NCBI RefSeq assembly: GCF_900100925.1
Contig: NZ_FNKO01000002.1
Coordinates: 1,302,001-1,366,000 of the forward strand
DNA: 64,000 bases
Direction of reading: 5' to 3'
Source: Actinopolyspora saharensis
GTDB taxonomy: Bacteria; Actinomycetota; Actinomycetes; Mycobacteriales; Pseudonocardiaceae
The stretch's first letter is position 1. Every line of letters starts with the position of its first letter. The position numbers and the translations under genes are program-made. Below, one piece after another: positions 1 through 64,000 of this stretch. The notes under the pieces were generated by a model. That model saw nothing but the letters and a program-made list of their open reading frames with translations. It was not told the DNA's origin and searched no databases.

Positions 1-8427: not shown

Positions 8428-8682
8428 ATGCGTTCGTTCAAGCGTGCAGCCGTTGTCAGCGCCATGGCCCTTCCGCTCGCCCTGGGCAGCGCCGGGGTCG
8501 CCTCGGCCGACTCCCCGAAGGGCCACAAGGACCACGAGGGCGACAAGTGCGTGCACAAGTCCTGCCAGATCGACGTTGAAAAGCACGAGAAGAACGAGAA
8601 GAACAACAACTGGCTCTGGAACTGGACGAACTACACCGCGAAGTACGACACCAGCATCATCAACGCCGGAATCATCGGCTGA
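8428..8682 (+). CDS. Small secreted hypothetical protein
   Basis: 84 aa. A typical signal peptide (MRSFKRAAVV..., Ala-Ser-Ala-Asp cleavage near residue 27) leaves a mature peptide of about 57 residues. That peptide begins with a His/Lys/Glu-rich, metal-binding-looking stretch with two cysteines (KCVHKSC). It ends in an aromatic and hydrophobic tail (NNNWLWNWTNY, then SIINAGIIG). I do not recognise the family. The asparagine/tryptophan tail and small size recall surface peptides of aerial-growing actinomycetes, but that is speculation. AAAGG lies upstream of the ATG. The region before it is AT-richer than its surroundings and carries two palindromes, suggesting regulated expression. Confidence 0.65.
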   Translation: MRSFKRAAVVSAMALPLALGSAGVASADSPKGHKDHEGDKCVHKSCQIDVEKHEKNEKNNNWLWNWTNYTAKYDTSIINAGIIG

Positions 8683-9044
8683 GAATTATTTTCGAGTCGG
8701 AACTCCCGACTTCCGCCGCAGCCTCCCGGTGATCTTTTCCCTACGTGTTGACGACCGGCGTGGCAGCTCGGCGCGAGCAGCGCCGAAACGGCCACGCTGC
8801 CCGGACGAGCAGCCACGGATCCGTCCGTGTCGCGCCCCCACGAGGACGTCCTGAGGTGTGTGCACGGCGGCGCTGTCCGCTGTCAGGACGATCGCGTGCG
8901 GGCGGGGGCTTCGTCCCGGAGCTCCCACGGCGACCGAGCCGGAAAACTTCACCGAGGCGGTGGCGTACTGGCGCCCCGGGCCCTGTGCCACTGCGGGCAG
9001 GGCCCGGGAACCAGCTCCTCGCGGATCTTCACACCTCGGCCGGC
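8683..9044. other. Intergenic stretch without recognisable gene
   Basis: Overlapping short frames on both strands show no domain, signal peptide or RBS. A hairpin of the type GGGCCCTG...CAGGGCCC near 8978-9005 could end the transcript of the small secreted protein. Confidence 0.4.
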
Positions 9045-9129
9045 ACGCGGCGGTCCGATACGCGCAGCCCAGTACGCGGCGATCCGGTACGCGCAGCAGA
9101 GCGCACCGCATAATTGAAAATAGTTCCCA
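9045..9129 (+). promoter_or_regulatory. Tandem 24-bp repeats and Zur/Fur-like box before a ZIP transporter gene
   Basis: Two near-identical 24-bp copies (ACGCGGCGGTCCGATACGCG... and ACGCGGCGATCCGGTACGCG...) start at 9045 and 9074, a 29-bp period. TGAAAATAGTTCCCA at 9115-9129 matches the TGAAAATnATTTTCA type of zinc-uptake operator at 11 or more of 15 positions. The downstream gene encodes a probable metal transporter, which makes metal regulation plausible but unproven. Confidence 0.35.
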
Positions 9130-9195
9130 TTATCGATAGTGTGCGTGTTGCTCGCATCCCGCGAGCCACGAAGCGCGATCGATCCGGTGGGAGAC

Positions 9196-10011
9196 ATGAC
9201 GCTGACAGCGACGAGGGAGCACCTTCGGACCAGCGAGCACGCGGTGGCGATGGGGGTGCTCGGCGTGTTCGTGGTGGCGTGCTTCGCCGCCGAGGCGGCC
9301 GGGCTGGGGAAGCTGCTGATCATCGCCGTGGTGTCCTGCCTGGCCATGGTCGCGGGGGCGGTGCTCGCACTGCGGAGGATCGTGAGCAGCAGCGCGCTGA
9401 CCTGGGCGTACGGTCTCGCCGCCGGGGCGATGGTGGCCAGCGCGTGCGCTTTCCTGCTTCCCACGGCGATCGAGCGGAACGCGACGCTGGGAGGTTTCGG
9501 CATCGCGGCCGGCGTGCTCGCCGGGTTCACGCTCCACCTCGCCGGTGCGGGCTTCGAGTTCCGCACGGCGCTGCTGGACGACTACGTGGTCCGGCTGACC
9601 GTGCACTCCGTGGCCGCCGGGTTCGTCATCGGGGCCATCTACGCCAGCATGCCGGGCATCGGACTGCTGCTGGGGCTCTCGATCATCTCGCACAAGGGAC
9701 CTGCCGGGTACGCGGCGGCGCGCTCGCTGCACGGTTCCGGGCGTTCGATCGTGCCGGTGGTGCTCCCCTCCTGCGGGATCGGCATCGCAGCGATCGCGGT
9801 CGGCCTGTTGGGGTGGCCCCTCTCCCCCGCGGTGACCGCACCGGTGTTCGGCGTGGCAGCGGGCCTCTTCCTGCACGTGGCGCTGGACTTCCTGGCACAC
9901 CTGGAAAAGAACCGTGCCACGGGAAGTCCCCGACTGGCGGCGCACGCCACCACGAGCGCGCTCGCCGGAGCCGCGGCCGTCGTGGGCGCCTGGGCGATCA
10001 CCGGAGGCTGA
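9196..10011 (+). CDS. ZIP-like metal transporter
   Basis: 271 aa, almost entirely hydrophobic, with about eight membrane segments. It has the spaced histidines of ZIP transporters in predicted helices: TVHSVAAGF, ISHKGPAGY, and LFLHVALDFLAH near the C-terminus. Some ZIP proteins import zinc or manganese; several archaeal and bacterial relatives are uncharacterised. The ATG at 9196 has GGTGGGAG just upstream; an earlier GTG at 9139 would add an unconvincing leader. The first segment is preceded by a short hydrophilic stretch. The cytoplasmic loop is short and lacks the His-rich tract of many ZIPs. A possible zinc-responsive operator lies upstream. Confidence 0.7.
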   Translation: MTLTATREHLRTSEHAVAMGVLGVFVVACFAAEAAGLGKLLIIAVVSCLAMVAGAVLALRRIVSSSALTWAYGLAAGAMVASACAFLLPTAIERNATLGGFGIAAGVLAGFTLHLAGAGFEFRTALLDDYVVRLTVHSVAAGFVIGAIYASMPGIGLLLGLSIISHKGPAGYAAARSLHGSGRSIVPVVLPSCGIGIAAIAVGLLGWPLSPAVTAPVFGVAAGLFLHVALDFLAHLEKNRATGSPRLAAHATTSALAGAAAVVGAWAITGG

Positions 10012-10295
10012 CCGGGTCGGTGGAAGCACTGGCGCTGGAGGTCCACACGGCCCCCGCGCCGAAGGTCACAACCGAACAGCGCGACCGTGAAAACCGCAGG
10101 ACAGCAAGGACAGGCCCCGTACAAGCGGGTACCCCTGCGCAACGCCTCGGTCGCACCCCTGGCGATGCGGTTCCCGAAGTCTCGTCACCTGATCGCGTTC
10201 CGGCTATCCTCGGTAACGACCTCTTCGCGCGGAGTCGCCACCCGGCGCCCCGGGAACTCGCGAAGAGGCAGGCTTCCGCTAAGAGGTGGTTCAGC

Positions 10296-11510
10296 GTGAG
10301 TGCTGATGTGGGCTACCGGATCAAGAAAGCTCGTCAGCGGGCCGGCATGTCGAGGCCGGTACTCGCCGGGCTGGTCGGACGCTCAGCCGAGTGGTTGAAG
10401 GCGATCGAGAACGGGCGGTTGCAGGTTCCGCGACTGCCGATGCTGGTCAAGCTCGCGCGGGCACTGGAGATCTCGGATCTGGCCGAGCTGACCGGGAACG
10501 GCGAAGCCGTCCCGGTGCAGACCTTCGCCGGAGGCGCGGAACACGCCGCATTGAGCGCAGTCCGAACCGCGCTCACCGAGTACCGACTCGGCGAACAGCA
10601 CCGACGGCCCAGCATCGTGCACCTGGCCGAACGACTGCGGGCGGCCTGGCAGCTCCGGCACTCCTCTCCCGACCACCGAAGTCAGATAGGTGCACTGCTG
10701 CCCGATCTCATCCGGGACTCGCAGAGCGCTGTGCGCACCTACTCCGGCGAGCAGGCCCGGGAGGCTCGTCGTGTGCTGGCTGGAGTGTATCGACTGAGTC
10801 AGTTCTACACCGCCTACCAGCCGGCCCCGGAGTTGGTGTGGCTGGTGGCCGACCGCGCGATGAGTGAAGCGCAGAACGCGGACGATCCTTACGCGATCGC
10901 TTCGGGCGCGTGGGGGTTGGTGCAGACGCTACGTGAATCCGGGCGCTGGGACGAGGCGTTGCAAGTGGCCGAGGACGGACGCAAGCAGCTCACTCCCCAC
11001 CTGTCCGAGGACAGCCCCGTGGACTGGCGCGGCTTGTACGGCGCGTTGTTCGCCGAGTCCGCACTCACGCACGCACGCGCGGGCAGGCACGGCCCGGCCT
11101 GGCGGGAGTGGGAGCGCGCATACGACGTCGCTCGCGAGCTCGGTCCCGCGTACCGACACATCCAGTCCTCGTTCAGCCTGCCCGTGATGAGCGCGCACGC
11201 CGTCAGCATCGCGGTCGACCTGCAACGGCCCGGCGAAGCGTTCCAGGCGCACACGATCACCCCGGAAGAGATCACCTCGGTGCCACGCCGCTCACGGCAT
11301 CTGATCGAACTCGCCCGAGCTCACCACAAGGACGGGAACCGCGCCGCCACGCTGGCCACCCTGCGGTGGGCCGAACGGACGGCACCGGAGACAGCCGCCT
11401 ACAACGGGTTCGCCCGTGACCTCACTGCCGGGTTGGTCGAGGCTCCTCCCGACGGTCAGCGCGAAGAAGCACGCACACTGGCCGACCGGTTGGGGCTGTT
11501 GGTCCGATAG
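10296..11510 (+). CDS. XRE-family regulator with TPR-like C-terminal domain
   Basis: 404 aa from a GTG with AAGAGGTGG 7 nt upstream. Residues about 8-65 form a Cro/CI helix-turn-helix (GYRIKKARQRAGMSR ... SAEWLKAIENGR). The rest is helical with tetratricopeptide-like units (e.g. GRWDEALQVAEDGRKQL, HARAGRHGPAWREWERAYDV). Such regulators commonly sit at the head of actinobacterial RiPP and signalling operons. Three tiny ORFs and a RiPP precursor follow in the same direction with touching or overlapping ends. I infer that it controls the graspetide cluster, possibly by sensing a peptide through the TPR part. Confidence 0.85.
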   Translation: MSADVGYRIKKARQRAGMSRPVLAGLVGRSAEWLKAIENGRLQVPRLPMLVKLARALEISDLAELTGNGEAVPVQTFAGGAEHAALSAVRTALTEYRLGEQHRRPSIVHLAERLRAAWQLRHSSPDHRSQIGALLPDLIRDSQSAVRTYSGEQAREARRVLAGVYRLSQFYTAYQPAPELVWLVADRAMSEAQNADDPYAIASGAWGLVQTLRESGRWDEALQVAEDGRKQLTPHLSEDSPVDWRGLYGALFAESALTHARAGRHGPAWREWERAYDVARELGPAYRHIQSSFSLPVMSAHAVSIAVDLQRPGEAFQAHTITPEEITSVPRRSRHLIELARAHHKDGNRAATLATLRWAERTAPETAAYNGFARDLTAGLVEAPPDGQREEARTLADRLGLLVR

Positions 11511-11789
11511 GTGACAGGTACAGTTCGTCCCTCTTCCGAAGCCGCAGTGGCCGATGCTTCGGGTATGGCAACGAGCTCAACCGATACCGGACGCGTTCAG
11601 GTGCGCTGCACCACCGTGGAATCCGGCGGGCAGGAATCATTCGTGCTGCGCCCCGCGGGCGAGCAACTCCGCATCGACACACCCACGGTGTTCCACCGAA
11701 CGAGGTGGACACCCGAACAAGCCCGCCGACTGCGAGACGCACTGACCACACTGCTCGACCGGCTCACCCCAGGCGGTGAAACCCGATGA
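11511..11789 (+). CDS. Small hypothetical protein in the graspetide operon (ORF a)
   Basis: 92 aa if the GTG directly after the regulator stop is used; an ATG at 11565 would give 74 aa and neither has a clear RBS. The conserved-looking part is the C-terminal half: RVQVRCTTVESGGQESFVLR, then HRTRWTPEQARRLRDALTTLLDRL, a short beta segment followed by a helix. I do not recognise a function. It overlaps the next ORF by four bases (ATGA), so it is translated as part of the operon. Confidence 0.6.
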   Translation: MTGTVRPSSEAAVADASGMATSSTDTGRVQVRCTTVESGGQESFVLRPAGEQLRIDTPTVFHRTRWTPEQARRLRDALTTLLDRLTPGGETR

Positions 11790-12013
11790 GCCGGCCGCAC
11801 ACGCAGTTGGCAACACTGCTGCGCCGGGCGCAGTGGATGCTGGACGAAGCCGCCTACAAACTCGGCGGCAAGCAGCTCCCGGACACCGACCGGCACGCCC
11901 TGGCCGAAGCCCTGGACGAGCTGGCCGCCGCACTGCGCGAGCACGCCGACGAACCCGCCGAACTCGCAGCCGGACAGCACGAGCCGCCCGCGATCGTGGA
12001 GCCCCAGCGGTGA
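11786..12013 (+). CDS. Small helical hypothetical protein in the graspetide operon (ORF b)
   Basis: 75 aa, mostly helical: ATLLRRAQWMLDEAAYKLGG followed by DTDRHALAEALDELAAALREHADE. It starts with an ATGA overlap on ORF a and ends in a GTGA overlap with ORF c, so translation is coupled on both sides. No signal peptide or catalytic motif. A small helical partner of the regulator or modifying enzymes is possible, but no function can be assigned. Confidence 0.65.
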   Translation: MSRPHTQLATLLRRAQWMLDEAAYKLGGKQLPDTDRHALAEALDELAAALREHADEPAELAAGQHEPPAIVEPQR

Positions 12014-12297
12014 GCGCTCGCCGCCCCCGCCCCTGTCTCGGAGGACACGGGGACCGACGACCGTGCCGACTGCCCGGCCACCGGCTCGCCCGCACCGGAA
12101 CGCTGCCGCCTGCCGCCCCTCGCGAGAACCGGCGGCCGGAACCACCGCGGTGGGCCGAACCGAACCCGACGCTGCTGACCCGCGTGCTGGACGGGCTGCG
12201 TGCCCTGCAGCCCGCGACGCGGAGCCGCACCCCTGGTTCTTCCCGGCTCGGACCGAACGAGCCGGGGACGAGAAGAGGAAGCACGGAAAGGAGCTGA
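12010..12297 (+). CDS. Small Arg/Pro-rich hypothetical protein in the graspetide operon (ORF c)
   Basis: 95 aa from a GTG overlapping the stop of ORF b. The first half is Arg/Pro-rich with two cysteines. A more protein-like motif follows, RWAEPNPTLLTRVLDGLRAL at about 49-68, and then a low-complexity tail that runs over the RBS of the precursor gene. The motif and coupling argue that it is translated, but composition is close to that of random GC-rich frames, so confidence is modest. Confidence 0.45.
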   Translation: MSARRPRPCLGGHGDRRPCRLPGHRLARTGTLPPAAPRENRRPEPPRWAEPNPTLLTRVLDGLRALQPATRSRTPGSSRLGPNEPGTRRGSTERS

Positions 12298-12299
12298 CT

Positions 12300-12587
12300 G
12301 TGACCGACACTCCCGAAACCAACCTGTTCCCCTCCCGCACACCGGCGGAAGGCCTGTCCACGGACGTGCCCAGCGGAACAGCCCTGCGTCCCTTCGGGCT
12401 GACTCGCGGCACCGCCCTGGCCGACGGGGAAGCGATGACCGACCTGAGCGAGCTGAGCTACGACCCCGAGCGACAGATCAACGTGGACTCAGCGGGTGAT
12501 CCGGTCGTGGCGAATCCGCTGTCCCAGCGAATGACCACGCACACCGACACCCGGTACGACATGCAGTGGTTCGTGGACAAGGACTGA
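12300..12587 (+). CDS. Putative graspetide (ATP-grasp target) RiPP precursor
   Basis: 95 aa from a GTG with AAGGAG 6 nt upstream. It matches the layout of the actinobacterial ATP-grasp target RiPP family. The leader carries a recognition motif RPFGLTRG (30-37) and a second conserved stretch YDPERQINVD (54-63). The C-terminal core, about 78-95, is dense in Thr donors and Asp acceptors: MTTHTDTRYDMQWFVDKD, with Thr79, 80, 82, 84 and Asp83, 87, 93, 95. Thr-to-Asp side-chain ester links made by the adjacent ATP-grasp enzyme are the expected modification, followed by aspartimide formation on one Asp. The ligase gene starts one base after its stop. No protease or transporter is adjacent. Confidence 0.85.
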   Translation: MTDTPETNLFPSRTPAEGLSTDVPSGTALRPFGLTRGTALADGEAMTDLSELSYDPERQINVDSAGDPVVANPLSQRMTTHTDTRYDMQWFVDKD

Positions 12588-12588
12588 C

Positions 12589-13554
12589 ATGCCAGCGCCT
12601 TCCGTTGTCGTCGTCACCCGCGAGCAGGACATCACCGCCGACTTGGTGGTGCGCGAGCTGCACGAGCGCGGCGTCGGTGTGGCGCGGTTCGACCTGTCCG
12701 ACTTCCCGGAGCGGATGCGCCAGGCCGCCTATCTGGTACCCGGTCGGGATCGCTGGACCGGAGCGCTACGCGGAACGCACCGAGATGTGGACCTCTCGGC
12801 CGTGCGCGGGGTGTGGTACCGCAAACCTGCCCCCACCTCGCCACATCCGAGTCTGACCGCAACGGAGTGCAACTGGGTGGCCGCCGAGGCCCGCACAGGT
12901 CTCGGCGGTCTGCTCGCAGCGCTCCCGGCCCGGTGGATCAACCGGCCCGACGCGGCAGCGCTCGCCAGTCAGAAACCCGCACAACTCCGAACCGCGGTGG
13001 CGTGCGGGCTCGACGTCCCCGAATCACTGCTGACCAACGACCCCGAACGCGCACGTGAGTTCTGCGCGGGCGGTCCGGTGATCTACAAACCGCTGGGTGG
13101 AGGGCCGAGCAGCGAGAACGGCCATCGCGTGGCACTGCGGACCACCACCGTGACCGCGGAGGAGATCACCGACGGGGTCGGCCGCACCACGCATCTGTTC
13201 CAACGACGGGTCGAGTGCGCCTACTCGGTGCGCTGCACCGTGGTCGGCGACCTCGTGTTCGCCGCACGGTTGGAGCTCCCGGCAGGAGTGGACACGGTGG
13301 ACTGGCGGGACTGCCACGACGAGCTCACCATCACCCCGATCGAAGTACCCAGTGCCGTCGGCGCGGGACTGCGGGCACTCATGACCCGGCTGGGTCTGGT
13401 GTTCGCCGCTCCCGACTTCGTGGTCGACCCCGACGGCCGCTGGTACTTCATCGGCGATCTCAACCCGAACGGCCAGTGGGCCTGGATCGAACACCTCCGC
13501 GAACCGATCACCCGCGCCCTCGCCGACGAACTCACCGCATCGGAGACCGCATGA
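12589..13554 (+). CDS. ATP-grasp peptide macrocyclase (graspetide synthetase)
   Basis: 321 aa, of the ATP-grasp ribosomal peptide maturase type. It should activate acidic side chains of the precursor as acyl phosphates and close them onto Thr hydroxyls. Seen: an N-terminal pre-ATP-grasp domain (VVVVTREQDITADLV), a conserved WYRKP at 77-81, and NRPDAAALASQKP at 118-130. The ATP-binding lysine segment VIYKPLGGG is at 164-172 and QRRVECAYSVRC at 205-216. The metal-binding end is DFVVD...YFIGDLNPNGQW at about 276-297. The usual family length is about 310-330. It starts 1 nt after the precursor stop, and its stop overlaps the methyltransferase ATG (ATGA). Confidence 0.92.
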   Translation: MPAPSVVVVTREQDITADLVVRELHERGVGVARFDLSDFPERMRQAAYLVPGRDRWTGALRGTHRDVDLSAVRGVWYRKPAPTSPHPSLTATECNWVAAEARTGLGGLLAALPARWINRPDAAALASQKPAQLRTAVACGLDVPESLLTNDPERAREFCAGGPVIYKPLGGGPSSENGHRVALRTTTVTAEEITDGVGRTTHLFQRRVECAYSVRCTVVGDLVFAARLELPAGVDTVDWRDCHDELTITPIEVPSAVGAGLRALMTRLGLVFAAPDFVVDPDGRWYFIGDLNPNGQWAWIEHLREPITRALADELTASETA

Positions 13555-14678
13555 CCCTCATCGACGACACCGCCCGGTACCGCGCGGCGCTCGCCGAGCA
13601 GCTGACCGAACAGCTGAACCTGTCGAGCACGTGGCGCGACGCCTTCCGGGCGGTGCCGCGTCACCTGTTCGCCCCCCGGTTCACCCTGTTCCACCCGCCC
13701 AGCGGGAGTTACACCGGCTACGACACCACCGACCCGGCGCAGCGCACCGCGGCGTTGTCCGCGGCCTACAGCGACGACACGCTGATCACCCGGTTCGACG
13801 AGAGCGGAAACGGCATCAGCTCCTCCACGGAACCGAGCCTGATGGCGACGATGCTGGAGGCGCTTGAGCTCGACCCGTCCCACCGGGTGCTCGAAGTCGG
13901 CACCGGCACCGGCTACAACGCCGCGCTGCTGTGCGAGGTCGTGGGCAGCTCGCGCGTCACCACCGTCGACGTGGACCCCGAGCTGATCGGCGACGCCCGC
14001 ACGGCACTGGACACCGCCGGATACGCACCGAGCGTGCGCTGCGGGGACGGTGCGGACGGACTCGCCGAACGGGCACCGTTCGACCGGATCATCGCGACCT
14101 GCGGAGCCGACCGGGTGCCGACCGCGTGGCTCGACCAGCTCTCCGCCGACGGGGCTGTGCTGGTCAACCTTTCCAGGGGGATCGCACTGCTGCGGCGCAC
14201 CCGCCCCGGCAGCGTGTCCGGACCGTTCCTCGACCGCGCCGGGTTCATGCCGCTGCGCTCGCCCTCCGAGCCGGCCCAGCCGCAGGCCGGACGCGTGGTC
14301 TCCGAGACCGGCGGGGCCGCGGAGACGACCCGCCCGACCACCTTCCCGGAGGGTGTGGACTTCTCCACGATGTCGCTGTTCACGTCCCTGATCGCCGCCA
14401 GGAGCAGGCTCGTGCGCACTGCCCGGGACGATCAGGTCACCACCTGGCGGTGGGTCCACCCCGCGTCCGGTTCGTGGGCGCGCGTCGAGCCGGTCAACCA
14501 ACGGGTCCACCAGGCGGGGCCCCGACGGTTGTGGGACGAGCTGGAACCGGTGCTGACCTCGTGGCAGCGGGCGAACCGGCCGGGCCTCGAACGGTACGGC
14601 ATCACCGCCCACCAGGACGGCACGCACGAGCTGTGGCTCGACACCCCGGAGGGGCTGATCACGGAGCTGCCGAGCTGA
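13551..14678 (+). CDS. PIMT-like O-methyltransferase of the graspetide system
   Basis: 375 aa. Residues about 20-230 resemble protein-L-isoaspartate O-methyltransferase (PIMT): FRAVPRHLFAPRF, the SSST substrate loop region, and SAM motif VLEVGTGTGYNAAL at 113-126. TVDVDPELIGDA and LVNLSR follow. An extra C-terminal domain of about 140 aa (VTTWRWVHPASGSW ... HELWLDTPEG) is not part of housekeeping PIMT but is typical of the ATP-grasp peptide maturase-associated methyltransferases. In characterised relatives the enzyme methylates one Asp of the cyclised peptide, which then collapses to an aspartimide. Coupled to the ligase by an ATGA overlap; last gene of the operon. Confidence 0.9.
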   Translation: MTLIDDTARYRAALAEQLTEQLNLSSTWRDAFRAVPRHLFAPRFTLFHPPSGSYTGYDTTDPAQRTAALSAAYSDDTLITRFDESGNGISSSTEPSLMATMLEALELDPSHRVLEVGTGTGYNAALLCEVVGSSRVTTVDVDPELIGDARTALDTAGYAPSVRCGDGADGLAERAPFDRIIATCGADRVPTAWLDQLSADGAVLVNLSRGIALLRRTRPGSVSGPFLDRAGFMPLRSPSEPAQPQAGRVVSETGGAAETTRPTTFPEGVDFSTMSLFTSLIAARSRLVRTARDDQVTTWRWVHPASGSWARVEPVNQRVHQAGPRRLWDELEPVLTSWQRANRPGLERYGITAHQDGTHELWLDTPEGLITELPS

Positions 14679-14966
14679 GCAGTCCCGAAGAGCACCCGCC
14701 GGGACCACGACCTCGCCGCGTTGTCGTCGACCAGAGCCATCCCGTCATCCACTGCAGTCAATCACTGCGCCGACGACAGCGCGGGAGACACCGAACACCG
14801 ACGCGATCACAACCGCGACCGCACGGGGCGAGGCCGGACCTCCCGCGTGAGCGGTGCTGCCCTGAACTCGGTGGTCGACGGTGGTCGACGGGGGCTCGTG
14901 AAAGTTGGCAGCAAATTGGCAACCGTCTCCGTGACCCCACGGAACCACCACCCCCGAACAGCAAAA
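14679..14966. other. Intergenic stretch after the graspetide operon
   Basis: No gene is recognised. It contains a short tandem GGTGGTCGAC duplication near 14870-14890. I see no duplicated tRNA 3' end that would mark an integration site. Confidence 0.4.
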
Positions 14967-14988
14967 AACCCCCAGCGAACCGGGGGTT
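14967..14988 (-). terminator. Terminator of tRNA-Arg(ACG)
   Basis: AACCCCC / GGGGGTT inverted repeat. On the minus strand it is followed by a run of T (A-run at 14963-14968 on plus), 22 nt after the tRNA 3' end. It could also act for the plus-strand graspetide operon, with TTT at 14987-14989. Confidence 0.7.
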
Positions 14989-15009
14989 TCAAGCTGTCTC
15001 GACCAGACG

Positions 15010-15082
<73 letters not shown>

Positions 15083-15096
15083 ATGTTCAATTGTGA

Positions 15097-15116
15097 ACTC
15101 CCACTGACGTGGGAGT
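15097..15116. other. Small hairpin between two tRNA genes
   Basis: ACTCCCAC-tgac-GTGGGAGT is a perfect 8-bp stem between tRNA-Ser(GCT) and tRNA-Arg(ACG). Possibly a processing or weak termination signal of a joint tRNA transcript. Confidence 0.4.
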
Positions 15117-15121
15117 CCCAG

Positions 15122-15209
15122 CGGAGGCTCCGGGATTCGAACCCGGGAGGGGGGTTACCCCTACCGCATTAGCAGTGCGGCGCCATAGACCAGACTAGGC
15201 GAAGCCTCC
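15122..15209 (-). tRNA. tRNA-Ser (GCT)
   Basis: Acceptor GGAGGCT pairs with AGCCTCC, discriminator G. Anticodon loop CTGCTAA between CCGCA and TGCGG gives GCT. Long variable arm; T loop GTTCGAATC. 88 nt. Confidence 0.95.
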
Positions 15210-15322
15210 GGGTGTTTCCTCTTTGCCACTGATGAGAACTATACACACCGCCGTCGCGGCGTTTTCAACGGGGGGTCACCTCTCGCGCACGAGCCCGGCA
15301 GGCGACCCGCCCGCCACCTGGA

Positions 15323-17317
15323 TCAGCCGGTTTTTTCCCTGCTCATGCGAATGAAGGGAGCCAGCGAGTCCGGATTGCGCAAGGCGTCGGTGCTCACCGC
15401 CCGCTCGGGAGCACCCCCCGCGAGGATCTTCTTCACCGGAACCTCGAGCTTCTTCCCGTTCAGGGTGTACGGCACCTCGTCCACCGGGACGAACCTGTTC
15501 GGCACGTGCCTGGGGGACAGCTCGCCGCGCAGCCCCTCCTTGAGGTGGGGAATCAGCGCGGACAGCTCCGCGCCCTCGGCCAGCACCAGGAAGCACAGCA
15601 GCTCCCCGTCGGTCTCCCCCGCTCCGGAGGTGTCGATTACCAGCGAGTCCACCACCTCCTCGAAGCTCTCGACCACGCGGTAGAACTCGGCCGTGCCCAT
15701 CCGGATACCACCGCGATTGAGCGTGGAGTCGCTCCTGCCGTAGATCACCAGCGAACCGCGCTCGGTGACGCGCACCCAGTCCCCGTGCCGCCAGATCCCG
15801 GGGAACGTGTCGAAGTAGGCCTCCAGCATCCGACTGCCGTCGGGATCGTTCCAGAAGTACACCGGCATGCACGGCATCGGCTTGGTCAGCACCAGCTCAC
15901 CGACCTCCTCGAGCACCTCCCCGCCCCGCTCGTCATAGGCGGCCACCGCGGCCCCGAGCATCGGGCAGGAGATCTCGCCCAACCACACCGGAACATCGGG
16001 CGAAGCCCCCACGAAAGCGGTGCACAGGTCCGTGCCCCCGGACACGCTCGCGATCTGCACGTCGCGGCCCACCGCCTCGGCGATCCACCGGAACCCGTCC
16101 CCGGTGAGCGGGGCCCCAGTCGAGCCCACGGTGCGCAGCGCGGACAGGTCGTAGTCCTGCCCGGGGATCAACCCGCGTTTGCGGCACGTCTGGATGAACG
16201 GCGCTGACGTGCCGAAGTAGTTGACCCCGCACCGGGCCACGACCTCCCAGAGGCCGTGCGTGCCCGGATACATCGGGCTCCCGTCGTACAGCACCACCGT
16301 CGCGCCGGTCAGCAGGCCACCGACGAGGAAGTTCCACATCATCCAGCCGGTGGTGGTGTACCAGAAGAACACGTCACCCGGCCCGAGGTCGCAGTGCAGC
16401 CCGACGACCTTGAGGTGCTCCAGCACCATCCCGCCGTGCCCGTGGACGATCCCCTTCGGAAGTCCGGTGGTGCCGGAGGAGTACAGCACCCAGAGCGGGT
16501 GGTCGAAGGCGACCCGCTCGAAGGAGAGCTCGGCACCGGCATGCCGTTCGAGCAGCTCGGACCAGTCCGCGGTCCCCGGCAGCTCCGCGGCGTCGTCGAG
16601 GTAGTCGACCAGCACGGTGGCCGCCAGCCCCGGAAGCTGCTCCTCCAGCTGCCGGACGGTCCCGGTCACGTCGAACCGGCGACCTCCGTACAGATAACCG
16701 TTCGTGGCGATCAGGACCTTCGGCTCGATCTGCACGAAGCGGTCCGCCACCGCGCGCACCCCGAAGTCCGGGGAGCAGGACGACCACACGGCACCGAGGC
16801 TGGCCGTCGCGAGGAAGGCCACCAGCGTCTCGGGACTGTTCGGGACCAAGGCGGCCACCCGATCACCCCGGCGCACCCCGAGTTCGACCAGCCCCGCCCT
16901 GGCCGCGGCCACGGCGGCGCGCAGCCGACCGAAGGTGAGCTCCTCCCGGCGCCCGTCCTCCCGCTCGAAGACCACGGCCGTGTCCTGCGCGTCCTTGCCG
17001 GGGCCCGCCGACAGCGCGTGCTCGGCGTAGTTCAACCGCGCCCCCGGGAACCACTCCGCTCCCGGCATGGTCTCCGCGTTCAGCACGCGCTGCCCGCGAT
17101 CGGAGAAGGCCACCCCGAAGAAGTCGGCCACCGCCGACCAGAAGCCCTCCAGATCGTCGACCGACCACCGCCACAGCGAGCGGTAGTCGGGCAGGTCGAG
17201 CTCCCGCTGCTCACGCAGCCACCCCCGGAAGCGGGCCATGCCGGTCTCGCTCACCCGCTCGGGCGAGGGCTGCCAGAGCAGTTCGGGAGTGCTGTCCGCG
17301 GAAGTGCTTGAAGTCAT
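15323..17317 (-). CDS. Acetoacetyl-CoA synthetase
   Basis: 664 aa, the usual length of acetoacetate-CoA ligases of the adenylate-forming superfamily. It activates acetoacetate to acetoacetyl-CoA with ATP. Seen: the N-terminal cap typical of acetyl/acetoacetyl-CoA synthetases (FRGWLREQRELDLPDYRSLW), and the P-loop-like motif YSSGTTGLPKGIVHGHGG near residues 270-290. GVNYFGTSAPF and the adenylation motif YGRSDSTLNRGGIRMG follow. The C-terminal catalytic lysine region is LNGKKLEVPVKK. The ATG at 17317 has AGGAAG upstream. It may link ketone-body or polyester use to central metabolism. It is followed at some distance by two tRNA genes on the same strand. Confidence 0.93.
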   Translation of the reverse strand: MTSSTSADSTPELLWQPSPERVSETGMARFRGWLREQRELDLPDYRSLWRWSVDDLEGFWSAVADFFGVAFSDRGQRVLNAETMPGAEWFPGARLNYAEHALSAGPGKDAQDTAVVFEREDGRREELTFGRLRAAVAAARAGLVELGVRRGDRVAALVPNSPETLVAFLATASLGAVWSSCSPDFGVRAVADRFVQIEPKVLIATNGYLYGGRRFDVTGTVRQLEEQLPGLAATVLVDYLDDAAELPGTADWSELLERHAGAELSFERVAFDHPLWVLYSSGTTGLPKGIVHGHGGMVLEHLKVVGLHCDLGPGDVFFWYTTTGWMMWNFLVGGLLTGATVVLYDGSPMYPGTHGLWEVVARCGVNYFGTSAPFIQTCRKRGLIPGQDYDLSALRTVGSTGAPLTGDGFRWIAEAVGRDVQIASVSGGTDLCTAFVGASPDVPVWLGEISCPMLGAAVAAYDERGGEVLEEVGELVLTKPMPCMPVYFWNDPDGSRMLEAYFDTFPGIWRHGDWVRVTERGSLVIYGRSDSTLNRGGIRMGTAEFYRVVESFEEVVDSLVIDTSGAGETDGELLCFLVLAEGAELSALIPHLKEGLRGELSPRHVPNRFVPVDEVPYTLNGKKLEVPVKKILAGGAPERAVSTDALRNPDSLAPFIRMSREKTG

Positions 17318-17479
17318 AACAGCTTCCTAACCCACCACCACCCGGTTGAGCTATAGGTAACGCCCGGGCAATTCGGAGTTCACTCCGCACGACTCCGGTC
17401 GACGGCCCGGCGAATCCCGCTCCGGGAGCGCCCCGCCGGTGCGGCGGGCAGGACCTCGCGGGACCGACTAGCCTCGGGG

Positions 17480-18184
17480 TCACCTCAGGTGCAGATCGAA
17501 CCAGTTGCGGGCGCGGCGCCAGGCCTCCTCCGCCGATTCGGGATCGGTGTCGAAGCGGTGATCGGCGCGCGAGTAGCGCACCACATCGGTGATCACACCG
17601 GCCCCCGAGGCGGCCGAGCGGAGCTTGTCGATCTCCTCCGGAGGGATGTGCGAGTCCATCTCGCCGTACATCCCCAGCCACGGGCAGCTGACCTCCTCCG
17701 CGATCTCGACCAGCGGGGGCAGCCCCACCGAGAGCGGGGTGACGATCCCGCCGCCGCCCACGGTCACGGCAGCGCCGAGCCTCCTGCTCGCGGCGACGAC
17801 CAGAGCAGCCGTCCCCCCGATGTCGAAGCCCATGATCCCCTGGTGCTCACCGGAAACTCCCCGGTCGGCCAACCAGACGAAGGCCGCGTCGGTGTCGGCC
17901 AGCACCGACTCCCCGGAAAGCCCCCGCACGCGCTCGGCCACCCACGGTTCCGCGGTCTCCGATTCGGAGGTCTCGCTGCCTTCCCCGTGGTAGAGGTGCG
18001 GGGCCACCGTGAGCCAGCCCTCCTCCGCCAGGGCGGCCAGGATGATCCTTATCCGCTCGGTCACCCCTTTGTCCTCGTGCAGGACCACGATCCCACCACG
18101 TACTACGTTTTCCGGTTCGGCGACGGTCAGCCGGAGTTGCGTGCCGTCGGTGAGCGCGATGGTGTCGGTCCTGGTTTCGATCAT
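17480..18184 (-). CDS. Dienelactone hydrolase-like protein with Asp in place of the nucleophile Cys
   Basis: 234 aa alpha/beta-hydrolase of the dienelactone hydrolase family. The fold landmarks are present: GGIVVLHEDKGV (oxyanion region), HLYHGEG, MYGEMDSHIPPEEID (acid region) and ADHRFD (catalytic His). The nucleophile elbow, normally G-x-C-x-G-G, reads GFDIGG, so Cys is replaced by Asp. An Asp nucleophile is used by haloalkane dehalogenases and epoxide hydrolases of the same superfold. Either the chemistry has changed or the protein is a non-hydrolytic relative. The ATG at 18184 is chosen because upstream sequence encodes nothing family-like. It is divergent from the aminotransferase gene. 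Confidence 0.8.
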   Translation of the reverse strand: MIETRTDTIALTDGTQLRLTVAEPENVVRGGIVVLHEDKGVTERIRIILAALAEEGWLTVAPHLYHGEGSETSESETAEPWVAERVRGLSGESVLADTDAAFVWLADRGVSGEHQGIMGFDIGGTAALVVAASRRLGAAVTVGGGGIVTPLSVGLPPLVEIAEEVSCPWLGMYGEMDSHIPPEEIDKLRSAASGAGVITDVVRYSRADHRFDTDPESAEEAWRRARNWFDLHLR

Positions 18185-18492
18185 ACTGCGCAGGGAACCA
18201 TGCCGGGGTAAGCACACGTCAACGCTGTGTGACGAAATGGAGTGACTGAATGGTGTGCGCAGCCGATTTTTTCCCCCTTTCGGTCTAGGACGCTGCGCGG
18301 ACCGGTTCACGCGAACGCCCGCTCCACGCCCCGCGCCGCCATCTCGCGAGCGACCCCACCTCCCGGGCTGCTCGCCACCGGGAAATCCGCGGAGAGCGCG
18401 AGCGCTCCCATTGGTTCCGGACGCGTCCGGCGGAGGGGATAGTCTCGGGCCGCGGCCGGAGAGGCCGTCGCGGAACGATCAAGGAGTGGTCA
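18185..18492. other. Divergent promoter region between hydrolase and aminotransferase genes
   Basis: No gene is recognised. AAGGAG at 18481-18486 is the ribosome-binding site of the aminotransferase. Frames crossing the region lack start signals. Confidence 0.4.
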
Positions 18493-19545
18493 ATGAGCGT
18501 GCGCGTCCGTGCCGACCTCGACAGCCTCCCCGCCTACGTGGCGGGCAGGACCGTGCCGGGTTCCACGAAGCTGGCCAGCAACGAGGTCTCCCGGGGACCG
18601 CTGCCGAGCGTGGTGGAAGCCATCACGCACGCGGCTCACGAGGTGCACCGCTACCCCGACATGGCCGCGACCGAGCTCGTGGACGCGCTGGCCGAGCGCC
18701 TCGACGTGCCCACCGAGCGACTCGCCGTCGGCTGCGGCTCCGTGGCGCTGTGCCAGCAGATCGTGCAGGCCATGTGCGCGCCCGGCGAGGAGGTCGTCTT
18801 CCCGTGGCGCTCCTTCGAGGCCTACCCGATCCTGACGAAGGTCGCCGGGGCCGAGGAGGTGCGGGTCCCGCTGACCGCGGACAACGCCCTGGATCTGGAC
18901 GCGCTGGCTGCGGCGATCACCGAATCCACGCGCGTGGTCTTCGTCTGCACGCCCAACAACCCGACCGGAACGGCGCTGCGCGAGGAAGAGCTGGTGGCGT
19001 TCCTCGAGCGGGTTCCGTCCGACGTGCTCGTGGTCCTCGACGAGGCCTACCGGGAGTTCGTCGACGATCCGCAGGCGCCCGACGGGGTGGAACTCACCCG
19101 CCGGTGGGACAACGTCGTCTCCCTGCGCACCTTCTCCAAGGCCTACGGCCTGGCCGGACTGCGCGTCGGGTACGCGGTAGCACCTCCCCAGGTCGCCGAG
19201 GCGCTGCGCAAGGTCTACATCCCGTTCAGCGTCAACGCGGTCGCCCAGGCCGCGGCGGTGGCCTCGCTGGGCGCCCGCGAGGAGCTCGCGCAGCGCTGCG
19301 CCGAGGTGGTCGCGGAGCGGAAACGCGTTCGGGACCGGCTGCTGGAGCTCGGCTACCGAGTTCCGCCGACCCAGGCCAACTTCGTGTGGCTCCCCCTCGG
19401 GCAGCGGACTCAGGCCTTCAACGAGCACTGCCTGGAAAACCGCGTGGTGGTTCGCGCCTTCACCGGCGACGGGGCGCGCGTCACGGTCGGCACTCCCCCG
19501 GAGAACGACGCCCTGCTGGAGGCTGCCGCTTCCTTCGCGGGATGA
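18493..19545 (+). CDS. HisC-like aminotransferase (histidinol-phosphate / phenylalanine type)
   Basis: 350 aa fold-type I PLP aminotransferase. Seen: a short N-terminus with KLASNEVSRGP (usual KLASNENP-like segment), HRYPDMAATELVDALAERL, CTPNNPTGTAL, DEAYREF, and the PLP lysine in TFSKAYGLAGLRVGY (Lys216). It ends with VRAFTGDGARVTVGTPPEND. The sequence fits the actinobacterial Pat/HisC2 group, which transaminates phenylpyruvate or related aromatic keto acids rather than serving the his operon; no other his gene is adjacent. An AAGGAG site lies 6 nt before the ATG. tyrA and pheA, its likely pathway partners, are elsewhere in the window. Confidence 0.88.
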   Translation: MSVRVRADLDSLPAYVAGRTVPGSTKLASNEVSRGPLPSVVEAITHAAHEVHRYPDMAATELVDALAERLDVPTERLAVGCGSVALCQQIVQAMCAPGEEVVFPWRSFEAYPILTKVAGAEEVRVPLTADNALDLDALAAAITESTRVVFVCTPNNPTGTALREEELVAFLERVPSDVLVVLDEAYREFVDDPQAPDGVELTRRWDNVVSLRTFSKAYGLAGLRVGYAVAPPQVAEALRKVYIPFSVNAVAQAAAVASLGAREELAQRCAEVVAERKRVRDRLLELGYRVPPTQANFVWLPLGQRTQAFNEHCLENRVVVRAFTGDGARVTVGTPPENDALLEAAASFAG

Positions 19546-19561
19546 CGCCGCCCAACGCCGC

Positions 19562-20398
19562 TCAGCGCTCGGGCGCCTGCTCCGTCGTGCTCCCGTGGGG
19601 GGTTTCCTCGGCGGAGCGGGCGTCCTCCGCTGCCGGACGTCGCTCCTCGGCGGGGAGTTCCGGCTCCCGCGAGGTGCTTCCCTCTCCCGGGAGGGGGTGT
19701 TCGGCCACGTCGGCTTCCCCGGAGTCGGCCAACCGCTGCTGACCGCGCCTGCGGAAGTAGCGGAAACCGGGTATTCCCACGATGGCCCTGCGCACGTCGT
19801 ACGAGACCTCCAGCAGCTCGTGGATCTCCGGCCCGACGCGGTCCAGAGTGCGCAGAATCGGGAGGATGTCCGACAGGACGTGCTCGGTCAGCACCGGCAA
19901 CTCGTCGACCAGCCTGATGGCCGCGTCGACCTCCTTCTGCGAGAGCTCGGCGACGAACTTCTCCACCATGGGGGCGGCCCGGTGCGCGGTGGGTTCGTAG
20001 GCGGCGAGCAGCCCGTCCACCGTTTCGGTCGTGCGTTCGGCGCGCTCCACGGTCTCCGCCGCGCGGGCGGAGACGCTCTCGGCCTTGGCGACGACCGCGC
20101 CCGCCGAGGTCGAGATGTGCTCGGCCGCCGACACCGTCTCCTCGGCCGCAGCGGCCACCTGACTGCTGTGGCGGACGATCCCCTCGGCCTCGTCCACCGT
20201 TCCCGCCACGCGCTCGACGATTCCGTCCGCGCGTTCGACGATTTCACCTACCCGTTCGACCAGCCGCTCGGCCTCGTCGATCAGACCAACCACCCTGCCG
20301 GGGACCGCGGCCGCCGTTCCGGCCACGTTCGCGGCACGCCCTATGGTCGCCTTGGCCATCCCGGCGACCTCGCCCGGCGTTGGAATAGCGATCATCAT
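19562..20398 (-). CDS. Coiled-coil hypothetical protein
   Basis: 278 aa, predicted to be almost wholly helical to about residue 215. Heptad-like Val/Ala/Glu repeats are clear: GLIDEAERLVERVGEIVERADGIV and further VDEAEGIV- and VERAERTTETV-type repeats. A globular end follows (LPILRTLDRVGPEIHELLEVSYDV ... GIPGFRYFRRRG), then a Pro/Glu-rich tail. No signal peptide or clear transmembrane segment. The pattern resembles actinobacterial proteins of unknown function with methyl-accepting-like or phasin-like helices. A role in organising membranes or DNA is only a guess. The start is the first of two adjacent ATGs; the RBS is weak. It converges on the aminotransferase gene with a 16-bp gap. Confidence 0.75.
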   Translation of the reverse strand: MMIAIPTPGEVAGMAKATIGRAANVAGTAAAVPGRVVGLIDEAERLVERVGEIVERADGIVERVAGTVDEAEGIVRHSSQVAAAAEETVSAAEHISTSAGAVVAKAESVSARAAETVERAERTTETVDGLLAAYEPTAHRAAPMVEKFVAELSQKEVDAAIRLVDELPVLTEHVLSDILPILRTLDRVGPEIHELLEVSYDVRRAIVGIPGFRYFRRRGQQRLADSGEADVAEHPLPGEGSTSREPELPAEERRPAAEDARSAEETPHGSTTEQAPER

Positions 20399-20628
20399 GC
20401 ACCCACTGTGCCCGCGCGGGAGCAGGGAGCACCACCGAACGGCGGAAACCGTGCCTCCGACTGCCGGGGCGAGGAGGCGGGGCGGCGCCGTGCCCCGTTC
20501 GTCGACGGAGCACGGCGCCCGGTCCGGATGCGCGCGCAGGGCTGACCTCACGAGCGAACGGAGCAGGCCGGCGCACCCGAGGCCGCTCCGAGCATCCGCA
20601 CCCGCGGATCGCGAAATCCGCCGGGCTG

Positions 20629-21129
20629 TCAGCCGGTCACTGCCGCGTGTCCCTCGGGACTGTCCGGGGTGGGAGCGCTGGGCAGCTCCTCCTCGCCACC
20701 CGGCTGCTTCGGCTCGTCGGGCTGCTTCGGCTCGTCGGGCTGCTTCGGCTCGTCCGGATCACCCGGCTTCTCGGGCTCATCGGGCTTGTCCGGCTGATCC
20801 GGATCATCGGGCTTGTCCGGCTTGTCGGGATCATCAGGCTTGTCGGGCTTGTCCGGGTCGTGCGGCTTGTCCTCGTCCCCACCGGTCGAGGGGTGGTCCA
20901 CCACGGGGGCGTTGACGCACTCCGCGGACTCCGGCGACAGCACGGAAGCGACGGCACCGAGCACCGCGATGTCGTTGCCGCAGAGCTGGATCGGCGCAAC
21001 GCTGGCGTTGTTGCCGTTACCGACGTTGATCCCGTCGTTGTCGGCGCTGTCGGCGAAGGACGGAGTGCCCGCGAGCAGGAGACCCGCGGTCGCGGCCACG
21101 CTCCCCGCCAAGTATGTCTTCTTACCCAC
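20629..21129 (-). CDS. Chaplin-like secreted protein with Asp-Lys-Pro stalk
   Basis: 166 aa from a GTG with AAGGAAG 7 nt upstream. A signal peptide ends near AFAD-type cleavage (TPSFADSADN, about residue 27). Residues 28-75 look like a chaplin domain: NGINVGNGNN-type start, a hydrophobic IQLCGNDIAVLGAVASV, and a second Cys in ESAECVN, giving the two chaplin cysteines. The rest is a striking repetitive stalk of Asp/Glu-Lys-Pro units (PDKPDDPDKPDKP and similar, then three EPKQPD repeats) ending without an LPXTG sortase signal. Chaplins coat aerial hyphae and spores as amyloid-like surfactants. The stalk may span or bind the wall. Direct repeats at DNA level suggest length variation between strains. 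Confidence 0.75.
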   Translation of the reverse strand: MGKKTYLAGSVAATAGLLLAGTPSFADSADNDGINVGNGNNASVAPIQLCGNDIAVLGAVASVLSPESAECVNAPVVDHPSTGGDEDKPHDPDKPDKPDDPDKPDKPDDPDQPDKPDEPEKPGDPDEPKQPDEPKQPDEPKQPGGEEELPSAPTPDSPEGHAAVTG

Positions 21130-21202
21130 TCTTACACTTCCTTTTCGGATTCTTGCGGATTCCCTACTCGACGAGTCACTCAGCGGCTCGTCATCCGCCC
21201 AC

Positions 21203-22042
21203 TCAGCGCAGCCGGACCAGCGTTCCCAGCGGCAACGACCGCAGCAGGGACAGCGCGTCCGCGGGAACGCGGACACAACCGTCGCTGCTCGCGGAACCGA
21301 AGACGCCCGGATCCGGCCAACCGTGCAACGCCACTGTTCCGGGACCACCTCCGTAGGTCTTGAAGGTCTCGGAATGCGTGCCCAGCGGCAGAACGATCGG
21401 ACTGTAATCGTTCACGGTTTCCCGGATGGAGGCGAGGATGAAGGTGCGGCCCCTCGGGGTCGGGCTCGCCTTCTTGCCCACGCCCACTTCCCAGGAACCG
21501 ATCTCGCGACCGCTCTTGAGCACCACCAGTCGGCGAGCGTCCACGTCGACGTTCACGACGTGTCGGGAACGCGCCTTGTGCACTTTGTCGCTCTCCGACC
21601 GGACCCAGCCGGTCGAACCGTTCGGCCGCGAAGGCAGCAGGACCCGCGCCCAATCACCGCGCTCGGCGACGATCGGGACCCAGGTGGGGGACTTGAACTG
21701 GCGAGCGGGCAATCGGGCGATCGCCTTGCCACGTACCGAGTCGTACACCGCCGTGTCCTGCTCGACACGCAGCACCACGCCGTTCGTCCCCTCGTTCGGA
21801 GCGGGATCGGACGGCGCGTCGGGGGTAGTGCCGAAGGTGGTCGCCTTCGGAAGCGCGGACAGGTCCACTGTGGATCGAGCAGTGGATGGAGTGGCCGCGT
21901 CCACCGGAGCCGGCTCGGACGGGGCGTCCGAGCAACCGCCCAACAGCAGCACGAGGAGAACAGCGGAAACCGCCACCAACCGACGTACCGGGGAAACTCC
22001 CCCGAATACGGAACCGGGGGAACCGATTCTCGCGAACTCCAT
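21203..22042 (-). CDS. L,D-transpeptidase lipoprotein (YkuD domain)
   Basis: 279 aa. A lipoprotein signal with lipobox LLGGC (Cys about 37) anchors it outside. Residues about 85-150 form an SH3-like domain (VVLRVEQDTAVYDSV ... GSTGWVRSES). The C-terminal YkuD domain carries HGW and SSDGCVRVP with the catalytic Cys, the signature of enzymes that make 3-3 peptidoglycan cross-links. The ATG at 22042 is preceded by GAGGACG. It lies 73 bp upstream of the chaplin-like gene on the same strand, so the two may be co-transcribed. A long leader on its 5' side holds no gene. Confidence 0.9.
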   Translation of the reverse strand: MEFARIGSPGSVFGGVSPVRRLVAVSAVLLVLLLGGCSDAPSEPAPVDAATPSTARSTVDLSALPKATTFGTTPDAPSDPAPNEGTNGVVLRVEQDTAVYDSVRGKAIARLPARQFKSPTWVPIVAERGDWARVLLPSRPNGSTGWVRSESDKVHKARSRHVVNVDVDARRLVVLKSGREIGSWEVGVGKKASPTPRGRTFILASIRETVNDYSPIVLPLGTHSETFKTYGGGPGTVALHGWPDPGVFGSASSDGCVRVPADALSLLRSLPLGTLVRLR

Positions 22043-22926
22043 CGAAAACGTCCTCGTGACTGCGCCTGCCTTCGCGGTACGCACCGGCCCCTCCCGAGCC
22101 GGGTCATCGCCCCTCGAGTCCGACCGGTGCCGGAAAACCGACCGCAAGAACGATCGGATTCCGAGCGAAGATTAACCGATCATCGCTGCCGAGCAACCGG
22201 GGACACGCCCACCCCTCCCCGAGGCGGAGATTCCCGGCGCTGCGTTGTTGACCAGCGCAAAAATCAACTTCTCGCCACGCGTGAAGATCAACAGGGAAAG
22301 CTTTTCGGGTAATCGCCCGCAAAAATTCACCCTATCGAGCTATAAAACCACGCGCCCCCACAGAAAGGGCTACTCACCCAGGAAAGTCGACCGCGCAACG
22401 CTCCTCACTCGACCGAGCGAAAAATAAGGCACTCCCATTCACGCGGTGTCACCCACGACACCGCAGCGCCGCGTTCTTCCCGAACCGTGCGAACCGCCGG
22501 ATGACCGGACACCGGGCGGTTTCAGGGAAACAGCACCGGGTCGATCAGCACCGCGTCCCCGACGCACTCCCACGGATCCGCGCGGACCGAGAACTGCTCC
22601 TGCTCGGCACGCGTGGTGAAGTGGACCGTGGCGGAACTGGTGACCAGTGCGGCGACGGCTCCGCGACGGCCGGTACGTCGACCGCCTCCCCTTTCGGAAC
22701 CCCACGAGTCGTGAGAGTACTGGGCGCGCGATCTCCCGTGTCCGAAATCGTCGAAAAATCCGGGAGCCGAACGCGCCGGCCACACCGCCACCCGGCCGGT
22801 GGAACCACTTGGGAGGGGGCGAACGAAGTCTCCGACTCACCCTTCGATGAGGGCAGCTGAGACGGAAACCATAGATGCCCGGCGGAAATCCTAACCACCG
22901 GGCACCGTCTCCCCTGCTCACAGCGG
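22043..22926. other. Long gene-free region upstream of the L,D-transpeptidase
   Basis: No gene is recognised over about 880 bp. The part at 22160-22440 is AT-richer than its surroundings and has several short complementary segments on the transpeptidase strand. It could hold a regulatory leader RNA, but I could not match it to a known riboswitch. The 22440-22900 part has short frames on both strands without convincing starts; one minus-strand frame (22522-22791) ends in protein-like sequence and could be a decayed gene. Confidence 0.4.
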
Positions 22927-23011
22927 CGGAAGCGGCGGGATTCGAACCCGCGGGCCCTCTCGGACCGCTCGCTTTCAAGGCGAGTGCATTAGGCCGCTCT
23001 GCCACGCTTCC
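22927..23011 (-). tRNA. tRNA-Ser (TGA)
   Basis: Acceptor GGAAGCG pairs with CGCTTCC, discriminator G. Anticodon loop CTTGAAA between CTCGC and GCGAG gives TGA. Long variable arm; T loop GTTCGAATC. 85 nt. Confidence 0.95.
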
Positions 23012-23320
23012 GGGGCCGTAGCGTAGCGGCCCACGCCCACCCGCACCAATGCCGGGGGCCCTGGTCGCGCGAACCAACCACCTCCGCGCCGATCAGGAGG
23101 CCGCTCCCCGCGGCGGTCCCGGGCACGAGCGGGGCGGAACCAGCGCCGGGCGGGGCGGAACCGACTTTCGAACCCGGCCCGCGCACGTATACTTTCGGCG
23201 GAGCGCACCTGCCACGTTCGCCGCGGGGCCCGCGCGGATCGGGCGAGCACCCGCTCGGGCGGGACGGTTGCGGGACGAGCGGACCAACCCACGCACTCTC
23301 CAGGGGGGAGGGGAAGGCCG

Positions 23321-24304
23321 GTGACAACTGCCGTCGACGTGGCCGATCTGGTGAAGCGCTACCCCAAGAGCAGGAACAACGCCGTGGACGGGCTGAGCTT
23401 CCGGGTGCGCCGCGGTGAGATCTTCGGCCTGCTCGGCCCCAACGGAGCGGGCAAAACCACGACGGTGGGGGTGCTGACCACGCGCATCGTCCCCACCTCG
23501 GGCAAGGTCGAGATCGGCGGGATCGACGTCGGCCGCAACCCGGTCGCGGCCAAGACCAAGGTCGCGGTCGTCCCCCAGCGGGTCAACCTCGACCGCTCCC
23601 TGAACGCGCGGCAGAACCTGCTGTTCCACGCCACCTACCACGGGGTCGGACGTTCCACGCGGCACGCGCTCGCCGACGAGCTGCTCGACAGGATGGGCCT
23701 GGCCGGCAAGGCCAAGGCCCGGGTGGACGACCTCTCCGGTGGGCAGTCCCAACGCCTGATGATCGCCAGGGCGCTGATCCACCACCCCGAGGTCCTCTTC
23801 CTCGACGAGCCCGCCACCGGGTTGGATCCGCAGGCCAGGCTGTTCCTGCACGACAGGATCGCGGACCTGCGCTCCGAAGGAATCACCGTCGTGCTGACCA
23901 CCCACGACATGGACGAGGCCGAGAAGCTCTCGGACCGGGTGGGCATCGTCGACCACGGCAGGATGCTCACCGTGGACACCCCCTCCGAACTGATCAGATC
24001 GCTGCCCGGCAGCGGGACCATGGACGTCACGGTCCGCCCGAGCGGCCGAACCCCCGAGGCCACGAGCGACGCGCTCGCCGGGATCCCCGGGATCCGGCAC
24101 GTCGAACGCCTCGAGCACCCGAGCGGCGCAGGCGCCCCGGACGAGACCAGGCTGCGGCTGTACGTCGCCGGGGAGACGACCGAACTGCTCGGGCCCGTGG
24201 CCGCGCGGCTGCACGAACGCGCCGTGACCGTCACCGACCTCGCTCTCGGCTCGGCGAGCCTGGAGGACGTCTTCATCGACCTGACGGGCAGGGACATGCG
24301 GTGA
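23321..24304 (+). CDS. ABC transporter ATPase, DrrA-like
   Basis: 327 aa ATPase of the daunorubicin-resistance type. Walker A GPNGAGKTT at 39-47, signature LSGGQSQRL, Walker B VLFLDEPATGLD and switch THDMDEAE are all intact. A C-terminal domain of about 100 aa, typical of DrrA/NodI-like drug or lipid exporters, follows. The start is a GTG after a purine-rich GGGGGGAGGGGAAGG. It overlaps the permease gene by four bases (GTGA), so the pair forms one exporter. The substrate is unknown; neighbours give no hint. Confidence 0.9.
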   Translation: MTTAVDVADLVKRYPKSRNNAVDGLSFRVRRGEIFGLLGPNGAGKTTTVGVLTTRIVPTSGKVEIGGIDVGRNPVAAKTKVAVVPQRVNLDRSLNARQNLLFHATYHGVGRSTRHALADELLDRMGLAGKAKARVDDLSGGQSQRLMIARALIHHPEVLFLDEPATGLDPQARLFLHDRIADLRSEGITVVLTTHDMDEAEKLSDRVGIVDHGRMLTVDTPSELIRSLPGSGTMDVTVRPSGRTPEATSDALAGIPGIRHVERLEHPSGAGAPDETRLRLYVAGETTELLGPVAARLHERAVTVTDLALGSASLEDVFIDLTGRDMR

Positions 24305-25083
24305 GCACGACGACGACATCCCTTCGCGCGTTCACGGCCGTGCTGGGGCGGGACGTGTTCGTCACCGGGCGCGAACTCCCGAGCTTTCTGGCCCAGGTCC
24401 TGGTGCAGCCGGTGGCGCTGCTGTTCATCTTCGGCAAGGTCCTGGGCCAGCTCGGCTACACCCAACCCGGCTACGCCCAGATCCTGCTGCCCGGGATGAT
24501 CGCGCTCAACGCGTTCCTGGTGGCGCTGCAGAACACCTCCTTCCCGCTCGTGCTGGACTTCTCCTACTCGCGGGAGATCGAGGACAGACTGCTCGCACCG
24601 CTGCCGATCAGCTGGGTGGCCGTGGAGAAGATGCTGTTCGGGGCGCTGCGCGGCCTGTTCGCCGCCCTGCTCATGTTCCCGATCGGCCTGCTGATGCTGG
24701 GCCGGGTCAGCTGGGACCTGTCCGGGCTGCCCTTCGCCGTGCTGTGCATGGTGCTGGGCTCGCTGGCGGGCGGGACCGTCGGGCTGACCGTCGGAGCGGC
24801 CGTGCCGCCCCGCAGGATCAACATCATGTTCGCCGTCATCCTGGCCCCGCTCATCTTCACCGGAGCCAGCCAGTTCCCCTGGGCGCAGCTCCACGACCTG
24901 CGCTGGTTCCAGATCGTGTGCGCCTTCAACCCGCTGACCTACGTCAGCGAGGGCATGCGGGGCGCCCTGCTGCCGGAAGTCCCGCACATGGCCCCGTGGG
25001 TGTGCGTGCTGGCCCTGCTGCTGGCCTGCTTGGTGTTCGGGGCGGCAGGGATCAAGTTCTTCCTGCGGCGCGCTCTGGACTGA
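24301..25083 (+). CDS. ABC-2 type transporter permease, DrrB-like
   Basis: 260 aa with about six membrane segments. The ABC-2 permease layout is seen: N-terminal helix-breaking segment VTGRELPSFLAQVLVQPV, a first hydrophobic pair, and a conserved central loop EIEDRLLAPLPISWVAVEKM. A late NPLTYVSEGMRG motif is typical of drug exporter permeases. It partners the ATPase that overlaps its GTG start. Likely exports a hydrophobic compound or lipid; the substrate cannot be told from sequence. Confidence 0.9.
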   Translation: MSTTTTSLRAFTAVLGRDVFVTGRELPSFLAQVLVQPVALLFIFGKVLGQLGYTQPGYAQILLPGMIALNAFLVALQNTSFPLVLDFSYSREIEDRLLAPLPISWVAVEKMLFGALRGLFAALLMFPIGLLMLGRVSWDLSGLPFAVLCMVLGSLAGGTVGLTVGAAVPPRRINIMFAVILAPLIFTGASQFPWAQLHDLRWFQIVCAFNPLTYVSEGMRGALLPEVPHMAPWVCVLALLLACLVFGAAGIKFFLRRALD

Positions 25084-25087
25084 GGTG

Positions 25088-25180
25088 AAAGTTCGGCGGC
25101 GCGGTTTGCCCGGATGGTTACTTGGCGGAACCTCTCGCGGGCTCTCGCTCCGGGTGCCCGACATCGGGCAACCACGTTCC
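25088..25180 (+). repeat. Interspersed hairpin repeat, copy 1 (type A left half, degenerate)
   Basis: Shares TTGGCGGAACCTCTCGCGGG and the CCCGACATCGGG core with the copies at 28.2, 38.7, 47.9, 57.5 and 63.5 kb. Located directly after the permease stop. Confidence 0.6.
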
Positions 25181-25258
25181 CCTTCGCCGGGAGTGCCCGT
25201 CCGGGAAGGTGGTGGGGCGGAAAACACCTGGTGCGGGCCCACGGCTCGCCGGGAGAAA

Positions 25259-25295
25259 GCCACGGGGCGGGACGCTGGGAATCCCGCCCCGTGGC
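25259..25295. terminator. Terminator between converging permease and peptidase genes
   Basis: GCCACGGGGCGGGA is followed by a 9-nt loop and its exact 14-bp complement. Placed between the two converging genes. Confidence 0.75.
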
Positions 25296-25376
25296 CGTCC
25301 TCGCCGAACCGTGCGGCTCGGCTCCCGCTCACTCCACCGCTTCGGTGGAGAACGGGTCACTTCGGCGCGAACCGGG

Positions 25377-26909
25377 TCACTTCAACGGCAGCTGGCAGGA
25401 GTGCCCGTGCGACTCCCGCGCCTCGTTCAGCCCCATCGGTTCGGCCATGGCAGCGCGCCGCAGCTCAGCCCGCTGCTGCCTGCTCCGCATGCCGTTGACC
25501 TCCTCGGTGGTCTGCGCGTAGTGCCCCACGACCTCGGACATCGCCCGCGTGTTGCGGATCAGCGCCCGGCGGTCGACGTTGTCGAGGTCGTCACCGGCCG
25601 CGTGGTAGTTGGGGTCGTAGGCCACTCCGGCCTCGCCGCCCCACTTGGCGGCCTGCTTCTCGGTCTTGACTCCCTCGGCTCCGGTGAACAGCCCGCCTGC
25701 GGGGATGCCCTTGGCGATGAACTCCCCGTAGTCGGAGCGACCGTTGAAGTCGGTGCCCTCGATCTCGACTCCCTGGCGCTTCATCGCCGCGGTGAAGTCC
25801 TGCTCGATCTGGCCCGAGCCGTGCGGCCCCGGGCCCGCGCCGACGCCGTCCGAGTCGTCCCCGTCGTAGCTGAAGTAGCCCGCGTTCGGCGAGCCGATCA
25901 TGTCGAAGTTCAGGTACATCGCGATGTCGAGCTGCTGCTGGAAGCTCAACCCGTCGACGTACTCGGTGGAGCCGATCAGCCCGGACTCCTCGGCGCCCCA
26001 CCAGGCGAACCGGACCGCGTTGTTCACATCGGGCTCGCCGCCCAGCTCCAGCGCGGTCTCCAGCAGCCCGGCGCTTCCGGTGCCGTTGTCGTTGACCCCC
26101 GCGCCCACGTCCACGCTGTCCAGGTGCGCCCCGGCCATGACGACGTTGTCCTCACGTCCGGTGCGGGTCTCGGCGATCACGTTCTCGGTGGTGATCTCCT
26201 CGAACTTCGCCCGCAGGTCCAGCTTCGCGGTGGCCCCCGCCTGCTCGACCAGCTCGGCACCGGTCTGCTCGTCGACTCCTGCCGTGGGGATGACCCCGGC
26301 GTCGGCTCCGCCCAGCGTGCCGTTGACCGGCCCCTCGGCGTTGTTGTAGATGATCGCCGCGCTGGCGCCCTGCTCGGAGGCGATGCGCTGCTTCTCGGCG
26401 AAGGTGCAGGCTCCGCGCTTGATCAGCGTGATCTTGCCGCTCACGTCGGCGCCTTCGTAGTCGGCGGCCTGGCAACCGGTGGAATCGTCGACCGGGGTCA
26501 CCGCCAGCGGGGCCTGGATCCCGCCGTCCGGGGTGGCGGGGGAATACTCCAGGGCGTCCGCCTCGACCGGGTTACCGGCGACGTCGAGGGAGATCGAGTC
26601 GAGCTGGTACTTGGTGTACTCGAATTCCGGAGTGGACACCTCGTATCCGGCTCGCCGAAGAGCCGTGGAAACGTAGTCCACACTGGCCTGGTACCCGGAT
26701 GTTCCCGAGGCCCGCGTCCCGTCGTTTCGGTCGGCGATGCGTTGCAGGGCGACCAGGTGGCGGTTCACGTCGTTGACGGTCGGTCCGCCCTGCGCCCCCG
26801 CGTTGTGCTGCGGCAGGGCTGCGGCGGGCACGGCCGCGGCCGCCGCGACGGCACCGGCGGTGAACAGCGCCGGAACCAGCCGTCCTGATCGGAGTTTGCG
26901 CACTCTCAT
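25377..26909 (-). CDS. Secreted M28 family zinc aminopeptidase with PA domain
   Basis: 510 aa. Signal peptide at 1-34 (MRVRKLRSGR..., AAALPQ). A protease-associated (PA) insert lies at about 135-235 (YEGADVSGKITLIKRGACTFAEK ... IYNNAEG). The M28 catalytic part has the zinc ligands in order: GAHLDSVDVGAGVNDNGTG (His, Asp), WWGAEESGLIGS (catalytic Glu pair), LNFDMIGS (Asp) and NYHAAGDD (His). It resembles the Streptomyces griseus-type aminopeptidases that release hydrophobic N-terminal residues. Two ATGs in tandem; the second (26909) has better spacing from GGGGAG. The C-terminal tail is short and charged. Divergent from the quinone oxidoreductase gene. Confidence 0.92.
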   Translation of the reverse strand: MRVRKLRSGRLVPALFTAGAVAAAAAVPAAALPQHNAGAQGGPTVNDVNRHLVALQRIADRNDGTRASGTSGYQASVDYVSTALRRAGYEVSTPEFEYTKYQLDSISLDVAGNPVEADALEYSPATPDGGIQAPLAVTPVDDSTGCQAADYEGADVSGKITLIKRGACTFAEKQRIASEQGASAAIIYNNAEGPVNGTLGGADAGVIPTAGVDEQTGAELVEQAGATAKLDLRAKFEEITTENVIAETRTGREDNVVMAGAHLDSVDVGAGVNDNGTGSAGLLETALELGGEPDVNNAVRFAWWGAEESGLIGSTEYVDGLSFQQQLDIAMYLNFDMIGSPNAGYFSYDGDDSDGVGAGPGPHGSGQIEQDFTAAMKRQGVEIEGTDFNGRSDYGEFIAKGIPAGGLFTGAEGVKTEKQAAKWGGEAGVAYDPNYHAAGDDLDNVDRRALIRNTRAMSEVVGHYAQTTEEVNGMRSRQQRAELRRAAMAEPMGLNEARESHGHSCQLPLK

Positions 26910-27195
26910 CATGCTCCCCGGTTCGGGTGATATGTGTTGAACGAGAGTCCACGAGGAATCCCCGGGCGAGTCAAGACTCCACCTCCCCCCGACGGGCACC
27001 GAAAGAGGCGGGATCTCTCCTTTCGGCACTGCCCACCGGACCACGTGAGAACATTTCCCGTTTTTCCCACGAGAAGACGAGAAACAGTGTCGAAACGATA
27101 CGATCACACGGATTTCTCGAAAGCGGAGCTCCGACACGCCGAACCGCTAGCACTGCTTCGTACATAGCGGGGGTCGCCGGCGCTACGGTCGGGGC

Positions 27196-28176
27196 ATGCA
27201 CGCGATCACGATCCGCGAACCCGGCGGCCCCGAGGTACTGGAATGGCGCGAGTGGCCCGCTCCCGAGCCCGGACCGGGAGAAGTGGCCGTCGACGTGGCG
27301 GCGGCGGGGATCAACCGGGCCGATCTGGCCCAACGCCAGGGCGTCTACCCCCCGCCCGCTGGAGCGAGCGAACTGCCCGGGCTGGAGTGCTCCGGGACCG
27401 TGGCCGCGCTCGGCAGGGGAGTCACCGGCTGGGAGGTCGGTGACCAGGTTTGTGCCCTGCTCGCGGGCGGCGGGTACGCCGAGCGGGCGGTCGTGCCCGC
27501 CACCCAGCTGCTGCCCGTCCCGGTGGGCGTGAGCACCGTGGACGCGGCGGCGCTTCCCGAGGTCGTCTGCACCGTCTGGTCGAACGTCGTGCAGGAGGCC
27601 GGGCTGTCCCGCGAACAGGTCCTGCTGGTGCACGGCGGCTCGGGCGGCATCGGAACCTGCGCGATCCAGATCGGGCGCGCGCTGGGCGCCAGGGTCGCCG
27701 CCACGGCGGGCTCGGAGGCAGCGCTGAACCTGTGCGCCGAGCTCGGGGCCGAGCGGACGATCAACTACCGCGACGGCGACTTCGTCTCCGAGGTCAAGGA
27801 GATGGGCGGGGCCGACGTGGTCCTGGACAACATGGGCGCCTCCTACCTGGACCGCAACCTCAGCGCGCTGACCACGGACGGGCACCTGGCCGTGATCGGG
27901 CTGCAGGGCGGCAGGAAGGCCGAGCTGGACCTGGGCAAGATGCTGGTCAAACGGATACGCGTGTCGGTGCTCGGACTGCGCGGACGTCCCCTGGACGGGC
28001 CGAACGGCAAGGCCGACGTCGTGGCCGACGTCCGGCAGCGCGCCTGGCCGATGGTGGAACGCGGCGAGCTGCGCCCCCTGGTGCACAGCAGGTTCCCCAT
28101 GTCCGAGGCCTCCCGCGCCCACGAGCTGCTGGAGGGTGGCGGAGTGCACGGCAAGGTGCTGCTGGAAGCCCGCTGA
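27196..28176 (+). CDS. NAD(P)H quinone oxidoreductase, PIG3-like (zinc-independent MDR)
   Basis: 326 aa medium-chain reductase. Seen: MHAITIREPGGPEVLEWREW, GINRADLAQRQGVYPPP (a PIG3-type motif), GLECSGTV, the nucleotide site VHGGSGGIGTCAIQIGRALG near 145-164, and INYRDGDF. Zinc-ligand residues of alcohol dehydrogenases are absent, as expected for the quinone oxidoreductase branch. It probably reduces quinones or enones with NADPH. No operon partner. The gene is followed at once by a long interspersed repeat. Confidence 0.9.
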   Translation: MHAITIREPGGPEVLEWREWPAPEPGPGEVAVDVAAAGINRADLAQRQGVYPPPAGASELPGLECSGTVAALGRGVTGWEVGDQVCALLAGGGYAERAVVPATQLLPVPVGVSTVDAAALPEVVCTVWSNVVQEAGLSREQVLLVHGGSGGIGTCAIQIGRALGARVAATAGSEAALNLCAELGAERTINYRDGDFVSEVKEMGGADVVLDNMGASYLDRNLSALTTDGHLAVIGLQGGRKAELDLGKMLVKRIRVSVLGLRGRPLDGPNGKADVVADVRQRAWPMVERGELRPLVHSRFPMSEASRAHELLEGGGVHGKVLLEAR

Positions 28177-28193
28177 GCGAGTCGCTCGGCTGA

Positions 28194-28515
28194 CGTAGGT
28201 GGTTGCTTGGCGGAACCTCTCGCGGGCTCTCGCTGCGGCCAGGCCCGACAGAGTTATCGGGATGGAGGCTCGGGCCGGTTCCCCTGCGGCACAGCTGCGC
28301 CGCCCCGGTCAGGAGCTCCCAGCGCGAGGCTCCCGTTCGACGCAGGTGCTCTGAGCCCGGGCAGTCGGCACCGCCGCGGGTTCTCAGTCGAGTGCCCGGC
28401 GAGGACAGTGCGCCCGTGGCGTAGGTGGCTACTCGATGGGCGCGCTCCCGCAGCCGGGCGCCGACTGAGGTTCCGCCACGCAACCACCCACGCAACCCGA
28501 CCCGCAAACCAAGCA
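28194..28515 (+). repeat. Interspersed repeat, copy 2, bounded by terminal inverted repeats
   Basis: The unit opens with GGTGGTTGCTTGGCGGAACC (28199 on) and closes with GAGGTTCCGCCACGCAACCA (28467-28488), an imperfect terminal inverted repeat of about 22 bp. The inside shows stretches seen in the other copies (CCGCCGCGGGTTCTCAGTCG, AGTGCCCGGCGAGGAC). It fills the gap between the oxidoreductase gene and bpa. Confidence 0.75.
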
Positions 28516-28564
28516 ACCGGCACCGCCGAAAACCATAACCTGACCGACCGGTCACCATTGGGGA

Positions 28565-29146
28565 ATGCACGGCAAGGACATCGACCCCGGACGGATGTTC
28601 GTGGTCGGCGACGAGAACACACCGGTCGGCGCCGGAGCGGTCCCCCGCACGGGAGACGAGTCCTCCGCGGCCGAGGCGGCCGCGGAGGTCGCGGGCGAAC
28701 ACCCGAACAGTGATCAGGATCTCGGTGAGCTCGTCGAGCAGCCCACCAAGGTGATGCGCATCGGGACGATGATCAAGCAGCTTCTCGAGGAGGTGCGCTC
28801 GGCCTCGCTCGACGAGGCCGGCCGCAACAGGCTCAAGGAGATCCACCGCTCCTCCGTGCAAGAGCTCAAGCAGGGGCTGGCTCCGGAGCTGATCGAGGAG
28901 CTGGAGCGGCTGTCCCTGCCCTTCACCGGGGAGGAGACCCCCTCCGACTCCGAGCTGCGCATCGCGCAGGCCCAGCTCGTCGGCTGGCTGGAGGGGCTCT
29001 TCCACGGCCTGCAGACCGCCCTGTACGCCCAGCAGCTCGCCGCGCGGACCCAGCTGGAGAAGATGCGCCAGGGCGCCCTGCCCGCGGGCGAGGAAGGCAG
29101 CACCGGTGAACCCGACTACGGTGGTTCGCCGGGGCAGTACCTCTGA
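28565..29146 (+). CDS. bpa: Bacterial proteasome activator
   Basis: 193 aa, homologous in pattern to Bpa/PafE (Rv3780). This ATP-independent ring opens the 20S proteasome gate for disordered substrates. Seen: an acidic disordered N-terminus (1-50), a four-helix core (PTKVMRIGTMIKQLLEEVRS ... LKEIHRSSVQELKQGLAPEL ... QAQLVGWLEGLFHGLQTALYAQQLAARTQ, read in pieces), and the C-terminal GQYL. GQYL with its penultimate Tyr is the proteasome docking motif. As in mycobacteria it sits next to the galactan export genes. The proteasome itself is not in this window. The start ATG has GGGGA just upstream, rather close. Confidence 0.92.
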   Translation: MHGKDIDPGRMFVVGDENTPVGAGAVPRTGDESSAAEAAAEVAGEHPNSDQDLGELVEQPTKVMRIGTMIKQLLEEVRSASLDEAGRNRLKEIHRSSVQELKQGLAPELIEELERLSLPFTGEETPSDSELRIAQAQLVGWLEGLFHGLQTALYAQQLAARTQLEKMRQGALPAGEEGSTGEPDYGGSPGQYL

Positions 29147-29283
29147 GGCTCTCGGCTGCGTCTCCAGCCGGGACGCAGCCGGTTCGCTGCGAACACGCCC
29201 CCCAGCCGCTTCACACGTTCGGACGTATCGGACGGGGAGTCACCGGAGGCGAAGCCCACGACAAGTACACGCACCCCGGTCGG

Positions 29284-29289
29284 TACTCT
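29284..29289 (+). promoter_or_regulatory. -10 element of the wzm-wzt-glfT1 operon (leaderless)
   Basis: TACTCT ends 7 nt before the GTG start at 29297; there is no Shine-Dalgarno between, so the mRNA probably begins at the start codon. Confidence 0.45.
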
Positions 29290-29296
29290 GCACAGT

Positions 29297-30148
29297 GTGC
29301 AGGCGAGCAGCACGCAGAATCAGTCTACGGTCCCGCCCGAAGCGCGCACCCGGAGCTGGCGAAAAGTCTTCGACGACATTTCCAGCGCAGCCCGGCAACG
29401 ACAGCTCTGGGCGCACCTGGGATGGCAGGACATCAAGCAGCGCTACCGTCGATCGGTTCTGGGCCCGCTGTGGATCACCATCAGCATGGGGGTCACCGCC
29501 GCCGGCCTCGGCCTGATGTACTCCACCATCTTCGGCCAGGATCCCAGCGACTACGTGCCGTACATGACGGTCGGCTTCATCATCTGGTACTTCATCTCCG
29601 GATGCCTCACCGCGGGAACCGAGGTGTTCATCCAGAACGAAGGGATGATCAAGCAGCTGCCCGCGCCGATCAGCATCTACGTGTTCCGCACGGTCTGGCG
29701 CGAGTTCCTGCTCTCCCTGCACAACCTGGTCATCTACCTGGCGATCCTGGCCATCTTCACCCCGCCGGTGGGCCTGGACGTACTCGCCGCGGTGCCCGCG
29801 CTGCTGCTGTTGCTCGTCAACGGAGGCTGGGTCGTCCTCCTCTTCGGCATCACGAGCACGAGGTTCCGGGACATCCCGCCGGTGGTTACCAGCTTCATGC
29901 AGCTGGTCTTCTTCATGTCACCCATCGTGTGGCCGATCGAAGCCCTGCGCGAGAACGCGGGGCCACGTGCCTGGTTGGCGCAGCTGAACCCCGTCTACCA
30001 TTATGTGGACATCGTTCGTGCGCCCCTGCTCGGAGAACCCCAGGATCTGCATCACTGGTTGATCGTGCTCGCCATCACGGTCGTCGGGTGGGCACTTGCC
30101 CTGCTCATGATGCGTAACTATCGGGCTCGTGTTTCGTACTGGGTCTAA
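29297..30148 (+). CDS. wzm: Galactan ABC exporter permease
   Basis: 283 aa, six predicted membrane segments, ABC-2 type permease of the O-antigen/teichoic acid export class. The N-terminal amphipathic region LWAHLGWQDIKQRYRRSVLG is the family signature, followed by PLWITISMGV and the loop QLPAPISIYVFRTVWRE. By synteny with Rv3781-Rv3783 it forms, with the next ATPase, the flippase for the lipid-linked galactan of arabinogalactan. It uses a leaderless GTG. The ATPase gene starts 16 nt after its stop behind a strong AAGGAGGT. Confidence 0.92.
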   Translation: MQASSTQNQSTVPPEARTRSWRKVFDDISSAARQRQLWAHLGWQDIKQRYRRSVLGPLWITISMGVTAAGLGLMYSTIFGQDPSDYVPYMTVGFIIWYFISGCLTAGTEVFIQNEGMIKQLPAPISIYVFRTVWREFLLSLHNLVIYLAILAIFTPPVGLDVLAAVPALLLLLVNGGWVVLLFGITSTRFRDIPPVVTSFMQLVFFMSPIVWPIEALRENAGPRAWLAQLNPVYHYVDIVRAPLLGEPQDLHHWLIVLAITVVGWALALLMMRNYRARVSYWV

Positions 30149-30163
30149 GGAGGTCGGCAAACC

Positions 30164-30991
30164 GTGGTCAGCATCGATGTGTGGAACGCAGCTGTCGACT
30201 TCCCGATCTTCGACGCGAAGTCGCGCTCGTTGAAGAAGGCCATGCTCGGCAAGACCGGCGGCAAGATCGGCACCGAGAGCAAGGTGCCGATCATCGAGGC
30301 GCTGCGTGACATCAACCTCTCCCTGAGGTACGGGGACAAAGTAGCCCTGGTGGGACACAACGGCGCGGGCAAGTCGACCCTGCTGCGGCTGCTCTCGGGC
30401 ATCTACGAACCGACCAGGGGCAGCGCGCGCATCGAGGGCAAGGTCGCCCCGGTGTTCGACCTCGGCGTGGGGATGGACCCGGAGATATCCGGGCGCGAGA
30501 ACATCATCATCCGCGGCCTCTTCCTCGGCATGAGCCGCAAGCAGATGGAGAAGCGCATCGACGACATCGCGGAGTTCACCGAGCTGGGGAACTACCTGTC
30601 GATGCCACTGCGCACCTACTCCACCGGTATGCGGGTGCGGTTGGCGCTCGGTGTGGTCACCTCGATCGACCCCGAGATCCTCGTGCTCGACGAAGGGATC
30701 GGCGCGGTCGACGCCGACTTCCTCGAGAAGGCCAAGAGCAGGCTCAACGACCTGGTCAAGCGGTCCGGCATGCTGGTGTTCGCCTCGCACTCCGACGAGT
30801 TCCTCGCCGAGCTGTGCAATTCCGCGATCTGGATGGAGAAGGGCCGGATCCAGGAGCAGGGCTCGCTGCGCGAGGTCCTGACGCACTACAAGGGCAAGGA
30901 CCCCTTCGAGAACCTCAGCCCGCGCGCGCTGGCGCGGATGCAGGGCGACGAATCCGACCCGACCGCCACCATCGGAAGCAACGAGGGCTGA
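30164..30991 (+). CDS. wzt: Galactan ABC exporter ATPase
   Basis: 275 aa. Walker A GHNGAGKST at 64-72, Wzt-type GVGMDPEISGRENI, signature TYSTGMRVRLAL, Walker B ILVLDEGIGAVD and switch SHSDEF are present. The extended N-terminus with VWNAAVDFPIFDAKSRSLKK is typical of polysaccharide-export ATPases of the Wzt/RfbE class. No C-terminal carbohydrate-binding domain is present, as in mycobacterial Rv3781. It powers export of the galactan lipid intermediate with the upstream permease. GTG start with AAGGAGGT upstream. It overlaps glfT1 by one base (TGATG). Confidence 0.92.
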   Translation: MVSIDVWNAAVDFPIFDAKSRSLKKAMLGKTGGKIGTESKVPIIEALRDINLSLRYGDKVALVGHNGAGKSTLLRLLSGIYEPTRGSARIEGKVAPVFDLGVGMDPEISGRENIIIRGLFLGMSRKQMEKRIDDIAEFTELGNYLSMPLRTYSTGMRVRLALGVVTSIDPEILVLDEGIGAVDADFLEKAKSRLNDLVKRSGMLVFASHSDEFLAELCNSAIWMEKGRIQEQGSLREVLTHYKGKDPFENLSPRALARMQGDESDPTATIGSNEG

Positions 30992-31920
30992 TGACGGCAT
31001 CCGAACAATCCGCGCGGCTGCCCCGCGGAGCTGTGGTGACGGTGATCGTCACCAGGAACCGCGCGGAACAGCTGGCCGAGTCGCTGAAGGTCATCGCGAA
31101 CCAGACCCGCGTCCCGGACCACCTGATCGTGGTGGACAACGGCCCGGAGCAGCCCGCTTCCGCGGTGGTGGAGGAGTGCCCCATCCCCTCCACCTACCTC
31201 CCGTCCAACCGCAACCTCGGCGGGGCGGGCGGGTTCGCCCTGGGAATGCTGCACGCGCTGGCCCTGGGTGCGGAATGGGTCTGGCTCGGTGACGACGACG
31301 GCAGGCCCGCCGACGACCACGCGCTGCGCACACTGCTGGACGAGGCGGAGGGCCGCGGGCTGGCCGCGGTCTCGCCGGTCGTGGTCGACATCGACCGCCC
31401 GGACACGCTCGCCTTCCCGCTGCGGCGCGGGCTGACCTGGAAACGACACCCCGAGCAGCTGCGCGACGGCGGATCCGACGAGGAGTTCCTCGGCGGGATC
31501 GCCTCGCTGTTCAACGGGGCGCTGTTCCGCGCCGCGACGCTGGACGTGGTCGGGGTGCCGGACTACCGGCTCTTCTTCCGCGGCGACGAGGTGGAGGTGC
31601 ACCGCAGGCTCGTGCGCTCCGGGCTGCCGTTCGGCACGACGTTGCGCACGCGTTTTCTGCACCCGAACGGCTCCGCCGAGTTCAAGCCGATGCTCGGCGG
31701 GAAGTTCCACGCCCAGGACCCCGAGGACGCCACCAAGCGGTACTACACCTACCGCAACCGCGGCTACCTGCTCGCCCAGCCGGGAATGCGCAGGATCGGG
31801 GCCCTCGAGGTGATCCGATTCGGACTCTACTTCGTGGGGCAGCGCAAGAGTCCGCGAACCTTCCTCGAGTGGTTGCGGCTGCTCCGACTGGGCCGCCGGG
31901 AGCGCTTCTTCCGGCGGTGA
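30991..31920 (+). CDS. glfT1: Galactofuranosyltransferase GlfT1
   Basis: 309 aa GT2 enzyme that adds the first galactofuranose residues to the decaprenyl-PP-GlcNAc-Rha linker. Seen: VTVIVTRNRAEQL at 16-28, IVVDNG, a NRNLGGAGGFALGM loop, and the metal-binding DDD at 101-103 (WLGDDDGRP). An acceptor-side motif FFRGDEVEVHRRL and the C-terminal YYTYRNRGYL are typical of the GlfT1/Rv3782 group. Last gene of the wzm-wzt-glfT1 operon. Acts on the cytoplasmic face of the membrane. Confidence 0.92.
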   Translation: MTASEQSARLPRGAVVTVIVTRNRAEQLAESLKVIANQTRVPDHLIVVDNGPEQPASAVVEECPIPSTYLPSNRNLGGAGGFALGMLHALALGAEWVWLGDDDGRPADDHALRTLLDEAEGRGLAAVSPVVVDIDRPDTLAFPLRRGLTWKRHPEQLRDGGSDEEFLGGIASLFNGALFRAATLDVVGVPDYRLFFRGDEVEVHRRLVRSGLPFGTTLRTRFLHPNGSAEFKPMLGGKFHAQDPEDATKRYYTYRNRGYLLAQPGMRRIGALEVIRFGLYFVGQRKSPRTFLEWLRLLRLGRRERFFRR

Positions 31921-31930
31921 TCGGCCCGGT

Positions 31931-32005
31931 CGGCTCGTGGCGGAACCTCGCGCAGCTGACCGGGTGACCGGCACGTGAGTCCGCTCCTCGCCAGTGTTGG
32001 GGATC
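31931..32005 (+). repeat. Degenerate interspersed repeat, copy 3
   Basis: GTGGCGGAACCTC and then CGGGTGACCGGCACGTGAGTC-type sequence and CAGTGTTGGG resemble type A start and reversed type B of the other copies, with many changes. The rest of the gap to 32340 has no recognisable gene. Confidence 0.5.
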
Positions 32006-32340
32006 ATGCGAGCAGCGGCGGAGCTGTTCGCGCGGCTCGACCGCTCGACTCACCACCGGCGCGGAGTTCCGCGCCATCCCGGCGAATCGGGCCCGGTGCA
32101 CGGATCGTCCCGGACGCGAGTCCGGACCGCCGCGAGTCCGGACTCGACACCCGGTGCTCGCGCGGACAGCGCGCACCGGGCGGCACGACCGGAGCAGGCC
32201 TCGGCGGAGCCGGTCCCGGATGAGCGGCGCAGCCGCTCGTGACCACCCGCGAGCGGGCCGGTCCGCCGCGCGTTTCCCGCGGGAAGTGTCCGGATCCACA
32301 GCACAGTGGTACCGAGGATCAGGCTCGCCGAAGCGGCTAC

Positions 32341-32346
32341 TATTCT
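32341..32346 (+). promoter_or_regulatory. -10 element of the first emb gene (leaderless)
   Basis: TATTCT (overlapping TACTAT) lies 6 nt before the GTG at 32353, with no ribosome-binding site. Confidence 0.4.
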
Positions 32347-32352
32347 CCACAC

Positions 32353-35300
32353 GTGCTTAATGTCGGGCGGGAAGAAGGCGAGCGGCCAGATCCGGGGGAA
32401 AATCCCGACAGCGACAACGGCGGCCGTGAGGAACCTTCGCACACCAGAGCGTCGAAACGTCTCCGAATCGTCGCCGCTGTACTGGGACTAGTCGGCACCA
32501 TACTGTCGTTGTCGGTTCCGTTTCTGCCCGTGCAGCACGACATAACGAGTCTGCGGTGGCCAACCGCGCAGGGAACCGAATCGGTCTCGGCCCCACTGGT
32601 GATCTACTCGCCGCTGGACCTGAACTTCACCGCGTCGTGCGCCTCCGCGCGGAGCCTGGACAACAGGACCGACGGGGCCGCGACGCTGCTCAGCACCAAC
32701 CCCCCGTCCTCCGAGTACAGCAACCTGACGGGGATGGTGCTGCGGGTCGAGGACGGGACGCTGACCCTGCTCTCCAAGGGCCGCCAGCTCGGTACGACCT
32801 CCCTGCCCAGCAGCGGGGAGTGCACCATCTCGGTCAAGTCCGACGCCTCCCGGACGGTGGCCGAGGTCGGGGACCAGACGCTGGCCAACGTGCAGGGCCA
32901 GGACCGCAGGCCCCAGCTGACGGGGATCTTCTCGCAGCTGGACGACCAGCAGGACCCGATGGACGGGGTCTCCTTCCAGGCCCAGGTGGACACCCGCTGG
33001 TCCACGACCATCACGGCGCTCAAGCTCACGGTCATCGCGCTGGCCGCGCTGTGCTTCATCGGATGCGTCGTCGTGCTGCGCAAGTTCGACGCGCGCGCCG
33101 GTCGCAGAGCGCCGCGCCTGGTGCCCAGCGGCTGGTGGAAGCCGAACTGGCGGGACGTCTCGGTGTTCTCCGCCCTGGTGATCTGGTGGCTTTTCGGGGC
33201 GATGACCTCGGACGACGGCTACATCCTCTCGATAGCCAGATCCAGGGACAGCGCGGGCTACATCAGCAACTACTACCGCTGGTTCGGAGCCCCCGAGTCC
33301 CCGTTCGGCTGGTTCTACGAGCTCTACTCCCAGTGGGTGCAGATCTCCACGGCGACCCCGTGGGTGCGACTTCCCGCCCTGCTCATGGGGATCGTCAGCT
33401 GGCTGCTGATCAGCCGCGAGGTGCTCCCCCGCCTCGGCCAGCAGGTGCGGCGCAGCCGGGCCGCGGGCTGGGCCGCAGCCGCCGTGTTCCTCGCCTTCTG
33501 GCTGCCCTACAACAACGGGCTGCGCCCGGAACCGGTCGTGGTGCTGTTCTCGCTGCTGGCCCTGGCCTCCGTTGAGCGCGCCGTGGCCACGCGACGGTTG
33601 CTGCCCGCGGCCGTGGGCCTGTTCGGCGCCGCGCTGGCCCTCGGGGCCAACCCGCACGGGCTGATCGCCGTGCTGCCCTACGTCGTGGCCCTGAAGCCGC
33701 TGCTGCGGCTGCTGGGTCAGCGGATCCGGCAGTTCGGCTGGGCCCCGGTGCTCGCCCCGATCTCGGCCTGCGGGTTCCTCATCCTCAACATCGTCTACTG
33801 GGACCAGACCTGGCAGTCGGTGATCGATTCGACCCAGCTGCGCGGTGAGATCGGCCCGAGCCTGAGCTGGTACCAGGAGCTGAGCCGCTACTCGCTGCTG
33901 TTCAGCCAGTCGGCCGACGGGTCGATGACCAGGCGCTTCCCCGTGATGCTCGTGATCCTGTGCCTGATCACCTGCGTCGTGGTCCTGCTGCGGCGGGGCC
34001 GGATCCGCGGTGCCGCGCTGGGGCCGAGCCGCAGGCTGCTCGGGGTGACGGCGCTGTCGTTCTTCGTGCTCATGCTCACCCCGACCAAGTGGACGCACCA
34101 CTTCGGCGTGTTCGCGGCCGTGGGAGGCGCGCTCGCCGCGCTCACCGCGCTGGCCACGAGCAGCACCGTGCTGCGCTCCCGGCGCAATCGCGCCGCCTTC
34201 TTCGCGGGGCTGATGCTGATCTGCGCGTTCGCGGCAACCGGCCCGAACGCCTGGTGGTACGTCTCCGGCTGGGGTGTTCCCTGGTACGACAAGCCGCCCT
34301 CGCTGGGGGGCTACGAGGCCAGCACCGCGCTGCTGGTGGTCGCGGGGATAGCTCTGGTGGTCGCGTTCATCGAGCACCTGCGCATCGACGAGCACCGTCC
34401 GCACGTGATCAACCCGCCCAAGCTCGACCGCAACGGCCGGACCGGGCTCGAGGGCCGCAGCCGGGCGCTGCGCCTGGGGACCGCACCGCTGTCGGTGATC
34501 TGCGCCCTGCTGGTGCTCGGCGAGGTGGCCACCTTCGGCAAGGTCGTCCAGGAGCAGTGGGGCAGCTACAGCCTCAGCTGGGACTCGGTCCGGCAGCTGG
34601 CCGGGAAGAGCTGCGGGCTCTCGGACTACATCTACGTGGAGAAGAACCCGCTCGCGGGCATGCTCCCGGTCTCCGAGAACCAGCCGAACAACCCCGAACC
34701 GGACACCGAGGTCCCCGACCGGCTCTCCGAGCGGGAGACCCCGCAGGAATACCTCGGCGCGAAGATGGAGGGGTACCGCCACAACGGGGTTCCTCCCGAG
34801 AACGGCAACGGCCAGTCCGAGTCCGACTGGGACCCGCCGTACGGGCTCGGCACGGAGAGCGCCCCGGTCTGGGGCAGCTACGACGAGCGCCACATGGGCA
34901 CCGGCGAGCTGCGCACCCAGTGGTACGACCTGCCCGAGCGGGCCCGCAACGGCGAGGTCCCGATCGTGCTGGCGCTGGCCGGCAGCGCCAGCGGGGCCAA
35001 CGGCCTGTTCGTCGAGTTCGGCAAGCAGACCGACGAGGGCTTCAAGGTGATGGACCGCCGCCCCGTCACCGCCAGTCCCACCCAGAAGTGGCGGGACGCG
35101 CGGATCAGCGTCGACGGCAAGGCCGAGGGGGCCGAGCAGGCACGCGTGATCGCGATCGACCAGACCCTCGGCGAGGACGGCTGGCTGGCCGTGAGCGGAC
35201 CGCGGGCGCCCCAGCTGACGAACATGACCGAGTTCATCGGCGACGCCCCCACGTTCGTGGAGTGGACTGCCGCGTTCCAGCACCCCTGCCTGCAGTTGCC

Positions 35301-35721
35301 CGACATCAGCCACGGGATCGCCGAGGTGCCGCGCTTCCGGGTCGCGGCCGGCGGTGCGCTGGACTCGGTCGGGCAGAGCTGGTCCTCCCCCGATGCGGGC
35401 GGCCCGTTCGGCTGGATGAGCCTGACCACCAGCATGCGGGAGTTGCCGACCTACATGCGGGGCGACATCCACCGGGACTGGGGCACGCTCTACGCGGTCG
35501 ACCCGTACGCGCCCGAGGCGCTGCCCGCGCAGGCGGCGATGCACATCGAGCACGAGACGCACTGGGGCACCTGGAGCCCCGGAAAGCTGAGCAGGCCGGT
35601 TCAGCTGCCCGGCGACGTGCCGAGCTCCGACGACCGCAACGACGCCTCGCAGCGCGACGGGGCGAGCGGTGACGACATCGGCTTCATGGACGGGGCCGAC
35701 AACCGGCGCGGGGTCGACTGA
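32353..35721 (+). CDS. Emb-type arabinosyltransferase (EmbA/B/C family), first copy
   Basis: 1122 aa GT-C enzyme that transfers arabinofuranose from decaprenyl-phosphoarabinose to the growing arabinan outside the membrane. Seen: N-terminal helix (about 36-56), an extracytoplasmic beta domain to about 220, many membrane segments, and the catalytic loop SDDGYILSIAR (Asp287, Asp288). FGWFYELYSQWV follows, and a C-terminal carbohydrate-binding domain from about 690 (TGELRTQWYDLPER ... FVEWTAAFQHPC). The residue matching EmbB Met306 is Ile294. GTG start, leaderless. The GtrA gene converges on it past a strong hairpin. Which Emb paralogue it equals cannot be decided by eye. Confidence 0.93.
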   Translation: MLNVGREEGERPDPGENPDSDNGGREEPSHTRASKRLRIVAAVLGLVGTILSLSVPFLPVQHDITSLRWPTAQGTESVSAPLVIYSPLDLNFTASCASARSLDNRTDGAATLLSTNPPSSEYSNLTGMVLRVEDGTLTLLSKGRQLGTTSLPSSGECTISVKSDASRTVAEVGDQTLANVQGQDRRPQLTGIFSQLDDQQDPMDGVSFQAQVDTRWSTTITALKLTVIALAALCFIGCVVVLRKFDARAGRRAPRLVPSGWWKPNWRDVSVFSALVIWWLFGAMTSDDGYILSIARSRDSAGYISNYYRWFGAPESPFGWFYELYSQWVQISTATPWVRLPALLMGIVSWLLISREVLPRLGQQVRRSRAAGWAAAAVFLAFWLPYNNGLRPEPVVVLFSLLALASVERAVATRRLLPAAVGLFGAALALGANPHGLIAVLPYVVALKPLLRLLGQRIRQFGWAPVLAPISACGFLILNIVYWDQTWQSVIDSTQLRGEIGPSLSWYQELSRYSLLFSQSADGSMTRRFPVMLVILCLITCVVVLLRRGRIRGAALGPSRRLLGVTALSFFVLMLTPTKWTHHFGVFAAVGGALAALTALATSSTVLRSRRNRAAFFAGLMLICAFAATGPNAWWYVSGWGVPWYDKPPSLGGYEASTALLVVAGIALVVAFIEHLRIDEHRPHVINPPKLDRNGRTGLEGRSRALRLGTAPLSVICALLVLGEVATFGKVVQEQWGSYSLSWDSVRQLAGKSCGLSDYIYVEKNPLAGMLPVSENQPNNPEPDTEVPDRLSERETPQEYLGAKMEGYRHNGVPPENGNGQSESDWDPPYGLGTESAPVWGSYDERHMGTGELRTQWYDLPERARNGEVPIVLALAGSASGANGLFVEFGKQTDEGFKVMDRRPVTASPTQKWRDARISVDGKAEGAEQARVIAIDQTLGEDGWLAVSGPRAPQLTNMTEFIGDAPTFVEWTAAFQHPCLQLPDISHGIAEVPRFRVAAGGALDSVGQSWSSPDAGGPFGWMSLTTSMRELPTYMRGDIHRDWGTLYAVDPYAPEALPAQAAMHIEHETHWGTWSPGKLSRPVQLPGDVPSSDDRNDASQRDGASGDDIGFMDGADNRRGVD

Positions 35722-35762
35722 GCACGCCCCGCGGTCCGGCCCCTGCCGGTGGCGGACGTGCG

Positions 35763-35808
35763 CGCGGCCCGGTGGGAACGGCGGTTCACCCGTTCCCACC
35801 GGGCCGCG
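35763..35808. terminator. Strong bidirectional terminator between emb and gtrA-like genes
   Basis: CGCGGCCCGGTGGGAACG and its exact 18-bp complement, extended by one G-C pair, with an 8-nt loop, between two converging genes. Confidence 0.8.
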
Positions 35809-35933
35809 TGCTTCGGGAAGGCGGTCCGGAGGGAAGTGCGTACGCTCGGCAGGCGGTTCCGCCCGCTCCGCTGAGCCTCCGCCCGAGCCGGTGGACCGCC
35901 GGGCCTGCGCGAACCAGCAGCAGCGCCGAAGCG

Positions 35934-36383
35934 CTACTCCCGGAAGACCACCCAGCGCAGCAGCACGAAGTTGATCCCGGTTCCGAGCCCCTGGCCGACG
36001 ACCCAGCACAGCGACCACCGCAGCTGGGCTCCGTAGCCGAAGTCGAACGGGGGCAGCGTGAGGAACAGCAGCTGGTTGGTACCGATGTTGACCAGGAAGG
36101 TCACCAGGTAGACCAGCACGAAGGCCCCGGCCTTGGCCTTGGTGTTGCCGGTGCTGGCTCCCGTGAAGGTGAGTTTCCGGTTCGCGACGTAGGAGGTGGT
36201 GGTCCCCAGCGCGAACGCCAGCGAACGAGCCAGCCAGTTCGGGACCTCCAGAGCCAGCAGCGTCATGTACGAGCCGTAGTCCAGCAACGCGCAGACGCCG
36301 CCGATGAGCCCGAAACGGATCAGTTGGTTGAGCAGCCCCAGCTTCTTTACCTCGGGTTCAGCGGTGCTCTCGGCCACGGCCAC
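35934..36383 (-). CDS. GtrA-like membrane protein (Rv3789 type)
   Basis: 149 aa with four membrane segments. It matches the GtrA family: [20 protein letters not shown] at the start of helix 1, a conserved [12 protein letters not shown] loop after helix 2, and a C-terminal [12 protein letters not shown]. In mycobacteria the Rv3789 protein next to dprE1 has been proposed as a decaprenyl-phosphoarabinose flippase or as an anchor for AftA. Start is a GTG (36383) with GAGGTGAAC before it. Divergent from dprE1. Confidence 0.88.
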
Positions 36384-36552
36384 TCGTTCACCTCAGCTGT
36401 TGCGACGACATCGCGCGGGACACGGGGCGGGCGCGAACCGGGCTCGGCCACGACACCTGCTTCCCCCTGGTTTCGGGGGCGAGTGTAGCCGCCCTCCCCA
36501 GGGACCGAAGCGACACGGGTTCACCCGGCGGGTCGACACCACGCAGCGCCGA

Positions 36553-36558
36553 TAGACT
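36553..36558 (+). promoter_or_regulatory. -10 element of dprE1 (leaderless)
   Basis: TAGACT ends 7 nt before the GTG at 36566 with no ribosome-binding site between. Confidence 0.45.
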
Positions 36559-36565
36559 CCCTCCA

Positions 36566-37930
36566 GTGGGATCGGTTAAGGACGAGCACAAGATGCTGAC
36601 GGGCTGGGGCCGCACCGCCCCGACCATGGCCGAAGTGGTCAGCACACCGGACGTCGAAACCATCGCCCGCGCCGTGCGCACGGCAGGCGACCGCGGGGTG
36701 ATCGCCAGAGGGCTCGGCCGCAGTTACGGCGACCCGGCGCAGAACGCGGGCGGACTCGTCATCGACATGACCGCGCTGAACCGGATCCACTCCATCGACG
36801 CGGACGAAGCGATCGTTGACGTCGACTCGGGAGTCTCCCTGGACACGTTGATGCGGAGACTGCTGCCGCACGGCCTGTGGATTCCGGTGCTTCCGGGAAC
36901 CCGGCAGGTCACGGTCGGCGGGGCCATCGGCTCGGACATCCACGGCAAGAACCACCACTCCCAGGGCTCCTTCGGCAGCCACGTGCTCTCGCTCGACCTG
37001 CTCACCGCGGACGGCGACGTGCGCACGCTCACCCCGGACGGGGAGTCGGCGGAGCTCTTCTGGGCCACGGTCGGCGGCATGGGGCTGACCGGGATCGTGC
37101 TCAGAGCACGCATCCGCCTCAAGCGGGTCGAGACCGCCTACTTCGTGGTGGACAACATCCGGACCAAGAACCTGGACGAGCTACTCGAGCACTTCACCGA
37201 CGGTTCGGACGACAACTACACGTACTCGGTGGCCTGGTTCGACTCGCTGGCTCGCGGCGAGAACATGGGGCGTGCACTGCTCACCAGGGGAAATTCGGCA
37301 ACTCTCGAGGACCTCCCCAGGAAGCTGCGGAAGAATCCGCTCGGCTTCGACGCGCCGCAGCTCATGACGGCGCCCCCCGTTTTCCCGAACGGCCTGGTCA
37401 ACAAGTACACGATCACGGCTTTCAACGAGGTCTGGTATCGCAAGGCCCCCACGAAGTACGGATCCGTACAGAACATCACGCAGTTCTTCCACCCGCTCGA
37501 TCTGGTCGGCGAGTGGAACCGGGTGTACGGCTCGGCCGGCTTCCTCCAGTACCAGTTCATGGTTCCGTTCGGGCAGGAGCAGGCTTTCCGCCGCTCGATC
37601 GACAAAATCAGCGCGTCCGGCCACGCCTCCTTCCTCAACGTGTTGAAGACGTTCGGAGAGGGGAACGCGGCGCCGCTCTCCTTCCCGAGCAAGGGATGGA
37701 CCCTCACCGTCGACATCCCCATCAGTCCCGGCTTGGAACGCCTGTGCCGTGACCTGGACGAAACGGTACTCGAGGCGGGTGGACGCCTCTACTTCGCCAA
37801 GGAGTCCCGCACCACACCCGAGATGATCGAACGCATGTACCCGCGTATCGACGAGTGGCGCAAGACGCGCGCCGCGGTCGACCCCCAAGGAATCTTCCGT
37901 TCCGATTTGGCCAGGAGGCTGAACCTGTGA
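36566..37930 (+). CDS. dprE1: Decaprenylphosphoryl-beta-D-ribose oxidase
   Basis: 454 aa FAD enzyme that oxidises DPR to the 2-keto intermediate, the first half of epimerisation to DPA. Seen: an FAD-binding PCMH region with [34 protein letters not shown] (the flavin-anchoring His segment), VGGMGLTG, and a C-terminal [19 protein letters not shown] with the active-site Lys. At the position of M. tuberculosis Cys387 (GWNICVDF), the sequence reads GWTLTVDI, so Thr381 replaces the Cys that benzothiazinones bind covalently. GTG start, leaderless. It overlaps dprE2 by four bases (GTGA). Confidence 0.95.
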
Positions 37931-38682
37931 TCGACGCGGTTGGCAACCCCCAGTCCCTGCTGCTGCTCGGCGGCACCTCGGACATCGCGCTGGCCACTGC
38001 CGAGCAGTACGCCCGCAAGCGCCCGCTGCGCATCGTGCTGGCCGCTCGCCCCTCCGAACGGCTGGAGGAGGCCGCCGAGCGGCTGCGCGGGACGGGCAGC
38101 ACGGTGACCACGGTTCCCTTCGACGCACGCGACCCCGACAGCCACGCCGACACCCTGGACAAGGCCTTCGCCGACGGCGACATCGACATCAGCCTCGTCG
38201 CCTTCGGAATGCTCGGCGACCAGGAGAAGCTGTGGACCGACGTGGAGGCGGCCAGGGAAATGGCCGAGATTAACTACGTCGCCCCGGTGACCGTGGGAGT
38301 GCTGCTCGCCGAGCGGATGCGCAAGCAGGGGCACGGCCACATCGTCGCGCTCTCCTCCGTCGCCGGGGAGCGGGTGCGCCGCTCCAACTTCGCCTACGGC
38401 TCCTCCAAGGCGGGCATGGACGGCTTCTACACGGGGTTGACCGAGGCCCTCCGCCCCTCCGGGGTCAAGGTCACGGTCGTGCGCCCCGGCCACGTGAAGT
38501 CGAAGATGACCGAAGGGATGAAGGAGGCCCCGCTGGCCCAGACCCCCGAGCAGGTCGCGGGGATCATCGTCGACTCGGTGCGCAAGGGCAAGGAACTGGT
38601 GTGGGCGCCCGCCCAGTTCCGCTACGTGATGAGCGTGCTGCGGCATCTCCCCCGAGTCGTCTTCCGCAGGCTTCCTTTCTGA
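37927..38682 (+). CDS. dprE2: Decaprenylphosphoryl-2-keto-ribose reductase
   Basis: 251 aa short-chain dehydrogenase completing DPR to DPA epimerisation with DprE1. Seen: cofactor motif [18 protein letters not shown] (about 11-28), [14 protein letters not shown], the catalytic serine segment [15 protein letters not shown], and [11 protein letters not shown] (Tyr, Lys). [19 protein letters not shown] follows. GTG start inside the dprE1 stop (GTGA), so the two are translationally coupled. In mycobacteria aftA follows; here an interspersed repeat and then a second emb gene follow. Confidence 0.94.
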
Positions 38683-38689
38683 CGGGTCG

Positions 38690-39025
38690 GCGGCTCGGTT
38701 TGCTCGGGTGGTGCCGTGGCGGAACCTCAGTCGGGGTCTCGCTGCGGCCAGGCCCGACATCGGGTAGCCACCTACACAACGTCGGGTCTTCCTCGCGAGA
38801 CCCGAGACTGAGAACCCGCGGCGGCGCCGGTTGCTCGGGCTCAAAGCGCTTGGGCTGAACGGTGCCCTTCTATCGGGAGTTCCTGGCGGGAGCGGCGACT
38901 CGGTTCGCTCTCGGCGGTGCCGACCGCGCAGGCTCACAGCGCTCACGTTGGCGTGGTCCTGCTGGTCGGGAGTTCCTGGTCGGGAGCACCTGACCGGGAG
39001 TTCCTGACCGGGTGGGGCCGCCGCG
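38690..39025 (+). repeat. Interspersed hairpin repeat, copy 4
   Basis: Starts TCGGTTTGCTCGGGTGGTG, carries a full type A hairpin (GTGGCGGAACCTCAGTCGGG ... CGAGACTGAGAACCCGCGGC), then a series of TCGGGAGTTCCTG units. It fills the gap between dprE2 and the second emb gene. Confidence 0.75.
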
Positions 39026-39091
39026 CCCTCCAACCGCCGATTCCGCAACAACACACCGCCAGTATCGTGACCGAATCGCAACAGGGATGCG

Positions 39092-42000
39092 GTGAACGAA
39101 CCGGCCGGCCGGGAGATCACACGGGGTATGGGAGTCCAAGAACCACCGGCACGACCGCCACGGGGCGAGGGCACAGGCACACCGTCGGCCGGCGTCTCCC
39201 GACGCCGGGAATGGCGGATCGCGCTGCTTGCCGGGCTCGCCGTGCTGCTCGGCGCGCTGGCCGTGCTCGCACCGGTGCGCGTGGACGACCCCGTGCTCAC
39301 CTGGCCGCAGCAGGGCGAGCGAGCCACCTCGACGGTCGTTCCGCTGTCGCCGTACCGGCCGCTGAGCATGAACGCCGAGATCCCCTGCTCCACGCTGCGG
39401 CAGGCAGACGGCACCTCGCCCGCGGATGAGCCCGCAGCGGCACTGCGCACCCAGCCGCCCAACGGGCAGGAGGGGCTGCGGGTGACCGCCGCGGACGGCA
39501 CCGCCAGGTTCCACGTCTCCGGCGAGCTGGTCCACACCGAACCGCTCCCGCAAGGGGACTGCACCTATCGGGTGGTCGCCGACGACTCGGGCGTGCGCGT
39601 CCTGCGCGACGGCACCACGCTGGCCGAACGTCCCGAGCTCCTCCCACCGCAGGTGGCCGAGTTCTCCACCGCGGCGGAGGGCACCCCCCAGGCGCAGGGG
39701 CTGTCGGTGCGGCTGCACACCGACGCCCGCTACGAGTCGCACCCGAGCGCGTTGAAGCTCGGGCTGCTGATCGCGCACGCGCTGGCGCTGGCCGGGGTGC
39801 TCGTGCTCGCCTGGCGGCACTGGCGCGGAACCCGGTCGATGCGCAGGCTGCGGATGCCCCGGCTCGGCGCCGCCGACGCCGTGCTGGTGCTCGTCTCGCT
39901 GGCCTGGGTCTTCCTCGGGCCGACGAACATGGACGACGGCTGGTACCTGATGATGGCGCGCAACGCCGTCGAGAACGGGTACATCGGCAACTTCGTCTAC
40001 ATGTTCAACGTCACCGAGAACCCGTTCGTGCTCAGCCAGTACCTGCTGCAGCTCTGGGGCGAGCTCGGTGGCTGGTCGCTGTGGTGGATGCGCGTGGTGC
40101 CCACCTTGTGCGGGATCGGGACCTGGTTCCTGCTGCGCGTCCTGCTCGCCACCGTGCTGGGCCGCACCGGCGGCAGGCTGCGGATCGTCCCGTGGGCGCT
40201 GCTCGTGGCGCACCTGGTCTGGTACCTGCCCTACGGGACCACGCTGCGCCCGGAGCCGGTGATCGTGGTGTGCGCGGCGGCCACCCTGGTCTTCGCCGAG
40301 GCTGCGCTGCTGCGGCGGTCGGTCGGGATGCTGGCCGTGGCCACGGTGTGCGCGGTGCTCGGGGTGACCGCCTCCCCCACCGGGATCGCAGCAGCGGCCC
40401 CGCTGGTGCTGAGCCTGCCGTGGGTGGTGCGCTGGTTGCGTCGGCAGCCCTGGTCGGCCCGCATCGGTGCGGTGCTGCTCGCCGTCGCCTCCACCACCGT
40501 GGTGGTCCCGGTCGGTTTCGCCGACGCGAGCCTCGGCGACGTGCTGGAGGCCTACGACGTCCACCAGTGGTACTACCTCTCGTTCTCCTGGTACCAGGAG
40601 TTCGAGCACTACAAGACCCTGCTGGACACCGCGGGCTGGGCACGCAGGCTCCCGGTGCTGCTGACGCTCGCGCTGATCGCCTCGGTGGCCATCGCCAGCG
40701 GGCGGGTCAACATGGGCCGCGACCCGGTGCGCAGGCTGTTGCTGGTCAGCGCGGTCGCCAGTGCCGTGGCGCTGGCGATGATCGCCTTCAGCCCCACCAA
40801 GTGGGTCAACCACTTCCACGCGGTGGCGGCCGCGCCGACGGTGCTGCTGGCGGCGGCCCTGGTCCGCTCACCGCTGCCCCGCAGGGGCGCCCAGGTGGCG
40901 TCCACGGCCAGCCTGCTGCTGCTCGTCGGCGTGGTCTCGCTGAGCTACGCGGGCGGGACCTGGTGGGTCCCGTTCTCCGACGCGGGACACCGCTTCGGCA
41001 ACCACCTGGACCCGAACTCGGAGACGGCGAACACCCAGCCGCACTTCGAGTGGCTGTACCTGCGCAACCCCGCAGTTTGGTTGAGCGTGGCGGCGCTGGC
41101 GCTGGCCTGGGGCTACTGGCGCAGGCGGCGCGGGCTGCCGGTGCTGCTCAAACCGGACCGCGCCGTGCTCGGCGCGGCCTCGCTGTCCGCCGTGGTGCTG
41201 CTGCTCGCCACGTTCAGCTACGCCCCGATCGGGCAGTCCCCGGGCTGGACGATCGCGCGCTCCGGGGTGCGGACGATGTTCGGGGACGGCTGCGGCCTCG
41301 CCGACGCGGTCAAGGTGCAGCTGCCCGTGAAGCGCCAGCCGGAGGCCCCGGCGAACCCGCCGCGCCTGGAGGGCGACTTCCGCAACGACCGGCCCGTTCC
41401 GCTGGCCGCTCCCCCGTGGTCGGACCCGACCACCGCCTGGCACGACGACGTGCCGGACGGGACCAGCACCGGAACCGGGGAGCTGACCACGGGCTGGTAC
41501 CGGATCCCCGCTGAGACCGCGGGCACCCACGTCACGGTTCCGCTCGCGGGAGCTCTGGGCAATCAGGACCTGCGGGTGGAGTTCGGCGAGCCCTCCGGGG
41601 ACGACTGGCGAGTGACCGGTTCGCGGCGCCTGGAACCGGACACGCGCATGCCGCTGGACGAGTGGCAGCAGCTGGCCGTCGAAGTTCCCGAGGGGGCGCG
41701 GGGAGTGCGCCTGGCCCTGGCGGACCGCAGGACCGGGGCGAACTCGTGGATCGCCGCTGCCGAGCCGCGGCTCACCGCGGAGAACCCGATCTCGGAGATC
41801 ACCAGGGACCGCCCCGTGCTGGCCAACCACATCGGGGCTGCCGAGTGGCCGTGCGCCAACCAGGTGAAGGTGGACAACGGGCTGACCGGGACACCGGTCG
41901 TGAGGATGACCGTCGACCAGCTGCTGCCGCCGGACTGGCCGGACAACATCAGCAACCTGCCCTGGGGCGGCGCGTGGGAGCAGACCTCGCGCGAGTGGGT

Positions 42001-42232
42001 GCAGACCAGGCTGCCCGCGCGACTGCGGCCGAGCGGTCCGCCGCGCAAGCCCTGGGGGCACGTCTACGTCCTGCGCTACCAGCACCCGGTCGGGGAATTC
42101 GACCTGAAAGTGGGCGAGAAAACGCGGTGGGGCTGGAAACGACTGCCGACCCTGGCGGACAACGATTATCCGAACATCCCGGACAACGCGGGAACCGATT
42201 CGGAGGAGCAGAACGAGGACGAGCAGGATTGA
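39092..42232 (+). CDS. Emb-type arabinosyltransferase (EmbA/B/C family), second copy
   Basis: 1046 aa GT-C arabinosyltransferase, shorter than the first copy. Seen: N-terminal helix (39-59), beta domain with paired Cys (EIPCSTL ... QGDCTYRV), membrane part with the catalytic loop NMDDGWYLMMAR (Asp281, Asp282). FNVTENPFVLSQYLLQLWG and SPTKWVNHFHA follow, and a C-terminal sugar-binding domain (TGELTTGWYRIPAE ... AEWPCANQVKV). The residue matching EmbB Met306 is Met. The GTG at 39092 has AGGGA upstream. A terminator hairpin follows its stop. It lies where mycobacteria have aftA-embC-embA-embB. Confidence 0.92.
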   Translation: MNEPAGREITRGMGVQEPPARPPRGEGTGTPSAGVSRRREWRIALLAGLAVLLGALAVLAPVRVDDPVLTWPQQGERATSTVVPLSPYRPLSMNAEIPCSTLRQADGTSPADEPAAALRTQPPNGQEGLRVTAADGTARFHVSGELVHTEPLPQGDCTYRVVADDSGVRVLRDGTTLAERPELLPPQVAEFSTAAEGTPQAQGLSVRLHTDARYESHPSALKLGLLIAHALALAGVLVLAWRHWRGTRSMRRLRMPRLGAADAVLVLVSLAWVFLGPTNMDDGWYLMMARNAVENGYIGNFVYMFNVTENPFVLSQYLLQLWGELGGWSLWWMRVVPTLCGIGTWFLLRVLLATVLGRTGGRLRIVPWALLVAHLVWYLPYGTTLRPEPVIVVCAAATLVFAEAALLRRSVGMLAVATVCAVLGVTASPTGIAAAAPLVLSLPWVVRWLRRQPWSARIGAVLLAVASTTVVVPVGFADASLGDVLEAYDVHQWYYLSFSWYQEFEHYKTLLDTAGWARRLPVLLTLALIASVAIASGRVNMGRDPVRRLLLVSAVASAVALAMIAFSPTKWVNHFHAVAAAPTVLLAAALVRSPLPRRGAQVASTASLLLLVGVVSLSYAGGTWWVPFSDAGHRFGNHLDPNSETANTQPHFEWLYLRNPAVWLSVAALALAWGYWRRRRGLPVLLKPDRAVLGAASLSAVVLLLATFSYAPIGQSPGWTIARSGVRTMFGDGCGLADAVKVQLPVKRQPEAPANPPRLEGDFRNDRPVPLAAPPWSDPTTAWHDDVPDGTSTGTGELTTGWYRIPAETAGTHVTVPLAGALGNQDLRVEFGEPSGDDWRVTGSRRLEPDTRMPLDEWQQLAVEVPEGARGVRLALADRRTGANSWIAAAEPRLTAENPISEITRDRPVLANHIGAAEWPCANQVKVDNGLTGTPVVRMTVDQLLPPDWPDNISNLPWGGAWEQTSREWVQTRLPARLRPSGPPRKPWGHVYVLRYQHPVGEFDLKVGEKTRWGWKRLPTLADNDYPNIPDNAGTDSEEQNEDEQD

Positions 42233-42237
42233 GTCCT

Positions 42238-42278
42238 CGGGAGGCCGTGCGGATGATTCTCGTCCGCGCGGCCTCCCG
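42238..42278 (+). terminator. Terminator after the second emb gene
   Basis: CGGGAGGCCGTGCGGA / TCCGCGCGGCCTCCCG, a 16-bp stem with one wobble pair and a 9-nt loop, 6 nt after the stop codon. Confidence 0.75.
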
Positions 42279-42544
42279 GCTCCCGGAACCGAAAACTCCT
42301 CCGCACCTCCCCGACAGGGCGCCGCGAAACAGCCGGAGGGCCGGATTTCCCGGGCCTCGCACGTGGCGCGCGGACTCCGGTGAGGCTCTCGCTCCCACCG
42401 GAAAAGGATTACTGTAACCCAGATCACCGCGTTACACTCGATTCGATCCGTTTGCACGGGTAAATTCGACTTCGAAACGGTAACGAAACGAGACATCCAG
42501 CCCCCTTTCGTTCGATCATGGATTTCGAATCGAAAGGGGAACGA

Positions 42545-44218
42545 GTGCAGGTCAAGAATCTTGTGGGACATGCCGTCGCGCTGAGCACGGCGGCAGCCCT
42601 GGTCACGGCCGCTCCCGCGGCGGCCGAGAACGCCGAGCAGAACGACTCCGGCAACCGGCAGCCGAGCGCCACGAGCTCTCAGCAGCCCGCGCCGTCGAGC
42701 GAGAGCTCGGAGAGCACGACCGAGCAGGACGCCGCTGAGGACACCGCGGAGGAGACCTCCGCCGAGGAGTCCACTGCGGAGTCCTCCGAGACGGACTCGG
42801 CCCAGCAGGAGACGACCGAGCAGGGCGCGACCGAGCGGAGCTCCTCCGAGCAGAAGTCGGTCGAGCGGAGCTCGGAGCCCGCGGGCGAGGAGTCCACCAC
42901 CTCCCGGAGCACCGCGAGCACCGGCGACCCGCTGCGGGGCCCCGTCTACGGCGAGACCCCGAAGACGCCCGGTTCGGCGGAGGCGGACGAGCAGGGATCC
43001 CTCGAGACCTACGAGGCAGCGCCCGGAGACGGCGAGGGCGCGATCCAGGACCGCTACGAGGGGCTCGACCAGCAGACCAAGGAGCGCGTCGGGCAGCAGG
43101 AGGGCGACGAGGTCGTCGTCAGCGACTCGCTGCGCTATCAGGACTACTCCAACGCCCGGTTCTACTGGTCCCAGCAGTACGGCGTGAAGATCGTGTTCGG
43201 CGCGGTGCTGGACAAGTACATTCAGCTCGGCGGGCACGAGTCGCTCGGTGTTCCGTCCACGGACGAGCTCACCACCGACGACGGAGCCACCTACAACGAG
43301 TTCGTCTACAGCGACGCCAACGGTGACACGACCAGTGCCATCTACGACCACTCCGCGGCGGGCACGCACGCGATCCTGGGCCCGATGCTGGAGAAGTGGC
43401 GTTCCGTCGGTGGAGCCGACGAGCTGGGCTACCCGATCAGCGACACCTACCTGACCTACGACCAGCGGGCCACGTTCAACAACTTCCAGAACGATGCCAC
43501 GATCTTCTGGACGGAAGACGCGGACGCCCACGTGCTGCGGGACGAGGTCCGGGACAAGTGGGGGCTGACCGGTGGGCCGAACGGCCCGCTCGGCTACCCG
43601 ACCACCGACCAGGGGGTCACCCCGGACGGCAGGGGCAAGTACAACCACTTCGAGAACAACGCCTCGATCTACTGGACCGCCGAGACCAACGCCCACGTGG
43701 TCCGGGGGGCGATCCGGGACAAGTGGTCCGCCACCGGCTGGGAGCGCGGCCCGATGGGCTACCCGACCAGTGACGAGATCACCGCAGGCGACGAGGTCGG
43801 CAAGTACAACACGTTCACCGGCACCGACGGCCTGCCCGCCGGGATCGTGTGGAGCCCCGACACCGGGGCGCACACCGTGCAGGGCCGGATCGCCCAGCGC
43901 TACATGAACCTCGGCGGCCCGAGCGGCGTGCTCGGCTACCCGACCACCGACGAGAGCAACACCCCGGACGGCAGGGGCAAGTACAACCACTTCAACGGTG
44001 CCGGCGGCGCCTCGATCTACTGGACCCCCGGCACCGGGGCCCGCGAGATCTACGGCGGCATCCGCGACCACTGGGCCAGCATGGGTTGGGAGAAGTCCTA
44101 CCTGGGCTACCCGACCACCGGCGAGTTCGAGATCGAGGGCGGTCGCAGGAACCACTTCGAGGGCGGCCACATCAGCTTCTACCGCGACTCCGGCCAGATC
44201 GTGGACCGGCGCTGGTGA
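42545..44218 (+). CDS. Secreted LGFP-repeat protein, long form
   Basis: 557 aa. GTG start with GAAAGGGG upstream; signal peptide with cleavage near AAAEN (about 27). Residues about 28-130 are Ser/Glu/Thr-rich and low in complexity. The rest consists of about six LGFP-type repeats (LGVPSTDE, LGYPISDT, LGYPTTDQG, MGYPTSDE, LGYPTTDES, LGYPTTGE). Each has a following aromatic INWT-like strand (SIYWT, IFWTED). LGFP repeats occur in actinobacterial wall proteins and are thought to hold them to, or help maintain, the arabinogalactan-peptidoglycan. It follows the second emb gene and precedes a second LGFP gene. Confidence 0.88.
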   Translation: MQVKNLVGHAVALSTAAALVTAAPAAAENAEQNDSGNRQPSATSSQQPAPSSESSESTTEQDAAEDTAEETSAEESTAESSETDSAQQETTEQGATERSSSEQKSVERSSEPAGEESTTSRSTASTGDPLRGPVYGETPKTPGSAEADEQGSLETYEAAPGDGEGAIQDRYEGLDQQTKERVGQQEGDEVVVSDSLRYQDYSNARFYWSQQYGVKIVFGAVLDKYIQLGGHESLGVPSTDELTTDDGATYNEFVYSDANGDTTSAIYDHSAAGTHAILGPMLEKWRSVGGADELGYPISDTYLTYDQRATFNNFQNDATIFWTEDADAHVLRDEVRDKWGLTGGPNGPLGYPTTDQGVTPDGRGKYNHFENNASIYWTAETNAHVVRGAIRDKWSATGWERGPMGYPTSDEITAGDEVGKYNTFTGTDGLPAGIVWSPDTGAHTVQGRIAQRYMNLGGPSGVLGYPTTDESNTPDGRGKYNHFNGAGGASIYWTPGTGAREIYGGIRDHWASMGWEKSYLGYPTTGEFEIEGGRRNHFEGGHISFYRDSGQIVDRRW

Positions 44219-44262
44219 GCAGCCGCGGACCGCGGAATCCCGCCACTCGGCGGTAACCACTT

Positions 44263-44303
44263 CGGAGGGCTTTCCGGGGATTCCCGGAAGGCCCTCCGTT
44301 TTT
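44263..44303 (+). terminator. Intrinsic terminator after the first LGFP gene
   Basis: CGGAGGGCTTTCCGGG / CCCGGAAGGCCCTCCG with a 4-nt loop, one wobble pair, then TTTTT. A textbook Rho-independent terminator, 44 nt after the stop. Confidence 0.85.
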
Positions 44304-44424
44304 CTCACGGACGGGTGAAAAAACTAAGACCAACGCGTGAGAAGCCGTGTTCGTTCCACAACTTCCGTCCTGGCCCGCGCACTCTGAGTTCGTCCGGATC
44401 ACCGAGGCGAACAGGAGATCTTCC

Positions 44425-45276
44425 GTGACTTCCCGAAAGGGTTCCATTTTCCGCAAGAGCGCGGCCAGCACCGCCACCCTGCTCGCGGCGACGCTCTCGC
44501 TCGGGCTGTCCGGCACGGCCAGCGGTGACGTCACCCAGCAGACCGGTGCGCAGCAAACCGGTGCGCAGGACACCAAGGCCGCGCCCGCACCAGCTCAGTT
44601 CAGCCCGATCCAGGAAAGATACTGGAACGAACCGCACCTGCGCAGAGTGCTCGGCAACCCCGTGGACTCCGAGCAGAGCACCAACGGAATGTCCTACCAG
44701 GAGTACCAGCACGGCTGGATGTACCACACCGAGGACACCGGCGCCCACGAGGTGCACGGCGCCATCTCGGACCGCTACGAGGCCCTGGGAGGGCACTCCA
44801 ACTACAACGTGCCCATCACGGACGAGCTTCCCACTCCGGACGAGGTGGGTCGGTTCAACCACTTCGCGGGCACCGAGGCCATCGGCACCGCCTCGATCTA
44901 CTGGACCGCGGAGACCGGAGCGCACGGCGTCTGGGGCCCCGTGCGCGAGTTCTGGGGGCAGCGGGGCTTCGAGCGGGGCTACCTGGACTATCCCGTGACG
45001 GACACGGCCGACACCCAGGAGGGCGACGGCGTCTACACCCACTTCCGGGGGGCCGACCACGCGGGCGCCTCGGTCTACTGGAACCGCGAGACGGGAACGC
45101 ACTCGGTGCGCGGCACGATCCGCGAGCTGTGGCTGAGTATGGGGGCCGAGACCTCCTGGCTGGGCTACCCGGACTCCAACGAGTACGGCGTGCCCGGGGG
45201 CAGGCGCAGCGATTTCCAGGGCGGCTACATCTACTGGAACGCCTCCACTGGCAAGGCCACCGCGCACCGCTACTGA
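44425..45276 (+). CDS. Secreted LGFP-repeat protein, short form
   Basis: 283 aa from a GTG with CAGGAGAT upstream. Signal peptide with a long charged N-region (MTSRKGSIFRKS..., cleavage near TASGD, about 32). A short Gln/Thr linker leads into about four LGFP-like repeats (LGNPVDSEQ, YNVPITDE, LDYPVTDT, LGYPDSNE). They alternate with WT/YWN strands (SIYWTAETGAHGV, SVYWNRETGTHSV, YIYWNASTGKA). It has no catalytic domain. Related to the preceding gene but clearly diverged; a terminator between them implies separate control. Confidence 0.87.
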   Translation: MTSRKGSIFRKSAASTATLLAATLSLGLSGTASGDVTQQTGAQQTGAQDTKAAPAPAQFSPIQERYWNEPHLRRVLGNPVDSEQSTNGMSYQEYQHGWMYHTEDTGAHEVHGAISDRYEALGGHSNYNVPITDELPTPDEVGRFNHFAGTEAIGTASIYWTAETGAHGVWGPVREFWGQRGFERGYLDYPVTDTADTQEGDGVYTHFRGADHAGASVYWNRETGTHSVRGTIRELWLSMGAETSWLGYPDSNEYGVPGGRRSDFQGGYIYWNASTGKATAHRY

Positions 45277-45621
45277 TCTGGCTGCCGGTGGGTGGTGTTC
45301 CCCCTGCGGGGCCGCTGGGCTCTTCCGCGGAATGCGTGAACACCACTCGCCGTCCCGGCGGTCGGTTTCCGGGCCGGTTCTTTTCGCCACCGCGGGCGAA
45401 AGCGGCGGGAACGGGCGTCTCCGTTCCCGCCGAACATCACTTGAGCAGGCGTTCCGGCCGGAACGCCGCCCGGAGGGCGACCGATGTGAGGCGTCCTCGA
45501 CGCGGATTCGTCGGATGGTGACATCCGGGATCGGAGCACTTCGGACGCGGTTGCACGGCCATTCGAGTCGGCTGCGAGAATCGACCGTGGATTCGGGGCC
45601 GGGGCGATGGGAGACTCGGAT
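45277..45621. other. Intergenic stretch after the second LGFP gene
   Basis: No gene is recognised. A spaced inverted repeat GTGGTGTTC (45292-45300) / GAACACCAC (45338-45346) could fold as the 3' end of the LGFP transcript. Confidence 0.4.
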
Positions 45622-46203
45622 ATGACCGTGAAGTGCTCCATTGTGGACAACATGCTGGTCGCTGAGTTCGATCCCACCATGTTCAGGTGGCTACGCGCTT
45701 CACTTCCCCGCTACCGGGACATAATCCAGGGCCGCCTGGACGAGTACCGCGAATACGACTGGCTCTGCGAGCGGCTCTCCCTCCCGCTGCCCGTCACTCC
45801 GCTGGACTCCACGATGCTGCGGGCGCTGCGGGACAACTGGTGCGACCCGGTCGAGGACGACGCGCTGCGGGACTGGATGGAAGCCGACCTGGTCAGCAGG
45901 CTGCGCGACGACGCGGACCTGGTGCTGTCCACCCTGCCCGCCGAAGGCGATCAGTTGCTGCTGCACACGGCCGAGCAGGTCGAGGCGTGGTTCTGGGTGC
46001 TGGTCAACATGCGCATCGCCTACGGGGTGGAGCACGGCGTCCTGGGGCCGGGCTGTCCCCCGATCGACAAGCACTTCGACAAGACCGCGGACTGGAACGA
46101 CCCGCTCACTCCGGCGCGTTTCGCCGTGTGGTGGCTGCATCGGGTCGCGGAGTCGCTGCGCAAGGTCTCGGGCCAGCCGCTGCCGGAGTACTCCTGCTAC
46201 TGA
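45622..46203 (+). CDS. Hypothetical protein
   Basis: 193 aa from an ATG at 45622 (GGGAG 8 nt upstream); an ATG five codons earlier (45607) is also possible. Acidic, soluble, rich in Trp and Leu, with no signal peptide or membrane segment. Seen: MFRWLRASLPRYRDIIQGRL, DWMEADLVSRLRDDADLVL, EQVEAWFWVLVNMRIAYGVEHGV and ARFAVWWLHRVAES. The helix with WxWVLVNMRIAYG recalls DUF2017-like proteins of actinobacteria, but I cannot confirm that. No operon partner. Confidence 0.6.
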   Translation: MTVKCSIVDNMLVAEFDPTMFRWLRASLPRYRDIIQGRLDEYREYDWLCERLSLPLPVTPLDSTMLRALRDNWCDPVEDDALRDWMEADLVSRLRDDADLVLSTLPAEGDQLLLHTAEQVEAWFWVLVNMRIAYGVEHGVLGPGCPPIDKHFDKTADWNDPLTPARFAVWWLHRVAESLRKVSGQPLPEYSCY

Positions 46204-46803
46204 GTGCGACCGTCACGCCGTGACAGAGCCGCCGCACGCTCGTGCGCGCGTGCTCGCCGCCCTCTCCCGGAGCTGGCGGCAGTGATCATCTGCGCACTCG
46301 TTGTGCGGGCTACTTACCTGTGTCTCGTCAGTGGAGTGCTCGTCGTCTCCTCGAGAGGTCCGGCTGTACTCGTGGCACGAACAAGGTCCTTCTCCGAGAA
46401 GCAACGCTCCTGCAGGAACCCGCCGAGGACATGTGGGGTTCCCTTGCCCCCGGATGCGGAAAGCACACGGACCGCTGAACGTTATTCATGAACACCAACG
46501 GACAATCCCGCACAATTCGAACACGTTGACCACACGAATTGTTTCGGAAACTTCGGCGATCCGGCCACGGCGGTACTTCGCGGTGCTGAGCGCGGCGGTC
46601 GTGCTCACCTGGGCCCAGCAGGGCGTCCCCAGGTCACGACGAGGATTGCGAACCAGGACGAGACACGGAAACCGAGGCCGCCTGTGACAGCGGCAACGCG
46701 GCACGATGGAACAACGTGAGACCCCTATGGGGCCCGGGTCGGTCTTGGTCGAAAGCCTGCCACCGGGGGATTCGCTCATGCCCGGCTCCACCCACCCCGC
46801 GGC
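46204..46803. other. Gene-poor region
   Basis: About 600 bp without a convincing gene. Short frames exist on both strands; one plus-strand stretch around 46557-46620 reads like a degraded signal peptide (RRYFAVLSAAVVLTW). I see no RNA gene or repeat copy. Confidence 0.4.
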
Positions 46804-47343
46804 TCACTCCCCCGACCAGATCCGGTCCAGCGGTAGCCTCCCGGTCGGGATCGCCGACCGCCCCGGCGGCCGCGGCGCGGGCCAGCCCAGCGCTATGCCG
46901 GTGCGCACCGACCAGGGCTCTGCGAACCCGGCCAGCGCGCTCGCCCGCTCCGCGTTCTCCCGCGGGAAGAACGTCGCCGGGCACGAGCCGAGTCCCTCGA
47001 ACCCGGCCGCCGTCACGATCGCCTGCGCGATCCGGCCCCCGTCGAATTCGGCGTCCTGACCGCTGCGATCCAGCGCCAGCAGCACCACCACGGGCGCCTG
47101 GCTCAGGTGCAGCGCGTAGCTCCCGCACCGGCTCAACCGCTCGCGCTGCTGCCGGTCCCGCACCGTGTGCAGCCGCCACGGCTGCCTGTTGCGGGCCGAA
47201 CCGGTCCACCGCGCCACCTCGAGAACCCGGCGCAGCTGCTGCTCGGTGACCTCCCGGTCGGTGAACCAGCGCGTGGCCCGCAGCCCGCGCAACGTCTCCA
47301 AGGGATCCTCGGAATGGGCACCACGCCCGCTCGGTTCGCTCAC
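46804..47343 (-). CDS. Nitroreductase-family protein
   Basis: 179 aa FMN-dependent nitroreductase fold, a short form. Seen: LRATRWFTDREVTEQQLRRVLEVARWTGSARNRQPWR in outline (R-x-x-R/W-F and SARNRQPW are the FMN-binding start), a hydrophobic APVVVLLALD strand, and GGRIAQAIVTAAGFEGLGSCP. It ends GIALGWPAP. Reduces unknown nitro, flavin or quinone compounds. GTG start at 47343 without a Shine-Dalgarno; CATACT 7 nt upstream suggests leaderless transcription. Divergent from the YbaK-like gene with an 83-bp shared promoter region. Confidence 0.82.
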   Translation of the reverse strand: MSEPSGRGAHSEDPLETLRGLRATRWFTDREVTEQQLRRVLEVARWTGSARNRQPWRLHTVRDRQQRERLSRCGSYALHLSQAPVVVLLALDRSGQDAEFDGGRIAQAIVTAAGFEGLGSCPATFFPRENAERASALAGFAEPWSVRTGIALGWPAPRPPGRSAIPTGRLPLDRIWSGE

Positions 47344-47350
47344 GAACTGG

Positions 47351-47356
47351 AGTATG
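47351..47356 (-). promoter_or_regulatory. -10 element of the nitroreductase gene (leaderless)
   Basis: CATACT on the minus strand ends 7 nt before the GTG start; there is no ribosome-binding site. Confidence 0.35.
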
Positions 47357-47426
47357 GTGCGCTAACGTACACCCCGTCGCGACGGGTTGGCTCGGCAGCA
47401 GCCGAAACCGTATGGAGGTTCGCCAC

Positions 47427-47933
47427 GTGCAGTCGGAGACGACGGTACCGCCGGAGACGATGCTGCCGGAGCGCAGCAAGCAGGTGGCCCGAGCACTGCG
47501 AGCGGCGGAAGTGGCCGGCGAGATCAGGGAGATGCCCGGCTCCACCCGCACCGCGGCCGATGCCGCGACGGCCCTCGGCTGCGAGACCGGGGCCATCGCC
47601 AGCAGCCTCGTGTTCCTTTCCGACGAACACCCAGTGCTGGTGCTCACCAGCGGACGCCACCGGGTCGACACGGACAAGCTCGCCGAGAGCCTCGAGTGGC
47701 CCCCGCTGGAGCGGGCCAAGCCCGAACGGGTGCGGCAGGCCACCGGCCAGTCGATCGGCGGTGTGGCCCCGCTCGGCCACCCCGCGGCGCTGACCACGAT
47801 CGTGGACAGCGCGCTGGCCGACTACCCGTGCGTGTGGGCGGCGGGCGGGACACCGCGCACCCTGTTCCCCACCACGCACGACGAGCTGGTGCGGATTACC
47901 GGAGGGTATTCACTCCCCGTCGCCGAGGAGTGA
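47427..47933 (+). CDS. YbaK/EbsC-type aminoacyl-tRNA deacylase domain protein
   Basis: 168 aa. The GTG at 47427 is chosen for the TGGAGG 8 nt upstream; an ATG at 47412 lacks an RBS. The YbaK fold is recognisable: SKQVARALRAAEVAGEI, AADAATALGCETGAIASSLVF, HPVLVLTSGRHRVD, and the conserved TGQSIGGVAPLGHP, which is the signature turn of the family. Family members clear mischarged tRNAs (Cys-tRNA(Pro) and others). The exact substrate is not predictable. It is followed directly by an interspersed repeat. Confidence 0.87.
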   Translation: MQSETTVPPETMLPERSKQVARALRAAEVAGEIREMPGSTRTAADAATALGCETGAIASSLVFLSDEHPVLVLTSGRHRVDTDKLAESLEWPPLERAKPERVRQATGQSIGGVAPLGHPAALTTIVDSALADYPCVWAAGGTPRTLFPTTHDELVRITGGYSLPVAEE

Positions 47934-48275
47934 GTGAGGTTCGGCGGGTCTTTTTGCTTGGCGGGTCACTTGGCGGAACCTCAGTCGGGGTCTCGCTGTG
48001 GGGAGGCCCGACATCGAGTAGCCACCTACACAACGTCGGGCCTTCCTCGCGAGACCCGAGACTGAGAACCCGCGGCGGTGCCGACTGCGCAGGCTCGAAG
48101 CACCTGCGTTGAACGGTACCCTTCAGTCGGGAGCTCCTGTCCGGGGTTTCGTGGCGACTCATTCTCTCGCGGTGGTGCCGACTGATCAGGCTCAAAGCAC
48201 CTGCGGTCGGAGTGGAGGCCTTGTTCGGAAGTTCCTGACAGAGGGTTCGACGACTCCGCTCTCCTGGAATCTCGG
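47934..48275 (+). repeat. Interspersed hairpin repeat, copy 5
   Basis: Contains type A (TTGGCGGAACCTCAGTCGGG ... CGAGACTGAGAACCCGCGGC) and then a CGGGAGCTCCTG- and TCAAAGCACCTGCGG-type tail shared with copies 4, 8 and 10. It follows the YbaK-like gene and faces the 3' end of ubiA. Confidence 0.75.
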
Positions 48276-48315
48276 CACTGTCCGCTCCAGCCGCGGAGTG
48301 CCACACTGGGTGTGT

Positions 48316-48366
48316 AGCCCCCCGGTTAGCCAGTACCAGCTTCTGGTACGCGCCGGGGGTATTTTT
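48316..48366 (+). terminator. Terminator with T-tract after repeat copy 5
   Basis: CCCCCGGTTAGC and its partial complement GCGCCGGGGG flank a CCAGTACCAGCTTCTGGTAC inner hairpin and are followed by TATTTTTG. Oriented for plus-strand transcripts. Confidence 0.6.
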
Positions 48367-48399
48367 GTTCCACCCGGCAAGCCCCGGACACCTCCTCCG

Positions 48400-48440
48400 C
48401 GCCGATCCCGGCGCGGTCGGGGACCGCACCGGGATCGGCG
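48400..48440 (-). terminator. Terminator of the glf-ubiA operon
   Basis: CGCCGATCCCGG / CCGGGATCGGCG, 12 bp, with an inner GCGGTC/GACCGC pair, 11 nt beyond the ubiA stop on the minus strand. Confidence 0.65.
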
Positions 48441-48451
48441 GGCACCGGCTC

Positions 48452-49696
48452 TCACAGGTAGAAGGCCAGGAACAGGAAGCCCGCGAGCACGCAGAACAGG
48501 ATCAGCAGCACCTTGTCCTTGAGCGCGACCTCCTCGGGCTCCCCGGCCACGCCCTTGTCCACGTCCACGGCGTAGCGCAGGATCCCGATCACGAAGGGGA
48601 TGATCGAGATGACTCCCCACCGGGAGTTGTCGTGGTTCTGGATCTCGTAGGCCCACTGGCTGTACGACATGATCATGATCGCCGCCGAGATGGCCCAGAC
48701 GAACCGCAGGTACGAGGCCGAGTAGGCCCGCAGGGACTTCCGGATCTTGGCGCCGGTCTCGTTGGCCAGCTTCACTTCGGCGTAGCGCTTGCCCGCCACC
48801 ATGAACAGCGAACCGAACGCCACGACGATGTAGAACCACTGGGTGATCACCAGCCCGGCAGCGGCACCCCCGGCCACGGCGCGCAGCAGGAACCCGGAAG
48901 CGACGATGCACAGGTCGATGACCGGCTGGTGCTTGAGCCCGAAGCAGTAGCCCAGCTGCACCGCGATGTAGACCGCCATGACGGCGAGCAGCGGGATGCT
49001 GACGAGACCGGAGATGACCAGCGACCCCACCAGCAGCAGACCGCACACGGCGTAGGCGATCGGCAGCGGGACCAGGCCCGCCGCGATGGGCCGGTTGCGC
49101 TTGGTCGGGTGGGCGCGGTCCGACTCGACGTCGAGCGCGTCGTTGATGAAGTAGATCCCGGAGGCGGCCATCGAGAAGACCACGAACGCCATGGCCGCGT
49201 CCAGCAGGATCGAGACGTCCAGCAGCGACCCCGCCGTGAACGGGGCGGCGAGCACGAGGATGTTCTTGACCCACTGCTTGGGGCGCAGCTCCCTGATCAG
49301 GCCGTTGAACAGCCCGGCGGGCGTTCCGGCCGCCGCCGTCACCCTGGCGTGGTAGGCGTCCGAGGACTTGTCGGTGCTGTCGGCGGAGGTGCTCGCCCCG
49401 CCCGCACCGGAGTCCTCCTCCAGCGCGGCGGCCTCACCACCGGCCTCCGAGCCGATGGCCCCCGAGGAGTCCGCTTCGACCTGCTCCTCGACCTGCCGCG
49501 GCAGCTCGGAGTCGGTCTCCACCGCTCCGCGGGAGGCGGCGGACTCTCCCGCCGGCTCCGTGGTGGCTGTCTCGGTGGCCACCCGCGTGCCGCCGGAGGC
49601 CTGCCCCCCGGCGATTCCTTCCGAGTCCTGCTGCGGACCCTGCCCCGTCGTGGGCTCTTCGTCGAGCTGAAACCCGGTCTCGTTCTTGTCAGCCAC
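48452..49696 (-). CDS. ubiA: Decaprenyl-phosphate phosphoribosyltransferase
   Basis: 414 aa UbiA-superfamily enzyme that joins PRPP and decaprenyl phosphate, the entry to DPA synthesis. The enzyme core starts near residue 130: LRPKQWVKNILVLAAP, first Asp motif NDALDVESDRAHPTKRNRP at 185-203, and second motif DLCIVASGFLLRAVAGG, within about nine membrane helices. The first 120 residues are an unusual Gly/Glu/Ala/Ser-rich acidic extension absent from the mycobacterial enzyme. GTG start with GGAGGAACC; it overlaps the PAP2 gene by 8 bp. Last gene of the glf operon. aftB, which follows in mycobacteria, is not here. Confidence 0.93.
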   Translation of the reverse strand: MADKNETGFQLDEEPTTGQGPQQDSEGIAGGQASGGTRVATETATTEPAGESAASRGAVETDSELPRQVEEQVEADSSGAIGSEAGGEAAALEEDSGAGGASTSADSTDKSSDAYHARVTAAAGTPAGLFNGLIRELRPKQWVKNILVLAAPFTAGSLLDVSILLDAAMAFVVFSMAASGIYFINDALDVESDRAHPTKRNRPIAAGLVPLPIAYAVCGLLLVGSLVISGLVSIPLLAVMAVYIAVQLGYCFGLKHQPVIDLCIVASGFLLRAVAGGAAAGLVITQWFYIVVAFGSLFMVAGKRYAEVKLANETGAKIRKSLRAYSASYLRFVWAISAAIMIMSYSQWAYEIQNHDNSRWGVISIIPFVIGILRYAVDVDKGVAGEPEEVALKDKVLLILFCVLAGFLFLAFYL

Positions 49697-50306
49697 GGTT
49701 CCTCCGCCGTTCGATGTAGCGACGCACACCCCACGCGACGGCCCCACCGAGTGTCGAACCCGCTGCCACGTCACTCGGATAGTGGACCCCGAGCACCAGT
49801 CTGCTGACCATCATCGGCGGCACCAGCGCGGGCGTGAGTCGACGGCCGAGCACCCTGCCGTACAGCACGGCGGCCGTCGTCGTGGAAGTCGCGTGCGAGG
49901 AGGGGAAGCTCAGTCTGCTCGGCGTGTCGACCAGCACCCTGATCCCCGGGTCGCCGGGTCTGCTGCGGCGCACCACCCGTTTGACCGCGATGGAGGCTCC
50001 GTGTGCCGCGGCCACCCCGGCCGCGGAGGCGATCCAGTCGGCGCGCCGCCCGCGGTCGGCCAGCGCCCCCACTGCTCCCAACACGAGCCACCCAATCGCG
50101 TGGTCACCGAATTTGGACATGACTCCGGCGACCGTAACCACTGGTCGCTTGGCCAGCACGCCCTGCACCCTGCGCACCGCCACCGTCTCGGCCGTAACCG
50201 CCGGTCGCGGGTGTTCCTCCGCACCCTGCTCCGCCTCGGCGGCGGGAGGTGCGGTGGTCAGCTCTGCGTCCACTTCGTCTCCGGCTTTCTTCTCGGGCAG
50301 CTGCAC
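49689..50306 (-). CDS. PAP2 phosphatase (Rv3807-like, DPPR phosphatase candidate)
   Basis: 205 aa PAP2 membrane phosphatase. Motifs are complete: KRVVRRSRP at 109-117, PSSHA at 135-139 and SRLVLGVHYPSDV at 168-180. By position between glfT2 and ubiA it should remove the 5-phosphate from decaprenylphosphoryl-5-phosphoribose, giving the DprE1 substrate. N-terminal about 50 residues are hydrophilic. The start is a GTG without a clear Shine-Dalgarno, 218 bp after glfT2, so the true start is less certain. It overlaps ubiA by 8 bp. Confidence 0.88.
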   Translation of the reverse strand: MQLPEKKAGDEVDAELTTAPPAAEAEQGAEEHPRPAVTAETVAVRRVQGVLAKRPVVTVAGVMSKFGDHAIGWLVLGAVGALADRGRRADWIASAAGVAAAHGASIAVKRVVRRSRPGDPGIRVLVDTPSRLSFPSSHATSTTTAAVLYGRVLGRRLTPALVPPMMVSRLVLGVHYPSDVAAGSTLGGAVAWGVRRYIERRRNRG

Positions 50307-50524
50307 GGGGGCTGTCGGTGTCCACCCGAGCGTTCTGGTCTCGGATCCGTGCTCTCAGCTGTAGGCGGTATTCGAATGTGGCGACCCGAACGGGCGGTCC
50401 GCGGACCCGTTGCCCGCCGAGTTCGCGCCGCGGCCCGGGGCGGGCACCACCCGCCCCCGGGCCGACGCGCTCTCCGCCCCGTGACGTGAGTCATTCCGGA
50501 CGGGTCGCCGCACGCGGATTCAGC

Positions 50525-52639
50525 TCACTCGTACATCTGCTTCCACGCCTCGGGGCTGGTCAGCTCCGGCAGGGCGGCACGATACGCCTCCCGCAACCGC
50601 GACCACTCGCTCACCAGCCTGCGGTAGTCGGCGATGGCCCGAGTACCGAGCCTACGGAACTCCTCCGGGTCACGTCGCCGGAAGGCCGTGCCGCTGCCGT
50701 CGGCGGTGGAGACGGTGGCGCTGTCCAGCGATCCGAGCAGGAACCACCGAGCGCTGGCCGAGGGGATGTTGAGCTGGGGACGCCGCCGCGCCTCGGCGTC
50801 GGGCTGCTTGAGGTTGTGCAGCAGCGCCTTCGAGGCCCGCAGGGCGATTCGCGTCGTGCGCACCGGCGGGTTCAGCAGCTGCTCGACCAGCACGGGGTCG
50901 GCGGTCGGCGAGGGCAGGTCCCCGGCCGAGGAGAAGGTCTGCGCGTCGTCGTACTGCTCACGCAGCTTCCGCACCTCCGGCAGCGCCGTGCGCAGGCTCT
51001 CGAACAGCCCGTCCGGCCCGGCCATGAAGTCCTCGACCGCCTTGAGCTGCACCGCCACGGTCGAGTACTCCATCGAGAACAGGTGCCGCAGGGTGAGCTT
51101 GAAGCTCTGCTTGAGCAGGTTCTTCTTGACGTCGTCGGGACTGTGCAACGCCGCCAGGATCAGCCTGTTGCGGGTGTGGAAGTAGGCCGTCCAGTCGGTG
51201 GCGTCGTTCTTGTCGCTCCAGGGCATGTGCCAGACGGCCGCACCGGGCAGCGACACCGTGGGATAGCCCCGCTCACCCGCGCGGACGTGGTACTCGGCGT
51301 CGTCCCACTTGAGGAAGAGCGGCAGCGGCAGCCCCGTGTTCTCGATGACCTCGCGGGGGAACAGGCACATCCACCACCCGTTGTAGGTGGAGTGGATGAG
51401 CTTGTGCAGCTTGCTGCTCTCGCGCAGCGGGTACTGGGAGAAGTCGTGGTCGGTGGCCGCGCCGGGGGCGGCACGCCACATCGCAGCTCCCAGGTCGACG
51501 ACCTCGCCCATGGTGTGCAGCCGCGAGCGGGCCTGCAGGTTGAGCATGTGCCCACCCACGATCACCGGCTGGACGGAGGCCCTGGCGAAGGCGTTGGCCC
51601 GCAGCACCCCGTCCGGCTCCAGCGCGATGTCGTCGTCGAACAGCATCACCTGCTCGGCGTCGGAGTTGTACACCCCCTCGTACATCACGCGGGTGAAGCC
51701 ACCGGAGCCGCCGAGGTTCGGCTGCTCGATGACGTGCAGCTTGTCGCCGATCCTCCTGGCGGCCTCGTCGAAGCCGTCGGTTTCCCGGATCTTCTGCCCG
51801 CCCTGGTCGGCCACGACCACGCGCTCGACGAGTTCGAGCACCTGGGAGTCCTCGCCGAGGGTCTGCAGGGTCTGCACGCAGTCGGCAGGGCGCATGGTGG
51901 TGGTGCCCACCACGACGCGCTGCTTGGGCAGCCTGAGGTCGGTCGTCCAGGACGCCTCGTCGAGGTCGAGCTCGCTGTCGTTGGTGAACAGGTCGAACCA
52001 GATCCAGCCGCCGTCCTCGAACGGCTTGAGCGAGACCCGGAACTCCAGCCACCGCCACGACTTCGAGCTGGAGACCTGGGCGCCCTCCAGGTGGACGACG
52101 TCGCCGTTCGGCTTGGACCGGTACACGTCCAGCCGCCCGGTTCCGCGGACCTTCAGCCGCAGGACCACCTCGTCGATCTTGGTCCAGCGCTTCCAGTAGC
52201 TGGCGGGGAAGGCGTTGAAGTACGAGGCGAACGAGAGCCGCGAGTTAGCGGGAACCCGCACCGAACGCCTGGACAGCACGGTGGCGCGCTGGGCGAGGTT
52301 GTCCGGCTCGTCCAGGTAGAGCGGACGCGCGTCGAGCGGGTCCTCCGCCCGGGGGAGCAGCACCCGCTGCAGGACCTGTCCCGCGGCGACCCGCCGGTGC
52401 CCGGTCCGCACCGTGGCCGAGTCGCTGAGCTTGCTCTCCCCCGCCTCCGGCGAGGCGGGGGTGGTGCCGCCCTCGTCCGCCTGTTGTTCGGTCAGGTCCC
52501 CGGCTGCGACACCCGCGGCCTCCGCACCGGCGGGAGCGGGGTTCGCTTCCGCCTCCGGTGCTCCCGCCTCCGGGGCGCTCGGTTCCGATGGTTCCGACCC
52601 TGTCGGCTCCGATTCGGCTGGGGAAGTCCGGTCAGTCAC
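50525..52639 (-). CDS. glfT2: Galactofuranosyltransferase GlfT2
   Basis: 704 aa processive GT2 polymerase that builds the galactan by alternating 5- and 6-linked Galf. Seen: an N-terminal beta domain (about 90-240), a GT2 core with VVVADQG and QPNLGGSGGFTRVMYEG, and metal motif FDDDI (Asp335-337). HSTYNGWWMCLFPRE, KWDDAEYHVRAGERGY, AAVWHMPWSDKN and a helical C-terminal domain for tetramer and membrane contact follow. About 70 N-terminal residues are an extra Pro/Glu/Ala-rich segment. GTG start with GGAGGACTGAC, the RBS lying inside the end of glf. Confidence 0.95.
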   Translation of the reverse strand: MTDRTSPAESEPTGSEPSEPSAPEAGAPEAEANPAPAGAEAAGVAAGDLTEQQADEGGTTPASPEAGESKLSDSATVRTGHRRVAAGQVLQRVLLPRAEDPLDARPLYLDEPDNLAQRATVLSRRSVRVPANSRLSFASYFNAFPASYWKRWTKIDEVVLRLKVRGTGRLDVYRSKPNGDVVHLEGAQVSSSKSWRWLEFRVSLKPFEDGGWIWFDLFTNDSELDLDEASWTTDLRLPKQRVVVGTTTMRPADCVQTLQTLGEDSQVLELVERVVVADQGGQKIRETDGFDEAARRIGDKLHVIEQPNLGGSGGFTRVMYEGVYNSDAEQVMLFDDDIALEPDGVLRANAFARASVQPVIVGGHMLNLQARSRLHTMGEVVDLGAAMWRAAPGAATDHDFSQYPLRESSKLHKLIHSTYNGWWMCLFPREVIENTGLPLPLFLKWDDAEYHVRAGERGYPTVSLPGAAVWHMPWSDKNDATDWTAYFHTRNRLILAALHSPDDVKKNLLKQSFKLTLRHLFSMEYSTVAVQLKAVEDFMAGPDGLFESLRTALPEVRKLREQYDDAQTFSSAGDLPSPTADPVLVEQLLNPPVRTTRIALRASKALLHNLKQPDAEARRRPQLNIPSASARWFLLGSLDSATVSTADGSGTAFRRRDPEEFRRLGTRAIADYRRLVSEWSRLREAYRAALPELTSPEAWKQMYE

Positions 52640-52640
52640 G

Positions 52641-53951
<1,311 letters not shown>

Positions 53952-54087
53952 TCACGACGCCCGCCCGGGGCCTCCGGTACTTCTGCGTTTCCGGAGCGGA
54001 CCATCCGGCGTTCACCGTGATTTCGTCGCATACTCACCCGGCAGGAAGTGGACGAATCACGGACTATCCGCTCCAGCGAGGTGCCGC

Positions 54088-55197
54088 ATGTTCCGCGAGC
54101 TCACCGCCGGGACCGTCGCGCTGGCCACGGCCGTGCTGCTGGCCGGCGGGGTGACGAATCGGGAAGCGGCGCGGTCCGCCCCCGGACCGACGACACGGAC
54201 CACGGCCGAGCGGGTGGAACTGTCCACCGCCCCCACCGCACGGGGGCAGCGGGCCGCCCGCACGGTGCGGACCGACCGCCCGTTCAGCATGCTGGGGCTC
54301 ACCTGGGACGGCCCCGCCCCGGACCGGCTGCGCGTGCGCGAGCGGGCGGCTGGGTCGGGCTGGGGCGAGTGGCACGCACTCGAACCGCTCTCCCCCGCCC
54401 ACGCCCCCGAGGGACGTGACCGGGTTGACCAGGGGCGCGGCGCTCCGGACGGGGCCAGTCGAGTCCGCTGGGTCGGATCCACCTCGGCGGTGCAGGTACG
54501 CGCCCGGCGCGGCGGCGCGGACGTGACCGAACGGCTGCGGCTGATCGCGATCAGGCCTGCCACCAAGCCGACGCCCGGCGGACCGGACGCCCGGGACGGG
54601 CGGGGTGCGCGCCCACCCGTGGTCACCCGCGCCCAGTGGGGTGCCGACGAGAACCTCATGCGCTGGCCGCCGCAGCACGCGGCGACCACGCGGGCCGCCG
54701 TCATCCACCACACGGTGGAGACGAACGACTACACCTGCGCCGAGTCGGCCCGGGTCGTGCGGGGGCTGTACCACTACCACGCCGTTGAGCTGGGCTGGGG
54801 AGACATCGGGTACCAGGTGCTGATCGACAAGTGCGGAACGGTGTTCGAGGGGCGTACCGGCGGCCTGGACGGGCACGTGGTCGGTGGTCACACCAAGGGG
54901 TTCAACGCGCAGACCTTCGGGGTGGCGCTGCTGGGCAACTTCCAGACCGCCCGGCCGTCCGAACGCGCGCTGGCCGCGGCCGGCGACATCGCGGGCTGGA
55001 AGCTGGGAACGGTGGGGCGGGACCCGCTCGGGCGGACGACGCTGGTGTCCGGCGGCGGCAAGGACAACAAGTACCCGCAAGGGACCTCGATGACCCTGCC
55101 CAGGGTCTTCTCCCACCGGGACGTCAGCGACACCGCCTGCCCCGGCCGGAACCTGTACGCACGGCTGGACGACATCCGCCGCCACGCCGCCGGCTGA
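54088..55197 (+). CDS. Exported PGRP-type N-acetylmuramoyl-L-alanine amidase (Rv3811-like)
   Basis: 369 aa. Signal peptide (MFRELTAGTVALATAVLLAG). A beta-rich domain at about 65-155 (MLGLTWDGPAPDRLRVRERA, WGEWHALEP) precedes a peptidoglycan-recognition/amidase_2 domain. In that domain VTRAQWGADE starts the PGRP, IHHTVETNDYTC supplies a zinc His, a YQVLIDKCGTVFEGR strand follows, and SHRDVSDTACPG supplies the second His and Cys. It probably cuts the MurNAc-Ala bond in the wall. Mycobacterial Rv3811 lies at the same place next to glf but carries LGFP repeats, which are absent here. ATG start with GCGAGG upstream. An interspersed repeat follows. Confidence 0.9.
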   Translation: MFRELTAGTVALATAVLLAGGVTNREAARSAPGPTTRTTAERVELSTAPTARGQRAARTVRTDRPFSMLGLTWDGPAPDRLRVRERAAGSGWGEWHALEPLSPAHAPEGRDRVDQGRGAPDGASRVRWVGSTSAVQVRARRGGADVTERLRLIAIRPATKPTPGGPDARDGRGARPPVVTRAQWGADENLMRWPPQHAATTRAAVIHHTVETNDYTCAESARVVRGLYHYHAVELGWGDIGYQVLIDKCGTVFEGRTGGLDGHVVGGHTKGFNAQTFGVALLGNFQTARPSERALAAAGDIAGWKLGTVGRDPLGRTTLVSGGGKDNKYPQGTSMTLPRVFSHRDVSDTACPGRNLYARLDDIRRHAAG

Positions 55198-55199
55198 GC

Positions 55200-55420
55200 T
55201 TCGCCACGCAACCCACGCCAAGCCAGTCCCCGAAAAAGCCTCACCCCAACGCGGGCGCTTTGAGCCTGGGCAGGAGGAGAAGATCCGGTGCGTGAGTCGG
55301 ATGCATTGCACGGCCGGGCCGCTCGCCGCGTAGGTCGCTACTCAAGAGCGGCCCAACACAGCAAGGCGCCGACTCACGTGACGGCTAACCGGCCAGCTAC
55401 GCAAAGCTCCGCCGACTCTC
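55200..55420 (+). repeat. Interspersed hairpin repeat, copy 6 (type B)
   Basis: Starts at GCCACGCAACCCACG and carries a full type B hairpin: GTGAGTCGGATGCATTGCAC ... GGGCCGCTC ... GAGCGGCCC ... CCGACTCAC. Located between the amidase gene and the 3' end of the HAD gene. Confidence 0.8.
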
Positions 55421-55423
55421 ACC

Positions 55424-56236
55424 TCACCACCAGCGGTCCAACACTGCTGCCACCCCGTCGACCTCGTTGCTCGCCGTCACCTCGTCGGCGGCCTGGCGGA
55501 CGTCGGGGTGGGCGTTGCCCATGGCCACGCCGTGGCCCGCCCACTCCAGCATGGGGATGTCGTTGGGCATGTCCCCGAAGGCCAGGACGTCGGAGGTGGC
55601 GATCCCCAGGTCGTCCGCGACGCGGGCCAGCCCGGTGGCCTTGTTCACCCCGGGCGCGGACAGTTCCAGCAGCCCGGAGCCGGTCGAGTAGGTGACCTGC
55701 AGCCTGCTGCCGACCAGCTCCTCCGCCACCACGGCCATCTGGGCGCTGGTCATGCGCTCGTGCAGCACGAGCAGCTTGCCCGCGGGCGCGCCCACGAGCT
55801 CGTCGACGGGCACGACCTGCAGGTCCGGGTTCGGCCAGCAGCGGTGGAAGTCGGACTCGGCGAGGAACTGCTCGTCGACGCGGTCCCGGGCACCTCCGGT
55901 CGCGCGCTCCACTCCGAAGGAGCAGCCGGGCAGCGCTTCGCGCAGCGACTTGGTCACGTCCCGCAGCGTCACCGGGTCGACGTCGCTGGAGTGCAGCACG
56001 GTGTCGGCGGCGGCGTCGTAGATCACCGCCCCGTTGGCGCACACCACGGTGCCCGCCACCCCCAGCGAGTCCACGATTCGCGGCACCCAGCGCGGTGGAC
56101 GCCCGGTCACCAGCACCAGCGGGGTCCCGGAGGCGTCGACGCTGCGCGCGCTGCGGGCGGTACGGGCAGTGACCCTCTCGGCCGGGTCCAGCAGAGTTCC
56201 GTCGATGTCCGAGGCGACGAGGCACGGTTGGCGCAC
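55424..56236 (-). CDS. Cof-type HAD hydrolase (Rv3813c-like)
   Basis: 270 aa. HAD motifs: DIDGTLLDPAE at 10-20, VLVTGRPPRW, the Lys in NKATGL and FGDMPNDIPML near 215. The cap domain (C2b type) lies between. Cof-like phosphatases act on sugar phosphates, flavin or PLP phosphates; the substrate is not predictable. GTG start at 56236 after GGGGAC. Mycobacterial Rv3813c occupies the same neighbourhood. No operon partner. Confidence 0.9.
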   Translation of the reverse strand: MRQPCLVASDIDGTLLDPAERVTARTARSARSVDASGTPLVLVTGRPPRWVPRIVDSLGVAGTVVCANGAVIYDAAADTVLHSSDVDPVTLRDVTKSLREALPGCSFGVERATGGARDRVDEQFLAESDFHRCWPNPDLQVVPVDELVGAPAGKLLVLHERMTSAQMAVVAEELVGSRLQVTYSTGSGLLELSAPGVNKATGLARVADDLGIATSDVLAFGDMPNDIPMLEWAGHGVAMGNAHPDVRQAADEVTASNEVDGVAAVLDRWW

Positions 56237-56446
56237 GTCCCCATGATGCCCGCGAAACGCGGATTTCGTAACGCGATCGTGGTCACCCCTGAGCTCTGCG
56301 GCACCGACGGTGCGTCGTCACACACCGGGAGGCGGCGTCCCCGCGGCGGGTGAGCCGGAGAATTTCATAACACTGCCGCATGTACCTGTGCCTACGCCGC
56401 ACCGACCTCTCGTAGCGAATCCGGGTGAGCGTATACGGTCACGAGT

Positions 56447-57340
56447 GTGCGCGTTGGGATAGTGATTCTGCCCGAACATCGTTGGTGGGCCGCGGAACCG
56501 CTGTGGCGGATGGCTGAGGAGTACGGATTCGACCACGCTTGGACCTACGACCACGTGGGCTGGGGCTCGTTGGTGGACAAACCCTGGTTCGACGCGGTCC
56601 CCACTCTCACGGCCGCCGCGACCGTGACCTCGCGGATAAAGCTCGGAACCCTGGTGGCCTCGCCCAACTTCCGGCATCCCGTGCACTTCGCGCGGGAGCT
56701 CACGGCGCTGGACGACGTCAGCGACGGACGTTTCCTGCTCGGAGTCGGCTCGGGGGGACACGGTTTCGACACGCAGGTGTTCGGTGGACGCGCGTTGTCC
56801 GCCGAGGAGCGCGGCAATCGCTTCACCGAGTTCCTCGAACTGCTGAACACCATTCTGACCTCGGACAACGCCAGTTTCGACGGTGAGTACTACTCGGCCG
56901 TGGAGGCGCGTCGCGCCCCGGGATGCGTGCAGACGCCGCGGGTGCCGTTCGTGGTGGCCGCCGAGGGCGCGCGGGCCATGCGGTTGGCCGCGCGGTTCGG
57001 GAACGGCTGGGTGACCACGGGACGCCCGCCCGGCACCGAGGTGACCGACAGCACGACGTGGTGGCGCCGCCTGCGGGACAACACCGAGCGCTTCGACGAG
57101 GCGCTCCAGCAGCAGGGGCGCGTTCCGGGCAGGGTGCCGCGCTACCTCAACGCCGACGCCGGGCCGTCCTACTCGCTGTCCAGCGTCGAGCACTTCAGGG
57201 ACGTGCTGGGCAGGGCTTCCGAACTCGGGTTCACGGACGTGATCGTGCACTGGCCGCGCACCGAGGAGCCGTTCGAGGGCAGGGAGTCGATCCTCGAGGA
57301 GGTTTCCAGTGAGGTGTTGCCCGGCCTCAAGGAGCATTGA
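56447..57340 (+). CDS. LLM-class flavin/F420-dependent oxidoreductase
   Basis: 297 aa luciferase-like monooxygenase fold. Seen: MRVGIVILPEHRWW, AEEYGFDHAWTYDHVGW, TVTSRIKLGTLVASPNFRHPV, a LGVGSGG phosphate loop near 100 and EHFRDVLGRASELGFTDVIVHWPR at the end. It probably uses F420 or FMN; the substrate is unknown. GTG start; TATACG lies 9 nt upstream with no RBS. Followed immediately by an interspersed repeat. Confidence 0.88.
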   Translation: MRVGIVILPEHRWWAAEPLWRMAEEYGFDHAWTYDHVGWGSLVDKPWFDAVPTLTAAATVTSRIKLGTLVASPNFRHPVHFARELTALDDVSDGRFLLGVGSGGHGFDTQVFGGRALSAEERGNRFTEFLELLNTILTSDNASFDGEYYSAVEARRAPGCVQTPRVPFVVAAEGARAMRLAARFGNGWVTTGRPPGTEVTDSTTWWRRLRDNTERFDEALQQQGRVPGRVPRYLNADAGPSYSLSSVEHFRDVLGRASELGFTDVIVHWPRTEEPFEGRESILEEVSSEVLPGLKEH

Positions 57341-57710
57341 GAAGTTGTAGCGGAGCTCTGCGTAGCCGGCCGGTTAGCCGGCACGTGAGTCGGCGCCTTG
57401 CTGTGTTGGGCCGCTCTCGAGTAGCGACCTGCGCGGCGAGCGGCCCGGCCGTGCAATGCCTCCGACTCACGCACCGGAGCTTCTCCTCCTGCTCAGGCTG
57501 AAGCGCTCGCGTTGGGGTGGAGGTTTTTCGGGGACTGGCTTGTCGTAGGTGGTTGCGTGGCCGAACCTCAGTCGGGGCCTCGCTGCGGGTGCCCCGACGT
57601 CGGGTAGCCACCTACACAACGTCTCCGGCCGTCCTCGCGAGACCCGTGACTGAAACCCCCCGGCAGTGCCGATTGACTGAGCTCAGAGCGCTGCCGGGAC
57701 GCACCACCGC
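57341..57710 (-). repeat. Interspersed hairpin repeat, copy 7 (type B reversed, then type A)
   Basis: Type B in the orientation opposite to copy 6 (CGGCACGTGAGTCGGCGCC ... CTCCGACTCACGCACCGGAG), then a TCAGGCTGAAGCGCTCGCGT joint, then type A (TGGCCGAACCTCAGTCGGGG ... GAGACCCGTGACTGAAACC). Confidence 0.8.
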
Positions 57711-57796
57711 TCGGGGACGTTTCGGCGCGCTCCCCGAGCGGTAGTCCTGTGCGGAGGAGTTCTCCCGTCGGAACACCGATCTCGTGGGGAGGTGCG

Positions 57797-58441
57797 ATGG
57801 CGGAACGGGACACCGCCCGCGGACTGCTGGAAGTCGCGGGCACCACCTACGCGTCCGAGGCCGGGATCAAGCTGCGCGACCAGCCCGCCCCGCTGTACCG
57901 GCTGCTCGTGCTCTCGGTGCTGCTGTCCACCCGCATCAAGGCCGAGATAGCCGTTTCCGCCTGCCGCGAGCTGGCGGAGTTCGGAACGCCCGAGCGGATG
58001 CTCGCGGCCACCTGGCAGCAGCGGGTGGACGCCCTCGGCAGGGGGCACTACGTGCGCTACGACGAGAGCACGGCCACCGCGCTGGGGGAAGGTGCCGAAC
58101 TGCTGCGGAGGAAGTACGGCGGGGACCTGCGCCGACTGCGCCGCGCGGCCGACGGCGACCTCGGGAAGCTGCGCGCGGGGCTGCGCGAGGTGCCCAAGCT
58201 GGGGCCGGTCGGGGTGGACATCTTCTGCCGCGAGGCCCAGGAGGTCTGGCCCGAGCTGCGCCCCCACTTCGACAAGAAGGCCCTGACGGGTGCGGAGCGG
58301 GCGGGGTTGCCCGCGGACGGGCAGCGGTTGGCAGCCCTGGTCGACGACTCCGACCTGGCCCGGCTCGCCGCCGCCTGCGTGCGGGTCACCCTGGAGAAGG
58401 GGCTGGTCGAGAAGCTGAGTCAGGAAGCCACCACGGGGTGA
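57797..58441 (+). CDS. HhH-GPD-like (endonuclease III-related) protein
   Basis: 214 aa, helical, with ATG start after GGGGAGG. Seen: LLVLSVLLSTRIKAEIAVSACREL (the helical start of the HhH-GPD fold), then VPKLGPVGVDIFCREAQEVW, the helix-hairpin-helix with the GPD Asp. The iron-sulfur cysteine cluster and the catalytic Lys of true endonuclease III are not evident. It may be a monofunctional glycosylase-like or structural relative. Actinobacteria often have such genes annotated simply as endonuclease. It lies between two repeat copies, 7 and 8. Confidence 0.75.
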   Translation: MAERDTARGLLEVAGTTYASEAGIKLRDQPAPLYRLLVLSVLLSTRIKAEIAVSACRELAEFGTPERMLAATWQQRVDALGRGHYVRYDESTATALGEGAELLRRKYGGDLRRLRRAADGDLGKLRAGLREVPKLGPVGVDIFCREAQEVWPELRPHFDKKALTGAERAGLPADGQRLAALVDDSDLARLAAACVRVTLEKGLVEKLSQEATTG

Positions 58442-58444
58442 TGA

Positions 58445-58852
58445 AACGTGCGGCAGTTTGCTCAGTGGGCCGGTTAGCCGGCACGTGAGTCGGCGCCTTG
58501 CTGTGTTGGGCCGCTCTTGAGTAGCCACCTACGCGGCGAGCGGCCCGGCCTTGCAATGCATCCGACTCACGCACCGGATCTTCTCGTCCTGCGTGGGCTC
58601 AAAGCGCTCGCGTGGAACGGAGCCTTCCATCTGAAGTGCGCAGAGCACCCGAACAGGAACAGAAACTCCCGACCAACAGGCCCACACCAACGAAAGCGCT
58701 GTGAGCCCGAGCCACCGGCACCGCCGCGGGTTCTCAGTCGAGTGCCCGGCGAGGACGGTCCCGACGTCGTGTAGGTCGCTACCCGATGTCGGGGCACCCG
58801 CAGCCGGGCGCCGACTGAGGTTCCGCCAAGTGACCCACCAAGCAGCGGGAGC
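58445..58852 (-). repeat. Interspersed hairpin repeat, copy 8 (type B reversed, then type A reversed)
   Basis: Carries GGCCGGTTAGCCGGCACGTG, type B (GTGAGTCGGCGCC ... GAGCGGCCCGGCC ... CCGACTCAC), a CCTTCCATCTGAAGTGCGCA joint also seen in copy 10, and type A ending GGCGCCGACTGAGGTTCCGC. It is essentially the reverse complement of copy 10. Confidence 0.85.
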
Positions 58853-58870
58853 CGCCACGGAGAAACCCCG

Positions 58871-60130
58871 TCAGGGGGTGAGCAGTTCCTTTCCACCCAT
58901 GAATGGCCGCAGCGCCTCCGGCACCCGCACGGAACCGTCGGCGAGCTGGTGATTCTCCAGCAGGGCCACGATCCACCTGGTGGTGGCCAGGGTGCCGTTG
59001 AGGGTGGCCGCGATGCGGTTGCCGCCCTCCTCGTCGCGGTGGCGGACGTTGAGCCTCCGCGCCTGGAAAGTGGTGCAGTTGGAGGTGGAGGTGAGCTCGC
59101 GGTACTCCTGCTGGCTCGGGAACCACGCCTCGCAGTCGAACTTGCGCGCGGCGCTGTCCCCGAGGTCCCCGGCCGCGGTGTCGATCACCCGGTAGGGCAG
59201 CTCCAGCTTGCCGAGCATGTCCTCCTCGGCGGCCAGCAGCCGCTCGTGCTCCTCCCGCGCCTGCTCCGGGGCGCAGTAGACGAACATCTCCAACTTGTTG
59301 AACTGGTGCACCCGGATGATCCCCCGGGTGTCCTTGCCGTAGGAGCCCGCTTCCCTGCGGAAGCAGGTGGACCACCCGGCGTAGCGCCGCGCCCCCTCGG
59401 AGAGGTCCAGGATCTCGCCCTGGTGGTAGCCGGCCAGCGGGACCTCCGAGGTCCCGACGAGGTACAGGTCGTCCTCCTGCAGGTGGTAGACCTCGGAGGA
59501 GTGCGCCCCCAGGAAGCCGGTGCCCTCCATGATCTCGGGCCGCACCAGCACCGGGGGGACGGTGAGCGTGAACCCGGCGGCCGTGGCGCTGGCCGCTGCC
59601 ATGTTCAGCAGCGCCAGCTCGAGTTGGGCCCCGACTCCGGTCAGGAAGTAGAACCGCGCTCCGGACACCTTGGCCCCGCGCTCCATGTCCAGGGCGCCGA
59701 GGGCGGTTCCCAGGTCGAGGTGGTCGGAGACCTCGAAGTCGAACTCCGGCGGGGTGCCCACGTGCTTGAGCACCACGTAGTCCTGCTCACCGCCGGGTGG
59801 CGTCTCGGGTTCGATGATGTTGGCGACGGCGCGCTGCACGCGGTCCAGCTCGGCCTCGGCAGCGGTCTGCTCCGCCTCGGCCTCCTTGACCCGGCTCGCG
59901 AGTTCCTTGGCGCGGGACAGCAGCTGCTCCCGTTCCTCACCCGTGGCCTTGCCGACCTCCTTGCCCATTCGCTTCTGCTCGGCACGCAGGTCGTCGGCAC
60001 CGGCCACCGCGGACCTGCGCCGCTCGTCGGCGGCGAGCAGGGCATCCACCAGGGAGGGGTCCTCCCCACGGGCGCGCTGCGAAGCGCGCACGGCTTCCGG
60101 GTCCTCGCGCAGCGTCTTCAGGTCGATCAC
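58871..60130 (-). CDS. serS: Seryl-tRNA synthetase
   Basis: 419 aa class II synthetase. N-terminal coiled-coil arm at about 30-105 binds the long variable arm of tRNA-Ser. The catalytic core has motif 2 [21 protein letters not shown], motif 3 [18 protein letters not shown], and the serine-site TSEVPL and LEMFVY. GTG start at 60130. Four tRNA-Ser genes lie elsewhere in the window. Mycobacterial serS (Rv3834c) has the same downstream neighbours Rv3835-Rv3836. Divergent from the Rv3835-like gene. Confidence 0.96.
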
Positions 60131-60268
60131 GGCAGGTCAGCCTAGCTTGCGACGGGGCGGCGGGCGAGCCCGGGTACTTCCGCGGCGCTCCGGTCCGCGA
60201 CCTGCGCCCCCCCGGGCAGCCACCCTTGCTTGAGCGGCCCGCACGAGGTGCAGGCAGTATGGAAGGTG

Positions 60269-61315
60269 ATGGCCGAGTCCCCCGAACCCGCACAGCAGGA
60301 CCAGCGGTCCGACTCGACGTCCTCCGCGGAGGGCAGGCGTGCGCGACGTGACTCCGCGAACGCCCGGCTGGTGATGATATCGGCCGTTCTCGGTGCTCTG
60401 CTGGTTTTCACCGTTGCGGCGGCGTTGAACTGGCCGTCCTCGGAGACCCCCGATTCGACGGGGGGTGGAGTGGGCGAGCAGCAGACGAGCGCCGCTCCGC
60501 CTCCGCCGTTCGAGGCCGCGGCTGGGACGTGCCTGAACTGGACCGAGCCGGACGCCAGCGACATCCGCAAGGTGAACTGCTCGGAACCCCACCTCTTCGA
60601 GATGACCGGGAAGAGTGAAGTGTGGGCGCGCTTCGGCCCGGACGCCCCCTTCCCCAGCACCGAGGTGTTCAACGAGCTCAAGTCGCAGCGCTGCACCGAC
60701 GTGGCTCGCCAGTACCTCGACGAGCAGTTCGACCCGCACGGCCGGTTCGAGGCCAGCGCCTTCCTCCCGAGTCGGGAGAGCTGGAACAACGGCGACCGCA
60801 CGCTGCACTGCGCGCTGCAGCAGCCCGGACCGGCGGGGAAGCTGTACAGGTTCGACGACAAGGTGGGCCGGCTCGACCAGTCCGACACCTACGAGGTGGG
60901 GACCTGCCTCGGCATCAGCGGCAACTCGCTGTCCTCTCCCACGGAGTGCTCGAAGCAGCACTCCGTGGAGATCGTCGGTGTCGCCGACCTGAGCAAGGAG
61001 TTCGACGAGGGGTATCCCGCCACGCAGGACCAGGACAAGTACCTGATCACCACCTGCCAGGAGCAGCTGAAGAACTACGCGGGCAGCAAGAACGCCGCCG
61101 AGGACAAGGGGCTGGCGCTGTACTGGGACAACCTCCAGGAGGAGAGCTGGCAGGCCGGTTCGCGCAAGGTCAACTGCAAGGTGGCGGCTCCTCAGGAGAA
61201 CGACGACGGGTTCTCCCCGGTCACCGGAAGCGTGGCCGCCGAGGTTTCGATCTCCGACCAGCCCGCCCCGACCACTTCCCCGACTCCCGGCGTACCGGCA
61301 ACAGGCACGAGGTGA
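60269..61315 (+). CDS. Membrane-anchored septum-formation-family protein (Rv3835-like)
   Basis: 348 aa. A cytoplasmic Ser/Arg-rich N-terminus (1-33), one membrane helix (about 36-57, VMISAVLGALLVFTVAAAL), a Pro linker and an external domain. The external domain has repeated motifs GTCLNW...VNCSEPHLFEMTG and GTCLGI...ECSKQHSVEIVG, each of two Cys and one His, the duplicated septum-formation (DUF4190/Septum_form) module. C-terminal Pro/Thr-rich tail. ATG at 60269, GGAAGG close upstream. The next gene starts 7 nt after its stop. Function in division is suggested for the family only. Confidence 0.85.
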   Translation: MAESPEPAQQDQRSDSTSSAEGRRARRDSANARLVMISAVLGALLVFTVAAALNWPSSETPDSTGGGVGEQQTSAAPPPPFEAAAGTCLNWTEPDASDIRKVNCSEPHLFEMTGKSEVWARFGPDAPFPSTEVFNELKSQRCTDVARQYLDEQFDPHGRFEASAFLPSRESWNNGDRTLHCALQQPGPAGKLYRFDDKVGRLDQSDTYEVGTCLGISGNSLSSPTECSKQHSVEIVGVADLSKEFDEGYPATQDQDKYLITTCQEQLKNYAGSKNAAEDKGLALYWDNLQEESWQAGSRKVNCKVAAPQENDDGFSPVTGSVAAEVSISDQPAPTTSPTPGVPATGTR

Positions 61316-61322
61316 TGCGGCA

Positions 61323-61673
61323 GTGCCAGTCGAGATGACCCGCCAGCGGTTCGAGGAGCTCGTGAGCGACGCCCTGGACACGGTCCCGAGCGGGCTCATG
61401 GCCGAGCTGAACAACCTCGTCGTGCTCGTGGAGGACCACCACCCCGAGGACGAGTCGCTGCTGGGGCTGTACGAGGGGGTCGCGCTGACCGAGCGGGACA
61501 GCACCTACGGCGGGGTGCTGCCGGACCGGATCACCATCTACCGCGAGCCGCTGCTGGAGATGTGCTCCGACGAGCAGGAGGTCATCGACGAGGTGGCCGT
61601 GACCGTGGTCCACGAGCTCGCGCACCACTTCGGCATCGATGAGGCGAAGCTGCACGCGCTGGGGTGGGGCTGA
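61323..61673 (+). CDS. Zincin-like metallopeptidase (Rv3836-like)
   Basis: 116 aa minimal zincin. Zinc motif HELAHHFGID near residues 96-105 (HExxHxxGxxD). The N-terminus PVEMTRQRFEELVSDALDTV is characteristic of the Rv3836 family (DUF1025/metallopeptidase). Cytoplasmic, no signal. The substrate is unknown. GTG start 7 nt after the preceding gene, so the two are an operon as in mycobacteria. It is followed by a partial repeat copy. Confidence 0.88.
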   Translation: MPVEMTRQRFEELVSDALDTVPSGLMAELNNLVVLVEDHHPEDESLLGLYEGVALTERDSTYGGVLPDRITIYREPLLEMCSDEQEVIDEVAVTVVHELAHHFGIDEAKLHALGWG

Positions 61674-61689
61674 TTCCGGGGGAGAGAGT

Positions 61690-61775
61690 CGGTGGGTCCG
61701 TTCGCTCGGGTGGTCGCGTGGCGGAAGCTCAGTCGGCGCCCGGCTGCGGGTGCCCCGACATCGGGTAGCGACGGT
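61690..61775 (+). repeat. Interspersed hairpin repeat, copy 9 (type A left half)
   Basis: GTGGCGGAAGCTCAGTCGGC through CCCCGACATCGGGTAGCGAC, then diverges. Lacks the right arm. Confidence 0.7.
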
Positions 61776-61801
61776 GGTGCGGAGCCGCAGGGAGTCGGGG
61801 A

Positions 61802-62407
61802 TCAGCGGCTGTGGGCCCGGGCGAAAACTTCGTCCCAGGCCGCGGCGACCTGCTTGGCGCACAGTTCCGGCGCGGCCCCGCCCACTCCGGTTCCGAGCCC
61901 GGGCAGCGCTATGGAGCGGACGACCTGGCGCACCGGGGTCCCGTTGTCGAGCACCGCACCGGACCACAACCGCAGCATGGCCCGTGCGGCGAGATAGGGG
62001 TGCACCGTGTCGGCAGGGAGCTTCTCCCCCGGTGCACGCATCGTGGGCGCGCTTATCAGCCAGGCGGGAACCCGGGAACCGGTGGGCACCAGCAGCGCCT
62101 CCCCGACGGGGAGCTCACCGCCGTGGTAAGCGAGCACCGCACTGCGCACCTGCTGTTCCACATCGGGAAACGCGTTCGCGTAGGCGGCGTCCACGCCCCC
62201 GCGCATCCATCCGTAGGAATTCGCCGGGCTGACGACGGCGTCCACGCGATTGTCGAGCACCGAACCGTGATGCACGCTGACGCCGTCCCGACCGTCGGCG
62301 ACCTCGTTCCAGGCTGCGGCCAGCGGCTCGTCCAATGCGCACAGGACCAGTCGCAGCTCCGGCTCCGCCCCGTGTCTCGAGCGCTCCGAATCCGCGGTCA
62401 CGCACAC
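61802..62407 (-). CDS. Macro-domain protein
   Basis: 201 aa. Macro domain signs: VDAVVSPANSYGWMRGGVDAAYANAF near 56-81, an ISAPTMRAPGE strand, and the IALPGLGTGVGG phosphate loop near 168-179. These bind ADP-ribose or its derivatives; a hydrolase or reader role cannot be decided. An N-terminal extension of about 20 residues is charged. GTG at 62407, or GTG two codons later, could start it; no clear RBS. Divergent from pheA. Confidence 0.8.
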   Translation of the reverse strand: MCVTADSERSRHGAEPELRLVLCALDEPLAAAWNEVADGRDGVSVHHGSVLDNRVDAVVSPANSYGWMRGGVDAAYANAFPDVEQQVRSAVLAYHGGELPVGEALLVPTGSRVPAWLISAPTMRAPGEKLPADTVHPYLAARAMLRLWSGAVLDNGTPVRQVVRSIALPGLGTGVGGAAPELCAKQVAAAWDEVFARAHSR

Positions 62408-62580
62408 AGCATCGCAGGAAATGCCACTTTCGCGTAACTGGGTAGCTCACACTCAAGGGGCATGATCTTCACCACCGCTCTCCTCCGCTCCGGTGAAACG
62501 GGAGGCGACGCGCGGCTGTCCTCGGGCGCCGGGAGCACCCGCCGGAGGAACCGGGGAGACGTCCGGAAATGTGACGCCAG

Positions 62581-62586
62581 TAACCT
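62581..62586 (+). promoter_or_regulatory. -10 element of pheA (leaderless)
   Basis: TAACCT ends 6 nt before the GTG at 62593, with no ribosome-binding site. Confidence 0.45.
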
Positions 62587-62592
62587 GAGCGT

Positions 62593-63519
62593 GTGCCCAG
62601 AATCGCCTATCTCGGCCCCCCGGGAACGTTCGCCGAACAGGCCAGCCGCGCCCTGACGGAGGACACCGACTCCGAACTGGTCCCCAGCGAATCCATCAGG
62701 TCGGCACTGGACGCCGTGCGCGGCGGCGAGGTGCTCGCGGCCGGGGTGCCGGTGGAGAACTCGGTCGAGGGAGCGGTCTCGGCGACGCTGGACGGGCTCG
62801 CCTCGGGGCAGCCCCTCGTCGCGGTGGCCGAGACGGTGCTTCCGATCCGCTTCGACGTGCTGGTGCGCCAGGGGAGCTCGGCGCGGGACGTGACCTCGGT
62901 GGCCAGCCACCCGCACGCCCTGGCCCAGGTCCGCCGCTGGGTGACGGAACGGTTCCCCGGGGCCTCGACCGTGCCCGCCTCCTCCACCGCGGCGGCGGCC
63001 GAGGACGTCGCCGCGGGTTCGGCCGATGCGGCGGTGGTCGCCCCCGTCGCGGCGCAGCACCACCCCGAGCTGGTCCCGCTCGCCCGCGGGATCGCCGATG
63101 TGGACGACGCGGCGACGCGCTTCCTGCTGATTCGCGCCCCGGGTCCGCTGCCCGAGCCGACCGGGGCCGACCGGACCTCGATCGCAGTGGTCGCGCACGA
63201 CGAGGTGGGCACGCTGGGGGAGGTGCTGTCCGAGCTCTCGCTGCGCGGGATCAACCTGAGCCGCATCGAGTCCCGCCCGACGGTGGACGGGCTCGGCGCG
63301 TACCGCTTCTTCCTCGACCTGGACGGGCACGTGGCCGACGCGCGCGTCGGGGACGCGTTGGCCGGGCTGCACCGGCGCTGCTCCGAGGTGCGCTTCCTCG
63401 GCTCCTTCCCCAAGGCGGGGCGGGAGCCGGTCAACGTGCGCCCCTCGGCCTCCGAGCAGGCGTTCCGGGAGTCCGCGGCCTGGTTGGAGCGGATTCGCTC
63501 GGGTCTTCTGGGGTCTTGA
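62593..63519 (+). CDS. pheA: Prephenate dehydratase
   Basis: 308 aa. Converts prephenate to phenylpyruvate. Seen: IAYLGPPGTFAEQASRAL at 4-21, VPVENSVEGAVSATLD, the catalytic ATRFLLI (Thr-Arg-Phe), and an ACT regulatory domain from about 195 (GTLGEVLSELSLRGINLSRIESRP). So the enzyme is probably inhibited by phenylalanine. No chorismate mutase part. Leaderless GTG. Mycobacterial pheA (Rv3838c) lies in the corresponding region. A long repeat copy follows the stop. Confidence 0.95.
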   Translation: MPRIAYLGPPGTFAEQASRALTEDTDSELVPSESIRSALDAVRGGEVLAAGVPVENSVEGAVSATLDGLASGQPLVAVAETVLPIRFDVLVRQGSSARDVTSVASHPHALAQVRRWVTERFPGASTVPASSTAAAAEDVAAGSADAAVVAPVAAQHHPELVPLARGIADVDDAATRFLLIRAPGPLPEPTGADRTSIAVVAHDEVGTLGEVLSELSLRGINLSRIESRPTVDGLGAYRFFLDLDGHVADARVGDALAGLHRRCSEVRFLGSFPKAGREPVNVRPSASEQAFRESAAWLERIRSGLLGS

Positions 63520-63524
63520 GGGTT

Positions 63525-63925
63525 CCTCGGAGCGGTTCGCGTAGGTGGTTCCGTGGCGGAACCTCAGTCGGCGCCCGGCTGCGGGTGCCCCGACATCGGG
63601 TAGCGACCTACACAACGTCGGGGCCGTCCTCGCCGGGCACTCGACTGAGAACCCGCGGCGGTGCCGGTGGCTCGGGCTCACAGCGCTTTCGTTGGTGTGG
63701 GCCTGTTGGTCGGGAGTTCCTGTTCGGGTGCTCTGCGCACTTCAGATGGAAGGCTCCGTTCGACGCGAGTGCTTCAGCCTGATCAGGACGAGAAGCTCCG
63801 GTGCGTGAGTCGGATGCATTGCAAGGCCGGGCCGCTCGCCGCGTAGGTCGCTACTCAAGAGCGTGCCCAACACAGCAAGGCGCCGACTCACGTGCCGGCT
63901 AAGCAACCACCCAAGCAGCGGGAGC
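63525..63925 (+). repeat. Interspersed hairpin repeat, copy 10 (type A then type B)
   Basis: The best copy. Type A: CTCAGTCG (63563-63570) pairs with CGACTGAG (63642-63649), GCCCGGC (63573-63579) with GCCGGGC (63632-63638), CCCCGAC (63588-63594) with GTCGGGG (63617-63623). Type B: GTGAGTCGG (63805-63813) pairs with CCGACTCAC (63883-63891). A CAGATGGAAGGCTCC joint connects them. Confidence 0.88.
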
Positions 63926-64000
63926 CGCCGACTCCCCATATCGCTGGCCGGGCGTGCACGCCTTCTGGGGCGTAGCCTCGAAACGTCGCCGGCTACTAGG
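63926..64000. other. Right edge of the window
   Basis: Seventy-five bases after the last repeat copy. No gene can be assigned; a gene may start beyond the edge. Confidence 0.4.

Follow-up and report, generated by a model that had tools for sequence, protein, structure and literature searches.

What does the gene run that ends at position 14,678 of this Actinopolyspora saharensis DNA make, and is its product of a known kind? A preliminary description of the window (the whole stretch of 64,000 nucleotides that was analysed) had proposed a graspetide carrying an aspartimide, with a ring pattern that looked unfamiliar. All features below lie on the forward strand unless stated.

The gene trio and its neighbours

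The precursor gene (TgmA, 12300..12587) has a GTG start with AAAGGAG 5′ of it and encodes 95 residues, which match the TIGR04186 profile at 36.2 bits against a cut-off of 25. One base further on begins the ATP-grasp gene (TgmB, 12589..13554; ATG start, 321 residues), whose product matches TIGR04187, the SAV_5884 subfamily maturase, at 354 bits (cut-off 350). An ATGA overlap at 13551-13554 couples it to the gene of a PIMT-like aspartyl O-methyltransferase (TgmC/PAMT, 13551..14678) of 375 residues with a C-terminal extension. The genes lie where the preliminary description had placed them, and so do its two leader motifs, RPFGLTRG and YDPERQINVD, which begin at residues 30 and 54 of the precursor. 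The methyltransferase has a PCMT domain (PF01135, E 4e-31) and matches TIGR04188 over residues 14-359 (319.9 bits, E 2.5e-95) without reaching the cut-off of 380. That cut-off is passed in at least 68 of 390 family genomes, with about five candidates scored per genome; the DG-type second locus of the same genome likewise stays below it, at 329.4 bits. The sections of PMC13001092 drawn on here give WXXXGXP as a motif of the C-terminal domain in graspimiditide methyltransferases. Its counterpart in the window is WQRANRP (14562..14582), where W and P are kept and Gly is Asn; among relatives the Gly is kept in several and the motif is degenerate in A. pretiosum. By sequence, the nearest solved structure is 1dl5.

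We assign the trio at 12300-14678 to the group 13 graspetides (graspimiditides). In the proposed HMM check, the precursor and the ATP-grasp protein pass the cut-offs of their families, and the methyltransferase matches its family below the curated cut-off. An FxLD system was set aside, the TIGR04364 methyltransferase match being 177.6 bits against a cut-off of 320. The imiditides and pamtides, which pair a methyltransferase with a precursor without a ring-forming enzyme, were set aside as well: here the ATP-grasp gene sits between the two.

A coupled run precedes the trio. It begins with an XRE-type HTH regulator of 404 residues (10296..11510; PF13560, E 2.1e-12), followed by the tiny ORFs s92 (11511..11789), s75 (11786..12013) and s95 (12010..12297). 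Differences to the syntenic locus in G049 at the three codon positions are 13/13/29 for s92 and 11/7/22 for s75, both coding, and 20/17/23 for s95, whose coding status is doubtful and weakly supported. The C-terminal PNPxxLLxRVLxGLRAL of s95 recurs at the second graspetide locus of this genome (G000:C1, L176), which likewise has a tgmABC trio with s92- and s95-like small ORFs; the rest of s95 does not recur. Matches to s92 are found in 11 of 390 family genomes, namely G202 and each of the 10 genomes of the genus, where the copy number is 4-11. The tiny-ORF set also stands before a gene for a DddA-like deaminase, at the tRNA-Arg site (below) that the graspetide locus shares: s75 accompanies s92 elsewhere, and in G050 and G053 copies of s75 with 65% identity lie upstream of the deaminase-like gene. 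Because the set is multi-copy, genus-wide and found with other cargo, we do not regard the tiny ORFs as partner proteins or biosynthetic parts. A pathway role for them is not supported, while the class, trio and core of the preliminary description stand. The regulator is swapped in the syntenic locus of G049: a 336-codon frame with an HTH-like start takes its place there, and the window's regulator has no tblastn match in that genome.

The graspetide locus lies beyond the 3′ end of tRNA-Arg(acg) (15009..15082, minus strand), where genus synteny breaks. The 22 bases at the 3′ end of tRNA-Arg do not recur in the window, and direct repeats of at least 18 bases are absent from 9900-15120; integration at this tRNA is therefore suggested by synteny only. 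A simple consensus scan found no sigma-70-like promoter, and the single terminator-like site there lies on the minus strand (mean in shuffles, 2.0).

The core and its register with fuscimiditide

The core, MTTHTDTRYDMQWFVDKD, is the 18-residue stretch that begins at precursor residue 78 (12531..12584), and its residues are numbered from 1 below. In the leader, RPFGLT (residues 30-35, 12387..12404) is invariant in all eight aligned close precursors; its RPFG is a proposed recognition motif in the text consulted of PMC13003496. Conservation over eight close precursors is 0.78 in the core, 0.78 in the YDxxxQ region and 0.46 in the linker.

We compared 21 cores of this pattern; one of them comes from the decayed locus in G202, and the pair from G048 and G054 is alike across the 21 compared residues. 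Asp10 and Asp16 are present in every core, and position 7 is Thr in 20 and Ser in one. Two cores have neither Thr nor Ser at position 3 (Cys in L052, Asn in G001b), and at position 5, Thr in the window, relatives carry Q, S, Y, T or C. Among the 14 cores closest to the window's, Thr3, Asp6, Trp13 and Asp18 are found in all 14, TxxDTxxD is held (Thr7 in 13, Ser7 in one) and ten terminate at Asp18. Asp6 is missing from six of the 21, the loci of which retain the methyltransferase.

How might such a core be cyclised? Fuscimiditide of Thermobifida fusca (ThfA/ThfB/ThfM, group 13) shares the gene trio and the RPFG leader motif with the window. Excerpts of PMC12291112 give its stem fragments as TMRVT and DVEKD, its loop limits as Tyr8-Ser17 and its esters as Thr7-Asp18 and Thr3-Asp22. 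Because the precursor tail at locus L218, AGTMRVTYPDGQKPGQSDVEKD, agrees with these fragments, limits and esters, we identify it by sequence as fuscimiditide's precursor tail. The window core is in exact register with it over Thr3-x3-Thr7-x2-Asp10, both having two Thr donors before Asp acceptors, and Asp10 is the only loop Asp in L218. Given this common register, Asp10 (Asp87 of the window's precursor) is the likely aspartimide site, with Met and not Gly as the next residue.

If pairing is as in fuscimiditide, the loop between the inner ester residues is predicted to have eight residues in all 21 cores. With acceptors at Asp16 and Asp18, we predict an asymmetric stem, three residues on the donor side and one on the acceptor side, compared with a 10-residue loop and a symmetric 3/3 stem in fuscimiditide; Trp in the loop is a feature of the window. 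The same excerpts of PMC12291112 give graspimiditide loops as 10-12 residues, which we take as a descriptive feature and not a definition of the class. The preliminary description was right to doubt the ring pattern: the acceptor spacing and predicted loop length are unlike those of published graspimiditides. The sections of PMC13001092 drawn on here have Gly after the methylated Asp in all characterised graspimiditides, and list Ser, Thr, Asn, Met and His among the possible residues at n+1. A sequence search of PDB chains with the core gave no match, and six motif strings of the core type were absent from the main text of the papers searched. The eight core clusters of a large graspimiditide survey (Choi 2023) may already contain this core.

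A lineage with an altered metal motif

The trio with this core pattern occurs at at least 20 loci, with a homologous precursor directly before the ATP-grasp gene. Many were retrieved via the precursor; six (G049, G046, G048, G054, L051 and L052) surfaced in searches with the ATP-grasp protein only, and all six have the precursor. These numbers are a lower bound because 397 and 394 genomes were sampled in the searches of the order and the class, with at most 13 candidates scored in each. Of six precursors of this core type that were tested, three fail to reach TIGR04186 at E 1e-5, so mining with that model may overlook some.

A first tree was built from 51 of the 181 loci (several of them duplicates) where the ATP-grasp match is near-full, picked mainly for a seen precursor, and there all 12 ATP-grasp rows with this core type form one group (100/98). 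For the second, of 54 rows, the long branches L059 and L066 were removed, L280 stood in for L181, which is the same gene, and six loci were added; it puts 16 of 18 tested proteins of the core type in one group (98/94). The group stands apart from DG-core enzymes, including that of the same genome's second locus, which is on another branch at 41% identity to the window's, and the L218 enzyme, taken as ThfB, is outside it too. L172 and L276 are in neither tree, their ATP-grasp matches being split in two pieces in different frames. The G569 enzyme (L181/L280) falls outside the group in both trees, and that of L278 in the second (fork 90/64), although both cores have the pattern. These placements are weak; core pattern and enzyme branch therefore match imperfectly.

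In the window's ligase the E-x-N metal motif reads G-D-x-N, with one residue inserted. The window has GDLN (TgmB residues 289-292, 13453..13464), in contrast to FLEVN in L218, FLECN in PruB of Streptomyces coelicolor (9bou) and the canonical FLEINPGGQY at the second locus, the core of which is also of another kind (NNDGDEG, Asp-Gly). Among 140 distinct motif strings, 13 have GD[LV]N, and all 13 belong to this type; the 140 are the matches of one regular expression, which leaves odd variants such as LEVS of L052 uncounted. Eleven of the 13 come from 12 loci of the tree group that are intact and belong to several genera, and two from decayed relatives. The AlphaFold model of the window's enzyme has a pLDDT of 90.8, and its nearest solved fold is PruB (9bou, Foldseek E 2.3e-29). 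A literature search on catalytic residues found no papers. Decay is seen among relatives, as copies with gaps and shifted frames in G202 and G052, both with this altered motif, and as fragments in G050 and G051. Between the window and G049, codon-position differences are 3/8/17 in the precursor and 28/13/75 in the ATP-grasp gene, favouring the third position. In ring spacing and ring-making enzyme, this branch appears to differ from the members studied so far.

The proposed product and its alternatives

From the gene identities, lineage, conservation and register we infer, with moderate confidence in the chemistry, pairing and site, that the trio makes a graspimiditide with nested T7-D16 and T3-D18 esters and an aspartimide at D10. 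The leader (RPFGLT and YDxxxQ) would recruit the ATP-grasp enzyme, which would phosphorylate core Asp side chains and link them to Thr hydroxyls. Two nested omega-esters, inner Thr84-Asp93 and outer Thr80-Asp95, would give a stem-loop with one Asp and the Trp in its loop. The methyltransferase would methylate loop Asp87 of the cyclised peptide, and the Met88 nitrogen would close the aspartimide. The calculated monoisotopic mass of the core is 2288.98, which would fall to 2252.96 with two esters and to 2234.95 with the imide as well. Leader removal and export would fall to enzymes encoded elsewhere. No exporter or protease is attached to the cluster, which is unremarkable because, in the text used of the 2025 paper (PMC12291112), native proteases are not determined for any graspimiditide. 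The same text reports that an engineered asymmetric-stem fuscimiditide was well modified, which supports an asymmetric stem, and that other changes of stem size were mostly poorly tolerated, which counts against it.

Several features sit uneasily with the nested scheme. Asp6, kept in all close cores, has no role in it. The positions of the inner pair, T7-D16, add up to 23 and those of the outer pair, T3-D18, to 21, which puts the outer pair out of step with a simple antiparallel hairpin; the in-register partner of D18 in the window would be T5, which is variable in relatives. To these we add the two cores without Thr or Ser at position 3, the L278 and L280 enzymes outside the group, the methyltransferase score below the TIGR04188 cut-off with Asn in WXXXGXP, and the altered metal motif.

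Could the ATP-grasp protein be a non-peptide ligase and the trio a coincidence? Its weak RimK similarity points that way, but TIGR04187 is above cut-off, a precursor lies beside the six relatives retrieved by the ATP-grasp protein alone, and graspetide synthetases occupy the top nine VIA-align rows, ahead of RimK; we dropped this reading and give it practically no credence. Two of the outcomes that the preliminary description had named as fatal to its proposal, clustering with non-peptide ligases and relatives lacking homologous precursors, are contradicted. A crippled ligase is another matter: GDLN in place of E-x-N, and the decay in G202, G052, G050 and G051, could mean that the peptide stays linear and is modified by the methyltransferase alone, or that nothing is made. 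This seems very improbable, however, when several genera have GD[LV]N, at 12 loci that are intact, the donor and acceptor residues persist, and the differences to G049 favour third codon positions in precursor and ligase.

Within the same class, the topology may be another one: tandem TxxD rings (T3-D6, T7-D10), an outer ester via Asp6 or the C-terminal carboxylate, or crossed pairs (T3-D16, T7-D18). The retention of TxxDTxxD in close cores, the ten that end at Asp18 and a postulated side-chain-to-C-terminus ester in SsfA (PMC10787088 and PMC13001092, in the portions used) favour such arrangements. We nevertheless consider them unlikely. Asp6, which we dropped as a ring residue, is absent from six cores whereas Asp10 and Asp16 never are; L218, read as fuscimiditide, has the same T7xxD10, where D10 is taken as imide site and not ester because it is the only loop Asp; and passages of PMC13001092 describe characterised graspimiditides as stem-loops. 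It is improbable, too, that the rings are as proposed and the methyltransferase targets Asp6. In lasso imidides it is indeed the Asp before Thr, the first in DTAD, that bears the imide (PMC13001092, same passages), and Asp6 precedes Thr7 or Ser7 in the close cores, yet six loci keep the methyltransferase without Asp6, and Asp10 is universal and in the predicted loop.

Returning to the nested scheme, we advance tentatively, at somewhat less than even confidence, that this is a natural graspimiditide lineage with a contracted asymmetric stem-loop (inner T7-D16 around an 8-residue loop, outer T3-D18 at the C-terminal residue), an imide before Met, Ser, Asn or His, and in most synthetases G-D-x-N for the Mg-binding E-x-N, a topology and active site without description in the class literature searched. 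Amycolimiditide, albusimiditide and SsfA(BM) are of the same class, an ester-ringed substrate being followed by a PIMT homologue (PMC13001092, in the sections drawn on). They have Asp-Gly, as does fuscimiditide, where the window has Asp-Met; four esters in amycolimiditide and a postulated five in SsfA(BM), against two side-chain Thr-Asp esters predicted here, set them apart as described.

Those sections also call the linking of these peptides to biological function a bigger challenge, which the present locus analysis leaves unsolved. If the proposed scheme is true, a natural lineage with a short loop and no Gly would show to what extent Gly and loop size matter for forming the imide. Its asymmetric stem would be a natural one to compare with the engineered one, and its graspetide synthetases, with their changed metal site, would be of use in work on peptide cyclisation.

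Class membership of the locus

The coordinates given for this locus in the preliminary description proved accurate on re-reading the sequence. A profile search assigned the precursor (12300-12587; TIGR04186, 36.2 bits, cut-off 25), the ATP-grasp enzyme (12589-13554; TIGR04187, 354 bits, cut-off 350) and the methyltransferase (13551-14678; TIGR04188, 319.9 bits, below its cut-off of 380) to the three NCBI tgmABC families, as had been proposed. The miss by the methyltransferase says little, because the TIGR04188 cut-off is passed in only 68 of 390 Pseudonocardiaceae genomes in a search that scored about five candidates in each, and because the methyltransferase of a second graspetide locus in the same genome also falls below it (329.4 bits). 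That genome holds two TIGR04187 loci. Judged by its precursor, maturase and leader motif, the window locus reads as a member of the group 13 graspetides (graspimiditides), an assignment that we regard as almost certain.

The locus is ordinary in its class and new in detail. It differs from the four characterised group 13 members in predicted loop length, in the residue following the imide Asp and in the metal motif of the enzyme, and from fuscimiditide in predicted stem symmetry. In the graspimiditide papers examined, we found neither this ring spacing nor the enzyme motif described. A review (PMC13001092) that cites a survey with eight core clusters gives the residues possible after Asp as including Met, Ser, Asn, His and Thr, therefore the window core may have been tabulated before, e.g. 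in that survey. The methyltransferase was already second by weighted frequency among families tied to ATP-grasp loci, according to PMC8939145.

Core pattern and predicted rings

Among the precursor tails, 21 cores follow the pattern T/S7-x2-D10-x5-D16, numbered over the 18 residues M1-D18 of the window core (precursor residues 78-95). Asp10 and Asp16 are present in all 21, and position 7 is Thr in 20 and Ser in one. Position 3 is more varied (Thr 16, Ser 3, Cys 1, Asn 1), as is position 11 (Met 10, Ser 4, Asn 3, His 3, Thr 1), which is never Gly. Asp occupies position 18 in 16 cores and position 6 in 15, being missing from the latter in six. In the 14 cores nearest the window's, Thr3, Asp6, Trp13 and Asp18 are invariant; the remaining seven have Trp14 (six) or Phe14 (one), and six of them carry Asp20.

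A convenient yardstick is L218, a class-level match whose precursor tail ends AGTMRVTYPDGQKPGQSDVEKD. This tail agrees with all of the fuscimiditide positions given in PMC12291112, i.e. the stem TMRVT/DVEKD, the loop Tyr8-Ser17, the inner ester Thr7-Asp18 and the outer ester Thr3-Asp22; from this fit we infer that L218 is probably ThfA. Read as fuscimiditide, L218 has its donor half, T3-x3-T7-x2-D10, in the exact register of the window, and D10 is the sole Asp in its loop and therefore the imide site. The acceptors differ, D16 and D18 in the window against D18 and D22 in L218. By analogy, pairing in the window core would produce a loop of 8 residues and a stem whose donors are separated by three residues and whose acceptors by one. 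The same paper gives graspimiditide loops as 10-12 residues, and reports one engineered asymmetric stem as well modified and other stem-size changes as mostly poorly tolerated. The Asp20 sister cores would form a symmetric 3/3 stem, again with an 8-residue loop, and on this spacing the window type seems to be a shortened version. That Asp87 (Asp10 of the core) is the imide site we consider likely; the full two-ester pairing as predicted has somewhat better than even chances.

Enzyme lineage and distribution

A tree of 51 ATP-grasp rows places the 12 with the window core type in a single group (support 100/98). With six loci added, 16 of the 18 rows of this type group together (98/94), including a subgroup (100/96) of the 12 rows with the most window-like cores; L278 and L280 fall outside, with weak placement. 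Core pattern and enzyme branch therefore coincide, with these two exceptions. The ATP-grasp enzyme of the second locus in the window's genome is distant, among those of the DG-core type. Asp in place of Glu without the Gly insertion was seen in seven other ATP-grasp motif strings (L197, L198, L199, L054, L205, L206 and L219).

The precursor search matched 30 of 390 family genomes, and a 12-row precursor alignment used as query matched 25 of 397 genomes in the order and 20 of 394 in the class; other core types predominate among the matches of both searches. Precursor, ATP-grasp enzyme and methyltransferase occur together in 20 pattern loci, all except a decayed one in G202, with the ATP-grasp match split over two frames in L172 and L276. 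Six of the 20 were picked up by ATP-grasp search alone, so the presence of a precursor in those six is no search artefact.

Five of the ten genus genomes have an intact window-type locus (G000, which is the window's own, its syntenic relative G049, G046, G048 and G054). In G052 the locus is decayed and the remaining piece shows the window's enzyme motif, only fragments of 24-44 residues are left in G050 and G051, and G053 gave no match in this ten-genome comparison. The piece in G047 is of the DG-core type, judged by its methyltransferase and FLEIN motif.

In the decayed G202 relative (L171, 5905-7541) the core CGTSTDTRYDSQWFVDKD is intact ahead of a stop codon. The frame before it lacks a PFGL leader, and the ATP-grasp and methyltransferase genes are gapped and frame-shifted. 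G001 encodes four precursors of the window core type (L172, L274, L275 and L276), with C-terminal Asp patterns all unlike. A further window-type locus (L161) lies on an 85.5 kb Saccharopolyspora pogona plasmid, NZ_CP031144, adjoining DUF397 and HTH genes, thus both chromosomal and plasmid-borne copies exist. According to PMC13097080, group 13 loci may be accompanied by DUF397/DUF5753 regulators, so the regulator association is already known.

A portable front at a tRNA-Arg site

An HTH regulator (10296-11510) and three tiny ORFs, s92 (11511-11789), s75 (11786-12013) and s95 (12010-12297), precede the trio. Codon-position differences to G049 suggest that two of the three are coding, the third barely. 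The idea that they belong to the pathway is not supported, as the set is multi-copy in the genus and precedes other cargo. The ORF s92 has relatives in 11 of the 390 family genomes, i.e. all ten of the genus, at 4-11 copies each, and G202. Among 30 copies fetched, a PFGL/PWGL precursor-like motif lies within 1.5 kb of four and a match to the window regulator near 12; in G051 (L256) such a match, 84% identical, lies near an s92 copy with no motif in reach. The set occupies the window's own chromosomal site in three other genomes (G050, G046 and G053), and in G050 and G053 (among loci L240, L241 and L243) it is followed by a 96-aa ORF and a gene for a DddA-like deaminase (PF14428, E 4.6e-21 for the G050 copy). 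The regulator match in G050 is just 27% identical and on the opposite strand, and G049 keeps the operon, with the regulator's place taken by a different reading frame whose start is HTH-like. The s92-s75-s95 set (11511-12297) is a portable front with unlike cargo. The second graspetide locus, on another contig of the same genome (L176, 6300-10020; NNDGDEG core), has its own s92-like and s95-like ORFs.

Nearby, window 8428-8682 encodes an 84-aa protein with a signal-like N-terminus, for which a Pfam scan gave no family over cut-off; G052 and G046 have similar ORFs close to this region.

The variable site itself (window 9139-15209; L238-L243) is at the 3' end of a tRNA-Arg(acg), where alignments of G050, G048 and G053 to the window end (15009-15011). 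At this site G048 has an integrase and a capsid gene, and G053 and G052 have integrase pieces. In G047, which lacks the operon, about 1 kb separates the flanks, and a sequence matching window 10160-10335 is retained. These synteny breaks, integrases and varying cargo mark the site of the operon as exchangeable and its regulatory front as swappable.
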